Assembly: GCA_036504035.1 (NCBI GenBank)
Contig: DASXVV010000011.1
Location: 135,611 to 199,610 of the forward strand
DNA length: 64,000 nucleotides
Reading direction: 5' to 3'
Source: Candidatus Deferrimicrobiaceae bacterium
Lineage (GTDB): Bacteria > Desulfobacterota > Deferrimicrobia > Deferrimicrobiales > Deferrimicrobiaceae
In this document: one piece after another, positions 1 to 64,000 of the stretch
Layout: every line of letters begins with the position of its first letter
How positions within the stretch are numbered: position 1 is the stretch's first letter
The notes under the pieces: model-generated
What the model was told of the DNA's origin: nothing
The model's input: the letters and a program-made list of their open reading frames with translations, nothing else
The model's database searches: none
Position numbers and translations under genes: made by a program

Positions 1-68
1 ATCGACCGGCAGGCGATCTCGCCCCGGTTCGCGATGAAGATCTTGCGGAAGGGGCGCGGACCGCTCAT
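1..68 (-). CDS. Biotin carboxylase family protein, N-terminal fragment
   Basis: Only the first 22 codons are in the window. They read MSGPRPFRKIFIANRGEIAC, which matches the conserved start of the biotin carboxylase domain (acetyl-CoA carboxylase AccC, pyruvate carboxylase PycA and relatives), where the IANRGEIA motif opens the first subdomain. The ATG overlaps the purC stop codon in an ATGA (minus strand, 65-68), so the gene is the next cistron after purC and is probably translationally coupled to it. The fragment cannot tell an AccC subunit from a full pyruvate or propionyl-CoA carboxylase. Family confidence is high; exact identity is unknown. Confidence 0.8.
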   Translation of the reverse strand, partial: MSGPRPFRKIFIANRGEIACRS

Positions 69-961
69 GACACGTCGGTGCCGGAGAGGATCGTCAGCGC
101 CTCGCGGTACTTGAGCGACGTCTTTTCGATCACGTCGGCGGGCAGCGAAGGCCCCGGCGCGGTCTTGTCCCATGGAAGCGTGAGCAGGTAGTCGCGGACG
201 AACTGCTTGTCGAAGCTGGGCTGCGGGCCGCCCGCCGCATAGCCGGCCGCGGGCCAGAAGCGGGAGGAGTCGGGCGTGAGCGCTTCGTCAATGAGAATGA
301 GTTGCCCCTCGAAGATGCCGAACTCGAACTTGGTATCGGCGATGATGATTCCCTTGGTCAGCGCAAAGTCGGCCGCGGCCTGGTAAAGCGCGATCGCGGT
401 GCTGCGGACCTTTTCGGCAAGCGCCGGATCGATGATCTGCTTCATCCGCTCGAACGTGATGTTCTCGTCGTGCGAACCCGCTTCTTCCTTGGTGGAGGGG
501 GTGAAGATCGGCTCGGGCAGCTTCGAGGACTCGACCAGCCCCGCGGGAAGCTTCACGCCGCAGACCTCGCCCTTCGCCTTGTATTCGTTCCAGCCGGAGC
601 CCGACAGGTAGCCGCGGACGACGCACTCGACCGGCAGCGCATTCGCCCTCCGGCACAGCATCGAGCGCCCGGTAAGGACGGCAGCGTGGGCACGGGCGGC
701 CTCGGGATATTCGGAGGGGTCGATCGAAAGCATGTGGTTGGGGACGATCGAGGCCAGCTTGCCGAACCAGAATGCCGAGATGCGCGTGAGTACCTCGCCT
801 TTGTACGGGATGCCGTCCGGCAGGATGACGTCGAACGCCGACAACCGGTCGGAGGCGACCAGGAGCATTTTCCCGTCGACCTCGTAGATGTCGCGCACCT
901 TGCCGCGCCCGAGCAGCTTCATCCCCGACAGATTCGTCTCGACCACCGTCTGCTGACCCAT
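65..961 (-). CDS. purC: SAICAR synthase (phosphoribosylaminoimidazole-succinocarboxamide synthase)
   Basis: PurC joins aspartate to CAIR with ATP in de novo purine synthesis (cytosolic). The 298-residue protein has the family landmarks: FDVILPDGIPYKG near the N-terminus, the nucleotide-binding segment ECVVRGYLSGSGWNEY mid-protein, DTKFEFG, and the signature DEALTPDSSRFWP near residue 230. Its length fits the longer form of the enzyme. It starts at ATG 961. The 108-base gap to the ABC transporter stop at 1070 holds a candidate promoter, so purC probably opens its own operon with the biotin carboxylase gene downstream. Confidence 0.96.
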   Translation of the reverse strand: MGQQTVVETNLSGMKLLGRGKVRDIYEVDGKMLLVASDRLSAFDVILPDGIPYKGEVLTRISAFWFGKLASIVPNHMLSIDPSEYPEAARAHAAVLTGRSMLCRRANALPVECVVRGYLSGSGWNEYKAKGEVCGVKLPAGLVESSKLPEPIFTPSTKEEAGSHDENITFERMKQIIDPALAEKVRSTAIALYQAAADFALTKGIIIADTKFEFGIFEGQLILIDEALTPDSSRFWPAAGYAAGGPQPSFDKQFVRDYLLTLPWDKTAPGPSLPADVIEKTSLKYREALTILSGTDVS

Positions 962-1004
962 GATGCCCCCCGTATCCAGAATCGATATTGAAGTGGAAAC
1001 CTCA

Positions 1005-1032
1005 ACTATATCAGACGCGAAACAACCGCCAA
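1005..1032 (-). promoter_or_regulatory. Candidate sigma-70 promoter for purC
   Basis: On the minus strand a TTGGCG hexamer (1027-1032) and a TATAGT hexamer (1005-1010) are separated by 16 bases, about 45 bases upstream of the purC ATG. Both are 4/6 to 5/6 matches to the consensus in an otherwise GC-rich gap. No purine-riboswitch-like structure was noticed. Confidence 0.4.
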
Positions 1033-1069
1033 ACCGATTTCGAAGCGGGCGGGGAATCGCATGGGGCGG

Positions 1070-2875
1070 TCAGGATTCGCCGAACTGGAGGGCGTGGAGC
1101 CTTGCGTAGATGCCGCCAGCGGCGATCAGTTCGGCGTGGGTCCCGGTCTCGCGCACCTTCCCCTTGTGGAGGACGACGATCCGGTCGGCGGATAGAACGG
1201 TCGCGAGCCGATGGGCGACGACCAGCGCGGTGCGGCCGCTGCGCAGCCGGTCGAGCGCCCGCTGCAGCGCGCCTTCGGTGACCGGGTCGACGCTCGAGGT
1301 GGCTTCGTCGAGGAGGAGAACCCGCGGGTCGCGCGCCAGTGCCCGGGCGAAGGCGACCAGTTGCCGCTGCCCCACCGACAGGGAACCGCCCCGTTCGCCG
1401 ACGGGCGTGTCCAGTCCCTTCGGCCAGGCGGCCGCGAACTCGGCCACGCCGGTCGCGGCCAGGGCGTTGTCGACCGCCTCCCCGCCCGCCCGGATGTTGT
1501 CGATCACGGTGCCGGAGAACAGGAACGGGTCTTGTTGCACGAGTGCGAAGGTGCGGCGCAGCGTCTCCCGCGGGATCTGCCGGATGTCGCGTCCGTAGAG
1601 GAGGATCGTGCCCCGGTCGAGCTCGTAGAGGCGGATCAGCAGCGCGAGGATCGTCGTCTTGCCCGCCCCGGTCGCCCCGACGATCGCCCCCGTCTCCCCT
1701 TCGCCGATGGCGAAGGAGACGTCGCGCAGCACCGGCTCCCCGCCGTATGAGAACCAGACGCCGCGGAACTCGACCGCGGGTGCCCGAACGGCGGGGACGG
1801 CGGGGACGGCGCCTTCCGGGGCAGGCGGGGGCGCGGCGGCCTCGGCGTCCGCGAGGTATTCGGGCGACGGCGCGCCGTCGAGAACCCGGAAGATCCGCTC
1901 GCACGCCGACAGCGCGGTCTGGAGGATGTTGTATTTGTCGCTCATGTCCTTCAGGGGGTCAAAGAAGCGGCGCGCGTATTCGAGGAAGGCCACCAGTGTC
2001 CCCAGCGTGATCGCCCCGGCCAGGATCCGCCCGCCCCCCTGCCACAAAAGCAGCGCGACCGTCACGGAGGCCAGCAGCTCGACGCCGGGGAAGTAGACCG
2101 AATAGTACTGGGTCAGCCGGACCGACTCGGCGGCGTACGCGTCGTTTCGCACGCCGAACGCCCGGATCGCCTTCCCCTCGGCGCCGAACGATTTGACGAC
2201 CGCGATGCCGGAGACGTGCTCCTGGAGGAAAGCGTTGAGATGGGCCAGCCGGCGGCGCACCTCGCGATTCGCATCCCGGATCGATTTTTTCAGCAGCGAG
2301 ACGAAGAGGAGCAGGACGGGAAGCATCGCGAAGGTGACCAGGGCGAGCCGAAGATTGAGCCAGAGCAGCATCCCGGCCGTGCCCAGGAGGAGCGCCGCGT
2401 CGCCGAACGTCGAGACGAGGCCGGACGAGATCAGCTCCTGCAGTGCCTCGACGTCGGAGGTGACCCGCGTCATCAGCCGTCCTGTCGGCGTGTGGTCGAA
2501 GAAGGCGACGGGAAGCGTCTGGAGCCGCTCGACCATCTGCCGGCGGATCGCGAGGATCACGCGCTGGCCGAGCACCGAGACCGCGAGCATCTGGAGGGCG
2601 ACGAACAGGTTTGCGCCGGCGAGCGCGGCGAGGTAGGCGGCGACCAGCGGCCAGGCGCCGGAGAAGACCCGGGGGGTCAGGTGGCGGTCGACCATCAGCC
2701 GGATGAGCCAGGGTCCCGCGAGCTGGCAGGCGGTCCCCAGCGCGAGCGCGAGGAGCGCGAAGGCCACCAGCCCCTTGTGCGGCGCGAGGAACGGAAGGAG
2801 GCGGCGCAGCAGCGCGAGATCCGGCTTCGCGTCGTCGCCCCGGTCGTCGAGAAAGAAATCGCGGCTGCCGCTCAT
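1070..2875 (-). CDS. ABC exporter half-transporter, canonical Walker B subunit
   Basis: This is a 601-residue type IV (MsbA/MdlB-like) half-transporter: about six membrane segments in the first 320 residues, then a nucleotide-binding domain. The domain shows Walker A VGATGAGKTT, a non-canonical signature LSVGQ (instead of LSGGQ), Walker B VLLLDEATSSVD with the catalytic Glu, and switch His in VVAHR. The start is taken as ATG 2875 because it overlaps the stop of the upstream partner (ATGA, 2872-2875); an in-frame ATG further upstream (2926) lies deep in that gene. With the 2872-4653 gene it should form a heterodimeric exporter. Substrate is unknown; lipid or drug is typical of the family. Confidence 0.9.
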   Translation of the reverse strand: MSGSRDFFLDDRGDDAKPDLALLRRLLPFLAPHKGLVAFALLALALGTACQLAGPWLIRLMVDRHLTPRVFSGAWPLVAAYLAALAGANLFVALQMLAVSVLGQRVILAIRRQMVERLQTLPVAFFDHTPTGRLMTRVTSDVEALQELISSGLVSTFGDAALLLGTAGMLLWLNLRLALVTFAMLPVLLLFVSLLKKSIRDANREVRRRLAHLNAFLQEHVSGIAVVKSFGAEGKAIRAFGVRNDAYAAESVRLTQYYSVYFPGVELLASVTVALLLWQGGGRILAGAITLGTLVAFLEYARRFFDPLKDMSDKYNILQTALSACERIFRVLDGAPSPEYLADAEAAAPPPAPEGAVPAVPAVRAPAVEFRGVWFSYGGEPVLRDVSFAIGEGETGAIVGATGAGKTTILALLIRLYELDRGTILLYGRDIRQIPRETLRRTFALVQQDPFLFSGTVIDNIRAGGEAVDNALAATGVAEFAAAWPKGLDTPVGERGGSLSVGQRQLVAFARALARDPRVLLLDEATSSVDPVTEGALQRALDRLRSGRTALVVAHRLATVLSADRIVVLHKGKVRETGTHAELIAAGGIYARLHALQFGES

Positions 2876-4653
2876 GTCGCCGCCTCGAGCTCGGTGGCCA
2901 GCGACTGCCGGGCGTGGAGCCGGCAATAGACGCCCCCCCGCGCGAGCAGCTCATCGTGGGTGCCCTGCTCGACGATCCGTCCGGCTTCGAGCACCAGGAT
3001 CTTGTCGCACCGGGCGAGCGACGCCATTCGGTGCGTGCTGAACAGGATCGTCCGGCCGCCGCGCGCCTCCATCAGCTCGCGGAAGATGGCGCGCTCGGTC
3101 TCGGCGTCGACCGCGGACAGGGCGTCGTCGAGCAGCAGGAGCTCGGCGCCGGTGCAGAGGGCGCGGGCGATGGTCACGCGCTGCTTCTGCCCCCCGGACA
3201 GCGAGATGCCGCGCTCGCCGATGACCGTGTCGAGGCCGTGGGGCATCGCTGCGATCTCGTCCGCGATGCGGGCATGCCCGATGGCCGCCTCCGCCACGGC
3301 CCGGTCGGCCTCCGGCACCCCGTAGCAGACGTTCTCGAGGATCGAGTCGGAGAAGAGGAACGGGTCCTGCCCCACCAGGGATATCGTGCGGCGAAGCTCC
3401 CCGAGCGGCGCCGCGTCTACGTCGCGGCCCTTGAAGAAGATGGTGCCCGCCGGGGCCGGCTGGAGGCGGAGCAGCAGCGACAGCAGCGTGCTCTTCCCGC
3501 TGCCGGTGCGGCCGACGAGCCCCGTGACCTCCCCCTTCCGGATGGAAAACGTCACGTCGCGCAGCACCTCGCCGCGCTCGCCCGCCCCGTAGGAGAAAGA
3601 GAGCCCGCGGACCTCGACCAACGGCGCCTCGCCCCCGTCGCCCCGCGCGGGCGCCTCGCCGGCGCCGGCGTCATCGGCGTCATCGGCGGGCTCGGCGGGC
3701 TCGGTCGGCTGGTCCAGGTATTCCCCGAGCCGCCCCATCGCCGCCGCCCCGCGCTGGAACAGGTTGATGACCCAGCCGAGCGCCATCGTCGGGAAGGAAA
3801 GCATGGCCAGATAGGCGTTGAACGCCACAAAGCCGCCCGTCGTCAGCCCCCCGAGGATCACCTGGCGGCCCGCCAGCAGGAGCACGAAGGCGACCGCCAG
3901 CCCCGAGATCAGGCCGATCAGGGCGTGGAACGTCGCCGACGTCCGGGAGAGCGAGATGTTCCGCCCGTAGTAGTCGCGAGTGGCGACGTCGATCCGCGCC
4001 GCCATCTCCCGTTCGAGGCCGTACGCCTTGACGAGCCGGATGCCGGAGATGTCCTCGTGCAGCGCCTCGTTCATCGCCGAAAGCGACTGCTGGCTCTCGC
4101 GATGCAGTCGGTGGAAGCGCCGGCCGTATTCCCGCGAGGCCAGCACCACGAAAGGCGCCGCGGCCAGCGCGGCGAGCGTCAGCGACACGCTGATGCGGAA
4201 CATGAAGACGATCGAGAGCAACCAGGAGACGACCGTCCCCGTCAGCATCAAGACGCCGGGGCCCATGAAGAGCCAGATCGACGAGAGATCGTTCGTCAGC
4301 CGCGACATGACGTCGCCCGTCGGCACCCGTGAGAAGAAGGAAAGCGGCAGGCGCGCCACGTGCGCGAAGACGTCGCCCCGGAGCGCCTGCTCGATCCGCT
4401 TGGCGGACACGAGCAGGCCGCGCCGGGAGAGCCAGCGCAGAAGGGCGTGTCCCAGCGCCAGCAGCAGGATGAGCGAGACGGTCCGGCGTAGGCGGGACGC
4501 CCCGTCCGGCATCGCCAGCCCGTCGATCGCGTCCCGGATCAGCCACGGGATGAAAACCCCGCAGACGGCCGCGGCCACTAGTCCCGCCGCGCTGAGTATG
4601 ATCGCGGCGGCGTGTCGCGCGACGTAAGGTCGGAGGCGCGCGAGGAGCGTCAA
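2872..4653 (-). CDS. ABC exporter half-transporter, degenerate Walker B subunit
   Basis: A 593-residue half-transporter with an N-terminal membrane domain and a C-terminal ATPase. Walker A is VGRTGSGKST, the signature is canonical LSGGQKQR, but Walker B ends LLLLDDALSAVD: Asp replaces the catalytic Glu. That pattern is known for the degenerate half of heterodimeric exporters such as TM287/288 and MdlAB-type pairs, and it complements the LSVGQ signature of the partner. The start is TTG at 4653, overlapping the stop of the M50 protease gene (TTGA, 4650-4653). An acidic Ala/Asp/Glu-rich linker (about residues 310-335) joins the two domains. Confidence 0.9.
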   Translation of the reverse strand: MTLLARLRPYVARHAAAIILSAAGLVAAAVCGVFIPWLIRDAIDGLAMPDGASRLRRTVSLILLLALGHALLRWLSRRGLLVSAKRIEQALRGDVFAHVARLPLSFFSRVPTGDVMSRLTNDLSSIWLFMGPGVLMLTGTVVSWLLSIVFMFRISVSLTLAALAAAPFVVLASREYGRRFHRLHRESQQSLSAMNEALHEDISGIRLVKAYGLEREMAARIDVATRDYYGRNISLSRTSATFHALIGLISGLAVAFVLLLAGRQVILGGLTTGGFVAFNAYLAMLSFPTMALGWVINLFQRGAAAMGRLGEYLDQPTEPAEPADDADDAGAGEAPARGDGGEAPLVEVRGLSFSYGAGERGEVLRDVTFSIRKGEVTGLVGRTGSGKSTLLSLLLRLQPAPAGTIFFKGRDVDAAPLGELRRTISLVGQDPFLFSDSILENVCYGVPEADRAVAEAAIGHARIADEIAAMPHGLDTVIGERGISLSGGQKQRVTIARALCTGAELLLLDDALSAVDAETERAIFRELMEARGGRTILFSTHRMASLARCDKILVLEAGRIVEQGTHDELLARGGVYCRLHARQSLATELEAAT

Positions 4654-5474
4654 GAGATCGGGTTGGGCGAGAAGGTAAGGATGAAGAGGAGGAGCGAGAG
4701 CGCCCCGATCGCCTTGCGCCCCCGCGACAACGGCACGTCGTCGAACATCGGCGCGGGGTGCCGTGTGCCGATGATGAAGAGGATCATCGCCCAGACGAAC
4801 CAGGACGGGTTGACGAGCCCCATGAGCAGCAGGGCGTAGGGGATCAGGCGGGCCGTCTCCGAGTATCGGCCGCCGAACATCGCGTAGGCGATGTGGCCGC
4901 CGTCAAGCTGCCCCGACGGGATCAGGTTGAGCATGGTGACGAGCAGACCGATCCATCCGGCGTACGCCACCGGGTGAAGCACGACGTCCTGGCCCACCGG
5001 CAGCACCCCGAACACGGCGCGGATCGCCGCCTTCAGGATCAGCGGCTCCCCCAGCTGGAAATGCTCGCCTCCCAGCCCGGACAGTTGCCGGACGTGCGAC
5101 AGCGTCAGGCCGAACAGGAGCACGGGAATGGCGACCGCCGCGCCCGCGAGCGGACCGGCCGCCCCGATGTCCATCAGGGCGTTGCGCGTCGGGAACGGCG
5201 AGCGGATCTTGATGACCGCCCCCATCGTTCCGGGATTGGGCGGGATCGGGAGGAACGGGATGAAATAGGGCAGCGTCACGTCGACGCGGTGCAGCCTCCC
5301 CGCGACATAATGGCCCATCTCGTGGACGCCGAGGATGGCGAGCAACGGCAGGGAGAACTGGAGTCCGAGCGCGATCTGCTCGGGATGACGCAGGATGTCG
5401 ACGTTCGACATCAACGCCCCGGAAAGGAGCGTCGTGATGAAGGTCGCAGCGAACAGAAGGATATTGAGCACCAT
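4650..5474 (-). CDS. Site-2 protease-like M50 family membrane metalloprotease
   Basis: A 274-residue integral membrane protein. Zinc-site residues are visible: HEMGH (His51-His55) in an early membrane helix and a second LDGGH motif in NLIPSGQLDGGHIAY around residue 185. The segment PYFIPFLPIPPNPGTMGAVI and the ALMDIGAAGPLAGA motif are typical of the compact site-2 protease branch without a PDZ domain. The family cleaves substrates inside the membrane; the target is unknown. It heads the operon with the two ABC genes (TTGA overlap). The ATG is preceded by CAGGTGG, and a TATAAT hexamer lies about 25 bases upstream. Confidence 0.88.
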   Translation of the reverse strand: MVLNILLFAATFITTLLSGALMSNVDILRHPEQIALGLQFSLPLLAILGVHEMGHYVAGRLHRVDVTLPYFIPFLPIPPNPGTMGAVIKIRSPFPTRNALMDIGAAGPLAGAAVAIPVLLFGLTLSHVRQLSGLGGEHFQLGEPLILKAAIRAVFGVLPVGQDVVLHPVAYAGWIGLLVTMLNLIPSGQLDGGHIAYAMFGGRYSETARLIPYALLLMGLVNPSWFVWAMILFIIGTRHPAPMFDDVPLSRGRKAIGALSLLLFILTFSPNPIS

Positions 5475-5539
5475 GGGCCACCTGTTTGTTAATCTGTTGA
5501 TTATATGACAGCCGCACCGAAGGAAGGATTCGCACGACG

Positions 5540-6133
5540 ATGAAGCTGCTCCGCCCCTATCCCGCCGGGATGTCCGTCCTGCTCCACATCTGCTGCGCGC
5601 CCGACGCCGCCCACGGGGTCCCTGCGCTTCAGGCCGAGCGGTTCGATGTCACCGGCTACTTCTTCAATCCGAACATCCATCCCGACGCGGAATATGCGAA
5701 GCGTCTGGAGGCCACGCGGAAGCTGCAGGAGGGCATCCCCTTTCCCCTGCGCGTCGAGGGAGGTCGAGAGGCCGACTGGGAGGCCGCGGTGCGCGGCATG
5801 GAGCACGAGAAGGAGCGCGGGAAGCGGTGCGAGGCGTGCGTGCGGCTCCGGCTGCGCCGTACCGCCGAGGTCGCGCTCGAAGGAGGATTCGACGCCTTCG
5901 CCAGCGTGTTGACCGTCAGCCGCTTGAAGAGCGCCCGGATGGTCAACCCGATCGGGCGCGAGGAGGGCGAGCGCGCCGGCGTCGCCTTCATCGACGCCGA
6001 CATGGGCAAGAACGACGGCTACAACGACAGTGTCCGCACGACCACCCGCCTCGGCATTTATCGGCAGGATTATTGCGGATGCCGCTTCTCGATCCGGGGG
6101 GTAAAGTCGGCGGGCGAAAATGCCGAAGAGTAG
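5540..6133 (+). CDS. queH: Epoxyqueuosine reductase QueH
   Basis: QueH (DUF208) reduces epoxyqueuosine to queuosine in tRNA and is the non-orthologous, cobalamin-independent alternative to QueG. The 197-residue protein has the paired cysteines and following Asp of the family (HICCAPD, Cys18-Cys19), the YFFNPNIHPDAEYAKR segment, a CEAC pair near residue 95 that completes the iron-sulfur site, and the C-terminal YRQDYCGC motif. ATG 5540 follows an AAGGAAGG ribosome-binding sequence; ATG 5570 is a possible shorter start. It is convergent with selC, whose 3' end lies 5 bases past the stop codon. Confidence 0.93.
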   Translation: MKLLRPYPAGMSVLLHICCAPDAAHGVPALQAERFDVTGYFFNPNIHPDAEYAKRLEATRKLQEGIPFPLRVEGGREADWEAAVRGMEHEKERGKRCEACVRLRLRRTAEVALEGGFDAFASVLTVSRLKSARMVNPIGREEGERAGVAFIDADMGKNDGYNDSVRTTTRLGIYRQDYCGCRFSIRGVKSAGENAEE

Positions 6134-6138
6134 GTAAA

Positions 6139-6234
6139 TGGCGGAAGCGTGCGGGAATCGAACCCACCATCAGCGTTTCCGCCGACCGACCGGATTTGAA
6201 GTCCGGGGAGGCCACCAGCGCCCCATCCGCTTCC
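6139..6234 (-). tRNA. selC: Selenocysteine tRNA, tRNA-Sec(TCA)
   Basis: A 96-base tRNA read on the minus strand, starting GGAAGCGG and ending CGCTTCCGCCA with an encoded CCA. The anticodon loop is ACTTCAAAT with anticodon TCA, reading UGA. A long variable arm closed by a GAAA loop and a T-arm GTGGG-TTCGATT-CCCGC are present. Length and arrangement closely follow E. coli selC (95 bases). It shows that this organism makes selenoproteins. selA, selB and selD are not in the window. Confidence 0.95.
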
Positions 6235-6252
6235 GTCTCGATGCGGAAAGAA

Positions 6253-6258
6253 ATTATA
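6253..6258 (-). promoter_or_regulatory. Candidate -10 element for selC
   Basis: A perfect TATAAT on the minus strand sits 19 bases upstream of the mature 5' end of tRNA-Sec, a fitting place for a tRNA promoter. A good -35 hexamer is not obvious. The element overlaps the leader of the divergent outer-membrane protein gene, just upstream of that gene's AGAAGGAGAA ribosome-binding site. Confidence 0.5.
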
Positions 6259-6278
6259 GCAGAAGGAGAACAAACCCG

Positions 6279-7058
6279 ATGAAACGCACCGCACTGCTTC
6301 CCGCCCTGGCGCTCGCCATGCTGCTGTTCGCAGCCCCCGCCTTCGCAGGTCCCGGCTTCGACGTCGGCGCCCGCGCCTACTACTGGTTTCCCAAGATGAC
6401 CGGGACGGTCGAAACGCTGACCGGCGGCCTCAGCGACAACGTGTTCAACGTCAAGGACGACCTCGGCGTCGAGAACAAGAACTTCGCGGTGGGCGAGGCG
6501 TTCGCCCGGCTCGGCCGATTCAAGGTCCGCGCCGGCTACACGCCCTTGAATCTCACCGGCGATTCGACCCTTTCGCGCAGTTTCCGGTTCAACGGGCAGC
6601 CTTTTACCGCCAATGAACGGGTCCACTCGAAGCTCGACCTGAAGTCGATCGACGGCGAGATCGGCGTCGACCTCCTCCGTCCCGAGATCCCGGTGCTCGC
6701 CAACGTCTATGTCGGGCTGCTGGCCAAGGTGAAATACGTCGACGGCTCGGTCGAGATCACGGACCTGACGAATCCCGCATCGGCAAAGAAGGATTTCAGT
6801 GCGCCGATACCGATGGTGGGCGCCCAGGCCGGCATCGGGTTCCTCGGCGACTGGATCCGAGTCGACGGGAAGGCGGCGGGCATCGCCTATTCGGGCAAGC
6901 ACCTCTACGAAGGCGAGATCTACGCCTCGTTCTCGCCGTTCCCCTTCATCAAGGTGCAGGGCGGCTACCGGGCGATCGACCTGAAGTATGACGACAACGA
7001 CTTCAAGGCCGCGCTCAAGATCAAGGGCCCGTACGTCGGCCTGCAGGCCGCTTTTTAG
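6279..7058 (+). CDS. Outer-membrane beta-barrel protein with signal peptide
   Basis: A 259-residue protein with a clear signal peptide (MKRTALLPALALAML... AFA-GP). The mature part alternates hydrophobic and polar residues with many aromatics and ends in Phe (VGLQAAF), as outer-membrane barrel proteins do for BAM recognition. The start is ATG 6279, preceded by AGAAGGAGAA; the frame is open further upstream only because it runs antisense through selC. No specific function is recognised; it may be a small porin or structural barrel. Promoter signals must lie within or close to selC. Confidence 0.8.
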   Translation: MKRTALLPALALAMLLFAAPAFAGPGFDVGARAYYWFPKMTGTVETLTGGLSDNVFNVKDDLGVENKNFAVGEAFARLGRFKVRAGYTPLNLTGDSTLSRSFRFNGQPFTANERVHSKLDLKSIDGEIGVDLLRPEIPVLANVYVGLLAKVKYVDGSVEITDLTNPASAKKDFSAPIPMVGAQAGIGFLGDWIRVDGKAAGIAYSGKHLYEGEIYASFSPFPFIKVQGGYRAIDLKYDDNDFKAALKIKGPYVGLQAAF

Positions 7059-7110
7059 CGGATGCCCTCGCTTCCGTTAGCGGATGCGGCGGGTTCCCCG
7101 TACTTTTCGC

Positions 7111-7138
7111 TTGTACCGGCGCGCCGCCGGGGTAAAAT
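7111..7138 (+). promoter_or_regulatory. Promoter of tRNA-Val
   Basis: TTGTAC (7111-7116) and TAAAAT (7133-7138) are separated by 16 bases, and the mature tRNA-Val begins at 7154. Each hexamer matches the sigma-70 consensus at 4 to 5 positions and spacing and distance are right for a tRNA gene. Confidence 0.7.
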
Positions 7139-7153
7139 GGTCCTTCGTTTTTC

Positions 7154-7228
7154 GGGCGCTTAACTCAGCGGTAGAGTGCCACCTTCACACGGTGGAAGTC
7201 ACAGGTTCAAATCCTGTAGCGCCCACCA
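7154..7228 (+). tRNA. tRNA-Val(CAC)
   Basis: A 75-base cloverleaf starting GGGCGCT and ending AGCGCCCACCA with encoded CCA. The anticodon stem is CCACC/GGTGG with loop TTCACAC, giving anticodon CAC (Val, GTG codons). The T-loop GTTCAAATC is standard. The gene is intact although its 3' portion is the left repeat of the defence island, as expected when an element inserts into a tRNA 3' end and restores it. Confidence 0.96.
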
Positions 7229-7230
7229 CT
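7191..7230 (+). repeat. Left attachment repeat (attL-like) inside tRNA-Val
   Basis: The 40 bases from the anticodon-stem 3' side through the CCA end of tRNA-Val (plus two bases) recur at 20767-20806 in the same orientation with 4 mismatches. Tyrosine-recombinase islands commonly use tRNA 3' halves in this way, which makes this the probable left end of the island. Confidence 0.8.
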
Positions 7231-7243
7231 CTTTTCAACCACT

Positions 7244-7287
7244 TGCGGCCCTTTCCGAGTCGATCCCGGGAAGGGCCGCAGTCTTTT
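7244..7287 (+). terminator. Rho-independent terminator after tRNA-Val
   Basis: TGCGGCCCTT (7244-7253) pairs with AAGGGCCGCA (7271-7280) with a stem extension of three mostly paired bases, followed by GTCTTTTATC. It lies just inside the island, so the present terminator of tRNA-Val was probably delivered by the insertion. It may also stop transcripts coming off mcrC. Confidence 0.75.
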
Positions 7288-7340
7288 ATCACACCCTTTA
7301 TCACATGGAATCGGGGGCCACCCGGTAAGACGCTGGAAGG

Positions 7341-8456
7341 TCATACCGCATACACGAGCAGCCGGGAACGAATATCTGCAGCCGAGGCTGTAAGATCCAC
7401 CGTCGCGAACCGGATGTCGTGCCCCTGAATGACCGCGGTTTCATCGACCATTTCCCCTACCGAGGGATGGAGCAGCAATCCGCCGGCGTGATCGGCCATG
7501 GAATCTCCACGTCCGACCTGGGATCGCAGATATGCGTATATTTGATACAAGTAACCGCTTCGCAGCGATTCCTCCCGATACCAGCCCTTGGTCACGATCG
7601 AAGTGAATTTGGTATCGATTACGATCCTGCGTCCGGACTCGACGTGATCCAGGATGATATCGGTCCGCATCGATGGAAGGATTCGATCGATCCCGGGGGT
7701 CTTCTTCTCGACGTCCCAGTCTAGCGTCTTCCCACAACGGACATTCCAACCCTCAGCCCCCAGGGCGGCCGCATAAAGTCCCCCAACCGCCTTTTCGAAG
7801 AGAAGCCGGACCCACGCTTCATCCCGGTTCGGGAGGGATAGACTGTTCGTATCCCCATCCTCGACAGGCAGCAGGAGATCGTAGGCGAGTCTCGCGGCGG
7901 CAACGATGAACCGGTCGTCCGCATCGTTTCGTCCAATGCGGTCCCGGCTGATCTCGGCACGAGTGGGCGGATTGCCGGATACCCCCATTGCCTTCATGGT
8001 TCCCGCAAGGGATCGGCACCGGTGGCGAATCGTTGAAGCCTTCACAATCCTTGATATCCGCTCCAGTGCCAGGCGGACGAACCGGTTGCGGGGAGTATCG
8101 TTCGTCAGTTCATCGAACCGGCATGCGATCAGTCCCCGGGAGAGCAACTGGCGGCGTTCGGTATCCAACACGTCGATCCGCCCCCGAACCCGACTCAGCG
8201 TCGCTTGGCGGGAACGGTATCCCAAACCAAGATGTCGACGCAGGCGATTCTCGACCAGGTGAGCAAGGATCTCGGCGACGAGATCGGGCAGATCGTCCGG
8301 TACATCTTCCACCCCGCCCTTTCCAAACCCGCAGGTTTTGAACAGGTCGGAAGCGTAAAACATGAGGAGCCACAGATTGCGAACCGGGATACGGCCGACA
8401 AATCCCGTCGCGTTCCCGTCCGCAGGCATCACTCGATCTGAGACCAACAAATTCAT
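7341..8456 (-). CDS. mcrC: McrC-like nuclease subunit of a McrBC-type modification-dependent restriction system
   Basis: A 371-residue McrC-family protein. McrC pairs with the McrB AAA+ motor and supplies the DNA-cutting PD-(D/E)xK domain. The catalytic stretch is visible in the C-terminal half: MRTDIIL followed by RRIVIDTKF, fitting D-(x)n-(D/E)xK with DTK as the second motif. The N-terminal region carries the conserved GRIPVRNLWLLMFYASD segment. ATG 8456 shares one base with the mcrB stop (TGATG); GTG codons at 8459 and 8462 are also in frame. It is the last gene of the long hsd-mcr operon, next to the left island end. Confidence 0.9.
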   Translation of the reverse strand: MNLLVSDRVMPADGNATGFVGRIPVRNLWLLMFYASDLFKTCGFGKGGVEDVPDDLPDLVAEILAHLVENRLRRHLGLGYRSRQATLSRVRGRIDVLDTERRQLLSRGLIACRFDELTNDTPRNRFVRLALERISRIVKASTIRHRCRSLAGTMKAMGVSGNPPTRAEISRDRIGRNDADDRFIVAAARLAYDLLLPVEDGDTNSLSLPNRDEAWVRLLFEKAVGGLYAAALGAEGWNVRCGKTLDWDVEKKTPGIDRILPSMRTDIILDHVESGRRIVIDTKFTSIVTKGWYREESLRSGYLYQIYAYLRSQVGRGDSMADHAGGLLLHPSVGEMVDETAVIQGHDIRFATVDLTASAADIRSRLLVYAV

Positions 8457-10657
8457 CACCACTCGTGGAGCAGTTTCTCTGATGCCTTCGCCGCATCTTC
8501 GGGTGAGTCAAACCAGTATTCTTCGAGCAAGGGACCGATTTCGGTCCGGACGACCTGCCGGAACCATTCCAGCGTATCCCCTTCCTCCAGACGATAGGCC
8601 GGAGTCACATAGCTGTGGCCGATCCGGAACTGTTTCCCAAGGCGGGGATCGCCCCCGATCTGGTCATTGAGGGTCTTGATGCGACCTTCTATTCCTTTCG
8701 CAAGTTCCTGATCGACGTTGCGCTCCTTCACGACCCATTCTCGCCAGGTCTCGCCGAGTTTCGGCTCAAGTCCGACGAAGGCAAACCGCCGCCGCAACGC
8801 CAGATCGACCAGCGCAAGCGAACGGTCGGCAATGTTCATCGTGCCGATCAGGTAGAGGTTTTCCGGCACGTGAATCGGGCGGCGCTTCCCGTCCGCATCC
8901 GGATAACACAGCTCCAATGCCTCGTTCGGCGTCCGTTTGCCGGCCTCCAGGACCGTCAACAACTCACCGAATATCTGCGCGGGATTCCCCCGGTTGAACT
9001 CCTCGATCACAACAACAAAGATCGATGTCGGAGATCTTAACGCCGCATTGATGGCTTCCATGAAAACGCCATCCGCCAGCGCCAGTCTGCCGTCCCCTGT
9101 CGGCCGCCACCCTCGCACGAAGTCCTCGTAGGACAGGTTGGGATGAAACTGGACCGCACGCACCTTGCTGTCGTCCTTTTCCCCCATCAACGCATAGGCG
9201 AGACGCTTGGCAAGCCAGCTCTTCCCGGTGCCGGGCGGCCCTTGGAGAATCAGGTTTTTTCTGGACCGCAACCGCCCCAGAAGCCCCTCGATTTCCTCTC
9301 TACCAAGAAAGCAGCCTTCTTTCAGAATGTCATCGACTGCGTACGGAACAATAGGCGGTTTTTCCCGGGACGCGTCGCCGATCACATCATCAGGATCATC
9401 GACTTCGATTTCGTCTTCCTTTCCTGCCGGGGACTTGTAAAGCCATGACTCCCGGGACAATTCGGGAAACGAATGAACGGGGTAAGAAGGCTCCTGGAAG
9501 TGCGCTTCCATCGCCTCTTTCAATGCAAGGTAATCCTTTGCGCCACAACGCCCCTTGGCACCGCTCAGGTCGATCGGAACACGGAGAGAATTCGACAGAT
9601 AATTTCTCGAATTGGCGTCGAGACTCGGGAAATACCATGGCCTGGTCCAGAACAGACCGAATGTCAGGTTCCACCCCACGCCCGGACGGCCGTTGGCATC
9701 GTCGAATGCATCGAGAAATTCCTGCTGGATCGCGTCGTCGTCGGACTCGGCAAACCGAATCGCCGTCGCAAATACGTTCCACAAGGAATCGATGTGGTCC
9801 GATGTGCGGTCCGCTTCAAACGGAAAATACCAGGATTTCAGATTGTTGAGGAGGGGCACCCCGTCGAACGATTCTGGTACCGGCTCTTCCACCCCAAGAA
9901 ACCTGGCGAGTTCCGCTGCAACCGCCTTTCGGTTGGCAACCGTAATTCCCCGGTTGAAAAGCCCCATGGCCGTGAACGGACAGATGTCCCTGACAAATCC
10001 GGAGGTGCTGTCCGCGAAATGGTCTTCCTTCAGGTAACCAAGGACGTCGATTCGGGATGATATCTCGCGGATTCCTTCTACCAAGCGACCCCTGTCTTCA
10101 CGGAAAGCGAGAAGTTTGTCGGCGACGGCCTCATAGAATCGGGTCCACGCGAACGGCTTTCGGTCGGTTGTGACCGTACCGAACCTCGCCACCCATCCGG
10201 GCGAATTGCAGAACCGCTGGATATCCTGCGGTTTCCCGTCAAATGCGAATGCGATCAATGCTTCGCGCATCCAGGTGTCAGGCAGGACCCGCCACAAGGT
10301 TTTCTGATAAGTGAAAAAATACCATTCACGGACCGGATCCAGTTTCTTCCAGTCCACCTTGACCCGTTTCCCGTCATCAAGGTTTCCGGTTACGGTGCCG
10401 ACGGCCTTGATCGCCATGACCGATACGCTCTGGCCCTTGTTGTCGAATGGGAGGCCCTGCTTGCGCGTATAGGTCGCCTTGATGGCGATTCGATCCCCGG
10501 GCTGCATCGACCGAACCGCATCGGCATATTTATTCTCGTACCCGGTTTCCCATATCCCCTCCGACAGGAAACGGGACATTTGGTCATCATTGCCGCCATA
10601 AGCGGCACCGACAAGCCAGCAAGGTCGTGTCCCGATCGGATTGCCTGATTCGCTCAT
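8456..10657 (-). CDS. mcrB: McrB-like AAA+ GTPase/ATPase with N-terminal EVE/PUA-like reader domain
   Basis: A 733-residue protein. The C-terminal third is a McrB-type AAA+ domain: Walker A LQGPPGTGKSW, Walker B VVVIEEFNRG, the McrB-specific GTMNIADRSL sensor region and ALRRRF arginine motif. The first about 130 residues (starting RPCWLVGAAYGG, then GDRIAIKATY and GTVTGN) resemble PUA/EVE-like folds, which in many McrB relatives bind modified cytosine. A middle region of unknown fold lies between. The start is placed at ATG 10657 because it overlaps the stop of the small upstream gene (ATGA) and is preceded by GGAGG; ATG 10681 and 10711 are in-frame alternatives. Confidence 0.9.
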   Translation of the reverse strand: MSESGNPIGTRPCWLVGAAYGGNDDQMSRFLSEGIWETGYENKYADAVRSMQPGDRIAIKATYTRKQGLPFDNKGQSVSVMAIKAVGTVTGNLDDGKRVKVDWKKLDPVREWYFFTYQKTLWRVLPDTWMREALIAFAFDGKPQDIQRFCNSPGWVARFGTVTTDRKPFAWTRFYEAVADKLLAFREDRGRLVEGIREISSRIDVLGYLKEDHFADSTSGFVRDICPFTAMGLFNRGITVANRKAVAAELARFLGVEEPVPESFDGVPLLNNLKSWYFPFEADRTSDHIDSLWNVFATAIRFAESDDDAIQQEFLDAFDDANGRPGVGWNLTFGLFWTRPWYFPSLDANSRNYLSNSLRVPIDLSGAKGRCGAKDYLALKEAMEAHFQEPSYPVHSFPELSRESWLYKSPAGKEDEIEVDDPDDVIGDASREKPPIVPYAVDDILKEGCFLGREEIEGLLGRLRSRKNLILQGPPGTGKSWLAKRLAYALMGEKDDSKVRAVQFHPNLSYEDFVRGWRPTGDGRLALADGVFMEAINAALRSPTSIFVVVIEEFNRGNPAQIFGELLTVLEAGKRTPNEALELCYPDADGKRRPIHVPENLYLIGTMNIADRSLALVDLALRRRFAFVGLEPKLGETWREWVVKERNVDQELAKGIEGRIKTLNDQIGGDPRLGKQFRIGHSYVTPAYRLEEGDTLEWFRQVVRTEIGPLLEEYWFDSPEDAAKASEKLLHEW

Positions 10658-10818
10658 CCTCGTACTGCCTCCATTTGCCATTTTAAAGGGTCTCGGATTT
10701 CCTTCAGGCATTCCTGGAGCCGGGCCTCGTCGTGGGCAAGCATTGCTTCGAGAATGCGCCCGCCTCCGTCGCCGTCATTGCATCCGATGATCTTGCGGCC
10801 CAACGATCCCGACCCCAT
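10654..10818 (-). CDS. Small 54-residue protein between hsdS and mcrB, unknown function
   Basis: The short frame starts MGSGSLGRKIIGCNDGDGGG and ends LKWQMEAVRG. ATG 10818 lies 7 bases after the hsdS stop, and its own stop overlaps the mcrB start (ATGA, 10654-10657), so it sits exactly between the two with the same coupling style as the rest of the operon. The N-terminal half is Gly/Asp-rich; the second half is a likely amphipathic helix (LEAMLAHDEARLQECLKEI). No family is recognised. The snug fit favours a translated gene, for instance a regulator or inhibitor of one of the nucleases, but a leader peptide that only couples mcrB translation is also possible. Confidence 0.6.
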   Translation of the reverse strand: MGSGSLGRKIIGCNDGDGGGRILEAMLAHDEARLQECLKEIRDPLKWQMEAVRG

Positions 10819-10825
10819 ACGGATT

Positions 10826-12517
10826 TCACATCGCGATCATGTATCTTGCTCCGCGGCGTTCGCCGGTCTGGACGACCAGACCCGCGTCCTTGAGTTCGTT
10901 GATGCCGGCATTCCATTCGCCAACTGACAACCCGAGGGCATCGGCGAGATCGGCCCGGGCGTAGTCGCGGCTTGGCTTCATGCGTTTCAGGATTTTCCGG
11001 GCGGGTTTCGAAAGCAGGATGTCCACCTGCTCACCGTTCAAAGCGGATAAATCATGCGGTGGAGGAACCGCTTTCGGCGGGCGTCCACGACGGGCGGGCG
11101 ACGGCGCCGGTTCGAGTGTCGTGGGAGCGGTAACTGCACTGCGGGGTTTACGCGTAGTCCGCGGTGCCCCAGCCGAGGCCCGTTGTGCCCGGATCCGTTC
11201 GAGCAGGACGCTCGCCGGTTCGTCGCTTGGGTCCTGCGGGACGAGTTCGCCCCGGAACGCTTTCCCTAGGATCGATTGCGTCAACCGGTCGAAGTATCCC
11301 TTAGCCTTCGCGTATCGTGTCTCGAGTTGGGCCGCGACAGCAAATAACGCCTCGACTCGACGAACGATTTCATGCTGTTCTGGAAGAGGAGGAAGATTCA
11401 GGGGAAGTTCCCGAACTCGCTTGCAATTCAACGCTTGGGGACCCGATCCGCTTCCGCTTTGCCGTGTAGTTTCATACTGGCCGCGGTACCAGTACCATAG
11501 GTATTCCGACGAAATGAGTTCCGAATAGAGCACAATGCCCGCAATGTTCTGGTTGATGGTCGCTTCGATCCGGAGAATAGCCGATTGCCCTCTGGTCTTC
11601 CCTTCCCCAATCATAGCTAACAGGACCGTACCGGGTGGCAATAGTTTTACGGAGGAGTTGTCATAACCCTCCTTGCTGATCGATTCTCGTGTTTCGCAAA
11701 TGATGTTGTTCTTTACCTCGCCGGAACTGACCCAATGAATGTTCCCATTCCAATATTCAGAGCGCTTCCTGGATGGAGTGCTTCCGTTGCCGACCTTGCC
11801 GATATCGTTGATGCAGCATGAACGCCATAGCTCGGGAAGGTTCTCATCCGGAGTGCCGATAAATACGGGGGACGATGATTCTCTATTCCTCTCCCGCCAG
11901 TCGGCGGTCAGGCGGCCGGAGCAGGCGGCGGCGAGGACGGACTGGCGGAAGCGCTTGAGGAGGATGGGAATCTTGTCGAGCCGCTTCCGGCAGTCGTCGA
12001 CCTTCCCGACGAGCGCCTCCAGCTTGGCGACGATCCGACGCTGCTCGGCGAGTGGGGGAACCGGCAACGAGAAATTATTGAGCGTTTCGGATTTTACGCT
12101 CTGGACGGTCGTTCCCTCCCGGTTCTCTGAAAGCAATTCCTGCGAGGATGCCCGCAATGAAATCGCGAGCCAACGGTTCAGGTCGTCGTTGCCACTATCG
12201 AAACACTTGATGTCCTGATTGACCGCGGCATCAGTTGCAAGAATTGAAACTGGGAGGGTGTGTTTCAGAATTCCGCTTCGAACGACGATCAAGATAGATC
12301 CGGGGCGACACATCCGGGCGGATGATTTCTCGATCGCCAAAAGCGTGATGGTTTCTGTGGCGGAAGAGATGATCGCAGACTTTATGTCGCCCGAGGAAAG
12401 CCAAGGGATTTCCCCATTCCAATAATCGGGGTTTGAACGATCAGGCGTGCCGCCACCGTGCGATTCAAACAGCTCGCCGATGGTCGATGTTGCCCACCCC
12501 TTGGGCAACTCGCTCAC
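10826..12517 (-). CDS. hsdS: Type I restriction-modification specificity subunit HsdS with C-terminal AT-hook/winged-helix extension
   Basis: HsdS reads a bipartite DNA target and holds two HsdM subunits. The 563-residue protein has two target-recognition domains, starting with LPKGWATSTIGELFE (about residue 5) and LPELWRSCCINDIGKVG (about 205), each followed by a helical spacer with the typical PLAEQRRIVAKLEAL and PLPEQHEIVRRVEALF motifs. After the usual end (FRGELVPQDP) it continues about 130 residues: a Pro/Ala linker with an AT-hook-like RRGRPPK and a winged-helix-like module. The GTG start at 12517 overlaps the DUF1016 stop (GTGA); the frame's ATG at 12703 lies inside that gene and is rejected. 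Confidence 0.92.
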   Translation of the reverse strand: MSELPKGWATSTIGELFESHGGGTPDRSNPDYWNGEIPWLSSGDIKSAIISSATETITLLAIEKSSARMCRPGSILIVVRSGILKHTLPVSILATDAAVNQDIKCFDSGNDDLNRWLAISLRASSQELLSENREGTTVQSVKSETLNNFSLPVPPLAEQRRIVAKLEALVGKVDDCRKRLDKIPILLKRFRQSVLAAACSGRLTADWRERNRESSSPVFIGTPDENLPELWRSCCINDIGKVGNGSTPSRKRSEYWNGNIHWVSSGEVKNNIICETRESISKEGYDNSSVKLLPPGTVLLAMIGEGKTRGQSAILRIEATINQNIAGIVLYSELISSEYLWYWYRGQYETTRQSGSGSGPQALNCKRVRELPLNLPPLPEQHEIVRRVEALFAVAAQLETRYAKAKGYFDRLTQSILGKAFRGELVPQDPSDEPASVLLERIRAQRASAGAPRTTRKPRSAVTAPTTLEPAPSPARRGRPPKAVPPPHDLSALNGEQVDILLSKPARKILKRMKPSRDYARADLADALGLSVGEWNAGINELKDAGLVVQTGERRGARYMIAM

Positions 12518-13575
12518 GCCTTGCCTGCCTCTTCTTCGGCGGCGAGCTCCTTGAGGATCTCGGCCTCCATCATCCCCGCATCCGGAAGCTTGCCCGCCAG
12601 TTCTGCCGGAAGGTCGCGCGTCAGGGTGTAACCCGATACGCCCATCGGCTTGTCGATGCCGCGCAGCGAGTATTCCACCTCGACCCGGTCGCGGTCGGCG
12701 CAAAGGATGATCCCGATGGACGGATTCTCGCCCGGTTCGCGGACGAAGTCGTCAAGCAGATTCAGGTAGAGGTTCATCTTGCCGGCGTATTCCGGCTGGA
12801 ACGCGCCCGCCTTGAGTTCGACCGCCACCAGACTTTTCAGCTTCCGATGGTAGAAAAGCAGGTCGATGAAATATTCCTTTTCGCCGAGAGCCAAACGGTA
12901 CTGGTTCCCGATGAAGGAAAACCCGTAGCCGAGTTCGAGGATCACGTCGCGGATCCGGCCGATCATCCGTCGCTCCAGTTCCCGTTCCAGCACCGGCCTG
13001 GCGATGCCCAGGAAGTCGAGCACATAGATGTCCTTCATCGCTTCGTCCGCCTGCTCGGCCAGCGCCTGCGGCAGCGTGTCGGCGAAGTTGTGCTGCTTCG
13101 GGATCTCCCGGTGGCGTTCGAATGCCTGACTCTGGATCTGGTGGAGCAGGACGTTGCGGCTCCACCCTTGTTCGGCGGACATCCGCAGGTAATATTCGCG
13201 GGCTCCCGGCGACTTTACCTTGTTTATAATCAGCCGGTTATGCCCCCACGGAATTTCTCCCACAAGCTGTGGGAGAATTGGCGATTCCCGATATTCCAGA
13301 TATAGCTGCTGCATCGACCAGAGACTGTTCGGTGAGAATCCTCTTGAATCAGGGAACGCCTCGCTCAAATCGCGCGACAGCTTCTCGACGATCCCTTTCC
13401 CCCATCCGGCCCGTTCCGATCGCTCCGCGATTTCGCGGCCGATGTTCCAGTAGAGCCCGATCAGTTCCCGGTTGACGGTCCGGGCCGCACGAATGCGCGC
13501 CTGACGGATGGCGCCCTTGACCGTGCCCAGCAGTTCCGAATACGCTTCTCCGGCCTGTTGCGGCAAGTCAGGCAT
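12514..13575 (-). CDS. DUF1016 (YhcG-like) PD-(D/E)xK nuclease-domain protein
   Basis: A 353-residue protein with an N-terminal DUF1016_N helical region (residues about 10-160: ELIGLYWNIGREIAE, RGFSPNSLWSMQQLY) and a C-terminal nuclease-like domain. The catalytic elements are FIDLLFYH followed by LVAVELKAG (D and ExK). Such proteins are often found inside type I restriction loci, where their role is unsettled; a restriction accessory or anti-phage function is suspected. ATG 13575 overlaps the hsdM stop by 8 bases, and the stop overlaps the hsdS start. A TTG two codons upstream is a less likely start. Confidence 0.88.
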   Translation of the reverse strand: MPDLPQQAGEAYSELLGTVKGAIRQARIRAARTVNRELIGLYWNIGREIAERSERAGWGKGIVEKLSRDLSEAFPDSRGFSPNSLWSMQQLYLEYRESPILPQLVGEIPWGHNRLIINKVKSPGAREYYLRMSAEQGWSRNVLLHQIQSQAFERHREIPKQHNFADTLPQALAEQADEAMKDIYVLDFLGIARPVLERELERRMIGRIRDVILELGYGFSFIGNQYRLALGEKEYFIDLLFYHRKLKSLVAVELKAGAFQPEYAGKMNLYLNLLDDFVREPGENPSIGIILCADRDRVEVEYSLRGIDKPMGVSGYTLTRDLPAELAGKLPDAGMMEAEILKELAAEEEAGKA

Positions 13576-15025
13576 CGGCAACCCCCTCTTCCTGCTCGAT
13601 CAGGCGGACGATTTCCTTGAGGTCGTCGACGACCGCTTCCAGTTCGGTGATTGCTTCACTTGCGAGATCCTGCGGCTCGGGAAGCGCGTCGCCGTCCTCG
13701 ATCGAGTCGTCCTTCATCCAGGTGATGTCGAGCTTGTAGTCGCGCGCCTTGATGTCCGCCAGAGAGAAGGGGCGGAAGCGGCCCGTTTCGCCCTGGTCCT
13801 TGCGGGGCGCTCGGCCGTTTGGGTCCTTTCCGTAGGCCGCGTCGAATTCGGTGAAGTGGGCGGCTGACAGCGGACGATCCTTCTTCGTGATGCCGGGCAC
13901 GTTTGATCGGGCGTCGAAGATCCAGGTCGTCTCGGTCGGCAACCCCTTCTGGAAGAAAATGACGTTCGCCTTGACGCCCTGGCTGTACGGCGTGAAGGTG
14001 CCGCGCGGCAACCGCAGAACCGTGTGCAGGTTGCAATCCTTCATCAAGATCTCGAACACCTCGCCCGCTTTCCCCTCGAACAAGCAGTTATCGGGAAGGA
14101 CCATCGCGGCACGGCCGCCGGGCTTCAGGATGTTCACGACATGCTGGACGAAGTTGAGCTGCTTGTTGCTCGTCTCGATCGTGAAGTCTTCCCGCTCGGG
14201 CGCCTGGTTTGCGCCCTTGGTGCCGAACGGCGGATTGGTGAGGATCACGTCGTACCGCTCGCCCCGGTCGGGCTCGTATATCGTGTCGCCCAAGTAGATG
14301 TGCGGCTCGACCCCGTGCAGATACAAGTTCATCAACGCCAGGCGTCGCGGGCGTTCGACGAGATCCTGTCCAAAATAGGTGCTCTTGGCGATCCGTTTCG
14401 CCTCGGTGCGGTCGAAGACGCCGCCGCTCTGCTCCATCAGCCATTCGTGGGCGCAGACGAGAAATCCGCCGGTGCCACAAGCGGGGTCGCACACCTTGAA
14501 ATCGGCTTTTCCACGCGGGTCCGGGTGCATGACGCGCACGATCGACTGGATGAGAACGCGCGGGGTGAAGTATTGCCCCGCCCCCTTTTTCCCTTCGTTG
14601 GCCGCCTTTTCCAGCAACCCTTCAAAGACGGCGCCCTTGACGTCGAGGTCGAGCGACATCCAGTCTTCCGCGTCGATCAGGCCGATGAACCGCTTGAGGT
14701 TGACCGGGTTGTTGAAGCGGGGCATGGCCTTGCCGAAGATATCGCCGAGAAGCGCCGGTTGTTTGCCGAGCGCCCGGAGCACATCCGAGAAATGTTCCAG
14801 CAGTGCGGTACCGTTGGCCTCGCGCAAGGCGTCCCAGCCGCAATCGGTCGTGACCGACTGCCCCTTCTCGTTCTTCCAGTCGATCTTGCGAAGGTCGATG
14901 CTGCGCTCGTCAGCCATTTTCAAAAACAGCAGGTAGGTGATCTGCTCGATGTAGTCGCCGTAGTCGATCCCGTCATGACGAAGCGTGTGACAGAAGCCCC
15001 ACAGTTTTCCGACGATGTCGCTCAT
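13568..15025 (-). CDS. hsdM: Type I restriction-modification DNA adenine methyltransferase HsdM
   Basis: HsdM methylates adenine at the HsdS-defined target, using S-adenosylmethionine. The 485-residue protein has the helical N-terminal domain (MSDIVGKLWGFCHTLRHDGI), the SAM-binding motif VCDPACGTGGFLV near residue 185 and the catalytic NPPF in ILTNPPFGTKG near residue 265. The C-terminal tail of about 60 residues is acidic and helical, as needed to contact HsdS. ATG 15025 is preceded by AGGGAATTGA and lies 10 bases downstream of the hsdR stop. Confidence 0.96.
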   Translation of the reverse strand: MSDIVGKLWGFCHTLRHDGIDYGDYIEQITYLLFLKMADERSIDLRKIDWKNEKGQSVTTDCGWDALREANGTALLEHFSDVLRALGKQPALLGDIFGKAMPRFNNPVNLKRFIGLIDAEDWMSLDLDVKGAVFEGLLEKAANEGKKGAGQYFTPRVLIQSIVRVMHPDPRGKADFKVCDPACGTGGFLVCAHEWLMEQSGGVFDRTEAKRIAKSTYFGQDLVERPRRLALMNLYLHGVEPHIYLGDTIYEPDRGERYDVILTNPPFGTKGANQAPEREDFTIETSNKQLNFVQHVVNILKPGGRAAMVLPDNCLFEGKAGEVFEILMKDCNLHTVLRLPRGTFTPYSQGVKANVIFFQKGLPTETTWIFDARSNVPGITKKDRPLSAAHFTEFDAAYGKDPNGRAPRKDQGETGRFRPFSLADIKARDYKLDITWMKDDSIEDGDALPEPQDLASEAITELEAVVDDLKEIVRLIEQEEGVADA

Positions 15026-15035
15026 TCAATTCCCT

Positions 15036-17735
15036 TCAGTTCGCCGTTGCGACGGCTTCGTTGAGTCGATGGATCATTTCGGGAAGGGTTCCGCCGAAGA
15101 CGCGATCGGCGCGGCCCCATCCGCCGGCGCTGGAAAACACTGGGATGAAGGCGAAGTCGTCCCGTCCGATCGAAAGATTTTTTACCAGATGCGCCCGGAT
15201 CCGCTGGAGCCATTCCATCTGCTCGGGCGTGAAATCGATCCCGCCGGTGATCCGCATCATCGCGCGGGCAACCCGCTCCTCCGCGGTGAACAATCCTTCT
15301 TCGCTTTTCGCCGCATGGCGGACCATCGAGATGATGTCGGCCATCGCCTTGTGCAGCGCCTTCTCATGTGCTCTCCGCAGCGTCTCCTCTTCGAAACGAA
15401 GCGGCGAGGCCGCGGCCAGCTTCTTGCGCAATTCACCCAGCGGCTCGACACCCCAGTCCGCGGGACGGTCGAGCAGGATCTGAAGCGCGTCGATCGAGTC
15501 TCGGTTCTCCTCGACGAAACGGGAGAAGGCGACCAGATAGTCTTCCGGCTTGTATTCCTTCCCTTCGGCGTCGCGGACCATCCAGACACTTTCGACCTGA
15601 TCGACCACTTCGAGCCCCTTCAGGAAGGTCCGATCGGGCCGCTTGAAGTCGACCAGCAGTTTCTGGAAGAACAGATTGCGCAGGATGGCCATGACGGCGG
15701 TGAAGTCGTTCTCGATCCGGCCGGGGAGCGTTTCCGCGAAATGCCGCATGTCGCCGTCCGGGATGAATGCAGCAAAGTCGGTGCGCGCCTCGCCCGCCAT
15801 CTCTTTGTCGATCCGCATGAGGCGTTTGACGAGACAGCGGGTGTTGTATTCCCGGTCGCGGTTCTGCCAAACATCCTCGATGATTTCGATGATTGTGCGC
15901 GTCGGGCCGACGGGGACCAGCTCGGTAATCGCAGTCGCCTGCCGGAAATATTCGATCAGGGTGCCGTCGAAACAGTCGAAGACGGTGAAATGCGACTTGT
16001 CCGGGAACTTCTCGCCCTTGCGCGTGCCACGCCCCAGCATCTGCTCAAACAGAATGCGCGACTTCACCGGCCGCAGGAACACGATGAATTCCAGGTCGGG
16101 TATATCGACGCCGGTCGAAAGCAGATCGACGGTGAGGACGATGCCCGGTTCGGGGCGATTCCGGAACTCGCGGATCCGCTGAAGCGGTCGATCGACCTTG
16201 CCGGTGATCTTCGTGACGAACGATTCGCCGCGACCGAAGACATCCCGCGCCGTCTGGACCAACTGGTCGGCGTGGGAGGTGTGCGGCAGGTCATTGACCG
16301 CGAAGATCAGCGTCTTGGGGAAACGGCCGGTCCGCTCCTCATGTTCGAGGGCGTACTTCTTCACCTCTTCGAGGATCTTCCGGTTCGAATCGGGAACCGT
16401 GATGTCGCGTTCGATGGCGCCCGCCTCATAGGTGCGTTCGTCTTCGAGGTGATCCATCTTTTCGGCGCCGCTCTTGATGTCGACGACGCCGACCAATTCG
16501 CCTTCGCTTAGGAAAGCGCCGGCCATCCGGACGGCGGAGCGGACCGCGACCACGTCGTAATCGACGAGAAATCCTTCTCTCACTGCACGCTCGTACTCGT
16601 ACCGGTAGGCCACGTTATCGAAGTAGGCCAGCGTGTGCGCCGCAGGGGTCGCGGTCAGACCGACTTTGATCGCATCGAAATAGTCGAGCGTGTCGCGCCA
16701 GATGTTGAGTTCGTTGGCCGTATATCCCCGATGGCACTCGTCGGCCACGATCAGGTCGAACGCATGGGCGGGGATGTCGAGCCGGTCGGCATCGTCTTCA
16801 CCTTCCGGATCGCCGAGGCCGGTAAGGGCTTCCTTCCCGAACAGGTTGATCGTCATCCGCTGGATCGTGCTGACGTAGACGAAGGCGTGTCCCGGTCCGG
16901 GATTCGTCAGGTAGCCGTTGGGCAATACCTTCGGATCGAATTTCTCCTCTTCCCCGAAGTCGCCGGCCTGGAAGCGCTGACTGTAAACCTCGTAGATCTG
17001 GTCGAACTTGTGGCCGATTTCCGGCTCGAAAGCGGTGATTGCGCGCACCGCTTGTGCGGCCAATGCGCGACGGTCGACGAGAAACAGGATCCGCTTCGCG
17101 ACGCCGGACTTCATCAACCGGTAGATCTGGTTGACCAGCGTGAACGTCTTGCCGGTTCCGGTCGCCATCGCCACAAGCAGTTTCCGGCGACGCTCCGCGA
17201 TGGCCACCTCTACAGCGTCATTGCACTCGATCTGATAGGGGCGAAGTCGGGGGTGGTTGTTGGGAAGTGCCCCGAGCGTGGCAAGCGCGCCCTCGAAATC
17301 GCGGCCAAGCAATTCCTCGAGCGCCGAAGGCGTCGGGAACGCCACAACCTTTCGGGAACGATTGTTCGGGTGTCGGACATCGTGATGCCAGATGAGTTCG
17401 CCGTTGGTCGAATAAAGGAATGGCACGTGGAACGCGCCGAACGACAGCGGGTTGGCAGTAGCGCCCTTGGAGTATCGCTCCGCCTGGGACAGGACGTTCT
17501 GTGGACCAAGCGACAGTTTCTTCGCTTCGACGATTCCGAGAATCCGGCCGCCAACGCAGAGCGCGTAATCGGCAGGGCCTTTATCCGTCGGATATTCGAC
17601 AACGGCGCAGCGATCGAGGGTGGACAACGGGCGGGACGCATCGAACGGGACGACCTTCCATCCGGATGCGAAAAGCTTCGGATCGACAAGCTTGCGCCGG
17701 GTGAGCCATTCGGAATTGGAAGTCGTTGAAGGCAT
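15036..17735 (-). CDS. hsdR: Type I restriction enzyme endonuclease/translocase subunit HsdR
   Basis: HsdR translocates DNA and cuts it when the target is unmodified. The 899-residue protein (from ATG 17735) has an N-terminal nuclease region with the ExK-like VEAKKLS, a SF2 helicase core with Walker A MATGTGKTFTL, DECH box VADECHRG, motif III LTATPAAH, and motif VI region QMLGRGTR, followed by a C-terminal helical domain of the EcoEI type. Length is typical of the shorter HsdR branch. A TTG at 17771 would add 12 residues. It precedes hsdM by 10 bases. Confidence 0.94.
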   Translation of the reverse strand: MPSTTSNSEWLTRRKLVDPKLFASGWKVVPFDASRPLSTLDRCAVVEYPTDKGPADYALCVGGRILGIVEAKKLSLGPQNVLSQAERYSKGATANPLSFGAFHVPFLYSTNGELIWHHDVRHPNNRSRKVVAFPTPSALEELLGRDFEGALATLGALPNNHPRLRPYQIECNDAVEVAIAERRRKLLVAMATGTGKTFTLVNQIYRLMKSGVAKRILFLVDRRALAAQAVRAITAFEPEIGHKFDQIYEVYSQRFQAGDFGEEEKFDPKVLPNGYLTNPGPGHAFVYVSTIQRMTINLFGKEALTGLGDPEGEDDADRLDIPAHAFDLIVADECHRGYTANELNIWRDTLDYFDAIKVGLTATPAAHTLAYFDNVAYRYEYERAVREGFLVDYDVVAVRSAVRMAGAFLSEGELVGVVDIKSGAEKMDHLEDERTYEAGAIERDITVPDSNRKILEEVKKYALEHEERTGRFPKTLIFAVNDLPHTSHADQLVQTARDVFGRGESFVTKITGKVDRPLQRIREFRNRPEPGIVLTVDLLSTGVDIPDLEFIVFLRPVKSRILFEQMLGRGTRKGEKFPDKSHFTVFDCFDGTLIEYFRQATAITELVPVGPTRTIIEIIEDVWQNRDREYNTRCLVKRLMRIDKEMAGEARTDFAAFIPDGDMRHFAETLPGRIENDFTAVMAILRNLFFQKLLVDFKRPDRTFLKGLEVVDQVESVWMVRDAEGKEYKPEDYLVAFSRFVEENRDSIDALQILLDRPADWGVEPLGELRKKLAAASPLRFEEETLRRAHEKALHKAMADIISMVRHAAKSEEGLFTAEERVARAMMRITGGIDFTPEQMEWLQRIRAHLVKNLSIGRDDFAFIPVFSSAGGWGRADRVFGGTLPEMIHRLNEAVATAN

Positions 17736-17797
17736 TCCGAACAAACTATTGCAATCAGACGCCCGAATCAATCTCGGGAGCGGGAGTTATCGGTCCA

Positions 17798-18730
17798 TCA
17801 AGCCTGCGGATACTTGCCCTGGCACTCCCGGCACAAGATCTTTCCGCCGAACCGCTCCTTCTTGATCCGGCAGAAATAGACGACTTTCGAGTCCACCTCG
17901 GTTCCGCACCCGGCGCAGACGCCGGCCTTTGCGGACGATCCGCCCGAGGATGGCGCGGGAGGCGGAGGGGCAGCTAGCGGCGGAGGAGTCGCGGCAATTA
18001 GCGGAACGCCGATTTTCGCGGCGTAGTCGATTCCCCCCCGCTTGTGCTTGAAGGCGAGCGCCTTCGCGAACGATTCCAGAGTCTCGGCCGACACCACCTT
18101 CGTGAGCGCGGCGAACACGAATGCCGGAGAAGGGCTGTCCAACCGCTCGTCGATCGTCTTCATCAGGTCGTCGGCCTTGACGACCATGCTGGTGTCGAGC
18201 TTCCCCTTGATAGGGCGGTCGACCCGAGCACCCGGCGCCACCATCACATAGCTTCGGAAGGTGACGGGAAGCGGAATGCCGAGGCGCGTCGGCGCGATTC
18301 CCGCCTGCTTTATCACCTTCTCCAGAAGCTCGATGTGGCGCCGGTTCTGCTCGACGGGCGACTCGATCCCGACGTAACTCTTCCCGTTCCAAGCCAGGAA
18401 CTCGCCTTCCGGATTGATCTTGATGCCGTAATAGTAGTTCTTCGATTCGAGGACGTAGACTTCGAGGAACCGGTTGATCAGGAGATGGTCGATTTGAGCC
18501 GAAAACCCCTCGTGTTCCAGTCGAAGGTCGTGAATGACCGCCCAGTTCTGGCTGTTCCGATATCGGAACTCGATGTAGTAAGCCGAACTGTCTTCCCCAC
18601 GTACACCCGAATCGAGACATTTCAATTCCCGCTCGATCAGGAACCGCTGCTTCGCCGTCAACGGTTGCTCCAGCAATCGGCGGAGCACAGCCACGTCGCC
18701 GCTCCGGTCATCGCGTTGTTTGATCAACAT
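17798..18730 (-). CDS. NERD-domain protein with C-terminal zinc ribbon
   Basis: A 310-residue protein. Residues about 30-150 match the nuclease-related domain (NERD): AYYIEFRYR, then QIDHLLINR and VYVLESKNYY, giving the D and (E)xK positions of a PD-(D/E)xK-like core. A Pro/Ala/Ser linker follows, then a four-cysteine zinc ribbon (CAGC near residue 270 and CREC near 300). ATG 18730 follows AGGAG. It stands 62 bases upstream of hsdR, so it is probably the first gene of the restriction operon. NERD proteins are common in defence loci but their substrate is generally unknown. Confidence 0.85.
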   Translation of the reverse strand: MLIKQRDDRSGDVAVLRRLLEQPLTAKQRFLIERELKCLDSGVRGEDSSAYYIEFRYRNSQNWAVIHDLRLEHEGFSAQIDHLLINRFLEVYVLESKNYYYGIKINPEGEFLAWNGKSYVGIESPVEQNRRHIELLEKVIKQAGIAPTRLGIPLPVTFRSYVMVAPGARVDRPIKGKLDTSMVVKADDLMKTIDERLDSPSPAFVFAALTKVVSAETLESFAKALAFKHKRGGIDYAAKIGVPLIAATPPPLAAPPPPAPSSGGSSAKAGVCAGCGTEVDSKVVYFCRIKKERFGGKILCRECQGKYPQA

Positions 18731-19073
18731 CGGGGCTTCTCCTGACAGACAAGACTTTGTTATCCGAATAATTCAATGAATCTGAAGAGGACATGAAGTA
18801 AACCACCATGCTCGGAACCAGCAGGGTTTGCAGACGCTCGGCTCAAACTATTGCATCCCCGGTTTCGAATCAATGGTCGTCTCGCCCTTTGCGCCTGCCC
18901 CTCCTGAAATCCGTCCGCCCTTCTGGCACCTTTTCTCCACAAATATCCCGAGGAGGGCGAAATGAGCGACAGGAATCCGCCTGCTATTCGTAGGAATCCC
19001 TTGCTTGATACCGTCAGCTTCTGAGGGAGGAGTCCTCCTCGACCCGAACCGGGCGTTATTCCCGATCACGCCA
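18731..19073. other. Intergenic stretch between hipA and the NERD gene
   Basis: These 343 bases hold no gene I can support; open frames present are short and lack family features. The right-hand edge must contain the end of the hipBA transcript and the left-hand edge (18731-18800, AT-richer) the promoter of the NERD-hsd-mcr operon, but no clean -35/-10 pair or terminator was found. Confidence 0.5.
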
Positions 19074-20321
19074 TCACAGGCCGATGAACAGATGCTTTGC
19101 CTCGGCGCATTCCCTTGAAGAAAGACCGTTGGCTTTGGCGACGGCCTCCCATCCCGAGACGGTCGTTCGAATCCTGTCCACGATCTGCATCGCGCGCAGT
19201 TTCGCCAGTCGATAACCCGGCGCCGTCGAAAGGACGGTCTCGAGATCCGGTCGCCTCTCGTCGAGGTCGAGCGCAAGGACGTGTTCCCGCTTCGCGAAAG
19301 ACGGGTTCATGTCGAACGCCGGCGCCAACCGCCATCCCGCCGGGGTACGGAACATGCCGTGGTTTCTAAGGTGGTCGTCCCGGTTGGCCACGCACACGTT
19401 GAAGATGACGCGGGTGAAGAGTTCGGCAAGATCGTCTTCTAGACGTTCCGGATCCGCATAGGAGGAAAGGAACTCGGCGATTTCGAGATAACTCGCGTCA
19501 TCCGAATCGTTTCGCCCGAGGAGCGTCATCGCGGACGCGTAGAAACGTCGCCGGATACCGACCCGGTCGAACCGTTCGACAAGGAATGTCCGATACCCTT
19601 TCCCGACCCGCATCAACCGCGCTTCGGGCACGTCCAGGCCGCATTGCCGGGCCAGGTCATGGACGACCTTTTCCCAAGCGGCGACATCGTGGTCATCGTC
19701 CGCAGCGGGGAATTTCGCGATCCACAATCTTCCGTTTTCCGCGACGACGTTCGCCTTCGGCCTGGCTCCACCGAGCGAGGAACCTGGCGCTACGAGCACT
19801 TCGAGCCACTCCCGGAGACGCGCCGAGTCCGTATCGGCGCCCTCCTTTCGGCTCAACTCATGCGCGACGGCCTGCAATTCGGCGATGCGGGCGATGGGCG
19901 GAGCGGATCGCAGTTCGCTCGCAAGAAACACGCGCGTTCCGGCCGTGGCAAAACGGAGGGCGCCCGTCCGCGTCTCGTCCTGGATGCCGAGAAGAAAATC
20001 CCAGGGGCCGAGGGTTCTCGCCTTGCGCCCCTCTTCCTCGGCCTCGATCGCCTCCCGGCGCCTCATCAGCAACTGTCCCCACCGATCCGGGCAGGAATCC
20101 ATGAAGACGCCGAAGTTCGACTTGCCGGGGTAGAAGATCCCGGGGGACAGATCGAGTTCCGGGTCGAGTGGAAAGGCATGCGCCGCGGCAAGCCACGCCG
20201 CGTCGTAAGCGAAACGGATGCTTCCCCGGTCACCCTGCGAGAGAACGCCGATCCGCTGAAGCGGACCGAAAGAGGGATCGTCCAGCCAGACGTCGACCTG
20301 CGTCGGTTTAGATGGCGTCAT
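19074..20321 (-). CDS. hipA: HipA-like serine/threonine kinase toxin
   Basis: A 415-residue HipA-family protein. HipA kinases phosphorylate targets such as glutamyl-tRNA synthetase and stop growth. Family marks: N-terminal GIFYPGKSNFGVFMDSCPDRWG, the phosphate-binding loop GSSLGGARPKA around residue 180, catalytic ANRDDHLRNHG near 315 and the metal-binding AFDMNPS near 335. All expected active-site residues appear present, so it may be active. ATG 20321 overlaps the antitoxin stop (ATGA). It lies at the right end of the island, next to the attachment repeat. Confidence 0.9.
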   Translation of the reverse strand: MTPSKPTQVDVWLDDPSFGPLQRIGVLSQGDRGSIRFAYDAAWLAAAHAFPLDPELDLSPGIFYPGKSNFGVFMDSCPDRWGQLLMRRREAIEAEEEGRKARTLGPWDFLLGIQDETRTGALRFATAGTRVFLASELRSAPPIARIAELQAVAHELSRKEGADTDSARLREWLEVLVAPGSSLGGARPKANVVAENGRLWIAKFPAADDDHDVAAWEKVVHDLARQCGLDVPEARLMRVGKGYRTFLVERFDRVGIRRRFYASAMTLLGRNDSDDASYLEIAEFLSSYADPERLEDDLAELFTRVIFNVCVANRDDHLRNHGMFRTPAGWRLAPAFDMNPSFAKREHVLALDLDERRPDLETVLSTAPGYRLAKLRAMQIVDRIRTTVSGWEAVAKANGLSSRECAEAKHLFIGL

Positions 20322-20656
20322 CCGGATTCGCCTTCGGTGATCGGCTTCCTTTTCGGGGCGCGCTTTCTGCGGGGAAGCGATTCGTCCTGGAGGCGTCGCC
20401 CGAGCGCGTCTTCCTTCGCGACCAAGGCCAGATCGTCGATGAGGGCCAGCACGCGAAGGACATTGACATAGGCCCCGAACGATACGGACGGGTCGCCGGA
20501 TTCAATCTTCGCCAGGGTCGGCTTCGAGATGCCGGCCCGGACGCAGACGACATCCATCGAAAAGCGCCTGCGCAGGCGGGCGTCCCTCAGGCGCTCGCCG
20601 AGGGCGCCGGCCTCCTTCATGGACTTTGGATAGAGCACGGGGGTTATTTTTGCCAT
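20318..20656 (-). CDS. hipB: HipB-like Xre-family antitoxin
   Basis: A 112-residue DNA-binding protein with a helix-turn-helix of the Xre type (LGERLRDARLRRRFSMDVVC, then GISKPTLAKIESG) and a Lys/Arg-rich C-terminal tail (RRKRAPKRK). It should neutralise the HipA-like kinase and repress its own operon. It precedes hipA with an ATGA overlap. The ATG lies next to palindromic AT-rich sequence that may be its operator. Confidence 0.88.
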   Translation of the reverse strand: MAKITPVLYPKSMKEAGALGERLRDARLRRRFSMDVVCVRAGISKPTLAKIESGDPSVSFGAYVNVLRVLALIDDLALVAKEDALGRRLQDESLPRRKRAPKRKPITEGESG

Positions 20657-20670
20657 AACACCAAATATAA

Positions 20671-20696
20671 TTTACCATTTGCAGCCTTATGGCAAA
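20671..20696. promoter_or_regulatory. Candidate operator of the hipBA-like operon
   Basis: TTTACCAT (20671-20678) and ATGGCAAA (20689-20696) form an inverted repeat with one mismatch and a 10-base spacer, 14 bases upstream of the hipB ATG. A third copy, TTTGCCAT (20649-20656), covers the start codon itself. The AT-rich segment TTATATTTGG between them on the minus strand could be the -10 region, so binding would block transcription. Confidence 0.5.
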
Positions 20697-20766
20697 TCAT
20701 ATTTTGCGTTGCTATGATTGTTTGCCGATCCATTCTAAGGACATCGAACGCAAGCCCCATGACTTC

Positions 20767-20806
20767 GTTGGAAGTCATAGGTTCAAATCATGTAGCGCCC
20801 GCCACT
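20767..20806 (+). repeat. Right attachment repeat (attR-like), tRNA-Val 3' fragment
   Basis: Forty bases match the 3' end of tRNA-Val at 7191-7230 except at four positions. It carries no tRNA 5' half and cannot be a functional tRNA. The four differences from the intact gene suggest an old insertion. Its left part also forms a perfect hairpin, ATGACTTC-GTTG-GAAGTCAT (20759-20778), which the intact tRNA lacks. The methyltransferase stop codon begins at the next base, 20807. Confidence 0.8.
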
Positions 20807-21784
20807 TTACCCCATCGACGCCGTCACGATGCCGACGCCCCGCGCGTCGGCTTTTCCTTTTCGGGTTCGCGCAAACCCCGCCTCGGCCAGCATCGCGCCG
20901 ATGTCGCCCGCGGTCCACGACTGACCGGCTTCCGTAACCGCTACCATGTGTACGGAAAAGATCGACGGGCCTTCCGGCGACGTCCTCGACGGATCGAGCA
21001 GGAACTCCTGGATGGCCACCCGGCCTCCGGGCGCCAGCGCGGCGTGCGCCTTCCGGAGGATCGACAGGCACTCCTCGCGCGAGAAGGCGTGCAGGATCTG
21101 CGAGATCCAGACGAAGTCGTAAGGACCTCCGACGGGGTCCTTCAGGAAATCGCCGGCCAAGAGCTTCACGCGCCCCTTCGCCCCCTTTTCGGCCAGGATC
21201 TTCCGGGCCACGCGCAGCGTCTCGGGGATATCGAACAATGTCACCGCGGCGTCGGGATGGCGCCGCGCCCAGGCCCAGGCGTAGGTCCCCGGGCCGCCGC
21301 CCAGGTCGAGCAACCGCTCACCGGTCCGCAGCGGCATCCGACCGGCCACGGCCTCGGCCCGCTCGCGGGCATTTTCCTCCATCCCCCGGATGAAGTTCTC
21401 CTGGAGGTCGCCACCCGGCCCGCGCCCCTTCCGGCCGGCGCGTATCTTCGACTCGAGCCGCCCCCAGTCGTCCCAGCCGTCGAAGTGGTGAAGCAGGATC
21501 GACGCCTTGGACCGGGGGCCATCCAGCAGAAATTCGCGGGCCACGGGGCCGTTCCGGAATTTCCCGCCCCGCTTCCGGAGCAACCCCAGCGCGCATAGCC
21601 CTTCCAGGAGCACTTCGAGGCGACGCCCCTCCGCCCCCAGCCGGGATGCGAGCGCGCCGGCCCCGTCCTCGCCATCGGCCAGCGCGGCGAAGACGCCCAG
21701 CCGCAATGCGGTGAAGATCATCATCGAACGCTGGTAACCGGTACCGGCAGCCATCAGTTCGTCGACCGATTTCATGGGAGGCAT
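20807..21784 (-). CDS. SAM-dependent O-methyltransferase (plant-type family 2)
   Basis: A 325-residue protein of the acetylserotonin/hydroxyneurosporene O-methyltransferase family: N-terminal dimerisation and winged-helix domain (LRLGVFAALADG, LEGLCALGLLRKRGGKF) and a Rossmann SAM domain with LLDLGGGPGTYA near residue 170 and VTLFDIPETL. The small-molecule substrate cannot be told. AGGAG lies upstream of ATG 21784. The TAA stop directly abuts the right attachment repeat, so the island inserted without damaging it. Confidence 0.85.
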   Translation of the reverse strand: MPPMKSVDELMAAGTGYQRSMMIFTALRLGVFAALADGEDGAGALASRLGAEGRRLEVLLEGLCALGLLRKRGGKFRNGPVAREFLLDGPRSKASILLHHFDGWDDWGRLESKIRAGRKGRGPGGDLQENFIRGMEENARERAEAVAGRMPLRTGERLLDLGGGPGTYAWAWARRHPDAAVTLFDIPETLRVARKILAEKGAKGRVKLLAGDFLKDPVGGPYDFVWISQILHAFSREECLSILRKAHAALAPGGRVAIQEFLLDPSRTSPEGPSIFSVHMVAVTEAGQSWTAGDIGAMLAEAGFARTRKGKADARGVGIVTASMG

Positions 21785-21833
21785 CGTCGATACTCCTTGG
21801 GGGATGTGGCAGAACGCAAGGCAAGGGGATGGG

Positions 21834-21875
21834 AAAAAGAAAAGCGCCGCCCCCGGAGAAGAAGCCCCTCCGGGG
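21834..21875 (-). terminator. Terminator of the isc-like operon
   Basis: CCCCGGAG (21851-21858) and CTCCGGGG (21868-21875) form an 8-base-pair stem. On the minus strand it is followed by GCGGCGC and then TTTTCTTTTT. It lies about 20 bases after the last ferritin-like gene. Confidence 0.7.
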
Positions 21876-21895
21876 ACAGGCGTCTGAAACCGCGG

Positions 21896-22093
21896 CTAGT
21901 TTTCTTGGTAGACTTCCTTCTCGAGCTCTTCCTGAAGCAGCTTGACGTGCTTCTTCTCTTCTTCGACCAGGAACGCGAACATCTCCTTGATCGAATCGTT
22001 TTCGGCGGTCATGGCAAATTCCTTGTAATACTGGACGGCGTCCTTCTCGCGCGCGAGCGCCATCTTGAGAACATCGATCGGGGTCTTGGTCAT
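21896..22093 (-). CDS. Ferritin-like half-domain protein, 65 residues (second copy)
   Basis: A 65-residue all-helical protein related to rubrerythrin and ferritin-like domains. It holds only two helices: EKDAVQYYKEFA and FLVEEEKKHVKLLQEEL, the second with the ExxH metal ligands (EEKKH). A full diiron site would need a dimer, as in encapsulated-ferritin-type proteins. It is the last gene of the operon, behind iscU, with GGAGG before the ATG. It is similar in length and layout to the 23739-23936 protein. Possible roles are iron delivery, iron storage or peroxide protection near Fe-S assembly. Confidence 0.8.
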   Translation of the reverse strand: MTKTPIDVLKMALAREKDAVQYYKEFAMTAENDSIKEMFAFLVEEEKKHVKLLQEELEKEVYQEN

Positions 22094-22115
22094 CGGGATC
22101 CTCCGTGCGTATTTT

Positions 22116-22499
22116 TTATGCGGGATGTTTCTTGCTGTAGTCGTCGAGCGCCGCCTTCACCGCTTCCTCGGCCATCACTGAACAGTGGATCTTGACCTCG
22201 GGCAACCCGCCCAGCGCCTCGGAAACCTGCGTATTGGTGATTGCGCGCGCCTCGTCGATCGTTTTGCCCTTGATCATCTCGGTCAGCATCGAGCTGGAAG
22301 CGATCGCCGCCCCGCAGCCGAAGGTGCGGAACTTGGCGTCGGCCACCTTGCCGCTGTCGACCTTGACGTAGAGCCGCATCATGTCGCCGCAAGCCGGGTT
22401 GCCGACCTCGCCGACGCCGTCGGCGTTTTCGATCTCGCCCACGTTGCGCGGATTCATGAAATGATCCATCACCTTTTCGGTATACGGCCCGCTGGCCAT
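22116..22499 (-). CDS. iscU: Iron-sulfur cluster scaffold IscU/NifU N-terminal type
   Basis: A 127-residue scaffold on which [2Fe-2S]/[4Fe-4S] clusters are built. All three cluster cysteines and the Asp are visible: NPACGDMM, FGCGAAIAS and KIHCSVMAE. The N-terminal MDHFMNPRNVGEIENADG is the standard opening. ATG 22499 follows AAGGAGG and starts two bases after the iscS stop. The usual LPPVK chaperone motif reads LPEVK here. Confidence 0.94.
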   Translation of the reverse strand: MASGPYTEKVMDHFMNPRNVGEIENADGVGEVGNPACGDMMRLYVKVDSGKVADAKFRTFGCGAAIASSSMLTEMIKGKTIDEARAITNTQVSEALGGLPEVKIHCSVMAEEAVKAALDDYSKKHPA

Positions 22500-22501
22500 G
22501 A

Positions 22502-23716
22502 TCAGCCTCCTTGGCTTGCCTGCTGTTTCTGGTAATCGAGCCACGTAGGCGACATCTCGCGCAGGCGCGAGACGATCGTCGGAAGCACCGAGAGGACGTG
22601 GTCGACCTCGGCGTCGCTGTTGTCCTTGCCCAGGCTGAAGGTCACCGACCCGGTGCAGATGTCGCTGGGAACGCCGATCGCCTTGAGCACCGTGGACGCC
22701 ACGAGGTCTTCCTCGTCGTGCCCTCGCAGGTTGGAGCTGCACGCCGACCCGGACGCGGCCATCACGCCCTGCATGTTGAGCAGCAGGAGCAGCGATTCGC
22801 CCTCGGCGTGCTCGACCCAGAAGCTGACGTGCCCCGGGAGCCGGTCGGTCGGGTGTCCCGTGAAATGGAGCAGCGGGATGGAATCGCCCAGGCCTTTCCA
22901 GAGCCGGCGGCCCATCGGCGCCAGCTTCTCGGCCCAGCCGGCGCTCTCGGCCGTGGCGATTTCGGCCGCAGCCGCCATTCCCACGATGCCGGGGACGTTT
23001 TCGGTGCCCGCACGGTAGCCACCCTCCTGGAATCCGCCGTCGATCAGCGATTCGAGCCGGGTTCCCTTGCGGACGTAAAGCGCCCCGATGCCTTTGGGGC
23101 CGTAGAAATTGTGGGCCGAGAGGGTGAGCAGGTCGGCGCCGATCGCCTCGACGTCGACCGGGATATGACCGGCCGACGCGGTGGCATCGGTGTGGAAAAG
23201 GACGCCCCGCTCGCGTGCGATTCGGCCGATCTCGGCGACGGGCTGGATCGTGCCGATCTCGGCGTTGGCGTGCATGACCGAGACGAGCACCGTATCGGGC
23301 CGGATCGCCTTGCGGACGGCATCGGGGTCGACCTTGCCGTCGCGGTCGACGTGGAGCGTCGTGATCTCGTACCCCGCGGCACGAAGCGGAAGCAGCGCGT
23401 TGAGGACCGAGAAGTGCTCGACTTCGGACACGACGATGTGGCGCCCCTTCTTCGAACCGGCGCCGGCAGCCCCCTTGATGGCCAGGTTGTTCGCCTCGGT
23501 CGCACCGGAGGTGAAGACGATCTCGCCGGGCTGCGCGTTGACCAGCTTCGCTACCGTGCCCCGCGACGCATCGAGCGTGCGTACCGCCGTCTGTCCCTGG
23601 TCGTGGATGTGCGAAGACGGGTTCCCGTACTTCTCGCTGAAGTACGGCAGCATCGCCTCAATCACCCGCGGGTCGACAGGGGTGGTGGATATGTGGTCGA
23701 AGAAAATGTGCGCCAT
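22502..23716 (-). CDS. iscS: Cysteine desulfurase-like protein (IscS/NifS family) lacking the PLP lysine
   Basis: A 404-residue fold-type I protein aligned throughout with IscS. It keeps the catalytic cysteine loop (SGSACSS near residue 325) and the PLP-stacking His (SEVEHFSV), but the Schiff-base lysine in SGHKIYGPKG is Asn (SAHNFYGPKG). Other conserved cofactor or substrate contacts also differ: NNEIG reads NAEIG, DATQS reads DATAS, and the Arg that holds the cysteine carboxylate (SIRFSLG) is Thr (SVTFSLG). It is full-length, in frame and in an operon with iscU. Either a changed mechanism or a scaffold-only role is likely; another true desulfurase may exist elsewhere. Confidence 0.9.
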   Translation of the reverse strand: MAHIFFDHISTTPVDPRVIEAMLPYFSEKYGNPSSHIHDQGQTAVRTLDASRGTVAKLVNAQPGEIVFTSGATEANNLAIKGAAGAGSKKGRHIVVSEVEHFSVLNALLPLRAAGYEITTLHVDRDGKVDPDAVRKAIRPDTVLVSVMHANAEIGTIQPVAEIGRIARERGVLFHTDATASAGHIPVDVEAIGADLLTLSAHNFYGPKGIGALYVRKGTRLESLIDGGFQEGGYRAGTENVPGIVGMAAAAEIATAESAGWAEKLAPMGRRLWKGLGDSIPLLHFTGHPTDRLPGHVSFWVEHAEGESLLLLLNMQGVMAASGSACSSNLRGHDEEDLVASTVLKAIGVPSDICTGSVTFSLGKDNSDAEVDHVLSVLPTIVSRLREMSPTWLDYQKQQASQGG

Positions 23717-23738
23717 GGCGCGCCTGCCCTTTCGATGG

Positions 23739-23936
23739 CTATTCGGTAATGTTGAACTCGGCCATCTTGTCCTTGATCAGCTTGATGTGCCGCTTCTCTT
23801 CCTCGGCCAGGAACGTGAACATGGCCTTGACGGCGGGGTTGGAGGCGTCGGCGGACTCCCGCTGGTACTCTCCGTAATTTTCCGCCTCGATCTGCAGCGC
23901 TCTTTCCAGAACTTCCTTGATCGTCCAGTCCGGCAT
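23739..23936 (-). CDS. Ferritin-like half-domain protein, 65 residues (first copy)
   Basis: A 65-residue two-helix protein: EVLERALQIEAENYGEYQRE and FTFLAEEEKRHIKLIKDKM. Glu residues in the first helix and EExxRH in the second are placed as diiron ligands of half a ferritin-like bundle. ATG 23936 follows GGAGG. It opens the operon (this gene-iscS-iscU-second ferritin-like gene) and lies 22 bases upstream of iscS. An open frame continues upstream but without coding features. Confidence 0.8.
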   Translation of the reverse strand: MPDWTIKEVLERALQIEAENYGEYQRESADASNPAVKAMFTFLAEEEKRHIKLIKDKMAEFNITE

Positions 23937-24079
23937 AGAAAACCTCCGTGGGGTATAGTGCCTCTTCGTTGGATAAGGGAAAAGGGCTTTCCGTTTCACG
24001 CATATTATCCGAAAATAGCCGTTGCGCGACAAGTCCGGCGGGAAAAAGGCATCATAAATCGCACGACGGAGGGTTGTCC

Positions 24080-24631
24080 ATGAAGAAAGAGCACCTGGTG
24101 ATGGCAGTGGCGCTGGTCGTTGTGTTCGTCGCGGCCGTCTTTTTCTATAGCCGCTGGCAGCGCGGGAGCGGGACCCCTTCCGTTCCACAGCCCGGGGCGG
24201 CGACACCGGCCGGCGGCCAGATGGCCCCGTCGTTCACCCTGAAGGACGTCCAGGGCAACCCCTTCGATTCGGCCACGCTGATGGGCAAGCCCACCGTGAT
24301 CAATTTCTTCGCCACCTGGTGCCCCCCGTGCCGCGGCGAGATCCCCGGCTTCGTCGAAGTCTTCGAGAAATACAAGGGCCAAGGGTTCGCGATGGTCGGC
24401 ATCTCGGTCGACAGCGACACGCGCGACAAGCTGCCGTCCTTCGTCGCCGAGCAGAAGATCACCTACCCGGTGTTGCTGGGAGGCGATGGGGCCACGGCCA
24501 AGGCATACGGCGGCGTCAGCGCGATCCCCACCACGTTTTTCGTGGGACGGGACGGCGCCATCCGCAACGTCCACGTCGGCTTCATGGACAAGGCCGCCTT
24601 CGACCAGGAAGTTTCGAAGCTGCTCCAATAG
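24080..24631 (+). CDS. TlpA/ResA-like membrane-anchored thioredoxin
   Basis: A 183-residue protein with one N-terminal membrane anchor (HLVMAVALVVVFVAAVFF) and a periplasmic redoxin domain. The active site is ATWCPPCRGEIPGF near residue 80, and the cis-Pro loop is AIPTTFF. ResA/TlpA proteins reduce disulfides, typically of apocytochromes c, which fits a cell with the multiheme cytochrome at 29660. ATG 24080 follows CGGAGGG. It is transcribed divergently from the isc-like operon. Confidence 0.88.
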   Translation: MKKEHLVMAVALVVVFVAAVFFYSRWQRGSGTPSVPQPGAATPAGGQMAPSFTLKDVQGNPFDSATLMGKPTVINFFATWCPPCRGEIPGFVEVFEKYKGQGFAMVGISVDSDTRDKLPSFVAEQKITYPVLLGGDGATAKAYGGVSAIPTTFFVGRDGAIRNVHVGFMDKAAFDQEVSKLLQ

Positions 24632-24648
24632 TCTCCCTCCCAAAACGG

Positions 24649-24681
24649 CCTGGGGCGGGAAAGATGCTTTCCCGCCCCAGG
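24649..24681. terminator. Terminator hairpin between convergent genes
   Basis: A perfect 15-base-pair stem (24649-24663 with 24667-24681) and ATG loop. On the minus strand it is followed by GCCGTTTTGGG, a short T-run, so it mainly serves the ferredoxin operon but could stop the TlpA-like transcript too. Confidence 0.75.
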
Positions 24682-24734
24682 GGGCATGACCCGTCGGCGA
24701 ACGCCGCCGACCTTTTCCCGTTTCGGTATCCGCG

Positions 24735-24905
24735 TTACGCCGGGACGCAGGCACCGGTCGGGCAGACACCCGCGCAGGCGCCGCAATCGGTGCACGTCGC
24801 CGCGTCGATCTTGTAGATCGGGTCGCCTTCCGAGATGCACTGGACAGGGCATTCGGGCGCGCACGCGCCGCAAGCGATGCATTCTTCGGTGATCTTGTAA
24901 GCCAT
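24735..24905 (-). CDS. 2[4Fe-4S] bacterial-type ferredoxin
   Basis: A 56-residue protein, MAYKITEECIACGACAPECP to the end. It has two CxxCxxCxxxCP motifs: CIACGACAPECP and CTDCGACAGVCP, the standard ligand set for two [4Fe-4S] clusters. Ferredoxins of this size carry low-potential electrons in anaerobic metabolism. It is preceded by GGGGGAAAGGAA and sits 29 bases after the NifU-C domain gene, so the two are probably co-transcribed. Confidence 0.95.
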   Translation of the reverse strand: MAYKITEECIACGACAPECPVQCISEGDPIYKIDAATCTDCGACAGVCPTGACVPA

Positions 24906-24934
24906 TTCCTTTCCCCCTTCTTCCTTGTGTTTGA

Positions 24935-25153
24935 TTAGACCTGTTCAACCCGCTCGACCGCGGGGATCTCCCGCTTGAGCGTGGCTTCGATGCCGCCCTT
25001 GAGTGTCATGGTCGCCATCGGGCAACCGCCGCACGCGCCGGTCAGGCGCACTTTCACGACGCCCCCTTCGACGTCGACAAGTTCGACATCGCCACCGTCG
25101 GCCTGCAGAGCCGGGCGGATTTTATCGAGCACTTTCTGGACTTCGGCCTTCAT
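24935..25153 (-). CDS. NifU C-terminal domain (Nfu-type) Fe-S carrier
   Basis: A 72-residue stand-alone Nfu domain: [22 protein letters not shown] and the CxxC cluster motif in [14 protein letters not shown]. Nfu proteins hold a [4Fe-4S] cluster at a dimer interface and pass it to targets; the neighbouring ferredoxin is an obvious candidate. It shares the region with the isc-like operon and TlpA-like gene, an iron-sulfur and redox neighbourhood. Confidence 0.92.
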
Positions 25154-25196
25154 GAGAGATACCTCCGGCAGGATTAGTTACTATTATACCATCGCA

Positions 25197-25730
25197 CTAC
25201 TGGAAATGACGACGGACCAGGTCGAACACGCGCGTCATGTCCCGGTCGGACACGAGGCAGTAGAACAGGGCGTCGCGCTTCCAGAGGACGAAAGAGACGC
25301 CCTCGCGCACTCCCGAGAGAAAGAACGCGCCCGGGAAGGGGGACGGCGGGGTCGCGAGCCCCTGCCCGAGTGTCCCACCCTGCGACACGACCAGCAGCAG
25401 GAACGCCTCGTTGTCGGCCAGGAACCGGACGGCAGCGGCCTTGCGCGCGCCCGTCTTTTCAGAGGAGACGACCGCGTAAGCGAACACGGCATCGCGCGGC
25501 AGGACGACCCGCCGGCCGATGATGGCCGAAGCCCGGTTGACGGCGGCCTCGGCGTCGACGGCGGCCGTTGCGGGCATCGGCTGCAGGCGCCAGTCATGGA
25601 ACAGCCGGCCGGCCTCACGCGTCAGGACATCGGCTTGACGCACGCTCGTATCCTTCGCGAACCGCCAGCCGAACAGCAGGACCATGACGGTCAGGAGCAG
25701 CAGGACGACAGCGAGCCGTGGCTTCATCAT
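25197..25730 (-). CDS. Membrane-anchored hypothetical protein
   Basis: A 177-residue protein with an N-terminal membrane helix (LAVVLLLLTVMVLLFGW) and a soluble, probably periplasmic domain with a mixed alpha/beta pattern. The C-terminal part (VSFVLWKRDALFYCLVSD, then MTRVFDLVRRHF) recalls the C-terminal sensory part of some anti-sigma factors, but no zinc-binding motif is present and I do not assign a function. It starts one base after the stop of the LysM gene (TGA-G-ATGATG), so the two are coupled. Confidence 0.7.
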   Translation of the reverse strand: MMKPRLAVVLLLLTVMVLLFGWRFAKDTSVRQADVLTREAGRLFHDWRLQPMPATAAVDAEAAVNRASAIIGRRVVLPRDAVFAYAVVSSEKTGARKAAAVRFLADNEAFLLLVVSQGGTLGQGLATPPSPFPGAFFLSGVREGVSFVLWKRDALFYCLVSDRDMTRVFDLVRRHFQ

Positions 25731-25731
25731 C

Positions 25732-27819
25732 TCAATCCACCCATTCGATCACTTCGATTCCCAGTTCGCGAAGCATGGCGCGTGTAGCGGCATGCTGCCT
25801 TCCCTTGACGACGATCAGCGCCCGCGCGGAACGAGACTCGAGCAAACGCTTCGACGTGATGAACGTACCGCTGACGTGGAGCTCGAAACCGGCGCCTGAC
25901 CCCCCGGCCAGAAGATACCTTCGGCGTTCCTCGTACGGATGCCCGGCAAGCTTCAAAAGTCGCAAAAGGATTATCTTGCCCGATTCTCCCTTGCCCAGCG
26001 GAAACACCCGATAACCGGCGCTCTTGACGAGCGAGCGGATCGCGGGCGACATCTGCCCCAGGTCGGCGATGTAGCGGACGCCATCCACCGTGAACCCGCG
26101 CTCGGGACGAACCGTCAGGCGGAACGCGTCGTTCTTGCCGGAAACCCGGATCGTCGGGTCGACCTCGGACGGGATCGACAGCAGCGACAGCGCCGCATCG
26201 AGCGCCGGGAGGGCGCCCGACGGCAACCGCCGAGGCTCGGGCGCTTCGAGCTTCCGCTCGGTCAACCCGGCCATGAAGCCCTCGCGGGTCGCGGTATCCC
26301 ACGCGACGGGCAGGACCCGGATGCCGAGGCGCCCCGCGTAGGTCAGCACGGCATCGAGGCCGGCCGACATCTTCTCGGGCACTTCCTTGAGCAGCGTGAC
26401 ATCGCCGGCCTCGAGCGCCTGGCGCGTCCGGAAGAGCTGCCAGCGCGACGGCAAGGTGACCGAGACCGACTCGCCGATGACCAGCGGGCGGCTCGTCCCT
26501 TCCTTGACGGAAGCGTAGCCGGACGCGGCGAGCAGCCGGTCGATCCTCTCTTCAGGCCCCGAAGCGGAGTCCAGCGCCACGATGCCGTAGTCTTTCCAGG
26601 TGCCGGAGACCAGCGTCCGGACATCGGAAGGCAGCGATCCGTGGAAATCGATCAGGGCGCTGCGGCCGGTACCGAAGCGCACGACGGGGAAATCGGCCAG
26701 ATTGACCACCACCTCCCCGCCTTTCTCCATGGGGAGGTAGAGCGTGCCGCGGTCGATCCACTTCTCGCCGAGCGCCGCCGCCACATCGGCCAGCAAGCCG
26801 CGATAGGGCGGGCGCTCGGGGCGCGTCGCCGCCGGCGGAATCTTCTCGGAGGGGGCGGTCACGGACGAGACGGGCGGCTCCTCGGTTGCGGCAGCCTTCG
26901 GCCAGGCCTCCAGCTGCGCCTCCGGCTTCGCGACGGGGATCTCGGGCTCTTCGGCCGCCTGGGCCGCCTCCCGGGTCAATGCCGCGACAGGGGGCTCGGC
27001 CGGTGACGGTGGCTCCGGGGAAACGGGGGCGGGCGGCGCCTCGGCCGTCGACGCCGGGGGATTCGAAGCCGCCTGCCCGGGTGCGGTGGTCGCGGCGGGC
27101 GACGGCGCGGCCGCGGGTTCGGGGGCAGGCGTGGCCTCGGGGGCAGGCGCGGGCTCGGAGGCAGCGACCGGCGGGGGCGGAGCCTCGACCAGCTTCGGCT
27201 CCGGGACGTCGCCGGCGGTCCCCGCAACCTCCTTCGGAGGAAGGGCCTCGGTCGGCTTGAAGTACCCCTCGGTCGGAAGGTAGATCGTCTTGCCCGCCAT
27301 GATCTTGTCGACGTTGCGGATCGCCGGATTGAGCGCCTTGACGGCACCGAGGTATTTGGCCATTTCCGGGCGGGCGACGCCGCGCGCCCGAAGGATCCGG
27401 GTCAGCGACTGCCCCTTCGCCACGCGATGGGCGACCGCCTTGCCGTCGCGGACGCCCGCGTCCGGGGCGCCGGATGAAAGAGGAACCTGAAGCCGCTGTC
27501 CCGGAACCAGTTTGTCGGGGTCGGTGATCGCGGGATTGATCCGACGGAATTCCCGAAGCTGATCGGCGTACTGGTCGGGCGTCAGCGCTCCCCGTCCGGT
27601 GAGGATCTTCCAGAGCGTGTCGCCCTCCCCTACCGTGCGAGTCTCGTAGAAGACCCGCCTTCCCGTCTCGGTCGCGGAGGAATAGACCTTCTTCTCGAGA
27701 AAGATCTTCGGGCGCGCGTCGTCTTCCTGCGCCGGGCACGCCGCAGCGGCCAGCAGGCAGCAAGCTGCTGCCAGCCACGCCCCCCTGCCCGCCGGTCTCC
27801 GGTTTCGGGTCCTGCTCAA
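25732..27819 (-). CDS. LysM-repeat exported protein
   Basis: A 695-residue exported protein: N-terminal basic stretch and hydrophobic signal (AWLAAACCLLAAAACPAQ, possibly a lipobox), then two LysM-like modules (TVGEGDTLWKILTGRG to VPGQRLQVPL, and HRVAKGQSLTRILRARG to MAGKTIYLP), a 150-residue Pro/Ala/Glu linker and a 350-residue C-terminal domain of unknown fold. LysM binds peptidoglycan, so a cell-envelope anchor is likely. It starts 6 bases after the acyl-CoA ligase stop. Confidence 0.8.
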   Translation of the reverse strand: MSRTRNRRPAGRGAWLAAACCLLAAAACPAQEDDARPKIFLEKKVYSSATETGRRVFYETRTVGEGDTLWKILTGRGALTPDQYADQLREFRRINPAITDPDKLVPGQRLQVPLSSGAPDAGVRDGKAVAHRVAKGQSLTRILRARGVARPEMAKYLGAVKALNPAIRNVDKIMAGKTIYLPTEGYFKPTEALPPKEVAGTAGDVPEPKLVEAPPPPVAASEPAPAPEATPAPEPAAAPSPAATTAPGQAASNPPASTAEAPPAPVSPEPPSPAEPPVAALTREAAQAAEEPEIPVAKPEAQLEAWPKAAATEEPPVSSVTAPSEKIPPAATRPERPPYRGLLADVAAALGEKWIDRGTLYLPMEKGGEVVVNLADFPVVRFGTGRSALIDFHGSLPSDVRTLVSGTWKDYGIVALDSASGPEERIDRLLAASGYASVKEGTSRPLVIGESVSVTLPSRWQLFRTRQALEAGDVTLLKEVPEKMSAGLDAVLTYAGRLGIRVLPVAWDTATREGFMAGLTERKLEAPEPRRLPSGALPALDAALSLLSIPSEVDPTIRVSGKNDAFRLTVRPERGFTVDGVRYIADLGQMSPAIRSLVKSAGYRVFPLGKGESGKIILLRLLKLAGHPYEERRRYLLAGGSGAGFELHVSGTFITSKRLLESRSARALIVVKGRQHAATRAMLRELGIEVIEWVD

Positions 27820-27825
27820 CTCGGG

Positions 27826-29625
27826 TCAGTCCTTTTCGTAGAGGGCGTCGAGCATCGCCCCGAATTTTTCGATCATGATCCTGCGCTTGATCTTGAGCGT
27901 GGGCGTCAGTTCCCCGGCCTCCTGGCTGAAGTCCCGCCCCAGCAGGATGAACTTCTTGACCTGTTCGAACGTCGCAAGCTGACGGTTCACCCCGTCGATC
28001 CGTTGCCGGAAGAGCGCCTGCACCTCGGGAAGCGCAACCAGCGACTCGAGCTCGCGTTCTGCGATGCCCTGCTGCGCCGCCCAGTCGCGCAGCTCGTCCG
28101 GAGACGGGGTCAGGATGGCCGTGAGGTATTTCCTGCGGTCGCCGTAGACGAACGCCTGGCTGACGTACGGGTCGTTCTTGAGCAGGTTCTCGATGTTCTG
28201 GGGGGCGATGTTCTTCCCGCCCGACGTCACGATGATGTCCTTCTTGCGGTCGGTCACGCGCAGGAACCCCTCGGCGTCCATCGTCCCGATGTCGCCCGAG
28301 TGCAGCCACCCCTCGGCGTCGATCGCTTCCCGGGTCGCCGCGGGATCGTCCAGGTACTCCTTGAAGACGTGAGGTCCCCGGATGAGGATCTCGCCGTCGG
28401 GCGCGATCTTCAGCTCGGTTCCCGGCATCGCCTTCCCGACGGTGCCGAACTTGAAATGCTCGACCCGGTTGACCGAGGCGACCGAGCAGTTCTCTGTCAT
28501 GCCGTAGCCTTCGAGGATCAGGACGCCCATCGCGTGGAAGAATTCGGCGATCTCTGGGGAGAGCGGGGCCCCGCCCGAGACGAAGAACGACAGCCGGCCC
28601 CCGAGCCGCGCTCTCAGCTTCCGGAAGACGAGCCGGTCGGCGATGAAGAGCCGGAACGCCGCGGTCCCCGCCACTATTTCCCCGCGCTGCCTTCGCCTGG
28701 AGGCGTCCCGCCCCGCGGCGAGGGCCCACCGGAACAACGCCCGCTTGAGGGGCCCGGCCTCGGAGACTCTCGACAGCACCTTCGCGTAGAACTTCTCGTA
28801 GAGCCGCGGGACGCTGACCATGATGTCGGGCCGGATGAGGGGGAGGTCTTCGGCCACGGTCTGGATGCTCCGGGCGAACGCCGAGACGATCATGACGTCG
28901 AATGAGAGCACGTGCTCGAGCCTGCCGAGCGTGTGCGCGAGCGGCAGGAAGTGGAGCATGGTCTGGCCCTTGCGCAGGACGGGCACCGCCTCCCGGCAGG
29001 ACGCCGAGAGAAACGCGTAGTTGCGGTGACGCGAGACGACCCCCTTGGGGGGGCCGGTGGTGCCGGAAGTGTAGGTGATCGTCAGGTCGTCGTCGGGGGT
29101 GATCTCTTCGGTGCGGGCCTCGAACGCGCCCGGATGGGCGGCATCCCATTCATGCCCGGCCTCCCGAAGCGCGGCGATCCCCATCGTCGACGCCTTGCCT
29201 TCGGCGCTCCCGGTCAGCATCACGATCCGGGTGAGCGACGGCAGGCGCGGCAGCCCGCCCTGCACCTTGTTCCACTGCTCCTCGTCCTCGACGAACAGCA
29301 GGTGCGCCCGGCAATGCGCGAGGATGAACTCGACCTGGTCCGGGAGGTTGGACGGGTAGATCGGCGCCGTGACGAAGCCGCCGAACACCGCGCCGATGTC
29401 GGCCATGACCCACTCGTAGCGCGTCGAGCACAGGATGGAGACGCGGTCCCCGCGGGAAAGGCCGAGCGACATCAGGCCGCAGGCGACCTCGCGGCCGGCG
29501 CGGCCGACCTCGGCGTAGGTCACCGGGCGCCATGCGCCGCCGGCCTCGGGGACCAGGTAGCGGACGGTCTCGCCTCCCTCCCGGATCCGGTCGAGGAAGA
29601 TCCGGTTGAGGGCCTGCTCCTTCAT
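27826..29625 (-). CDS. Long-chain fatty-acid-CoA ligase (AMP-forming)
   Basis: A 599-residue adenylate-forming enzyme that activates fatty acids to acyl-CoA. Motifs: P-loop TITYTSGTTGPPKGVV near residue 185, EGYGMTENCS near 350, GWLHSGDIG near 420 and the C-terminal LTPTLKIKRR, which carries the catalytic Lys. It has the features of the Faa/FadD15-like long-chain branch. It begins the three-gene set with the LysM and membrane-anchored proteins. Chain-length specificity cannot be told. Confidence 0.9.
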   Translation of the reverse strand: MKEQALNRIFLDRIREGGETVRYLVPEAGGAWRPVTYAEVGRAGREVACGLMSLGLSRGDRVSILCSTRYEWVMADIGAVFGGFVTAPIYPSNLPDQVEFILAHCRAHLLFVEDEEQWNKVQGGLPRLPSLTRIVMLTGSAEGKASTMGIAALREAGHEWDAAHPGAFEARTEEITPDDDLTITYTSGTTGPPKGVVSRHRNYAFLSASCREAVPVLRKGQTMLHFLPLAHTLGRLEHVLSFDVMIVSAFARSIQTVAEDLPLIRPDIMVSVPRLYEKFYAKVLSRVSEAGPLKRALFRWALAAGRDASRRRQRGEIVAGTAAFRLFIADRLVFRKLRARLGGRLSFFVSGGAPLSPEIAEFFHAMGVLILEGYGMTENCSVASVNRVEHFKFGTVGKAMPGTELKIAPDGEILIRGPHVFKEYLDDPAATREAIDAEGWLHSGDIGTMDAEGFLRVTDRKKDIIVTSGGKNIAPQNIENLLKNDPYVSQAFVYGDRRKYLTAILTPSPDELRDWAAQQGIAERELESLVALPEVQALFRQRIDGVNRQLATFEQVKKFILLGRDFSQEAGELTPTLKIKRRIMIEKFGAMLDALYEKD

Positions 29626-29659
29626 GCCCGGCGACCGATCCGTGGCGGACGGGCGCAGT

Positions 29660-30445
29660 CTATTCGTACTCCACGGCCAGGGTGACGGTATTGCTGCGCC
29701 GCCCGGTCCCGTCGACGAGCCAGCCCGTGTAGACCCGGCGCTCCTTCTTGTCGTTCGTGGCCTCTTCCATCAGCGTGTAGGTGCCGTCATGCGCCGTGCG
29801 GTCGCCGTGGCTGCCGTCGTCGTAGAGGATGTTGGTCCCGAACGTGATCGCCTTGGTGTCGACGTTGCGGAAGGTGTAGTAGAGCAGGACCGAATCGCCC
29901 AGCGTGCTCTTCCGGCCCTTGATCCGGAACTCGGCGGCCTTGATCTCGAGGCGCCCCTGCTCGCCCCTCTTGAGGTGAGTCGGGTACCAGACGATCTGGG
30001 CCAGGATGTCGGAGTCGAAGTGGCAGTTGAGGCAGAGCGCCTTGCCGATGAAGCGCTTCTTGCGGTTGATGCCGTGCCCTTCCATCACGTCGTGGCAGGT
30101 GATGCAGGTGATCTTGCCGTCCTTGTCGAGCGGGAGCTCCTCGGGCGATTTCATGTCGGGGGCGACGGCGATCTTGACCGGGTGCATATGGCTGTAGGCC
30201 TCGTGGCAGGAGCTGCACATCGCCACGATGTCGCCGCCGAACTTCAACTTGGCGTCGCGACGGACTCCCGCCCTCACCTGCCCGGGCGCGGTCGTATGGC
30301 AGACGAGGCACGCTTTCGGATCGTTTTTCTTGTTGTGGGGGTTCTCGACCTTGCTCTTTGCCATCGCTCCGGGAGCGGCGGCCAGCAGGAGAGCTCCTCC
30401 CATGAGCAGAATCCCCCCCCGCTTCAGGCATTTCATGACGTGCAT
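29660..30445 (-). CDS. Periplasmic tetraheme cytochrome c with C-terminal beta domain
   Basis: A 261-residue protein with a signal peptide (GGALLLAAAPGAMA) and four CxxCH heme sites: CLVCH, CSSCH, CITCH and CLNCH between residues about 45 and 150. Additional His residues could be distal ligands. The remaining 110 residues have no heme motif and look like a beta-sandwich (VLLYYTFRNVDTKAITFG, VYTGWLVDG). Multiheme cytochromes like this carry electrons in the periplasm of metal- or sulfur-reducing anaerobes. AGGAGG lies before ATG 30445. Partner and acceptor are unknown. Confidence 0.9.
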   Translation of the reverse strand: MHVMKCLKRGGILLMGGALLLAAAPGAMAKSKVENPHNKKNDPKACLVCHTTAPGQVRAGVRRDAKLKFGGDIVAMCSSCHEAYSHMHPVKIAVAPDMKSPEELPLDKDGKITCITCHDVMEGHGINRKKRFIGKALCLNCHFDSDILAQIVWYPTHLKRGEQGRLEIKAAEFRIKGRKSTLGDSVLLYYTFRNVDTKAITFGTNILYDDGSHGDRTAHDGTYTLMEEATNDKKERRVYTGWLVDGTGRRSNTVTLAVEYE

Positions 30446-30525
30446 CGGACTTCCTCCTGTGAATGCGCCACGCCCCTCCCATCGAACGGGGGTAAGTGCC
30501 GCCCTTTTTCCTGTTTATTTTCAAC

Positions 30526-30554
30526 TTTATAAAAAAGCCGGTCGAAAGTAAAAT
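30526..30554 (+). promoter_or_regulatory. Candidate promoter for the coiled-coil lipoprotein
   Basis: TTTATA (30526-30531) and TAAAAT (30549-30554) with a 17-base spacer lie 45 bases upstream of the ATG at 30600 in an AT-rich stretch. Confidence 0.4.
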
Positions 30555-30599
30555 GGTTATCTTTGGTCCGCCGCCAACCCCCTGGAGGATACCGCCGTA

Positions 30600-31544
30600 A
30601 TGATTCGCAAACATGTCAGGACACTCTTCGTACCGATCGCGCTGTCGCTCGCCGCATCCGGCTGCTTCGTCGCCACCTCCCGGTTCGAGGAGAAGGTCGC
30701 CGAGTCCGATACGCTCCGCGATGCGCTTGCCTCCGCCAACAAGGACAAGAATGCGCTTTCGAGCCAGAACGAGGCGCTCCAGAAACAGTTGGGCGACACG
30801 AAGGAGACGGCCGACAGCTGTGCCGTAAAATCCAAGGGGCAGGAAGCCGAACTCGCCCGCCTCACGGGCGAGTTGTCCGTCGCCAAGAAAAGCTACGAAG
30901 GAACGCGCATCACCCGCGAAGAGCTGATCACCGAACTGATGGAAAAGGAAAAGGCCACCGGGAAGCGGATCCAGGATCTGTCGGCCCGGGCGCAATCCTG
31001 CGAAGCCGAGGGCGACCGCCTGCGCAAGGAGATCGAGCGCATCACACGCGACATCGCCGCCCGCGACACGGAGATCGGCGACCTGAAGGCAAAGCTCGAG
31101 AAATCCATGGGCGACGAAGGGCTGAGGCGCGAACGCGACACGCTGCTCGGACGCGTCGAGCGGCTGACCGAGGATCGCAAGGCCGAGGAAAAAAGGCGGG
31201 ATGTCCGCTTCGAGGCGTCGCTCGCCCGCATCAAGGAGGCGGCGCCTTCCGCAACGGGCAGCGCCTCGGGCCCCCTGCTCCGGGTCGTCCTCCCCGAAAA
31301 AGGGATGTTCAAGGGAAACGGCCAGGGGTTGTCGGACGCAGCCGCCGCGGTCGCCGCGGACGCGGCCGCCGCGCTGGTCGAATTCCCCGGGGCGCGGCTC
31401 GTCGTCAACGCGGTTCCCGACGGGAAAGCCATGAAGGCGCTGGTCGCGGCGATCGTCGACGGCACGAAGGTGACGGCCGATCGGGTCCTGGCCGGCGGGC
31501 GCGACAAGGATTCCGGCGCAGAGCTGCTGCTGATCGTCCCCTAG
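30600..31544 (+). CDS. Coiled-coil lipoprotein with degenerate OmpA-like C-terminus
   Basis: A 314-residue protein with a lipoprotein signal (SLAASGC), a long heptad-rich coiled coil (residues about 30-215) and a small C-terminal alpha/beta domain (ARLVVNAVPDG, ADRVLAGGRDKDSGAELLLIV) that resembles the end of OmpA-like peptidoglycan-binding domains but lacks their full motif. It is probably an envelope-spanning structural or tethering protein. A CTGGAGGATA ribosome-binding sequence precedes it. Its TAG stop shares the palindrome CTAG with the stop of the convergent CBS-domain gene. Confidence 0.75.
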   Translation: MIRKHVRTLFVPIALSLAASGCFVATSRFEEKVAESDTLRDALASANKDKNALSSQNEALQKQLGDTKETADSCAVKSKGQEAELARLTGELSVAKKSYEGTRITREELITELMEKEKATGKRIQDLSARAQSCEAEGDRLRKEIERITRDIAARDTEIGDLKAKLEKSMGDEGLRRERDTLLGRVERLTEDRKAEEKRRDVRFEASLARIKEAAPSATGSASGPLLRVVLPEKGMFKGNGQGLSDAAAAVAADAAAALVEFPGARLVVNAVPDGKAMKALVAAIVDGTKVTADRVLAGGRDKDSGAELLLIVP

Positions 31545-32803
31545 CGGGGGATCTTTTCGAAGCGAAGGCGGCGGATTCGGAATCGCTCGGTCTCGACCAC
31601 CGTCACCCGGTAATCGCCCGCCCGGAAAGCCACGGCGCCTTCGGGCACGTCCTGCAGGCAGTCGAGGGCGAACCCGCCGGCCGTCTCATAGGCAGCGCTC
31701 ATCGGAATGTCGATCTCGAATTCTTCGCGCAATATCCGAACCGGCGTCGCCGCCGGGACCGACAGCGACCCGTCGTTTTCCCACTCCGGCAGCTCGTCCG
31801 CCGCATCCCCCTCGGAAAGCCGTCCCAGGATCTGCTCGATTACGTCGTAGAGCGTGATGACGCCGCAAAGTTTGCCGTGCTCGTCGATCACCACCGCCAG
31901 GTGCGACCGGCTGCGCTGGAACTGGTGGAACAGGTCGGCCACCTTCATCGAATCGGGCACGTAGACCGGCCGGTCGACCAGCCGCTCCCACCCCCCCGCC
32001 GCTTCCTTCCGGAACAGGTTCTGCGTCTGCAGGACACCCACGACCGCCTCGCCGTCCGCCGAAAGCACGGGGTAGCGCGAGAACCCGGTGGCGCCGATCA
32101 CACCGTCGACCTCGCTGCGCGACATGCCGCTGCGCAGGAAGGCAGCGTCGGATCGCGCCGTCATCAGCTCGGCCACGGTGGTTTCACCGAACCGGAGCAC
32201 GCCCTCGATCATCCGCTCCTCGACCGGGTCGATGGTCCCGTGCTCGGCGCCTTCCTCGATCACGTCGAGGATTCCCTCCTCGGATCCGAACCGGATGTCC
32301 ATCAGTCCCTCGGGGGAATACTCGTCCCCGAACAGCCAGCGGCCCAGCCGGTCGATCGCGCGCCCGACGGCGCCGGCGACCCGGATCGCCCGGAGAACCC
32401 CCGCGCCCCCGCGCCGAATGGCCCGCCACGGGTTCCGCATCACGCCGTGCGTAGCGAGGTGCTCCAGCAGGAACAGGAGCAGGAGCCAGGCGAGCGCCCA
32501 GCCGAGCGCCACTCCCAAGCCGGGCCAGCCGGGCAGAGATTGCCGGAAGGCAATCGCCGCGGCGCCCGCGCTGAGCGCCGAGCAGGCCTTGAGAAGCGTC
32601 GCCGTCGCCCACAATCCGAAGGGATGGCGATACGTCGGATCGCGGATCGCAGCGAGCAGCCTCGCCGCCGGCGGCTCGTCCGCACCCGCCTCCTCGAGGC
32701 CGTCCTCTCCCAGGATCAGCAACGCCGTCCGCAGCGCGGTGAGCGCCGTCGCGCCCGCCGCGAGCAGCAGCGACGCCGGTAACGCTATCCATTCCGTTCC
32801 CAT
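31541..32803 (-). CDS. CNNM/CorC-like membrane protein with tandem CBS domains
   Basis: A 420-residue protein of the hemolysin C/CorC/CNNM family: an N-terminal membrane region of about 130 residues, two CBS domains (VAELMTARSDAAFL to VVGVLQTQNLF, and LVDRPVYVPDSMKVADLF to LCGVITLYDVIEQILG) and a C-terminal transporter-associated domain (FEIDIPMSAAYETAGGFALD). Family members are linked to divalent cation efflux or magnesium balance. The membrane part is divergent. The start is set at ATG 32803; an in-frame ATG at 32869 lies inside the divergent neighbour. Confidence 0.85.
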   Translation of the reverse strand: MGTEWIALPASLLLAAGATALTALRTALLILGEDGLEEAGADEPPAARLLAAIRDPTYRHPFGLWATATLLKACSALSAGAAAIAFRQSLPGWPGLGVALGWALAWLLLLFLLEHLATHGVMRNPWRAIRRGGAGVLRAIRVAGAVGRAIDRLGRWLFGDEYSPEGLMDIRFGSEEGILDVIEEGAEHGTIDPVEERMIEGVLRFGETTVAELMTARSDAAFLRSGMSRSEVDGVIGATGFSRYPVLSADGEAVVGVLQTQNLFRKEAAGGWERLVDRPVYVPDSMKVADLFHQFQRSRSHLAVVIDEHGKLCGVITLYDVIEQILGRLSEGDAADELPEWENDGSLSVPAATPVRILREEFEIDIPMSAAYETAGGFALDCLQDVPEGAVAFRAGDYRVTVVETERFRIRRLRFEKIPR

Positions 32804-32846
32804 AGATGTTAAATATAACTGATTACCGGATGGGAGGGGTACGAGG

Positions 32847-33296
32847 ATGCCGCCAGTCGACGTGTTCATCGGGGAACGGGGTGGAGACCACCTCCGGATC
32901 CGCGTGCTGTCCCGGACCGAGCAGGTGATGCGTGACTACTGGGACGAGAACTGGCTGGTCACCGCCGTCTCCGTCAACGTGGGCGGGTGGAAGGGGAAGA
33001 ACGACAAGGCCTATTTCCGCACCGAGGAACTTGCGCGCCTTCGGGCCAAGGTCGCGCTGATCGCGGAAGGGAAGTTGCTCGATGCCGAGTTCGCGCCGAT
33101 GGAACCGCACCTGCGCTTCAGGATGCAGGCCGATGAGGGGGGCGGATTGGTTTCCATCTCGGGGTCGGCGATCGACCGGCTCGAAGACGGCAACGCGCTC
33201 ACCTTCCGGATGTCGATGCCCTTTGCCACGCTTTCCAAGCTGGCCGCGCAGCTGGCCGATGTCGAGCGGGCCTATCCCACGATCGGGAAAGCTTAA
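32847..33296 (+). CDS. Conserved hypothetical protein, WapI-like
   Basis: A 149-residue soluble protein, beta-rich (DHLRIRVLSRT, NWLVTAVSVNVGGWKGK, HLRFRMQADEGGGLVSISG). The YWDENWLVTAVSV segment and overall layout recall the small WapI-type family, whose function is unknown outside toxin-immunity settings. GGGAGGGG lies before ATG 32847. The TAA stop shares the palindrome TTAA with the stop of the convergent GHMP kinase gene. I cannot assign a function. Confidence 0.65.
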   Translation: MPPVDVFIGERGGDHLRIRVLSRTEQVMRDYWDENWLVTAVSVNVGGWKGKNDKAYFRTEELARLRAKVALIAEGKLLDAEFAPMEPHLRFRMQADEGGGLVSISGSAIDRLEDGNALTFRMSMPFATLSKLAAQLADVERAYPTIGKA

Positions 33297-34336
33297 AGAC
33301 CTTCGATCCGGGGACCGGCCGACAACCTGAACGGATACAGCTCGCAGCCCGCCCCTTCCAACAGCGCCTCGACCGCCTTCCGCTCGCCGGGATCGCGCAG
33401 CAGGCCGAAGATCATTCCTCCTCCCCCCGCGCCGCAAAGCTTGGCCCCCGACACGCGTTCGACGAAAGCGGGCAAAGCGAACAGCCGGTCGACCAGCGGG
33501 ATGGAGACGCCGCGCGCAAGTGTCCGCCGCACGGCCCACTCCCGTGCCACCGCCTCGCCCGCCGCGGTTGCATCGCCGCTCCGGACCGCGTGCCAGGCAT
33601 CGTGCCCCGCCTCGGAAATCGCCTCGAACTTCCGGAGAAGCTTTGCGTCGCCGCCGATCGCTCCCTTGATCATCCGCCAGTTGACGCCCGCCGAATGGTG
33701 CGCCTTGCCCGTGCTCGCCAGAAAGCCGTGGCGCGCAAGCAGCCGCCCCGCCTTCCCGTCGTGCGCAAGCCGGTCCGCCTCGACGACCCCGGGGAGGAAG
33801 CGGATACCCTGGATGCCGCCCCGCAGCGCTGCGATGTGGTCCTGCCTTCCCGCGAGGTTGCGCAGGTGGGCGGCCTCGATCTCCATCGCGATCCGGGACA
33901 GCTCCGCCCATGGACGCTCGCGCCCCTCGAGCCGCTCCATCGCCAGCATGGCGGCGACCAGGAGCGCCGACGAGGCGCCCAGGCCGGACCCGATCGGCGC
34001 TTCGTTTCGCAGGCGGATCGTGAGGCCTCGGAACGGGGGGAAGGAGCGGAGCGCGCGGGCGAACAACCCGAGCTGCCCGTCTATGGCAAAACCGTGCGTA
34101 TCCGGCGCCGACGCCTCGCAATGGTAGTTATCGGAAAGGAGACGCGCTCCCCCCTTTCCGGGTGAGATCGTCACGCGGCTGGTCACGTCGATCGCGGCAT
34201 TGACGGTCAGCGCCTCGGGAACGAGCAGGTAGAGCGGAAAGATATCTAGCGTTCCGCCGGCCAGATCGACGCGATTCGGCACGACGACGGAATACGGTGG
34301 AAGATCGGGCGACAGGATTTCAGGGCGGATCGGCAT
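33293..34336 (-). CDS. GHMP-family sugar kinase, HddA-like
   Basis: A 347-residue GHMP kinase. Motif 1 is VPNRVDLAGGTLD at the N-terminus, the ATP-binding motif 2 is PIGSGLGASSALLVA near residue 115, and motif 3 is GAKLCGAGGGGM near 305. The layout and the gmhA gene 2 kb away suggest a heptose-7-phosphate kinase (HddA) in LPS or surface-glycan synthesis, but the sugar is inferred from context only. It is separated from the gmhA pair by the hairpin-rich gene-free stretch. Confidence 0.8.
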   Translation of the reverse strand: MPIRPEILSPDLPPYSVVVPNRVDLAGGTLDIFPLYLLVPEALTVNAAIDVTSRVTISPGKGGARLLSDNYHCEASAPDTHGFAIDGQLGLFARALRSFPPFRGLTIRLRNEAPIGSGLGASSALLVAAMLAMERLEGRERPWAELSRIAMEIEAAHLRNLAGRQDHIAALRGGIQGIRFLPGVVEADRLAHDGKAGRLLARHGFLASTGKAHHSAGVNWRMIKGAIGGDAKLLRKFEAISEAGHDAWHAVRSGDATAAGEAVAREWAVRRTLARGVSIPLVDRLFALPAFVERVSGAKLCGAGGGGMIFGLLRDPGERKAVEALLEGAGCELYPFRLSAGPRIEGL

Positions 34337-35360
34337 CGGGACTCCATCGGATTTCGGTCATCGTATCCGTTCTTCTTAACACGGCCGGCCGGCTATGTCA
34401 TCGGGTTCCCGTCGGGGGTGATCGTCCTGAAGCCGGGGGAATGCGCGGAGTTCTGACAACCCTGATATCTGTGGCGGCAGGATCGGACGGGTTCCCGGCT
34501 TCGCGCGCCCCGCGAGGGTACTTTCCTCCGGGTACGTCTTGCTCGGCCATCCATGGCCTCCCTGTGCCTCGGGTCCACCTTGCGCTGCCATCCCTGGCAG
34601 CCAAGACCGCAAGGTTGACATGCCCCATCGGAACGCACCCATCGCGGTGCGGTTACGCCGGGGTGAGCATTCCGCGCGACTCATGTCCGGGAGATCTTTC
34701 CCGCAACCTTCCTTCGCCGCCCATCCATGGGCGACTCTTTGCCGTACCCCTCGCTCCCGACATCGTGTCTTCGCGAGGGGAACATGGCCGCCTGAGCGGT
34801 AAAGCTTCCCGAATACTCAAACCTCAGTGCGGAATGCCGTGAGGACGACGAAGCGCAAGATATCGTCCGGGAACCTCGTTTGCCGTGCTTCGCCCAGGAA
34901 TTTAGCCGTTCGGATTACCGGTTCATCCGGCGGCCATATGGCCCTCGCGAAGCCTGGACGGCGAGAGCGAGGGACATGGCAGATCGCTTGACATGGATGC
35001 CAAGCGATCGAAGGTTGCGAATCGGAAATCCGGACGGCGTGTTGCGCGGAGCACGCTGCCCGGCGTGAGGCGGAACGGGGCGTCCCCGAAGGGAGGCGTG
35101 TCCCCCCGAGCGGTTTGAGGCGCCAGGGATGGCGCCGCGAGCGGGGGCCCGAGGCGCAACCAGAGGATGGATGCTCCGGCAAGCCGTCCTCCCGTAGGGG
35201 ATGTCCCGGTACGCCGTCAAGCCGGGGATCGGCGGTTCCCCCCAAGTCGCCGGGTCCGCGCGGAGCCGAGCACCCGCGCGGGGCGAGCGAAGCCGGGAGC
35301 CCTCGCGTGGGGGTGGCCGGGGGGCCACCGGCCGAGCCGGCGGTCGGCCTGGCTGTGGAA
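34337..35360. repeat. Gene-free 1-kb stretch rich in palindromic repeats
   Basis: No credible gene lies here; open frames occur on both strands but have no family features or ribosome-binding sites. The stretch holds many hairpins. Four share a core CCA-loop-TGG with a 4-base loop: 34545-34558 (loop TCCA), 34584-34601 (TCCC), 34718-34733 (TCCA) and 35119-35136 (GGGA, inverted). Others are 34747-34780 (8-base stem CCCCTCGC), the perfect palindrome GGCCATATGGCC at 34932-34943, and 34982-35009 (9-base stem GATCGCTTG). This looks like an array of REP-like elements or the remains of a repeat family. Confidence 0.65.
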
Positions 35361-36296
35361 CTACCAGAGGCGCTCGGCGATCGCGGAGAGGAACAGCGGG
35401 AAGAGAATCTCGTGGGGGCCGACCATGTGGTAGCCCTTGCCCGTGGGCGCCACGGGGCGGGAGACCACGTTGACGTCGGGCCGGTATTGGCGGATGAAGT
35501 CGAAGTTGGCGGTGGTCATCCCCTCGAGCGGGTGCCCCAGGTTGCGCGCAACCGAGACCGCCTTGAGGAACACCTCGGGCAGGATCACGGCGGAACCGAC
35601 GTTGAGGTAGACGCCGCGGTCGAGTCCGCAGACGAGCTCGCAGAAAGTGCGGAAGTCGCGCAGCGACGCTTCGCCCATCACGGCGCCGTCGGCTTCGGGA
35701 TGCATGTGGATGATGTCCGTGCCGATCGAGACGTGGCAGGTGACCGGCACGCCGAGCCGCCACGCGGCTGCCAGGAGGCTTTTCCCCCGGTGGGGCGCCT
35801 TCGACTCCGCGATGGCCCGGCCGACCGAGGCGCCGAAGCCCAAGCCGTCGCGCACGCCTTCGGCCAGCGCCGCGTGGACGAACTGCGCCGTCTCCTTCGC
35901 CATCCCGAACGAACCGTCGCGCAATTGCTCGCCGACGTCCTCGGACGTCTTTCCCGCCAGCGCCAGCTCGGTCTCGTGGATGACGCCCGCCCCGTTCATG
36001 GCGATGCAGTCGAACAATCCGTGCTCGAGCGCCTGGATCAACAACGGAGACAGCCCCACCTTGATGAAGTGGGCGCCGATCCCCAGCAACACCGGCCGCT
36101 TTTTCTTCTTCGCCCGGACGACCGCGTCGACCAGCGCGCGCAGGTCGCTCGCCGCAAGATAGCCGGGCAGGCCATCGAGGAACTGCGCGAACGTGGCGCC
36201 CTTGCGGACGGGGGCCGCGAACCCCTTGAACGAGACCTTGCTCTTCCGGGCGGCGAGCGACGTGCGGCGAAGGCGGTTCAGATCCAGGGTCATCAT
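35361..36296 (-). CDS. Conserved protein, possibly deoxyhypusine synthase-like fold
   Basis: A 311-residue soluble protein. Segments such as RPVLLGIGAHFIKVGLSPLL, CIAMNGAGVIHETELAL and YLNVGSAVILPEVFLKA recall deoxyhypusine synthase-like NAD-binding proteins that occur in bacteria without eIF5A. I recognise the general type but not a function. Its ATG overlaps the gmhA stop (ATGA, 36293-36296), so it is coupled to heptose synthesis and probably acts on a related sugar or on regulation of that pathway. Confidence 0.6.
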   Translation of the reverse strand: MMTLDLNRLRRTSLAARKSKVSFKGFAAPVRKGATFAQFLDGLPGYLAASDLRALVDAVVRAKKKKRPVLLGIGAHFIKVGLSPLLIQALEHGLFDCIAMNGAGVIHETELALAGKTSEDVGEQLRDGSFGMAKETAQFVHAALAEGVRDGLGFGASVGRAIAESKAPHRGKSLLAAAWRLGVPVTCHVSIGTDIIHMHPEADGAVMGEASLRDFRTFCELVCGLDRGVYLNVGSAVILPEVFLKAVSVARNLGHPLEGMTTANFDFIRQYRPDVNVVSRPVAPTGKGYHMVGPHEILFPLFLSAIAERLW

Positions 36297-36874
36297 CCCC
36301 TCCGTGCGTCGGGAAACAGGATGAGGTCGACCAGCTCGCAGACGATGTGCAGGATCGCGATGTGCCCCTCCTGGATGCGCGGCGTGAAGGACGAGGGCAC
36401 GGCGAGCGCGACGTCGGCGCCGATCGCCATCGCCCCGCCCTCGCGCGTCAGCGCGATCGTCTTCATCCCGATCGCCTTCGCCGCCGCGAACGCCGCGACC
36501 ACGTTGCGCGAGGAACCGCTCGTGCTGATGCCGAGCGCGACGTCGCCCGGCTTCCCGAGCGCCCGCACCTGCTTGGAAAACAGCTCGTCGAAGCTGTAGT
36601 CGTTCGCGATGCTCGTGACCACCGAGCTGTCGGTAGTGAGCGCGATCGCCGCCAGCGGCGGCCGCTCGACGAGGAAGCGGTTCACGAACTCGGCCGCGAC
36701 GTGCTGCGCGTCTGCCGCGCTGCCGCCGTTTCCGAACAGCAGCAACTTGTTCCCGGCACGGATCGCATCGGCGATCGTGCGCGCCGCCTCCTCGATCTCG
36801 GCCGCCATAGTATCGGCCATTCGCTGTTTGAGATCGGCCCCGTCCCGCAGCGCCTTGACGATCGTTTCCCGCAT
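36293..36874 (-). CDS. gmhA: Phosphoheptose isomerase
   Basis: GmhA converts sedoheptulose 7-phosphate to D-glycero-D-manno-heptose 7-phosphate, the first step toward LPS core heptose. The 193-residue SIS-domain protein has KLLLFGNGGSAADAQHVAAEF near residue 45, the substrate-binding LGISTSGSSRNVVAA near 115 and the C-terminal EGHIAILHIVCELVD. ATG 36874 is chosen; upstream codons in the same frame lack family sequence. It is coupled to the deoxyhypusine synthase-like gene. Confidence 0.93.
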   Translation of the reverse strand: MRETIVKALRDGADLKQRMADTMAAEIEEAARTIADAIRAGNKLLLFGNGGSAADAQHVAAEFVNRFLVERPPLAAIALTTDSSVVTSIANDYSFDELFSKQVRALGKPGDVALGISTSGSSRNVVAAFAAAKAIGMKTIALTREGGAMAIGADVALAVPSSFTPRIQEGHIAILHIVCELVDLILFPDARRG

Positions 36875-37038
36875 CGGTACCCCCCGGATTCGTGTGGGAA
36901 ACGATATCGCCCGTCCCCCCGTGGTGTCAAGGACGCCGGGAATCGGCGTCCGCGCGGTTCCGGCCGCGCCTTCCCATGATTTCGGAACCGATGTAGCATG
37001 GACGGCATCTATTATCGATATCAACGGGAGGGAGAGCC

Positions 37039-37437
37039 ATGAAAGCGCAGATCGACGCCATCCTCGACTCGGTCAAGACGATTGCGGTCGTCGGCATCTC
37101 CAGCCGTCCCGAACGCCCGAGTAACCACGTCGCGGAATATCTCCAGCGGGCGGGCTATCGGATCTATCCGGTCAACCCCGCCCTGACCGAGGTGCTCGGC
37201 GAGAAATGCCGGCCGTCACTCGAGTCGATCCCCGAGCCGGTCGACCTGGTCGACGTCTTTCGCCGGTCGGAAGACGTCCTTCCGATCGCCGAGGAGGCCA
37301 TCCGGAAGGGCGTGCGCTTTTTCTGGATGCAGGAAGGCGTGATCAACGAAGAGGCGAAACGGCTGCTCGAAGCGAACGGCGTGGGCGTCGTGATGGATCG
37401 CTGCATGCTCAAGGAACTCTCGGCGCGCGGCCGATAA
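37039..37437 (+). CDS. CoA-binding domain protein (YccU-like)
   Basis: A 132-residue Rossmann-fold protein of the CoA-binding family: TIAVVGISSRPERPSNHVAEYL at the N-terminus, YRIYPVNPALTEVLG, VDLVDVFRRSEDV and RFFWMQEGVINEEA. Members bind CoA or acyl-CoA; the cellular role is not known. GGGAGGGAGAG precedes ATG 37039. It lies 56 bases upstream of trxA, with a small hairpin (37453-37473) between them. Confidence 0.9.
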   Translation: MKAQIDAILDSVKTIAVVGISSRPERPSNHVAEYLQRAGYRIYPVNPALTEVLGEKCRPSLESIPEPVDLVDVFRRSEDVLPIAEEAIRKGVRFFWMQEGVINEEAKRLLEANGVGVVMDRCMLKELSARGR

Positions 37438-37493
37438 GACCCGTCAGTCATTCCCGGGCGCTGGCCGCCCGGGCAAAAATACCGGAGGGAACC

Positions 37494-37820
37494 ATGGCAG
37501 AGAACATCCTCGAACTGAACAACACGAACTTCAAGACGACCATCGAAAGCGGCGACACGCCGGTCGTGGTCGACTTCTGGGCCCCCTGGTGCGGCCCTTG
37601 CCGGACGATCGCCCCGCTCCTGGCCGAGATCGCCACCGAGCTCGCAGGCAAGGTGCGGATCGCCAAGGTCAACGTCGACGAAAGCCCCGAGATCGCTTCG
37701 CAGTACGGCGTGAGGGGCATCCCGACGATGATCCTGTTCAAGGACGGCCAGATCAAGGGGCAGCTCGTCGGCGTCACCCCGAAGGCCAACATCGTCTCGA
37801 TGATCCAGAAAAACTTTTGA
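37494..37820 (+). CDS. trxA: Thioredoxin
   Basis: A 108-residue thioredoxin with the classical active site FWAPWCGPCRTIAP, the conserved KVNVDESPEIASQYGVRGIP with cis-Pro and the GQLVG segment. It reduces cytosolic protein disulfides. ATG 37494 follows CGGAGGG. Its TGA overlaps the TTG start of the next gene (TTGA). Confidence 0.96.
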   Translation: MAENILELNNTNFKTTIESGDTPVVVDFWAPWCGPCRTIAPLLAEIATELAGKVRIAKVNVDESPEIASQYGVRGIPTMILFKDGQIKGQLVGVTPKANIVSMIQKNF

Positions 37821-38374
37821 GGAATTCCCTCCGTATCGGGACGGCGGCGCTCGCTTGCGCCGCCGTCCTCGCATCGATCGGCGGCTGCGCGAGCCGGCGG
37901 CTGGCGGAAGGGACCGTCCCCTTCCCGGCCAAGAACCCGGTCTTGGCCGATGCCGCGGGGCGGCCGCTCAACGATCTGCCCGCGTCGAAGGAGCCGCTGC
38001 GGCTCATCCTGCTCGACTTCCCCTGGTGCCCCCCCTGCTCCGACGCCTGGGCATCGATCGCTGCGGTCTCGAAGACGGTCCCGGCCGGCAAGGTGCGCGT
38101 CTACCGGGTGCTGTTCGACCGGGAAAAGCTCGAGACGGCGCGCGGGGCGTCCGAAACGCCGCCGTTGCTGCCGCCGCCCGCGCTCCCCGCGCTCGCGTTT
38201 CCCGTCACCACGGTAACCGCACTGACGGCCCCGTTCCTGGAGCGGTACAAGATCGACCGGGCGCCGGTCCTCCTGCTGGCCGACGCGTCGGGACGGGTAC
38301 TCAAGCGTTGGATCGGCTACAGCCCCGCTCTGACCGAATCGCTTAGGTCGGAGATCGCCGCGCGCCTGAAATAG
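37817..38374 (+). CDS. Thioredoxin-fold lipoprotein
   Basis: A 185-residue protein beginning MRNSLRIGTAALACAAVLAS and a lipobox SIGGC, so it is probably an exported lipoprotein. The mature part has a redoxin fold with the active site FPWCPPCSDAW and a late cis-Pro-type segment DRAPVLLLADASG. The TTG start at 37817 is inferred from the TTGA overlap with trxA; no ATG fits. It may be a periplasmic reductase, paired with cytosolic thioredoxin through its operon. It converges on rodA with an 12-base gap. Confidence 0.8.
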   Translation: MRNSLRIGTAALACAAVLASIGGCASRRLAEGTVPFPAKNPVLADAAGRPLNDLPASKEPLRLILLDFPWCPPCSDAWASIAAVSKTVPAGKVRVYRVLFDREKLETARGASETPPLLPPPALPALAFPVTTVTALTAPFLERYKIDRAPVLLLADASGRVLKRWIGYSPALTESLRSEIAARLK

Positions 38375-38386
38375 CCTTCCCTTTTA

Positions 38387-39520
38387 TCACCCGCCGACCG
38401 TCTCCGATCCCCCCTGCCCCTGGAAGGTATAGCGCGTCCTCGCGACGTTCGCGATGATGCCGAGCGCCATCATGTTGGTCATCATCGACGAGCCGCCGTA
38501 GCTGACGAACGGAAGCGGAATGCCGACGACCGGGAAGAGCCCGCAGACCATCGCCAGGTTGATCGCGATGTGCGCCAGAAAATAGACCGTCATGCCGCCG
38601 CAGACGAACGACGCAAAGCGGTCCTGCGAACGCGCAGCCAGGTGGAAGCCCCTGTAGACCAGCAGCCCGAAAAGCGCGAGGAGGACGATCGCGCCCAGGA
38701 AGCCCCATTCCTCGGCGAACACGGCGAAGGCGAAGTCGGTGTGCTGCTCGGGGAGGAAGCGGAGCGAACCTTGCGTCCCGTGGAGGTACCCCTTCCCCAG
38801 GAAGCCGCCGGAGCCCACGGCGATCTGCGACTGGATGACGTGGTATCCCGCCCCCAGCGGATCACGCTCGGGATCGAGGAAGGTGAGCACGCGCTGCTTC
38901 TGGTAGTCCTTCATGACGAACCAGAGCGCGGGAACGGCCAGGGCGGCCAGGGCGGTCAGCGACAGCAGCACCCGGAGGCGGACGCCCGCGACGACCATCA
39001 TCCCGGCCAGGATGATGAGGAAAATGCCGGCGGTGCCCAGGTCGGGCTGCAGCGCCACGAGTGCGAAAGGGACGAGGGCGATCCCCACCGCGGGCAGCAT
39101 CTCGACGAAGCCGATTCCGGCGTAGCCGTACCTGTCGGCGAAGAACCTGGAAAACACGAGGACGAGGGCGATCTTCGCGAACTCGGAGGGCTGGAAGTTG
39201 AAGCCACCGATGGCGATCCAGCGCTGCGCCCCCATGCGGGCGCTTCCGGCCAGGAGCACCAGCGCGAGGCACGCGAGGATGAAATAGAAGAACAGGTTCG
39301 CGATCTGCTCGACGAAGCCGTCGCCGGACAGGTAGAACAGGAAGAAGACGAAGATGCCCATGCCGATCCAGACGAGCTGCCGGGCGAACAGCGGCAGGCC
39401 CGGCGTGTTGTAGATGCGCGTGCCGCTATAGACGTTGATGAGCCCGATCCCGCACAGCAGCAGGGCGATCAGGAAAAGCGGCCAGTCGAGCCGCGACATC
39501 TTTCCGCGTGTTCCGTGCAT
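38387..39520 (-). CDS. rodA: Rod-shape-determining peptidoglycan polymerase RodA
   Basis: A 377-residue SEDS-family glycosyltransferase with about ten membrane segments that polymerises lipid II during elongation. Landmarks: SGTRIYNTPGLPLFARQLVW, the SEDS stretch FNFQPSEFAKIALV, LQPDLGTAGIF and the C-terminal FPVVGIPLPFVSYGGSSM. ATG 39520 follows TAGGAGGAG; ATG 39499 is in frame. It is the last gene of the mreBCD-mrdA-rodA cluster, 13 bases after mrdA. Confidence 0.96.
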   Translation of the reverse strand: MHGTRGKMSRLDWPLFLIALLLCGIGLINVYSGTRIYNTPGLPLFARQLVWIGMGIFVFFLFYLSGDGFVEQIANLFFYFILACLALVLLAGSARMGAQRWIAIGGFNFQPSEFAKIALVLVFSRFFADRYGYAGIGFVEMLPAVGIALVPFALVALQPDLGTAGIFLIILAGMMVVAGVRLRVLLSLTALAALAVPALWFVMKDYQKQRVLTFLDPERDPLGAGYHVIQSQIAVGSGGFLGKGYLHGTQGSLRFLPEQHTDFAFAVFAEEWGFLGAIVLLALFGLLVYRGFHLAARSQDRFASFVCGGMTVYFLAHIAINLAMVCGLFPVVGIPLPFVSYGGSSMMTNMMALGIIANVARTRYTFQGQGGSETVGG

Positions 39521-39533
39521 CGCCCTTCTCCTC

Positions 39534-41429
39534 CTACCTTTTTACGGGCGGCTTGCCCGAAGGCGCCGTCTTCCCGGCCGCAGCCGCGTTGTCGGGAGCG
39601 CCGGGCGGCGACTGCCGGAAGAATTCCTGCAGGACCGCCTTGACGATCGGCGCCGCCGCGGAGCCGCCGTGCCCCCCGTGCTCGAGCATCGCGACGACGG
39701 CGATCTGCGGGTCGTCGACCGGGGCGATGGCGACGAACCAGGCGTGGTCGCGCAGATTGTACGGCAGGTCGTCGGTCTTGACCCGCTCGCCCTTCATCTG
39801 GACCACCTGCGCCGTCCCGGTCTTGCCGCCGACGGCGATGTCGGGCATCTTCGCGATGCCCGCCGTCCCGAAATCGTTGACCACCCCCCAGAGGGCATGG
39901 CGGATGAATTCCGCGTTCTCGGCCTTCCAGCCCAGGTCGCGAAGCTTCTCGGGCCGGTGCTCGGATACGCCGCCGTCCATCCGGACCGTCTTCGTGACCA
40001 CGCGCGGCCGCATGACCCGACCGCCGCTCCCGAGCGTCGCGTAACCTTCGAGCATCTCGAGCGGCGTGACGTGGATCAGCCCTTGCCCGATCCCCAGCAA
40101 AACGCTCTCGTAATCGAACCATTTTTCCTTCCGCGCGGTCATCTTCCACTCTTCGTCGGGAACGAGCCCCTTCTTCTCCCGCGGCAGATCGATTCCTGTA
40201 ATGGTTCCGAGGCCGGCGCCCCGCTCGACCTTCGCGACGGGGCCGGGCCCCAGCTTCCGGCCCAACTGGTAGAAATAGACGTCGCACGACTGCGTGATGG
40301 CCCGGTACATGTCGATCGAACCGTGTCCCTTGGGCTTCCAGCACCGGAATGTCCGGTTGCCGAGCCGGTAGGAGCCGTTGCAGACCGCCGATTCCTTCGG
40401 GCCCTGGATGCCCGATTCGAGCGCCGCCATCGCGATGAAGGGCTTGACCGTCGAGCCCGGCGCGTAGGTACCCTGGAGCCCCTTGTTCTGCATCGGATTG
40501 CGGGTATCGGTTGCCAGCGCCTGCCACTCGGCTTTGCGTATCCCCCGGGAAAAGACGTTGGGATCGAAGCCGGGGGCCGATACGAAGGCGTAGACGTCGC
40601 CCGTTTTCGGGCTCATCGCGATCACCGCCCCCGCCCGGTCGCCGATCGCTTCGAACGCGGCTTTCTGGATGTCGATGTCGAGCGTGGTGTAGAGCGTCCC
40701 GCCGGTCTGCGGCGGCACCTCGTCGACCAACCGCCGGTCTCGACCGGCCGCGTCGACCTCGACCCTGCGCCCGCCGTTGACGCCGCGCAGCACGTTGTCG
40801 GCGAGTTGCTCAAGGCCGTATTTGCCGATGATGTCGCCCAGTTCGAGGCTCCCGTCGGCCGATTTCTCGAGGTCGGTGTCGCTCACCTCGCCGACATAGC
40901 CCAGGACATGCGCGAACGCCTCGCCGTACGGGTAGCTGCGCTTCGCCTCGATCAGGATGGAAAAACCGGGGAGCGCCTCGCGGTTGTACTCGACGACCGA
41001 GACCTGCTCGTAGGTCAAGTCGCGCATGACGTTGATACTGCTGAAAGGGCTGCTCTTCTTGGCGGCGCGGATCTTCTCTGCGATGACGTCGAGCTCTTCG
41101 GGATCGAAACTGACGATCTCGTCGAGCAGCCGAAGCTCGCCGGCCAGATCGTTTACGTCGACGGGGGAACAGATGAGGTCGAACGAGGCCTGCGTCTCGG
41201 CGATCGGACGCCCTTTGCGGTCGAGGATCAGGCCGCGCGGCGCGCGGATCGTCCGGATCCGGAGGCGGTTGTTCTCGGAAAGCGTCTGGTACTTGTCGTA
41301 TTGGGCGACCTGCAGCCAGTAGACGCGCCCGACCAGCAGGACGAAAACGGCCAGGGAGAACCATGCCAGGAAGCGGATGCGGCCGACGATCAGCGGATCG
41401 TGCTCGCGCTTCCGGATCGACTCGCTCAT
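39534..41429 (-). CDS. mrdA: Penicillin-binding protein 2 (elongasome transpeptidase)
   Basis: A 631-residue class B PBP. Single membrane anchor at residues about 20-40, pedestal domain starting APRGLILDRKGRPIAE, then the transpeptidase domain with SxxK (GSTVKPF), SxD in place of SxN (TQSCDVYFY) and KTG (VGGKTGTAQVV). It cross-links side-wall peptidoglycan as the partner of RodA. Its ATG overlaps the mreD stop (ATGA, 41426-41429). Confidence 0.95.
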   Translation of the reverse strand: MSESIRKREHDPLIVGRIRFLAWFSLAVFVLLVGRVYWLQVAQYDKYQTLSENNRLRIRTIRAPRGLILDRKGRPIAETQASFDLICSPVDVNDLAGELRLLDEIVSFDPEELDVIAEKIRAAKKSSPFSSINVMRDLTYEQVSVVEYNREALPGFSILIEAKRSYPYGEAFAHVLGYVGEVSDTDLEKSADGSLELGDIIGKYGLEQLADNVLRGVNGGRRVEVDAAGRDRRLVDEVPPQTGGTLYTTLDIDIQKAAFEAIGDRAGAVIAMSPKTGDVYAFVSAPGFDPNVFSRGIRKAEWQALATDTRNPMQNKGLQGTYAPGSTVKPFIAMAALESGIQGPKESAVCNGSYRLGNRTFRCWKPKGHGSIDMYRAITQSCDVYFYQLGRKLGPGPVAKVERGAGLGTITGIDLPREKKGLVPDEEWKMTARKEKWFDYESVLLGIGQGLIHVTPLEMLEGYATLGSGGRVMRPRVVTKTVRMDGGVSEHRPEKLRDLGWKAENAEFIRHALWGVVNDFGTAGIAKMPDIAVGGKTGTAQVVQMKGERVKTDDLPYNLRDHAWFVAIAPVDDPQIAVVAMLEHGGHGGSAAAPIVKAVLQEFFRQSPPGAPDNAAAAGKTAPSGKPPVKR

Positions 41430-41911
41430 TCCTCCACCTGACGCCAGCGCAGGGAGAGGTACATGTAGGCGGGGACGGCGACCAGCCCGGTCCAGGCGAT
41501 GCGAACCGCTTCCTCGGCGAACCAGAGCGGCGCGAAGGGATGCGCGCCGGTGAACGCGAGGAGGATCACGACCGAGAGAGATTCGGCCGCGAGCATCCCG
41601 ACCACAGTGGCGAGAATGAACGGCTCGGCGCGCAGAAACAGGCGGCAGCCGATCTCACGCGTGAAGAAGTAGACGGCGAGCGAGGACAGCAGGAAGGTGA
41701 GCGGCGGCGCCGACATCGTGGTCTCGCGGAACAGGGCGGTCAGCAGCGCCGCGAGGAATCCGGCGGGCCCGGTGATGAACAGCCCGGCATAGACGATCGC
41801 CAGGAATCCGAAATCGGGAAGCAGGAACCAGGGAACGAAGCCGGAAAGGCACCAGACATTGAGGGCGATCCCTGCGTAGGCGATCAAGACAAGCCCGAGG
41901 GCCGATCTCAA
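41426..41911 (-). CDS. mreD: Rod-shape-determining protein MreD
   Basis: A 161-residue, five- to six-helix membrane protein in the usual place between mreC and mrdA. The sequence is poorly conserved in this family; size, hydrophobicity and position support the call. The start is TTG 41911, overlapping the mreC stop in TTGA. Confidence 0.85.
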   Translation of the reverse strand: MRSALGLVLIAYAGIALNVWCLSGFVPWFLLPDFGFLAIVYAGLFITGPAGFLAALLTALFRETTMSAPPLTFLLSSLAVYFFTREIGCRLFLRAEPFILATVVGMLAAESLSVVILLAFTGAHPFAPLWFAEEAVRIAWTGLVAVPAYMYLSLRWRQVEE

Positions 41912-42750
41912 GGGCTGTCGCCCCGGAACGGAATCGTGGGCCGCGCCAGCACGACCAGCAGCTCTTCGACCGACTGGTAATGCACCGCGCTCTGCACCTT
42001 GACCTTCTGGAAAAGCCCTTCCTTGGGCTTGTCGACGGAGACCACCGCCCCCAGCAGCGTTCCCTTGGGCATGCTCCCGTCGAAGCCCGAGAACAGCACG
42101 CGGTCACCGACCGCGACATCGGCCAGCGGCGAGACGTACTTGAGCCGGCAGAAGCTGCCGCCCATCCCTTCGGCCACGGCCCGCACGCGGCTGCGCTCGA
42201 CGATGACGTCGGCGGCGAAACGGCCGTCGGTGGCCAGCAGCACCTCGGACAGGTTGCGCCAGGTCTTGTGGATCCGGCCGATCCCGCCACCCGGCGTGGT
42301 CACCGCCATGCCGGGCTCGACCCCCGAGACGGAACCCGCGTCGATGTAGACCGCCTGGAACCAGGGAGAAACGTCATGGCCGACGACCCGGGCGCCCATC
42401 GTCGGCTTCTCGGCCATCGGGGCGAACTGGAGCAACTCGCGCAACCGCCGGTTTTCGAGCAGCGCGTCGCGGCTTTCCTGAAGACGGGCCCTGAGCTCGA
42501 CGGTCTCCTTGCGGAGGCGGTCGTTCTCTTCGGAGACCCCGATCAGCGCCAGGTAGCGGTACCAGAACCCGGTGACATTTTCACGGAGGAAATCGGCGAC
42601 CTTGTAGACCGGCTGGAACACCGCGGCGCCGAACCCGCGCAAGGGGTCGGACGCCGCGAGCAGCACCGGGGGCCGGACGAAGCACTGGATGGCGCCCGCC
42701 AGCAGCACGGCTGCGACCAGCGGACGCCCCCATTTACGGAAGATATTCAT
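41908..42750 (-). CDS. mreC: Rod-shape-determining protein MreC
   Basis: A 280-residue bitopic protein: N-terminal membrane helix (PLVAAVLLAGAIQCF), a coiled coil (EENDRLRKETVELRARLQES) and a periplasmic beta domain (TMGARVVGHDVSPWFQAVYI, PGMAVTTPGGGIGRI). MreC links MreB filaments with the PBP2-RodA synthase. It begins 47 bases after mreB. Confidence 0.93.
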   Translation of the reverse strand: MNIFRKWGRPLVAAVLLAGAIQCFVRPPVLLAASDPLRGFGAAVFQPVYKVADFLRENVTGFWYRYLALIGVSEENDRLRKETVELRARLQESRDALLENRRLRELLQFAPMAEKPTMGARVVGHDVSPWFQAVYIDAGSVSGVEPGMAVTTPGGGIGRIHKTWRNLSEVLLATDGRFAADVIVERSRVRAVAEGMGGSFCRLKYVSPLADVAVGDRVLFSGFDGSMPKGTLLGAVVSVDKPKEGLFQKVKVQSAVHYQSVEELLVVLARPTIPFRGDSP

Positions 42751-42797
42751 CTCGATGCGGCCGGAGCGCGCCCCTCGGGCGACGGGCCCTTAGGATG

Positions 42798-43889
<1,092 letters not shown>

Positions 43890-43895
43890 TCACTT

Positions 43896-43924
43896 ATAAT
43901 ATCAAGCCCCCTGCTGCAATGCAA
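43896..43924 (-). promoter_or_regulatory. Promoter of the mreBCD-mrdA-rodA cluster
   Basis: On the minus strand TTGCAT (43919-43924) and TATTAT (43896-43901) are spaced by 17 bases, with a leader of about 45 bases before the mreB ATG. It is one of the best sigma-70 matches in the window. Confidence 0.7.
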
Positions 43925-44035
43925 TTCCCGTCCGCCATGCGACGGAATATCGTTGAATCGTGCGGCCTCCCGAATTAGCATAGAGTGTTCTCGACCGAAC
44001 CATCATCCTCATCTGATAAAGGGGTACGCACTGCC

Positions 44036-45910
44036 ATGCTCGACGTCCTCCGCCGGAACGCCGGCTCCTGGGTCATCAAGGTCATCCTCGGATTCATCGC
44101 GCTCACCTTCGTTTCCTGGGGCGTCTTCGTCGGCTTCTCCGACCAGACGCAAAGCGCCGCCGCGACCGTCGGAAAAGAAAAGATCTCGATGGCCGCGCTC
44201 GACCAGGCGGCCAACGCCATCGAAAAGAGCTACCGCGACGTCTACGGGCCGGCCTTCACGCCCGAGATGCAGAAGGCGCTCCGGATCAAGGATCAGGCGC
44301 TCGACTCCCTGATCCAGAAAGCGCTGCTGCTCGAAGACGCCCGCAAGATGGGGCTGACCGCCTCCGACACCGAGGTCCAGCGGGAAATCGCCGCTACCCC
44401 CTCCTTCCAGGAAGACGGCCAGTTCCGCGAAGACCGATATCGCAGCCTGCTCACCTACAACCGGATCTCCCCGTCCGAATACGAAGAGCAGAAACGGGAA
44501 GAGATCACGCTGCGCAAGTTCGAGGGGCTGTTCCATGCCGCGGGGCGCATTCCCGAGTCCGAAGGCCGCGACCGCTTCGAGACGCTGAACCGCAAGATCA
44601 GGCTCCTGGTAGCAGTCGCCGATCCCTCCGCCTTGCGGAACGTGCCCCCGCCCACCGAAAGCGAGATCGGCGCCCGGTACGCGACCGACAAGGAGCAGTT
44701 CCGGATTCCCGCCCGGGTGAAGCTGCTGGTCGCCCGTTTCGAGCCGGCCCGGTTCGGGGGCGATGCCGCCCCGCCGGAAGCCGAGATCCGGAAGTTTTAC
44801 GAAGCCAACACCGACAAGTTCCGCACCGATGAAGAGCGGTTCGTATCCCGGATCGTGCTCCCCTACACGGCGAAGACCAAGGATAACGCTCAAAAGAAGG
44901 CCGCAGGGATGCTCGCCGAGGCAGGCAAGAGCAAGAGCGCATTCGACGCGCTGGCGAAGAAATCGGGCGGCAAGTCGGGAGAGCTCACGCTCAAGCGCAA
45001 GGGATCCGGCCCGGCTTCGGTTGTCGAAGCCGTCTTCGGGGGCCAGGTCGACTCGGTCGTCGGCCCGATCGATGCGGGCGACAGCATCCAGATCGTTCGC
45101 ATCAACCGCATCAAGTTTCCGGAACCGCTTCCGCTCGCCCAGGTCCACGACCAGGTCGTCGCACTGCTTCGCACCGAAAAGGGGAAGGACGTGGTCGTGG
45201 TCAAAGCGTACGAGGCGCGCGGCAAGGCCACCACGTCCAAGGACCTGAAGGCCGTTGCGACCGGCTACGGCATCCCGACTGCGGAGACCGGCTGGCTGGG
45301 CGACAAGGAGACGGGCGGGCTTCCTCCCGCCGTCGTTCAGGAAGCGCTCATGCAACCGCTCCACGAGGTCGGACCGGTCAAGAGCGTCGGCGACGTCCAC
45401 TACCTGTTCCAGGTCGCGGCCAAGGAAGACTCCCGGGTGCCGGCCCTTGCCGAGTTGCGCGACCGCCTGTCGGCGCTCGTGACCGCCGACAAGCGGCATG
45501 TCGCGGCAGTCGCGGCCGCCCGCAAGGTCGCTTCCGGCGCGAAATCGGCTGCCGACCTCGAACGGATCGCAAAGGCCGAGGGGCTCTCCGTCTCCACGAC
45601 GCCCTTCTTCACACCCCTGTCCGGAACGCTCCCCGAAATGCTCAAGGGAATCCCTGCCAAGGACCGCAAGTCGCTGGCCATGCTCACCCCGAAATCTCCC
45701 GTAGTTTCCGGAGCGATCGAGGCGGGCGCTCGCACCATGGCCGTCGCCTTCATCGACGAACAGCCTGCCGACCCCAACGAATGGGCATCACGGAAAGAAG
45801 CATTTCTCCGCGACCTCGAGGAGAAGCGGCGCACCGAGCTTCTCGAAGCCTACGTCACGGCCCGCTACAAAGACGCGAAGGTCAAGAAAAACCCCGATGC
45901 CCTGAAGTAA
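44036..45910 (+). CDS. ppiD: PpiD-like periplasmic foldase (SurA_N / parvulin)
   Basis: A 624-residue protein, matching E. coli PpiD in length. One N-terminal membrane helix (VIKVILGFIALTFVSWGVFVGF), a SurA_N-type chaperone region (residues about 35-200) and a parvulin-like PPIase domain (about 260-365: ERFVSRIVLPYT to PIDAGDSIQIVRINRI), then a helical tail. It assists folding of secreted and outer-membrane proteins. The start is ATG 44036; an upstream in-frame ATG at 43985 lacks a ribosome-binding site. Confidence 0.85.
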   Translation: MLDVLRRNAGSWVIKVILGFIALTFVSWGVFVGFSDQTQSAAATVGKEKISMAALDQAANAIEKSYRDVYGPAFTPEMQKALRIKDQALDSLIQKALLLEDARKMGLTASDTEVQREIAATPSFQEDGQFREDRYRSLLTYNRISPSEYEEQKREEITLRKFEGLFHAAGRIPESEGRDRFETLNRKIRLLVAVADPSALRNVPPPTESEIGARYATDKEQFRIPARVKLLVARFEPARFGGDAAPPEAEIRKFYEANTDKFRTDEERFVSRIVLPYTAKTKDNAQKKAAGMLAEAGKSKSAFDALAKKSGGKSGELTLKRKGSGPASVVEAVFGGQVDSVVGPIDAGDSIQIVRINRIKFPEPLPLAQVHDQVVALLRTEKGKDVVVVKAYEARGKATTSKDLKAVATGYGIPTAETGWLGDKETGGLPPAVVQEALMQPLHEVGPVKSVGDVHYLFQVAAKEDSRVPALAELRDRLSALVTADKRHVAAVAAARKVASGAKSAADLERIAKAEGLSVSTTPFFTPLSGTLPEMLKGIPAKDRKSLAMLTPKSPVVSGAIEAGARTMAVAFIDEQPADPNEWASRKEAFLRDLEEKRRTELLEAYVTARYKDAKVKKNPDALK

Positions 45911-45913
45911 TCG

Positions 45914-47026
45914 ATGCAGGGGGCCATGTCGGCACACCTCGTTCCCTCTCCGCCCGCCGGGGCCTCGCGCCCCGGCGGGCATTTTCTTTTCCGCCTCGGC
46001 AGCGCCCTCTTCCTGGTTCTCTTCCTGGCGCCGGCGCCGTTGCACGCCGCGCAAGCGATCGAAAAGGCCAAGGTCATCGAGATCGTCGACGGCGACACGA
46101 TCCGTGTCCTCCCACCTGCCGGGAAGATCGAGACCGTACGCCTGGTCGGCATCGACACTCCCGAACGCAGCCACCCGTCCAAGCCGAAGGAATTCTTCGC
46201 CGACGAAGCGACGGAGGCGCTTTCCGCGCTCTGCCAAGGGAAACCGGTCCTGCTCGAGAAAGACATCGAGGAGCAGGACAAGTACGGTCGTCTCCTGCGC
46301 TACGTCTATTCGGAGGACGGCCGTTTCCTGATCAATCTGGAGCTGGTCCGGAAGGGCATGGCGCGCGTCTACCGGCGCTTCTTCTTCTCTCGTCAGGCCG
46401 AGTTCGACGCGGTCGAAGCCGAAGCGCGTCGCGAAGGGATAGGCCTTTGGCAAGATGGGGGTCTCCGCGAGCTGCGGTGGGTCGACCGGAACGGCCACAC
46501 GCCGGCGACGGTGTGGCCCCTGGGCGGGGGAAAGTACGGACTCGTGCATGGGGGGATGGGCAAACCCGGGATCGAGGGCGGGGAGCTTCCCGGGGAGATC
46601 GGCCGGCTCTTCCGGCTCCGGTCCGAACTGTCCGATGCCGAGTTCGCGACAGAGGCGGAGAAGGCGGGATTCAGGACGATGGGGGAGGAATCCTCTCGTG
46701 CGGGAGGCGAGACGCCCGGTCGGCAGCTCTCCCCGGGCATCATCCCATGGGACCACGCCGACGAATACGACGGCAAGACCATCACTGTCGAGGGAACCGT
46801 CGTGCGCGCCAAGCGCAGTCGAAAGACGGTCTTCCTCAACTTCCACGGGAACTGGAAACGGTACGTGACGATCGTGCTGTTCACGGCCAAGCTGCCGGGG
46901 CTGCCCGATTCGCCGGAGACGTATTACGTCGGCAAGACGGTTCGGGTACGCGGCACGGTCAAGCGGTTCAAGGATCGCCCCGAGATCGTCGTCGAGAGCG
47001 CTTCGGAGCTCAAGACGATCCCCTGA
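45914..47026 (+). CDS. Exported thermonuclease (SNase) with C-terminal OB-fold domain
   Basis: A 370-residue protein with an N-terminal export signal (LFLVLFLAPAPLHAA). Residues about 50-190 form a staphylococcal-nuclease domain: VIEIVDGDTIRV, RLVGIDTPE, EEQDKYGRLLRYVY with the catalytic Asp, Arg and Glu positions of the family. The last 100 residues look like an OB fold (DGKTITVEGTVVRAKRSRKT, GKTVRVRGTVKRFK), as in nucleic-acid-binding modules. It is 3 bases downstream of ppiD and probably co-transcribed. It may degrade extracellular or periplasmic nucleic acid. Confidence 0.85.
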   Translation: MQGAMSAHLVPSPPAGASRPGGHFLFRLGSALFLVLFLAPAPLHAAQAIEKAKVIEIVDGDTIRVLPPAGKIETVRLVGIDTPERSHPSKPKEFFADEATEALSALCQGKPVLLEKDIEEQDKYGRLLRYVYSEDGRFLINLELVRKGMARVYRRFFFSRQAEFDAVEAEARREGIGLWQDGGLRELRWVDRNGHTPATVWPLGGGKYGLVHGGMGKPGIEGGELPGEIGRLFRLRSELSDAEFATEAEKAGFRTMGEESSRAGGETPGRQLSPGIIPWDHADEYDGKTITVEGTVVRAKRSRKTVFLNFHGNWKRYVTIVLFTAKLPGLPDSPETYYVGKTVRVRGTVKRFKDRPEIVVESASELKTIP

Positions 47027-47036
47027 AAACCGGGAT

Positions 47037-47609
47037 TCAGATCGCGCGCGTTCCTTCGCTGATCGTCTTCAGGAACAAAGGGATCGAGATCGCAGCGATG
47101 ATGCCCGCGATCGCAAGGATCGTCAGGACGACCCCCACCCATATCACCCATCGGTTGACGCCGCCCATCTGCGCGAGCACCCGGGGCAGGTCTCCCTCGG
47201 GCGTCACGGCCCGGACGCGGCCGATCTGCGCACTCGCGTGCCGATAGTAAAGGTAGTTCCCCGCCACCCCCACCGCGATCCAGGCAACGAGCCCGACGAC
47301 GGGAATGCAGGAAGCCACGAATGCCAGCAGCGCCCACAGATACATCTTCCGATAGAGGAACCACCAGGTGGTGAACAAGAACGCGTTCCAGTTCCAGGTC
47401 GGGACGAACGCTTCGACGCGCCCCACCTGGAAGCTCCGGAACTTCCCCAGGTAATACCCCGATTGGTCGCCCACGAAGCAGACGACATCGGCCTCGGCCG
47501 GGAATGGTGCCCCGCCCCCCTCTACGGGATCGGCGATCGTGGAAGCGCCGCAACCGTCGCAGAACAGCGCACCGGGCCGGATCTCCCTGCCGCAGGACGA
47601 ACAGTACAT
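47037..47609 (-). CDS. Zinc-ribbon membrane protein (DUF2628-like)
   Basis: A 190-residue protein starting with a zinc ribbon (MYCSSCGREIRPGALFCDGC), followed by FVPTWNWNAFLFTTWWFLYRKM and three membrane helices. The WNWxAF and WFLYRKMY segments are typical of the DUF2628 family of unknown function. It converges on the nuclease gene with a 10-base gap and stands alone before hppA's terminator. Confidence 0.75.
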   Translation of the reverse strand: MYCSSCGREIRPGALFCDGCGASTIADPVEGGGAPFPAEADVVCFVGDQSGYYLGKFRSFQVGRVEAFVPTWNWNAFLFTTWWFLYRKMYLWALLAFVASCIPVVGLVAWIAVGVAGNYLYYRHASAQIGRVRAVTPEGDLPRVLAQMGGVNRWVIWVGVVLTILAIAGIIAAISIPLFLKTISEGTRAI

Positions 47610-47669
47610 GGCGCCTCCTGGAATTGCGTGATCGGGATCAGTCTACCCGGTGCGCCCTGCCGGGCGCAC

Positions 47670-47706
47670 AAAAAAAGGGGCGCCGCGTCTTGCGACGCAG
47701 CGCCCC
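47670..47706 (-). terminator. Strong terminator of hppA
   Basis: On the minus strand GGGGCGCTGCGTC and GACGCGGCGCCCC pair around a GCAA tetraloop and are followed by TTTTTTT. A second hairpin (47651-47668, TGCGCCC stem) follows directly. Confidence 0.9.
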
Positions 47707-47736
47707 GATCGGGACCGACCGTAGCCCGTTGAAGGA

Positions 47737-50193
<2,457 letters not shown>

Positions 50194-50350
50194 AAAGCGT
50201 TTCCCCCTTGGGATTGATGAAATGTAACGCGTTGTTATGAAACTTGATTCGATCGGACGGGATTGGATTAACCGCCAATTTATACCATGCGGAAGAAATC
50301 CGGGTCAAGGGGCTGCCGCGAGGGGATTTGGGGTAAGATATCCCTCCTCT

Positions 50351-51256
50351 ATGGACTTCCGCGGAAAACTCATCCTGGCGCCCCTCGCAGGGATCACCGA
50401 CACCACCTTCCGGCGGCTTTGCCGCGAGCACGGGGCCGGCATCGTCGTGACCGAGATGGTTTCCGCCAAGGGCCTGCTGATGCAGCCGGCGCGCAGCATG
50501 CGCTACCTCGCGTTCGAGCCGTCCGAGCGGCCGATCGGGGCGCAGCTTTTCGGCGCCGTGCCCGAAGAGATCGGCGAGGCGGCGGCGGCCATCGGAGAGC
50601 TGGGCTTCGACTTCGTCGACATCAACATGGGGTGCCCGGTGCGGAAAGTGACCGGAGGGGGCGCCGGGGCGGCGCTGCTCTCCGACCCGGCGCTGTGCGG
50701 CCGGATCGTGTCCGAGGCCGTTCGGCAGGCGCGCATCCCGGTGACCGTCAAGATCCGCTCCGGCTTCGCGAAGGGGACCGAGTCGTTTCTCGAGGTCGCC
50801 GGGGCGGTCTACGAGGCCGGCGCCGCCGCGGTGACGCTCCACCCCCGGACGCGCAACCAGATGTTCTCGGGCGAGGCCGACTGGACACACATCGCCCGGC
50901 TCAAGGAGGCCTTCCCCGGCCGCGTCGTCATCGGGAACGGCGACGTCCGGCGCCTCGCCGACATCGGTCGCATGTTTGCCGAGACCGGCTGCGACGCCGT
51001 CATGATCGGCCGGGCCGCGCTCGGCAACCCCTGGATCTTCGGGGATACGAGGCCATCGCCCGAGGAACGGCGCGCCCTGATCCTCCGGCACGGGAGCGAG
51101 CTTTTCGCCCGCCACGGGGAAGTCGGCATCATCGAGATGCGGAAGCACCTGGCGTGGTACAGCCGGGGAACGCCGGGCGGCGCCCATTTTCGGGCCGAGC
51201 TGGTGCGCGTCGCCTCAATCGACGATATCCGAGCCGTCGTGGAGCGCTTCTTTTGA
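50351..51256 (+). CDS. dusB: tRNA-dihydrouridine synthase, NifR3/DusB type
   Basis: A 301-residue FMN enzyme that reduces uridines in tRNA. LAPLAGITDTTFRRLC opens the TIM barrel; the catalytic Cys is in NMGCPVRKVTGGGAGAALL; VKIRSGF, LHPRTRNQMFSG and VIGNGDVR follow. ATG 50351 is the start; upstream codons lack homology. The stop overlaps the TTG start of the kinase gene. The pairing with ntrB/ntrC-type genes is the classic nifR3-ntrBC arrangement. Confidence 0.95.
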   Translation: MDFRGKLILAPLAGITDTTFRRLCREHGAGIVVTEMVSAKGLLMQPARSMRYLAFEPSERPIGAQLFGAVPEEIGEAAAAIGELGFDFVDINMGCPVRKVTGGGAGAALLSDPALCGRIVSEAVRQARIPVTVKIRSGFAKGTESFLEVAGAVYEAGAAAVTLHPRTRNQMFSGEADWTHIARLKEAFPGRVVIGNGDVRRLADIGRMFAETGCDAVMIGRAALGNPWIFGDTRPSPEERRALILRHGSELFARHGEVGIIEMRKHLAWYSRGTPGGAHFRAELVRVASIDDIRAVVERFF

Positions 51257-52365
51257 ACCCGCTCTACCTCCAGACGCTCGAGTCGATCGATTCCGGCATC
51301 CTCGTGTTCGGCCGGGACGGCCTGCTCGTCTATCTCAATCCGGCCGCCGAGGAGATCCTGCGTGGATCCGCCCAGGCGCTCAAGGGCCTCCACTACCGAA
51401 AAGTCTTCGCCGACAGCCCGGTTACCGTCCGGATCCTGGGAAAGGCGCTCGAGGAAGGCAGTGCCGTCACCGCATTCGACGTCGAGCTCTCACGCCCCTC
51501 CGGCCCCCGGCTCGGGAGCGGTCCGGCCGAAACGGCCCTCCCGGTCATCGTCGACGCTTCCCCCCTGGCCGGCGCGCAGGGCGAGCACCAGGGGGTGGTC
51601 CTGTCGATCAAGTCGGCAGAGTTCCTGTCGCTGGTCGGCCAGGAGGAGCGCGCGGCGATCAGCGCCGAGGAGACGCAGATGCTCGCCTACGGCATCGCAC
51701 ACGAGATCAAGAACCCGCTGGGCGGCATCCTGGGGGCGGGTCAGTGGATCCTTCGACACGGAACGACGGATGAGGAGCGCGACGAGGGCATCCGGCTTAT
51801 GCTTCGCGAGGCGGAACGCATCAACCGGCTGATCGAGAAGATGCTCGAGATGGGGCGCACGCCTCCGCCACCGCGTCCCGTGCCCCTCCTGCCGCTGCTA
51901 CGGGACGTGAAAGAGCTTTTGGAGGCCGAAGTGCGCGCCCAGGGAAAACGGATCCGCTTCGACCTCAAGGTCGACCCGAGCCTGCCCGACGTCTCCGGCC
52001 ACGCCGACACCATCTACCGGGCGCTGCTGAACGTCCTCAAGAACGCGGTCGAGGCGATCGAAGAGGAAGGGACCGTGCGCGTCGAGGCCCGGATGAACGT
52101 CAATTACCGCCTCAGCCGCGGGCCCGGGCAGAAACGCTCTTTCCTCGACGTGGTGGTCACCGACAGCGGCGTCGGCATGTCCGAGGAAGACCTTCACAAG
52201 TCCGTCCTGCCCTTCTACACGACCAAGCCCAAGGGGACCGGTCTCGGCCTGGTCATGGTGCGGCAGGCGATCTCGCGGCACGGCGGGAAACTCGCCATCA
52301 AATCGGTGCGCGGCGAGGGGACGACGGTTACAATATCCCTGCCCGTGGACTCCCGGAAGACGTGA
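51253..52365 (+). CDS. PAS-domain sensor histidine kinase, NtrB-like
   Basis: A 370-residue soluble kinase. N-terminal PAS domain (LESIDSGILVFGRDGLLVYLN), an H-box with the phosphorylated His (GIAHEIKNPLGGILGA), then HATPase motifs NVLKNAVEA, DSGVGMSEED and GTGLGLVMV. No membrane segments. The TTG start at 51253 overlaps the dusB stop (TTGA). Order and domain content match NtrB/GlnL, so it may sense nitrogen status via PII, but other NtrB-like sensors look alike. Confidence 0.88.
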   Translation: MNPLYLQTLESIDSGILVFGRDGLLVYLNPAAEEILRGSAQALKGLHYRKVFADSPVTVRILGKALEEGSAVTAFDVELSRPSGPRLGSGPAETALPVIVDASPLAGAQGEHQGVVLSIKSAEFLSLVGQEERAAISAEETQMLAYGIAHEIKNPLGGILGAGQWILRHGTTDEERDEGIRLMLREAERINRLIEKMLEMGRTPPPPRPVPLLPLLRDVKELLEAEVRAQGKRIRFDLKVDPSLPDVSGHADTIYRALLNVLKNAVEAIEEEGTVRVEARMNVNYRLSRGPGQKRSFLDVVVTDSGVGMSEEDLHKSVLPFYTTKPKGTGLGLVMVRQAISRHGGKLAIKSVRGEGTTVTISLPVDSRKT

Positions 52366-52375
52366 GGAAAACGCC

Positions 52376-53818
52376 TTGAAGAAAATCCTCGTCGCGGATG
52401 ACGACGAGAGCATCCGCTGGGTGCTCCAGAAAACGGTCGCGGGGATGGGCTTCCAGGCCGACCTGGCCGAGGATGGCGAAAAGGCGCTCGACCTGCTTTC
52501 GCGCAAGGACTACGCCGCCGCCTTCATCGACGTCCGGATGCCGGGGCTCGAGGGGATCGAAGTGCTCGAGCGCGTCCACGCCATGAAATCCCCGACCCGC
52601 TTCTTCATCATGACGGCGGTCGCCCGGCCCGAAACCGCAGCCCGGTCGACCCGCGCCGGCGCGGCCGAGTTTTTGACCAAGCCGTTCGACATCGACCGGA
52701 TCGAGGCGCTCCTCCGCGACGTCGCCAAGGAGGCGGATTCGCGCGAGCGGCCCTTCCACGCGACCGAGCCGGGGGAATGGGCCGCTTCCCGCATCGTCGG
52801 GAAGAGCCGCGCGATCCTCGAGGTGTTCCAGAGCATCGGGAAGATCGCCGATTCCGATACCACCGTCCTGCTGCTTGGAGAGCGGGGCGTCGGCAAGGAG
52901 CTGGTCGCCCGCGCCATCCACGACCTGGGCCACCCCGAAAGCCCCTTCGTCGCGGTGAACGCATCGGCGATCCCTCGCGAACTGCAGGAAGCCGAGCTTT
53001 TCGGGGCCGACAAGGGAGCCTTCACCGGCGCGGATGCCGCGCGTGAAGGCAAGATCGAGGCCGCGGCCGGCGGCACCCTCTTCCTCGACGAGATCGGCGA
53101 CACGCCGCCCGACCTCCAGGTCAAGTTGCTCCGGGTCCTCCAGGAGCGCGAATATACCCGCCTCGGCTCCAACCGGGTCCGCCGTTTCAACGGCCGGCTG
53201 ATCGCCGCCACCAATCGCGACCTTCATCGCATGGTCGCCGAGGGGAAGTTCCGCGAGGATCTCTTCGACCGTCTCAATGTGTTCCCCATCCGCGTGCCGT
53301 CGCTATCCGAGCGGCGCGAGGACATCCCTCTGCTGGCCGATTTCTTCCTCCAGAAGTATTGCGCGCTGCTGTCGCGGCCGACCCGGTCCTTTTCGAAGGA
53401 GGCGCTCGAGACGCTTTCCCTGCACCACTGGAAAGGAAACATCCGGGAGCTCGAGAACTTCGTCCAGCGGCTGGCCGTGATCGCCCCGGGGAAGCTGCTC
53501 CGGCGGGATGAGGTCGCGCGGGAGCTGGCCAGGGCCGAAGGCGCCCCCGACCTTTCCGGCGCCCCGCTCGAACAAATCATCGAGGAGAGGGTGCGCGAGT
53601 TCGTGAAGCGGCTCGGCCCCGCCCTCGAGAACGAAAGCGCCCTGCTCGACCTGTTCATGCGCCAGACCGAAAAGCCGCTGATCCGGGTGATCCTCGAGGC
53701 GACGGGGGGCAACCAGATCCGCGCCGCCGCCATCCTCGGGATCAACCGGAACACGCTGCGCAAGAAGATCACCGATCTCGGGCTCGCCCCCAAAAAGAAG
53801 CCGGACCGGAAACGGTGA
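52376..53818 (+). CDS. NtrC-family sigma-54 response regulator
   Basis: A 480-residue activator: receiver domain (ILVADDDESIRWVL, phospho-acceptor in AFIDVRMPG), central AAA+ domain with Walker A GERGVGKELVA, the sigma-54 contact loop GAFTGA and FLDEIGDTP, and a C-terminal Fis-type helix-turn-helix (NQIRAAAILGINRNTLRKKI). The start is TTG 52376 behind GTGAGGAAAA; no ATG fits. It is the cognate regulator of the adjacent kinase, with the expected nitrogen-regulation role not proven. Confidence 0.92.
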   Translation: MKKILVADDDESIRWVLQKTVAGMGFQADLAEDGEKALDLLSRKDYAAAFIDVRMPGLEGIEVLERVHAMKSPTRFFIMTAVARPETAARSTRAGAAEFLTKPFDIDRIEALLRDVAKEADSRERPFHATEPGEWAASRIVGKSRAILEVFQSIGKIADSDTTVLLLGERGVGKELVARAIHDLGHPESPFVAVNASAIPRELQEAELFGADKGAFTGADAAREGKIEAAAGGTLFLDEIGDTPPDLQVKLLRVLQEREYTRLGSNRVRRFNGRLIAATNRDLHRMVAEGKFREDLFDRLNVFPIRVPSLSERREDIPLLADFFLQKYCALLSRPTRSFSKEALETLSLHHWKGNIRELENFVQRLAVIAPGKLLRRDEVARELARAEGAPDLSGAPLEQIIEERVREFVKRLGPALENESALLDLFMRQTEKPLIRVILEATGGNQIRAAAILGINRNTLRKKITDLGLAPKKKPDRKR

Positions 53819-54462
53819 CCGGTCTCTACGCCATCCTCGATCTGTCCGTCTCCGCCCGAGGTTCGGCCGACCCCGATGAGGCGCTCGACCGGGCGTTGGC
53901 GGAAGCCATGGCGGGAGGTTGCCGCCTGTTCCAGTATCGTGACAAGACGGCGACCGGCCGCGAGATGCTGGCGCGCGCCACGCGCCTTGCGACCGCCTGC
54001 CGCGCGGCGGATGCCACCTTCATCGTCAACGACCGGCTCGATGTCGCGCTGCTTTGCGGGGCGGACGGGTGCCATTTGGGGCAAGACGACCTGCCGCCGT
54101 CCGCGGCGCGCCGCCTCGCGCCGGCCGGCTTCCTCATCGGCGTCTCGACGCACGATGCGTCCGAGGCGCGGCGCGCCGCGGACGACGGTGCCGACTATGT
54201 CGGCGTGGGGGCCGTTTATCCCACCGAGACCAAGGCCGATGCCCGCCCGGCGCGCGGCCCGGCGCTTGTCGCCGAGATCGCGGCCGCCGTCGCCATCCCG
54301 TCGGTCGCCATCGGCGGTATCACGCACCGGAATGTCCGGCCCGTGATCCACGCGGGGGCGGCGGCCGTAGCCGTCGCCTCGGCGCTCTTCGCCGCCCCCG
54401 ACATCGCCGCATCCGCGAGGGAGTTCATCCGCATATGGGACGAAGAAAAACGAAACCCGTGA
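53815..54462 (+). CDS. thiE: Thiamine-phosphate synthase
   Basis: ThiE couples HMP-pyrophosphate with thiazole phosphate to thiamine phosphate. The 215-residue barrel has QYRDKTATGREML, the pyrophosphate-binding VNDRLDVALLCGADGCHLGQ, VGVGAVYPTETK and AIGGIT. The GTG start (53815) overlaps the stop of the regulator (GTGA). Confidence 0.92.
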   Translation: MTGLYAILDLSVSARGSADPDEALDRALAEAMAGGCRLFQYRDKTATGREMLARATRLATACRAADATFIVNDRLDVALLCGADGCHLGQDDLPPSAARRLAPAGFLIGVSTHDASEARRAADDGADYVGVGAVYPTETKADARPARGPALVAEIAAAVAIPSVAIGGITHRNVRPVIHAGAAAVAVASALFAAPDIAASAREFIRIWDEEKRNP

Positions 54463-55247
54463 TTCTCGCGTTCGGCGGGTACGACCCCACGGCCGGCGCC
54501 GGCGTTTTGATGGACGCGCGCGCCGTGACGTCCGCGGGCGGCTATCCGGTCGCCGTGCCCTCCTGCCTTGCGCTCCAGAGCACGACCGCATTCGACCGCG
54601 TCGTCCCGCTCTCACGCGACACGATCGAACGCGCGCTGACCTGCGTCGAAAAGGCGCACCGGATCGCGGCCGTCAAGATCGGGATGGTGGGCACCCGCGC
54701 CGCCGCGCTCGCGATCCTGTCGTTCCTTGAAGCGCACGACGATCTTCCCCTGGTGCACGATCCGGTGATCCGCGCCTCATCAGGCGGATCGCTGCTCTCC
54801 CGGGACGCCCTCCCCGCCTTCCGGAAGCTTTTCGCCCGGGCCGACGTCCTCACCCCGAACCTGCCCGAGATCGAGAAGCTGCTCGACCGCACGGTGCGGC
54901 GCTTCGAGGATGCGGTCGTCGCGGCGCGCGACCTGGCCGACCGGACCGGCGCGGACATCGTGCTCAAGGGAGGCCATTTCCCTTGGCGGGGGAAGGCGGG
55001 GACGGATCTTGTCTTCGAGGAAGGAACGGCGACGCTGCTCGCCCCCGGCCGGAAGCTTCCAGGACGCGATGCCCACGGAACCGGTTGCGCCTTCGCCTCG
55101 GCGCTGGCAACGCGCATCGCGCTCGGGCAATCGCTTCCCGATGCGGCGCGGTTCGCGAAGACGCTGGTCGAAGACTTTATCGCAGGGGGATTCCCGTCGG
55201 CCGAGGGAAGGTGGACGCTCGACGACGGGCGATCCGGGGAGGAATGA
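54435..55247 (+). CDS. thiD: Hydroxymethylpyrimidine (phosphate) kinase
   Basis: ThiD phosphorylates HMP and HMP-P for thiamine synthesis. The 270-residue ribokinase-fold protein has AFGGYDPTAGAGVLMD, VKIGMVGT, VHDPVIRASSGGSLLS, LTPNLPEIEKLL, LKGGHF and the C-terminal DAHGTGCAFASALA with the catalytic Asp. ATG 54435 would overlap thiE by 28 bases; GTG 54459 in a GTGA overlap is an equally good start (262 residues). Confidence 0.92.
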   Translation: MGRRKTKPVILAFGGYDPTAGAGVLMDARAVTSAGGYPVAVPSCLALQSTTAFDRVVPLSRDTIERALTCVEKAHRIAAVKIGMVGTRAAALAILSFLEAHDDLPLVHDPVIRASSGGSLLSRDALPAFRKLFARADVLTPNLPEIEKLLDRTVRRFEDAVVAARDLADRTGADIVLKGGHFPWRGKAGTDLVFEEGTATLLAPGRKLPGRDAHGTGCAFASALATRIALGQSLPDAARFAKTLVEDFIAGGFPSAEGRWTLDDGRSGEE

Positions 55248-55570
55248 TGGACCGGCTGCTGCTCGCCCTCGCAATCCTGCTCGAGGTTTCCGGCACGACC
55301 TGCATGAAGCTATCGGTCGGCTTCACACGCCCGCTTCCGACGGTTCTGGTCCTGCTTTTTTACGTCGGCAGCTTCACGGCGTTGTCGATCACCCTGAAGA
55401 CGCTGCCGGTCAGCGTGGTGTACGCCATCTGGTCCGGGGTCGGCACGGTGCTCGTGGCGGCAGTCGGGATGATCTGGTTCAAGGAGTCGCTCACGGCGCT
55501 GAAGGTCGTTTCGATCGCCTTGATCGTGGCCGGCGTGGTCGGCCTCAACCTGAGCCTCGGCGGGCGCTGA
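55244..55570 (+). CDS. Small multidrug resistance (SMR/EmrE-SugE) family transporter
   Basis: A 108-residue four-helix membrane protein. The conserved Glu of helix 1 is in ALAILLEVSGTTCMK, followed by LPVSVVYAIWSGVGTVLVAA, a family signature, and IVAGVVGLNLS. SMR pumps export cationic compounds by proton exchange. ATG 55244 overlaps the thiD stop in ATGA, and GGGGAGGA precedes it. Coupling to thiamine genes suggests a metabolite substrate, but that is speculation. Confidence 0.9.
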   Translation: MMDRLLLALAILLEVSGTTCMKLSVGFTRPLPTVLVLLFYVGSFTALSITLKTLPVSVVYAIWSGVGTVLVAAVGMIWFKESLTALKVVSIALIVAGVVGLNLSLGGR

Positions 55571-55576
55571 ACTTCG

Positions 55577-56965
55577 CTACTGGAAATCGTCGGTCGCGCG
55601 ATTCTCGAACTTGGTGTACTTCCCGAGCCACGTCAAAGGCACGGTGTCGGTCGGCCCGTTCCGGTGCTTCCCGATGATGATCTCGGCCGTCCCCTTCTTG
55701 TCGTCGGGCGTCTCGGCTTTCAGGTACATCTCCTCCCGGTGGATGAAGAGCACGATGTCGGCGTCCTGCTCAATGGCGCCAGACTCGCGCAGGTCGGACA
55801 GCTGCGGGCGCTTGTCGGTGCGGCCCTCGAGGCCCCGGTTGAGCTGCGACAGCGCGATGACCGGGATCTCGAGCTCCTTGGCCAGCGATTTCAGGCCGCG
55901 CGAGATATCGGAGATCTCCTGGACCCGGTTGTCGGAATTGCCCCGTCCGGACCCGCTCATGAGCTGGAGGTAGTCGATGATGAGCATCCCGATCTTCTTG
56001 TCCTTCTTGAGCCGCCGTGCCTTGGCGCGCAGCTCGAGCGAGCTCAGGCCGCCCGAGTCGTCGATGTAGATCGGCGCCTGGGACAGTTTGCTGACCGACT
56101 TGACGACGTGGACGAACTCGTTCTGGGAGACGAATCCGCGCCGCAGCTTCGTCGCCTCGACGTGCGCGTCGGAGCAGATCATCCTGAGCGCCAGCTCCTG
56201 CCGCCCCATTTCGAGCGAGAAGATCGCGACCGGGATGCGGGACTGGAGCGCCACGTTCTGGGCGATGTTGAGGCAGAGCGCGGTCTTGCCCATGCCGGGG
56301 CGGGCGGCGACGACGATGAGGTTCGAGGGCTGGAAGCCGGAAGTGATCCCGTCGAGGTCGCGGAAGCCGGACGGGACCCCCGTGATCATCTGCTTCTTCT
56401 CGTAGAGATCCTCGATGATCTTCATCGTCTCCTTGGCCATCTCGGCCATGGAATGATAGGAAGGGCGGATCCGGTTCTCGGCGATCGCGAAGACCGCCTG
56501 CTCGGTCTGGTCGAGGAAATCGTTGACGTTGCTCACGCCCTGATAGGCGCTGGCCGTGATCTCCTGGGCCACGGCGATGGCCTGCCGCAGGATCGCCTTC
56601 TCCTTCACGATCCGGGCGTATTCGTTGAGGTTGGCCGTCGTGGGGACCGACTGGAGAAGCTCGGAGATGTAGCTCAGCCCCCCGACCTGCTTCTCGATGC
56701 CCTTGTCGGAAAGGGCGGCCGACAGGGTGAGCTGGTCGATCGCCTGCCCGTTCTCGGAGAGGTCGAGCATCACGGTGAACAGCGTCCGGTGCGAGCCCTG
56801 ATAGAAATCGTCGGGACGCAGCAGCTCGAGGACGTTGCTCATCAGGTCGTTGTTGAGCAGGATCGAGGCCAGGACCGACTGCTCGGCCTCGAGGTTGTAG
56901 GGCGGGACACGGGAGGAGGAGAGGTTCCCCCCGGGATTGCCGTGCGTTTCGCGTAGATCGGACAT
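55577..56965 (-). CDS. dnaB: Replicative DNA helicase DnaB
   Basis: A 462-residue hexameric helicase. N-terminal domain opening PPYNLEAEQSVLASILLN, linker, and RecA-type motor with Walker A AARPGMGKTALCLN, Walker B LIIDYLQLM and the DnaB element ESGAIEQDADIVLFIHR. No intein. ATG 56965 follows GGGGGAAC. It is separated from rplI by a strong hairpin. Confidence 0.96.
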   Translation of the reverse strand: MSDLRETHGNPGGNLSSSRVPPYNLEAEQSVLASILLNNDLMSNVLELLRPDDFYQGSHRTLFTVMLDLSENGQAIDQLTLSAALSDKGIEKQVGGLSYISELLQSVPTTANLNEYARIVKEKAILRQAIAVAQEITASAYQGVSNVNDFLDQTEQAVFAIAENRIRPSYHSMAEMAKETMKIIEDLYEKKQMITGVPSGFRDLDGITSGFQPSNLIVVAARPGMGKTALCLNIAQNVALQSRIPVAIFSLEMGRQELALRMICSDAHVEATKLRRGFVSQNEFVHVVKSVSKLSQAPIYIDDSGGLSSLELRAKARRLKKDKKIGMLIIDYLQLMSGSGRGNSDNRVQEISDISRGLKSLAKELEIPVIALSQLNRGLEGRTDKRPQLSDLRESGAIEQDADIVLFIHREEMYLKAETPDDKKGTAEIIIGKHRNGPTDTVPLTWLGKYTKFENRATDDFQ

Positions 56966-57009
56966 CTTGTTCCCCCCACGGCGGGACACATGCGGATGAC
57001 GGTTCAAAC

Positions 57010-57050
57010 GAAACGTGCCGCCCGGCGTCGAACGCCGGGCGGCACGTTTC
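57010..57050 (-). terminator. Long hairpin between rplI and dnaB
   Basis: A perfect 19-base-pair stem (57010-57028 with 57032-57050) around a CGA loop, followed on the minus strand by TTTG. It can act as a weak terminator or as an attenuator that lowers dnaB expression relative to the ribosomal genes. Confidence 0.7.
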
Positions 57051-57114
57051 TGGTCGAGTCGGTGCCGCGCCGATCATGCGGGCCGCGGCGCCGGATTCGG
57101 CGAGTGAAGCGTGC

Positions 57115-57561
57115 CTAGACTTCCGCCACCACGCTGACGGAGATCTCGGGCGAGAGGTCGGCCGAAAGGCGGACCTTGACCTTGTAGTCGCCCAGCTGCT
57201 TGATCGGGTCGGCCAGCTGCACCAGCTTGCGGTCGACCGGAACGCCCTGCTTCTCGAGCGCATCGGCGATGTCGCGCGAGGTGATCGCCCCGAACAGCTT
57301 GCCTTCCTCGCCGGCCTTGGCGGAAAGGGTCAGCGAGACGGCGGCCAGCTTGTCGGCGACGCCCTGGGCGGCCTTGCGGGACTTCTTCGCACGCGCCTCG
57401 ATGACGGCGCGGTCATGCTCGAGCGTCTTGAGGTTCCGCGGATTGGCCTGCACCGCGAAGCTCTTGGGGATGAGGAAGTTGCGGCCGTAGCCGTCGGCGA
57501 CCTTGACGATCTCGCCGGCCTTGCCCAACTTGTCGACGTCTTCCCTGAGTATCACTTTCAT
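57115..57561 (-). CDS. rplI: Ribosomal protein L9
   Basis: A 148-residue L9 with the standard N-terminal RNA-binding domain (MKVILREDVDKLGKAGEIVKVADGYGRNFLIP), central long helix and C-terminal domain (GKLFGAITSRDIADAL). Twelve bases behind rpsR. Confidence 0.97.
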   Translation of the reverse strand: MKVILREDVDKLGKAGEIVKVADGYGRNFLIPKSFAVQANPRNLKTLEHDRAVIEARAKKSRKAAQGVADKLAAVSLTLSAKAGEEGKLFGAITSRDIADALEKQGVPVDRKLVQLADPIKQLGDYKVKVRLSADLSPEISVSVVAEV

Positions 57562-57572
57562 CGGCGCACCCC

Positions 57573-57863
57573 CTACCGGACCTGGGTCGCGGTGAACGGG
57601 ATCAGGGCGATGATGCGCGCCTTCTTGATCTCGGTCGTCAGCTTCCGCTGGTGCTTGGCGCAGGTGCCCGAGATGCGGCGGGGGACGATCTTGCCGCGCT
57701 CGGAGACGAACTGCTTGACCAGGTAGACGTTCTTGTAGTCGAGCTGCAGCTCCTTTTCGGCACAGAAGCGGCAGAACTTCTTGCGGACGTACCGACGTTT
57801 CCCTCCGGGACCGCCCTCCCGTCCGCCGGGACCGGAAGGACGGGGCTTATACGGTGTGCTCAT
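57573..57863 (-). CDS. rpsR: Ribosomal protein S18
   Basis: A 96-residue S18. After a Gly/Pro/Arg-rich N-terminal extension of about 25 residues it has the core [12 protein letters not shown] and [20 protein letters not shown]. The Cys pair and later Cys/His indicate the zinc-binding (C+) form. Confidence 0.96.
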
Positions 57864-57902
57864 CGTGCTTTCCTCCTGATATTCTCTTGTTCATTATCGG
57901 TT

Positions 57903-58319
57903 TTAGAATGGGATGTCTTCGTCGGGCGCATCGCCGCCGGACCCGGCGGCGGGAGAACTGCCTCTGGGCCCTTCGGGAGCGCCGTTGCCCTTGCCGGCCG
58001 CCCCGAGAAACTGGACGTTGTCGGCGATGATCTCGATCTTGTTTTTCTTGACGCCGTCCTGCTCCCAGCGACGCTGCCGGAGACGCCCCTCGACGAGCGC
58101 CGGGCGCCCCTTGGAAAGGTACTCGGCGCAGTTCTCGCCCTGCTTGCCGAAGACGGTGACGTCAAAGAACGAGACATGCTCTTCCCATGCATCGCCCTTC
58201 TTGATGCGTTCGTTTACGGCCAGGCCGAAGCTCGTGACCGAGAGACCCGAAGGAAGATAGCGGATCTCGGGATCGCGGACGAGGTTTCCTGCGAGGATGA
58301 CGCGATTGAAGGTGACCAT
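57903..58319 (-). CDS. ssb: Single-stranded DNA-binding protein
   Basis: A 138-residue SSB: OB fold (FNRVILAGNLVRDPEIRYLP, FFDVTVFGKQGENCAEYLSK), Gly/Pro-rich linker and the acidic tip DEDIPF that recruits partners. It lies between rpsF and rpsR as in many bacteria. Confidence 0.96.
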   Translation of the reverse strand: MVTFNRVILAGNLVRDPEIRYLPSGLSVTSFGLAVNERIKKGDAWEEHVSFFDVTVFGKQGENCAEYLSKGRPALVEGRLRQRRWEQDGVKKNKIEIIADNVQFLGAAGKGNGAPEGPRGSSPAAGSGGDAPDEDIPF

Positions 58320-58334
58320 CGCCGCTTCCGGCTG

Positions 58335-58721
58335 CTACTCGACGACCGGCGCGGGAGGCGCGGGGGTCGCGTCGGGCGGGATCGCCGGCGCCTCTTCCTG
58401 GACGGGCGCGGGCGCCACCTTGGCCTTGACCTCGGCCGTACAGAGGGTGGTCATGTGGCGAAGGACACCGTCGATGATCTTGATGTTGCGCTCGACTTCC
58501 TCGACCACGCCGCGATCGCCGGTGTAGAAAAGGAAGGTATAGAAGGCGCTGACCTTCTTGTTGATGGTGTAGGCGAGTCTCCGGGTGCCCCAGTCGTCCT
58601 GCTTGAGCACTTCGCCCTTGTAGGCGACGATGATGGCGGCCAGCTTCGCAAGGAACTCCTTGCGCGTGTCCTCGGATACCTCGGTGTCGAAAAGAATGAC
58701 GGTTTCGTACTTGCGGATCAT
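58335..58721 (-). CDS. rpsF: Ribosomal protein S6
   Basis: A 128-residue S6 starting MIRKYETVILFDTEVSEDTR. The core ends about residue 98 and is followed by a Pro/Ala/Glu-rich tail. GAGGAGGATT precedes the ATG. First gene of the rpsF-ssb-rpsR-rplI-dnaB set. Confidence 0.96.
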   Translation of the reverse strand: MIRKYETVILFDTEVSEDTRKEFLAKLAAIIVAYKGEVLKQDDWGTRRLAYTINKKVSAFYTFLFYTGDRGVVEEVERNIKIIDGVLRHMTTLCTAEVKAKVAPAPVQEEAPAIPPDATPAPPAPVVE

Positions 58722-58794
58722 GTGTTCGAAAATCCTCCTCTCGGATGTTCAAGCCCCCGGTCGTTTTTGCCGGGAGCAAGGAGTTGTTCCCCCG

Positions 58795-59418
58795 TCAGGC
58801 GGGGGAGGCCTTGCGCTTCTGGTTCCAGCGCGTAGATGCCTTTTCGAAGCCGTCCCGGATGAGATCGAGGACGGCGTCGGCCGCGGAGGCGACCGAGCTT
58901 TCGAAAACGTCGCGCGATTCCTCGGGGATCGGGGCGAGCACGTAATCGGCGGCATCCCACCCCGGGGGGGGACGACCGACCCCGATGCGGACCCGGAGGA
59001 AATCGGGCGTCGACAATTCGGTTTGCAAAGAGCGTAACCCGTTGTGGCCGCCCGCGCCGCCGCCCCGCTTGAGCCGGACATCCCCGAGCGGGATGTCGAG
59101 GTCGTCGTGGAGGACGACAAGGTCTTCGGGCGATTCGGCGTAGTTCCGGAAGACGGAAGCGACCGCCGTGCCGCTCAGGTTCATGTAGGTCTGCGGACGC
59201 GCCAGCATCACGATCTCGCCGGCGGCATCGCCGATGCCGTACTCGAGCTTGCCTTCGACGTGGAGCCGGATGCCCAGCGTCCCGGCGAGACGGTCGATGG
59301 CCTGAAACCCCGCGTTATGGAAGGTCGGCGCGTAGCGCCGCCCGGGGTTCCCCAGCCCGACGATCAGGCGGGAGGGGCGCCGGTTATCCCTTTCCCTTCT
59401 TGGCGGGTTCGGCGACAC
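58795..59418 (-). CDS. pth: Peptidyl-tRNA hydrolase
   Basis: A 207-residue esterase that frees tRNA from stalled peptidyl-tRNA. SRLIVGLGNPGRRYAPTFHN carries the family start and the catalytic His (HNAGF), followed by PQTYMNLSG, LVVLHDDLDIPLG and GGGAGGHNGLRS. The start is taken at GTG 59418, 35 bases inside rplY; a later non-ATG start is possible. Confidence 0.95.
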   Translation of the reverse strand: MSPNPPRRERDNRRPSRLIVGLGNPGRRYAPTFHNAGFQAIDRLAGTLGIRLHVEGKLEYGIGDAAGEIVMLARPQTYMNLSGTAVASVFRNYAESPEDLVVLHDDLDIPLGDVRLKRGGGAGGHNGLRSLQTELSTPDFLRVRIGVGRPPPGWDAADYVLAPIPEESRDVFESSVASAADAVLDLIRDGFEKASTRWNQKRKASPA

Positions 59419-60043
59419 TGGCTGCTGCCGGCGCTTCGACGGCGGCGCCCTCTTCGGATGCCTTCACGGCCTCGTCCTTGGGCGTGTGGACCGCGGCGAT
59501 GGCCATCTTGAGGTCCTTCTCGACCGGCTTCACGCCTTCGGGGAAGGCCAGCGCGCCAAGGTGGAGCGTATCGCCGAGGTTAAGCTCGGACACGTCGATC
59601 TCGATGAACTCGGGGACGTTGTCGGGGGTGCAGCGGATCTCGAGCGACCGGATCATGACCTCGAGGATGCCACCGAACTCGACCCCCGCCGGCTTGCCCT
59701 TGACGCGGAGCGGAACCTCGACGTTGAACTTCTTGCCGGCCGCGACCTCGTAGAAGTCGACGTGGGTCACGCTGTCGGTCACCGGATGGAACTGGAATTC
59801 CTTGAGGACCGCGAACGACTCGCTCGACTCGGCCCCGTCGAGCACGCTCATCTTGACGATGACCGTGCCGTGCTTGGCCTTGGAAAGATACTTTTCGAGC
59901 GGCCGGCGCTCGAATTCGAGATTGCGGCTCGGAAGCCCCTTGCCATAGATCACGCCCGGGACGCGTCCTGCATGCTTGGCCTTCCGGTTGGCCTGCTTCC
60001 CGATACCCTGGCGGATCGTAGCCGCCAATTCGACGATTGCCAT
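59384..60043 (-). CDS. rplY: Ribosomal protein L25 (CTC/TL5 form)
   Basis: A 219-residue long-form L25: N-terminal 5S-rRNA-binding domain (RKAKHAGRVPGVIYGKGLP) and the C-terminal beta domain (PLRVKGKPAGVEFGGILEVM, IDVSELNLGDTLHLGAL) plus an Ala/Glu/Lys tail. Its ribosome-binding site, TAGGAGGATAAGG, lies in the duplicated 20-base segment after prs. Confidence 0.95.
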   Translation of the reverse strand: MAIVELAATIRQGIGKQANRKAKHAGRVPGVIYGKGLPSRNLEFERRPLEKYLSKAKHGTVIVKMSVLDGAESSESFAVLKEFQFHPVTDSVTHVDFYEVAAGKKFNVEVPLRVKGKPAGVEFGGILEVMIRSLEIRCTPDNVPEFIEIDVSELNLGDTLHLGALAFPEGVKPVEKDLKMAIAAVHTPKDEAVKASEEGAAVEAPAAASVAEPAKKGKG

Positions 60044-60056
60044 TGCCTTATCCTCC

Positions 60057-60096
60057 TATACGAACAGCGAACTGACTATACGAACAGCGAACTGAC
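60057..60096 (-). repeat. Tandem 20-base duplication at the prs end
   Basis: The 20 bases at 60077-60096 are repeated exactly at 60057-60076. The unit includes the last codons and stop of prs (SSLFV-stop); the second copy sits between prs and rplY and provides part of the rplY ribosome-binding site. Confidence 0.95.
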
Positions 60097-61017
60097 AGAA
60101 TCGTGGAAATGGATGCGCTTGATGGCCTCGCCCAGCAGGTTGGCCACGGAGAGCACCTTGATCTTCTTGCAGGCCGTCTTGTCACCCAGCGGGATGGTGT
60201 TGGCGACGACGAGCTCACGGATCTGCGAGTTCTCGATTCGCTCGATGGCGGGGCCGGACAGGACGGCGTGCGTCGCACAGGCATAGACCGCCTTGACGCC
60301 CTTGGCGGTCAGCGCGTCGGCCGCCTGGACGAGTGTGCCGGCCGTGTCGACGATGTCGTCGAGCATGATCGCGGTCTTGCCCTCGACCGCGCCGATGATG
60401 TTCATGACCTCGGCGACGTTGGGCGCGACCCGCCGCTTGTCGATGATGGCCAGCGATGCGTTGAGCCGCTTGGCGAACGCCCGGGCCCGCTCGACGCCGC
60501 CGGCATCGGGGGAGACCACGACGATGTCGCCCTCGTTGGCGAACCTGGACTTGATGTATTCGAGCATCACCGGCGCCGAGTAGAGATGGTCGACCGGAAT
60601 GTTGAAGAATCCCTGGATCTGGCCGGCGTGGAGATCCATCGTGATCACGCGGTTGACGCCGGCCGCCGTGAGGAGGTCGGCCACCAGCTTGGCCGTGATG
60701 GGGGCCCTCGGAAGGACCTTGCGGTCTTGCCGGGCGTATCCGTAGTAAGGAATGACCGCGTTGATGCGCTTGGCCGAGGCGCGCTTGAGCGCGTCGATCA
60801 GGACGAGCAACTCCATCAGGTGATCATTGGCGGGGCTGCAGGTCGGCTGGATGATGAATACGTCGGCGCCGCGGACGTTCTCGCGGATCTCGACGTTGAT
60901 CTCGCCGTCGCTGAACCGCTTGGCCACCGTGGTCGCCAGCGGGATGCAGAGGTGGGCCGCGATCTCTTTCGCGAGGTCGATGTTTGCGTTTCCTGAAATA
61001 AGCTTTAGCCTGGTCAC
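60076..61017 (-). CDS. prs: Ribose-phosphate pyrophosphokinase (PRPP synthase)
   Basis: A 313-residue class I PRPP synthase that makes phosphoribosyl pyrophosphate for nucleotides, His and Trp. Motifs: [27 protein letters not shown], the signature [39 protein letters not shown] and the PRPP loop [11 protein letters not shown]. It follows tRNA-Gln and shares its 3' end with the 20-base duplication. Confidence 0.97.
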
Positions 61018-61105
61018 ACGTATCCCCTGTAGGGAGTGATTAAACCGAAAGAGTTGAATATTATATCGGGCGAGGCCCGCTTGGCAAGCGTAAAAACAGG
61101 GACGA

Positions 61106-61179
61106 TGGCTGGGAGGGAAGGGGTCGAACCTTCATTCGAGGCTTCAAAGGCCTCTGTCCTTCCGTTGAACGACCTCCCA
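61106..61179 (-). tRNA. tRNA-Gln(TTG)
   Basis: A 74-base cloverleaf from TGGGAGG to CCTCCCAGCCA with encoded CCA. The anticodon loop CTTTGAA gives TTG (Gln, CAA codons). It lies 14 bases after spoVG and 88 bases before prs on the same strand, so it is probably processed from the shared transcript. Confidence 0.95.
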
Positions 61180-61193
61180 GCGCACCGGTGATC

Positions 61194-61478
61194 TTACTGG
61201 GCGGCGGCTACAGCGTCAAGCACGGAGGCCTCCCGCCCGTATTCGCCGAGCACGGCCTGCTCGATCATGTCTCGCGTCTCGTTGTTGAGCGGGTGCGCCG
61301 TGTCCCGGTAACTGCCGTCCTTGGTCTTCTTGCTCGGCATGGCCACGAACATGCCGCTGGTTCCCTGGATGACCTTGAGATCCCTGACGACGAAGCAGTC
61401 GTCGAAGATGATCGTGGCGTACCCCTTCAGCTTCTCGTTGTCGAATACCGGATAGACCTTCACTTCCGTGATCTGCAT
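61194..61478 (-). CDS. spoVG: SpoVG family RNA/DNA-binding regulator
   Basis: A 94-residue SpoVG: MQITEVKVYPVFDNEKLKGY, IIFDDCFVVRDLKVI and GMFVAMPSKKTKDGSYRD. SpoVG proteins bind nucleic acids and modulate expression in many bacteria, spore-forming or not. The gene is 20 bases downstream of ispE, with AAGGAGGGGG before the ATG. Confidence 0.95.
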   Translation of the reverse strand: MQITEVKVYPVFDNEKLKGYATIIFDDCFVVRDLKVIQGTSGMFVAMPSKKTKDGSYRDTAHPLNNETRDMIEQAVLGEYGREASVLDAVAAAQ

Positions 61479-61498
61479 GTCCCCCTCCTTCCGTTGCC

Positions 61499-62365
61499 CT
61501 AGATGTTTCGCGCCAGGAAAATCGTGTTGCCCGTGTCCCGGGAAAGCGCCCCCTGCGCTTCCCGCGCCTTGCCCTCTTCGCGGAACAGGCCGAAGATCGA
61601 CGAGCCGCTGCCGGTCATCGCCGCGGTACCGGCGCCCGCGTCGAGCAGCTGTCGCTTGATCGCATCGACCTGGGGGTAGACGCCGGCCCATGCCCCCTCG
61701 AAATCGTTGTCGACGCAGCCGACCAGCGCGTCCCAATCGCGCGGAGGCTCGAACGCGTTCTCCCCCGGTGCTTCGCCGGGGCCGCGCCGGAGCCGCGCAT
61801 ATCCCTCGGCCGTCGGCATCCCGAACGGCGGCTTGACGACCACGGCATGGAACGGGACCGACCAGGTCAGCGGCGTCAGACGCTCGCCGATCCCCTCGGC
61901 CAACGCGGCCCCGCCCACCGTGAAGAAGGGTACGTCGGCGCCGACCTTCGCCGCCATGTCGCGCAGGACGTCGGGAGGCGGCTCCGCGCCCGTCAGGGCG
62001 GTCAGGCCCTTGAAGGTCGCGGCGGCGTCGGAGCTGCCTCCGCCGAGGCCCGCTTCCATCGGAATCACTTTCCGGATGCGGATTCGCACCCCGGAGGTCA
62101 CGCCGGCCCACGCCAGGAAAAGCCCGGCGGCCTTTCCGCAGCTGTTGTCCGAGCCGGACGGCACGCCCGGCCGATCGGACAAGACCTCGATTCCCTGCGG
62201 AATCCCGGTCACCGTGACCATGTCATAAAGGGATATCGGAACCATCAGCGAACGAATGTCGTGATAGCCGTCGGGACGCTTTCCGAACACCTTGAGGGTG
62301 AGGTTGAGCTTGGCGGGCGCGAGCACGGAGACGGAGCAGGTCTTATCCAAAGGACGCCTTTTCAA
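61499..62365 (-). CDS. ispE: 4-diphosphocytidyl-2-C-methyl-D-erythritol kinase
   Basis: IspE phosphorylates CDP-methylerythritol in the MEP isoprenoid pathway. The 288-residue GHMP kinase has APAKLNLTLKVFGKRPDGYH, the ATP-binding IPMEAGLGGGSSDAAATF near residue 105 and the C-terminal AAMTGSGSSIFGLF. It starts the ispE-spoVG-tRNA-Gln-prs-rplY-pth series. Confidence 0.95.
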   Translation of the reverse strand: MKRRPLDKTCSVSVLAPAKLNLTLKVFGKRPDGYHDIRSLMVPISLYDMVTVTGIPQGIEVLSDRPGVPSGSDNSCGKAAGLFLAWAGVTSGVRIRIRKVIPMEAGLGGGSSDAAATFKGLTALTGAEPPPDVLRDMAAKVGADVPFFTVGGAALAEGIGERLTPLTWSVPFHAVVVKPPFGMPTAEGYARLRRGPGEAPGENAFEPPRDWDALVGCVDNDFEGAWAGVYPQVDAIKRQLLDAGAGTAAMTGSGSSIFGLFREEGKAREAQGALSRDTGNTIFLARNI

Positions 62366-62428
62366 ACGATGTTTTCATAAAAGCATGACCCATGGGAGCT
62401 CGCCGTGTCAAGGATGAAAGCGCACGGG

Positions 62429-64000
<1,572 letters not shown>

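Follow-up and report, generated by a model that had tools for sequence, protein, structure and literature searches.

A full-length homologue of cysteine desulfurases in the class Deferrimicrobia, here named IscS*, lacks the PLP lysine, and we propose, at a probability of about 0.55, that it is a desulfurase-dead pseudo-desulfurase that docks IscU and provides Cys326 as a cluster ligand, possibly acting in addition as a persulfide relay. IscS* is an IscS/MisS-fold protein of 404 aa that is encoded by an intact ORF at 22502..23716 on the minus strand of the window, i.e., the whole 64,000-nucleotide stretch of contig DASXVV010000011.1 that was analyzed.

Residues and Predicted Structure of IscS*

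As read in the window, the IscS* ORF consists of 404 codons with no internal stops. Alignment with Escherichia coli IscS, to which IscS* is ~42% identical, places Asn203 at the position of the Schiff-base Lys206, Ala180 at that of Gln183, Ala152 at that of Asn155 and Thr359 at that of Arg354, while Thr76 (T73), His104 (H101), Asp180 (D177) and Cys328 (C326) are kept, and Ser203 and His205 (E. coli numbering) are also retained. The alignment thus bears out an earlier, sequence-only reading of this DNA, which had reported the exchange of Lys for Asn, three further altered contacts and a retained catalytic Cys; not covered by that reading is an insertion of 7 residues that directly follows the Cys (CSSNLRGHDEEDLVAS) and is common to a supported sub-clade (15 rows, support 100). 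A further Lys-less IscS, found at a contig edge (L031 of genome G021), has a canonical-looking Cys loop (SSGSACTSGSLDPS) and is possibly the product of a chimeric assembly or of recombination.

IscS* is matched by the Pfam family of class V aminotransferases (PF00266, E 2.8e-79). Its scores lie below the NCBIfam equivalog cut-offs for NifS and IscS (FeS_nifS, 454.9 vs. 530.75; IscS, 370.3 vs. 643.2), a weak test given that the Lys-containing NifS of the same genome also falls just short (517.9). The AlphaFold model of IscS* has a pLDDT of 91 and a pTM of 0.90, and the only run with a pLDDT below 50, residues 327–332, is in the Cys loop. The top PDB matches to the model are human NFS1 complexes and the IscS-IscU complexes of Archaeoglobus fulgidus, including 4eb5 and 4eb7, with TM-scores of ~0.9 to IscS/NFS1. 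Of the features that characterize group I cysteine desulfurases, IscS* therefore has the IscS-like fold and a persulfide Cys in a mobile loop (Cys326, low pLDDT) but has lost the Schiff-base lysine (Asn203), Gln183 (Ala180) and Arg354 (Thr359).

In E. coli IscS, desulfurase activity is lost in both the K206A and the Q183E variants, while R354K alone stays active (PMC9978102), so that the loss of Arg is weaker evidence than the combined loss of Lys and Gln. Because both Lys and Gln are missing, cysteine desulfuration is not expected in IscS*, which, judged from its residues, is predicted to be without cysteine desulfurase activity. The annotation “cysteine desulfurase” that Lys-less IscS genes carry is probably wrong in many genomes.

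Conservation of the Gene

Orthologues of IscS* are found in ~20 related genomes at 67–91% identity, and the lysine is absent in all of them. In independent assemblies, orthologues from the same taxonomic family and from the second family of the class carry Asn or His at the Lys codon and Thr at the Arg position, and the dN/dS ratios among IscS* orthologues, 0.10–0.22, indicate purifying selection. A decaying pseudogene or a sequence error could account for the missing residues, and the loss of the gene from this locus in one relative, described below, shows that it can be lost; with concordant independent assemblies, full-length ORFs and dN/dS of 0.10–0.22, however, the chance of either is negligible in our judgment. 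Sequencing error, which the sequence-only reading had itself named as an explanation that would overturn its claim, is thereby excluded, and the loss is real.

The IscS*-IscU Gene Cluster

The IscU scaffold (127 aa; PF01592) is encoded at 22116..22499 on the minus strand, with 2 bp between the stop of IscS* and the start of its gene. Its ligands are canonical, with the equivalents of C37, D39, C63 and C106 kept and LPEVK in place of LPPVK, in agreement with the earlier description of an operon with a normal IscU. The pair is flanked on the same strand by genes for two 65-aa proteins: mini-ferritin A, a rubrerythrin-like two-helix protein (23739..23936), 22 bp upstream of IscS*, and the rubrerythrin/EncFtn-like mini-ferritin B (21896..22093), directly downstream of IscU. 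Both match Pfam rubrerythrin, B being also EncFtn-like, and ALxxE, a Tyr and EExxH are common to mini-ferritins A and B across 44 sequences. A terminator-like hairpin with a T-rich tail follows mini-ferritin B (21847..21879, minus strand; consensus match only) and likely marks the end of the operon. The same-strand upstream neighbors are a 56-aa 2x[4Fe-4S] ferredoxin (24738..24905) and a protein of the Nfu type, i.e., with a NifU C-terminal domain (24935..25153), which is possibly a cluster carrier.

Two other loci in the window were noted. A gene for a TlpA-like thioredoxin (24080-24631, plus strand) is divergent from the IscS*/IscU operon, and a TlpA-like gene is also found upstream of IscU in genome G018 (L190) and near IscS* in genome G024 (L210). 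At 19074-20656 on the minus strand, the ORFs read as a gene for a HipA-like kinase that is preceded by one for a HipB-like antitoxin.

The arrangement is conserved. Flanking of the IscS*-IscU pair by the two 65-aa ferritin-like proteins extends to nearly the whole class, in the order mini-ferritin A, IscS*, IscU, in some genomes a rubrerythrin, and mini-ferritin B, and in the full-length Deferrimicrobia loci sampled IscU is directly downstream of IscS*. Among 77 non-redundant Lys-less loci, IscU is located within 400 bp downstream in 45 and nearby in 17 more; 5 of the remaining 15 are interrupted by a contig edge. A counter-example is G018, in which IscU (L190:1915-2307) is downstream of the usual TlpA neighbor, IscS* and mini-ferritin A are absent at the locus and no Lys-less IscS is among the IscS homologues listed, although this genome is 88% complete and an IscS* copy elsewhere could be missed. 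Some lineages may thus do without IscS*, and this would fit an accessory role better than that of a sulfur source. The first Cys motif of the G018 IscU reads SPSCGDMT vs. NPACGDMM.

Fe-S and Sulfur Genes in the Genome

The IscS* genome (3.17 Mb, 14 contigs) is rated 100% complete, and genome-wide absences are based on family searches with controls. These searches found a single IscU/NifU_N match (PF01592), the one adjoining IscS*, and neither SufB/D nor an A-type carrier (0 matches to PF01521), and no second IscU-type or Suf scaffold was found in this genome. Among 26 genomes of the class, IscU is found in 24, mostly as a single copy, and SufB/D matches in only 3.

The sequence-only reading had called for a genome search for a second, canonical desulfurase. 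Lys-containing desulfurase homologues do occur elsewhere in the genome, and one of them is a NifS (L001) at a separate locus, with a short C-terminal tail and beside genes read as CysE, IscR and MnmA; a Lys-containing NifS beside CysE-IscR-MnmA is also found in sampled relatives. The comparison with a sulfide-rich cell, which the same reading had drawn, finds no support. Only one sulfite/nitrite reductase-type domain is found in the IscS* genome, and thus no DsrAB pair, and the Deferrimicrobia (MBNT15) have been described as iron reducers that are mostly capable of aerobic respiration and lack dissimilatory sulfate reduction (PMC9386147).

Phylogeny of the Lys-less Proteins

A scan of named genomes with the pattern [AG]H[HND]xYGPKG returned 28 stretches, including some from Zixibacteria, Nitrospirae, a Myxococcales MAG and archaea. 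The Deltaproteobacteria records among the matches are identical to genomes of the IscS* class, including CSP1-8 and FeB_35, which we take to belong to Deferrimicrobia; from kinship to these two, the IscS* genome is assigned to the class described in PMC9386147, whose text does not mention CSP1-8 by name. In a wider-phylum sample, many paralogues carry one of Q, P, S, T, A, L and M in place of the Lys. Across the main Lys-less group (72 sequences), no member has Lys206, Gln183 or Arg354, while Cys328 and Asp180 are each present in 72/72, His104 in 70/72, Thr76 in 58/72 and Ser203 in 57/72; among 49 Lys-containing type-I homologues, Lys, Arg and Cys are present in all and Gln in 43.

With the trait columns omitted, the tree contains one supported group in which 45 of 46 rows are Lys-less. 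The exception, L094, has Lys and Cys with Gln replaced by Ala and Arg by Gln, falls within or next to the Lys-less group, and may be an intermediate or have regained its Lys; L094 and L052 are from one genome. In the careful tree, the Lys-containing and A. fulgidus-type rows are split from the main Lys-less group (94/90), and the A. fulgidus-type sequences, in which Lys is replaced by Asp, cluster with Lys-containing archaeal IscS (98/98). The history of the Lys site on this tree comprises three changes, at least two of which are forced by supported branches, and a single Lys change suffices in 0% of 200 bootstrap trees. The lysine was lost at least twice, separately in the IscS* lineage and in A. 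fulgidus. A common origin with the A. fulgidus loss, given the 98/98 grouping and the bootstrap result, is unsupported by the trees. The parallel with A. fulgidus drawn by the sequence-only reading consequently stands for the residues lost, but IscS* is not simply of the A. fulgidus type.

IscS* is a member of a conserved lineage that is widespread in bacteria and archaea, including Deferrimicrobia, Zixibacteria, Nitrospirae, a myxobacterium and archaea, rather than a single odd protein. In an incomplete literature search of titles and abstracts, no description of the bacterial Lys-less clade or of its mini-ferritin neighbors was found. To our knowledge, there is no biochemistry for the bacterial Lys-less lineage.

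Several archaeal homologues have unusual arrangements. One (L053:6755-7873) has His at the Lys site and in the alignment also misses the catalytic Cys. Six loci of SZUA-158-group archaea have tandem IscS genes upstream of IscU, one with Lys (SAHKMYGPKG) and the other with Arg or His in its place, possibly a desulfurase/pseudo-desulfurase pair; several genomes of this group have a third IscS copy elsewhere, with Thr at the Lys site.

Proposed Mechanism and Alternatives

We propose that IscS*, a pseudo-desulfurase with the IscS/MisS fold, would no longer take sulfur from cysteine and would serve as a docking partner of IscU. The IscS* dimer would bind IscU, and the mobile loop would move Cys326 into the IscU assembly site, where it would complete the coordination of a forming [2Fe-2S] cluster, as seen in A. 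fulgidus IscS-IscU; Cys326 may additionally hand on persulfide sulfur. Sulfur would be generated elsewhere and arrive in the form of sulfide or persulfide, the separate canonical NifS being the simplest source, and the flanking mini-ferritins, going by gene neighborhood and motif, would probably store or supply iron. Both kinds of supply have counterparts in E. coli, in which H2S can feed IscU in vivo without IscS under anaerobic conditions (PMC13015791) and IscU can receive iron from YtfE, a di-iron protein (PMC8117158). What is under selection in the Lys-less lineage is the Cys loop and the linkage to IscU, and because these are kept and the A. fulgidus Cys is reported to be a cluster ligand, a docking and ligand role is favored.

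A different use of the same Cys is possible, though we hold it to be rather unlikely: persulfide formed on NifS (L001) would pass to Cys326 of IscS* and then to IscU. IscS* would in that case not donate a structural ligand but act as a dedicated sulfurtransferase adaptor, comparable in role to SufE/SufU. The invariant Cys and the flexible loop are consistent with such a relay, as are the Lys-containing NifS of the sampled relatives with its CysE-IscR-MnmA neighbors and the short tail of the NifS in the IscS* genome, and cysteine-derived sulfur may be needed in an organism that is not predicted to reduce sulfate (PMC9386147). NifS and IscS* are, however, encoded apart in Deferrimicrobia, an interface between them is not known, the A. 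fulgidus precedent is that of a cluster ligand, and a relay is unnecessary if NifS serves IscU directly. The tandem Lys-containing and Lys-less genes of several archaea would also suit a mixed dimer, in which IscS* joins a Lys-containing desulfurase subunit in an active heterodimer and the dead half only binds IscU; with the Deferrimicrobia NifS at a different locus and only ~43–47% identical to IscS*, we regard this as improbable.

The remaining alternative concerns the pocket, which might bind PLP, PMP or another ligand non-covalently for structure, sensing or a different reaction. Here the sequence-only reading, which argued for real loss of PLP chemistry, holds in part: the residues of lysine-based desulfuration are gone, but complete loss of PLP binding does not follow, as Asp180 and His104 are conserved in nearly every member of the main Lys-less group and Thr76 and Ser203 in most. 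E. coli IscS K206A still binds some PLP (PMC9978102), and the conservation of Asp180 and His104 points to an IscS* pocket in which PLP/PMP or some other ligand may still bind. The Lys position nevertheless drifts without constraint (N, Q, T, R, P, H, S, A, L or M), which together with the loss of Gln and Arg leaves no new conserved catalytic residue at those sites, and we give a ligand-based function as the main role of IscS* only a slim chance. Returning to the docking and ligand role, we suggest tentatively that in Deferrimicrobia and the wider bacterial and archaeal lineage IscU assembly would proceed with a dead IscS, sulfide or relayed persulfide and mini-ferritin iron donors, i.e., as a desulfurase-free MIS that arose apart from A. 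fulgidus.

Comparison with Known Systems

The kinds already known that come closest to IscS*-IscU are the IscS-IscU of A. fulgidus and MIS. A. fulgidus IscS (PDB 4eb5, 4eb7 and 4hvk; D199K mutant, 4r5f) shares with IscS* the fold, the IscU partner, the loss of Lys, the replacement of Gln by Ala, the loss of Arg and the retained Cys, its residues in the alignment being A176, D199, L347 and C321. The sequence-only reading had stated correctly that this protein lacks the lysine: the residue is D199 in 4eb5, with A176 for Gln and L347 for Arg as well, and A. fulgidus IscS is reported to have no desulfurase activity and to provide its Cys as a ligand of the IscU [2Fe-2S] cluster (PMC7585200). It differs from IscS* in three ways: the Lys is replaced by Asp, not Asn, the loop insertion is missing, and its branch is a separate one that lies within Lys-containing homologues of archaea. 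IscS1 of Methanosarcina acetivorans (MA0808) is likewise reported to be without the lysine and is encoded with IscU (PMC7585200), but it is archaeal, and its genome encodes three iscSU pairs, this one included, alongside a scaffold of the SufB/D type.

MIS (MisS and MisU) resembles the IscS* system in its adjacent IscS-like and IscU-like genes, the operon being without HscAB/IscA and the genome without an A-type carrier; MIS has been described with a cysteine desulfurase (PMC12192291), a function predicted to be lost here, where mini-ferritins are added. The SMS system (SmsBC) of methanogens is a precedent for sulfide-capable cluster assembly without a dedicated desulfurase (PMC12192291), but its scaffold is of the SufBC type and no SufB/D homologue was found in the IscS* genome. 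Canonical IscS/NifS share the fold and the Cys loop with IscS* and possess Lys206, Gln183, Asn155 and Arg354, all replaced in IscS*. The mini-ferritins A and B resemble the encapsulin-associated ferritins EncB/EncFtn in the two-helix E + ExxH pattern but are 65 aa long, are encoded with IscS*/IscU and score below the EncB family cut-offs.

Implications

Descriptions of Fe-S biogenesis usually begin with a PLP-dependent cysteine desulfurase. The exception in A. fulgidus could pass for the curiosity of one archaeon; at least two losses and a large Lys-less lineage indicate otherwise. In a complete-rated genome of a class described as reducing iron and not sulfate, a Lys-less IscS sits with the only IscU-type scaffold, which raises a general and testable question, namely how the body of IscS and its Cys serve IscU besides persulfide production. 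Because the catalytic residues are lost and the Cys is kept in a large bacterial and archaeal lineage, these results suggest that an IscS-type protein now aids cluster assembly without producing sulfur itself.
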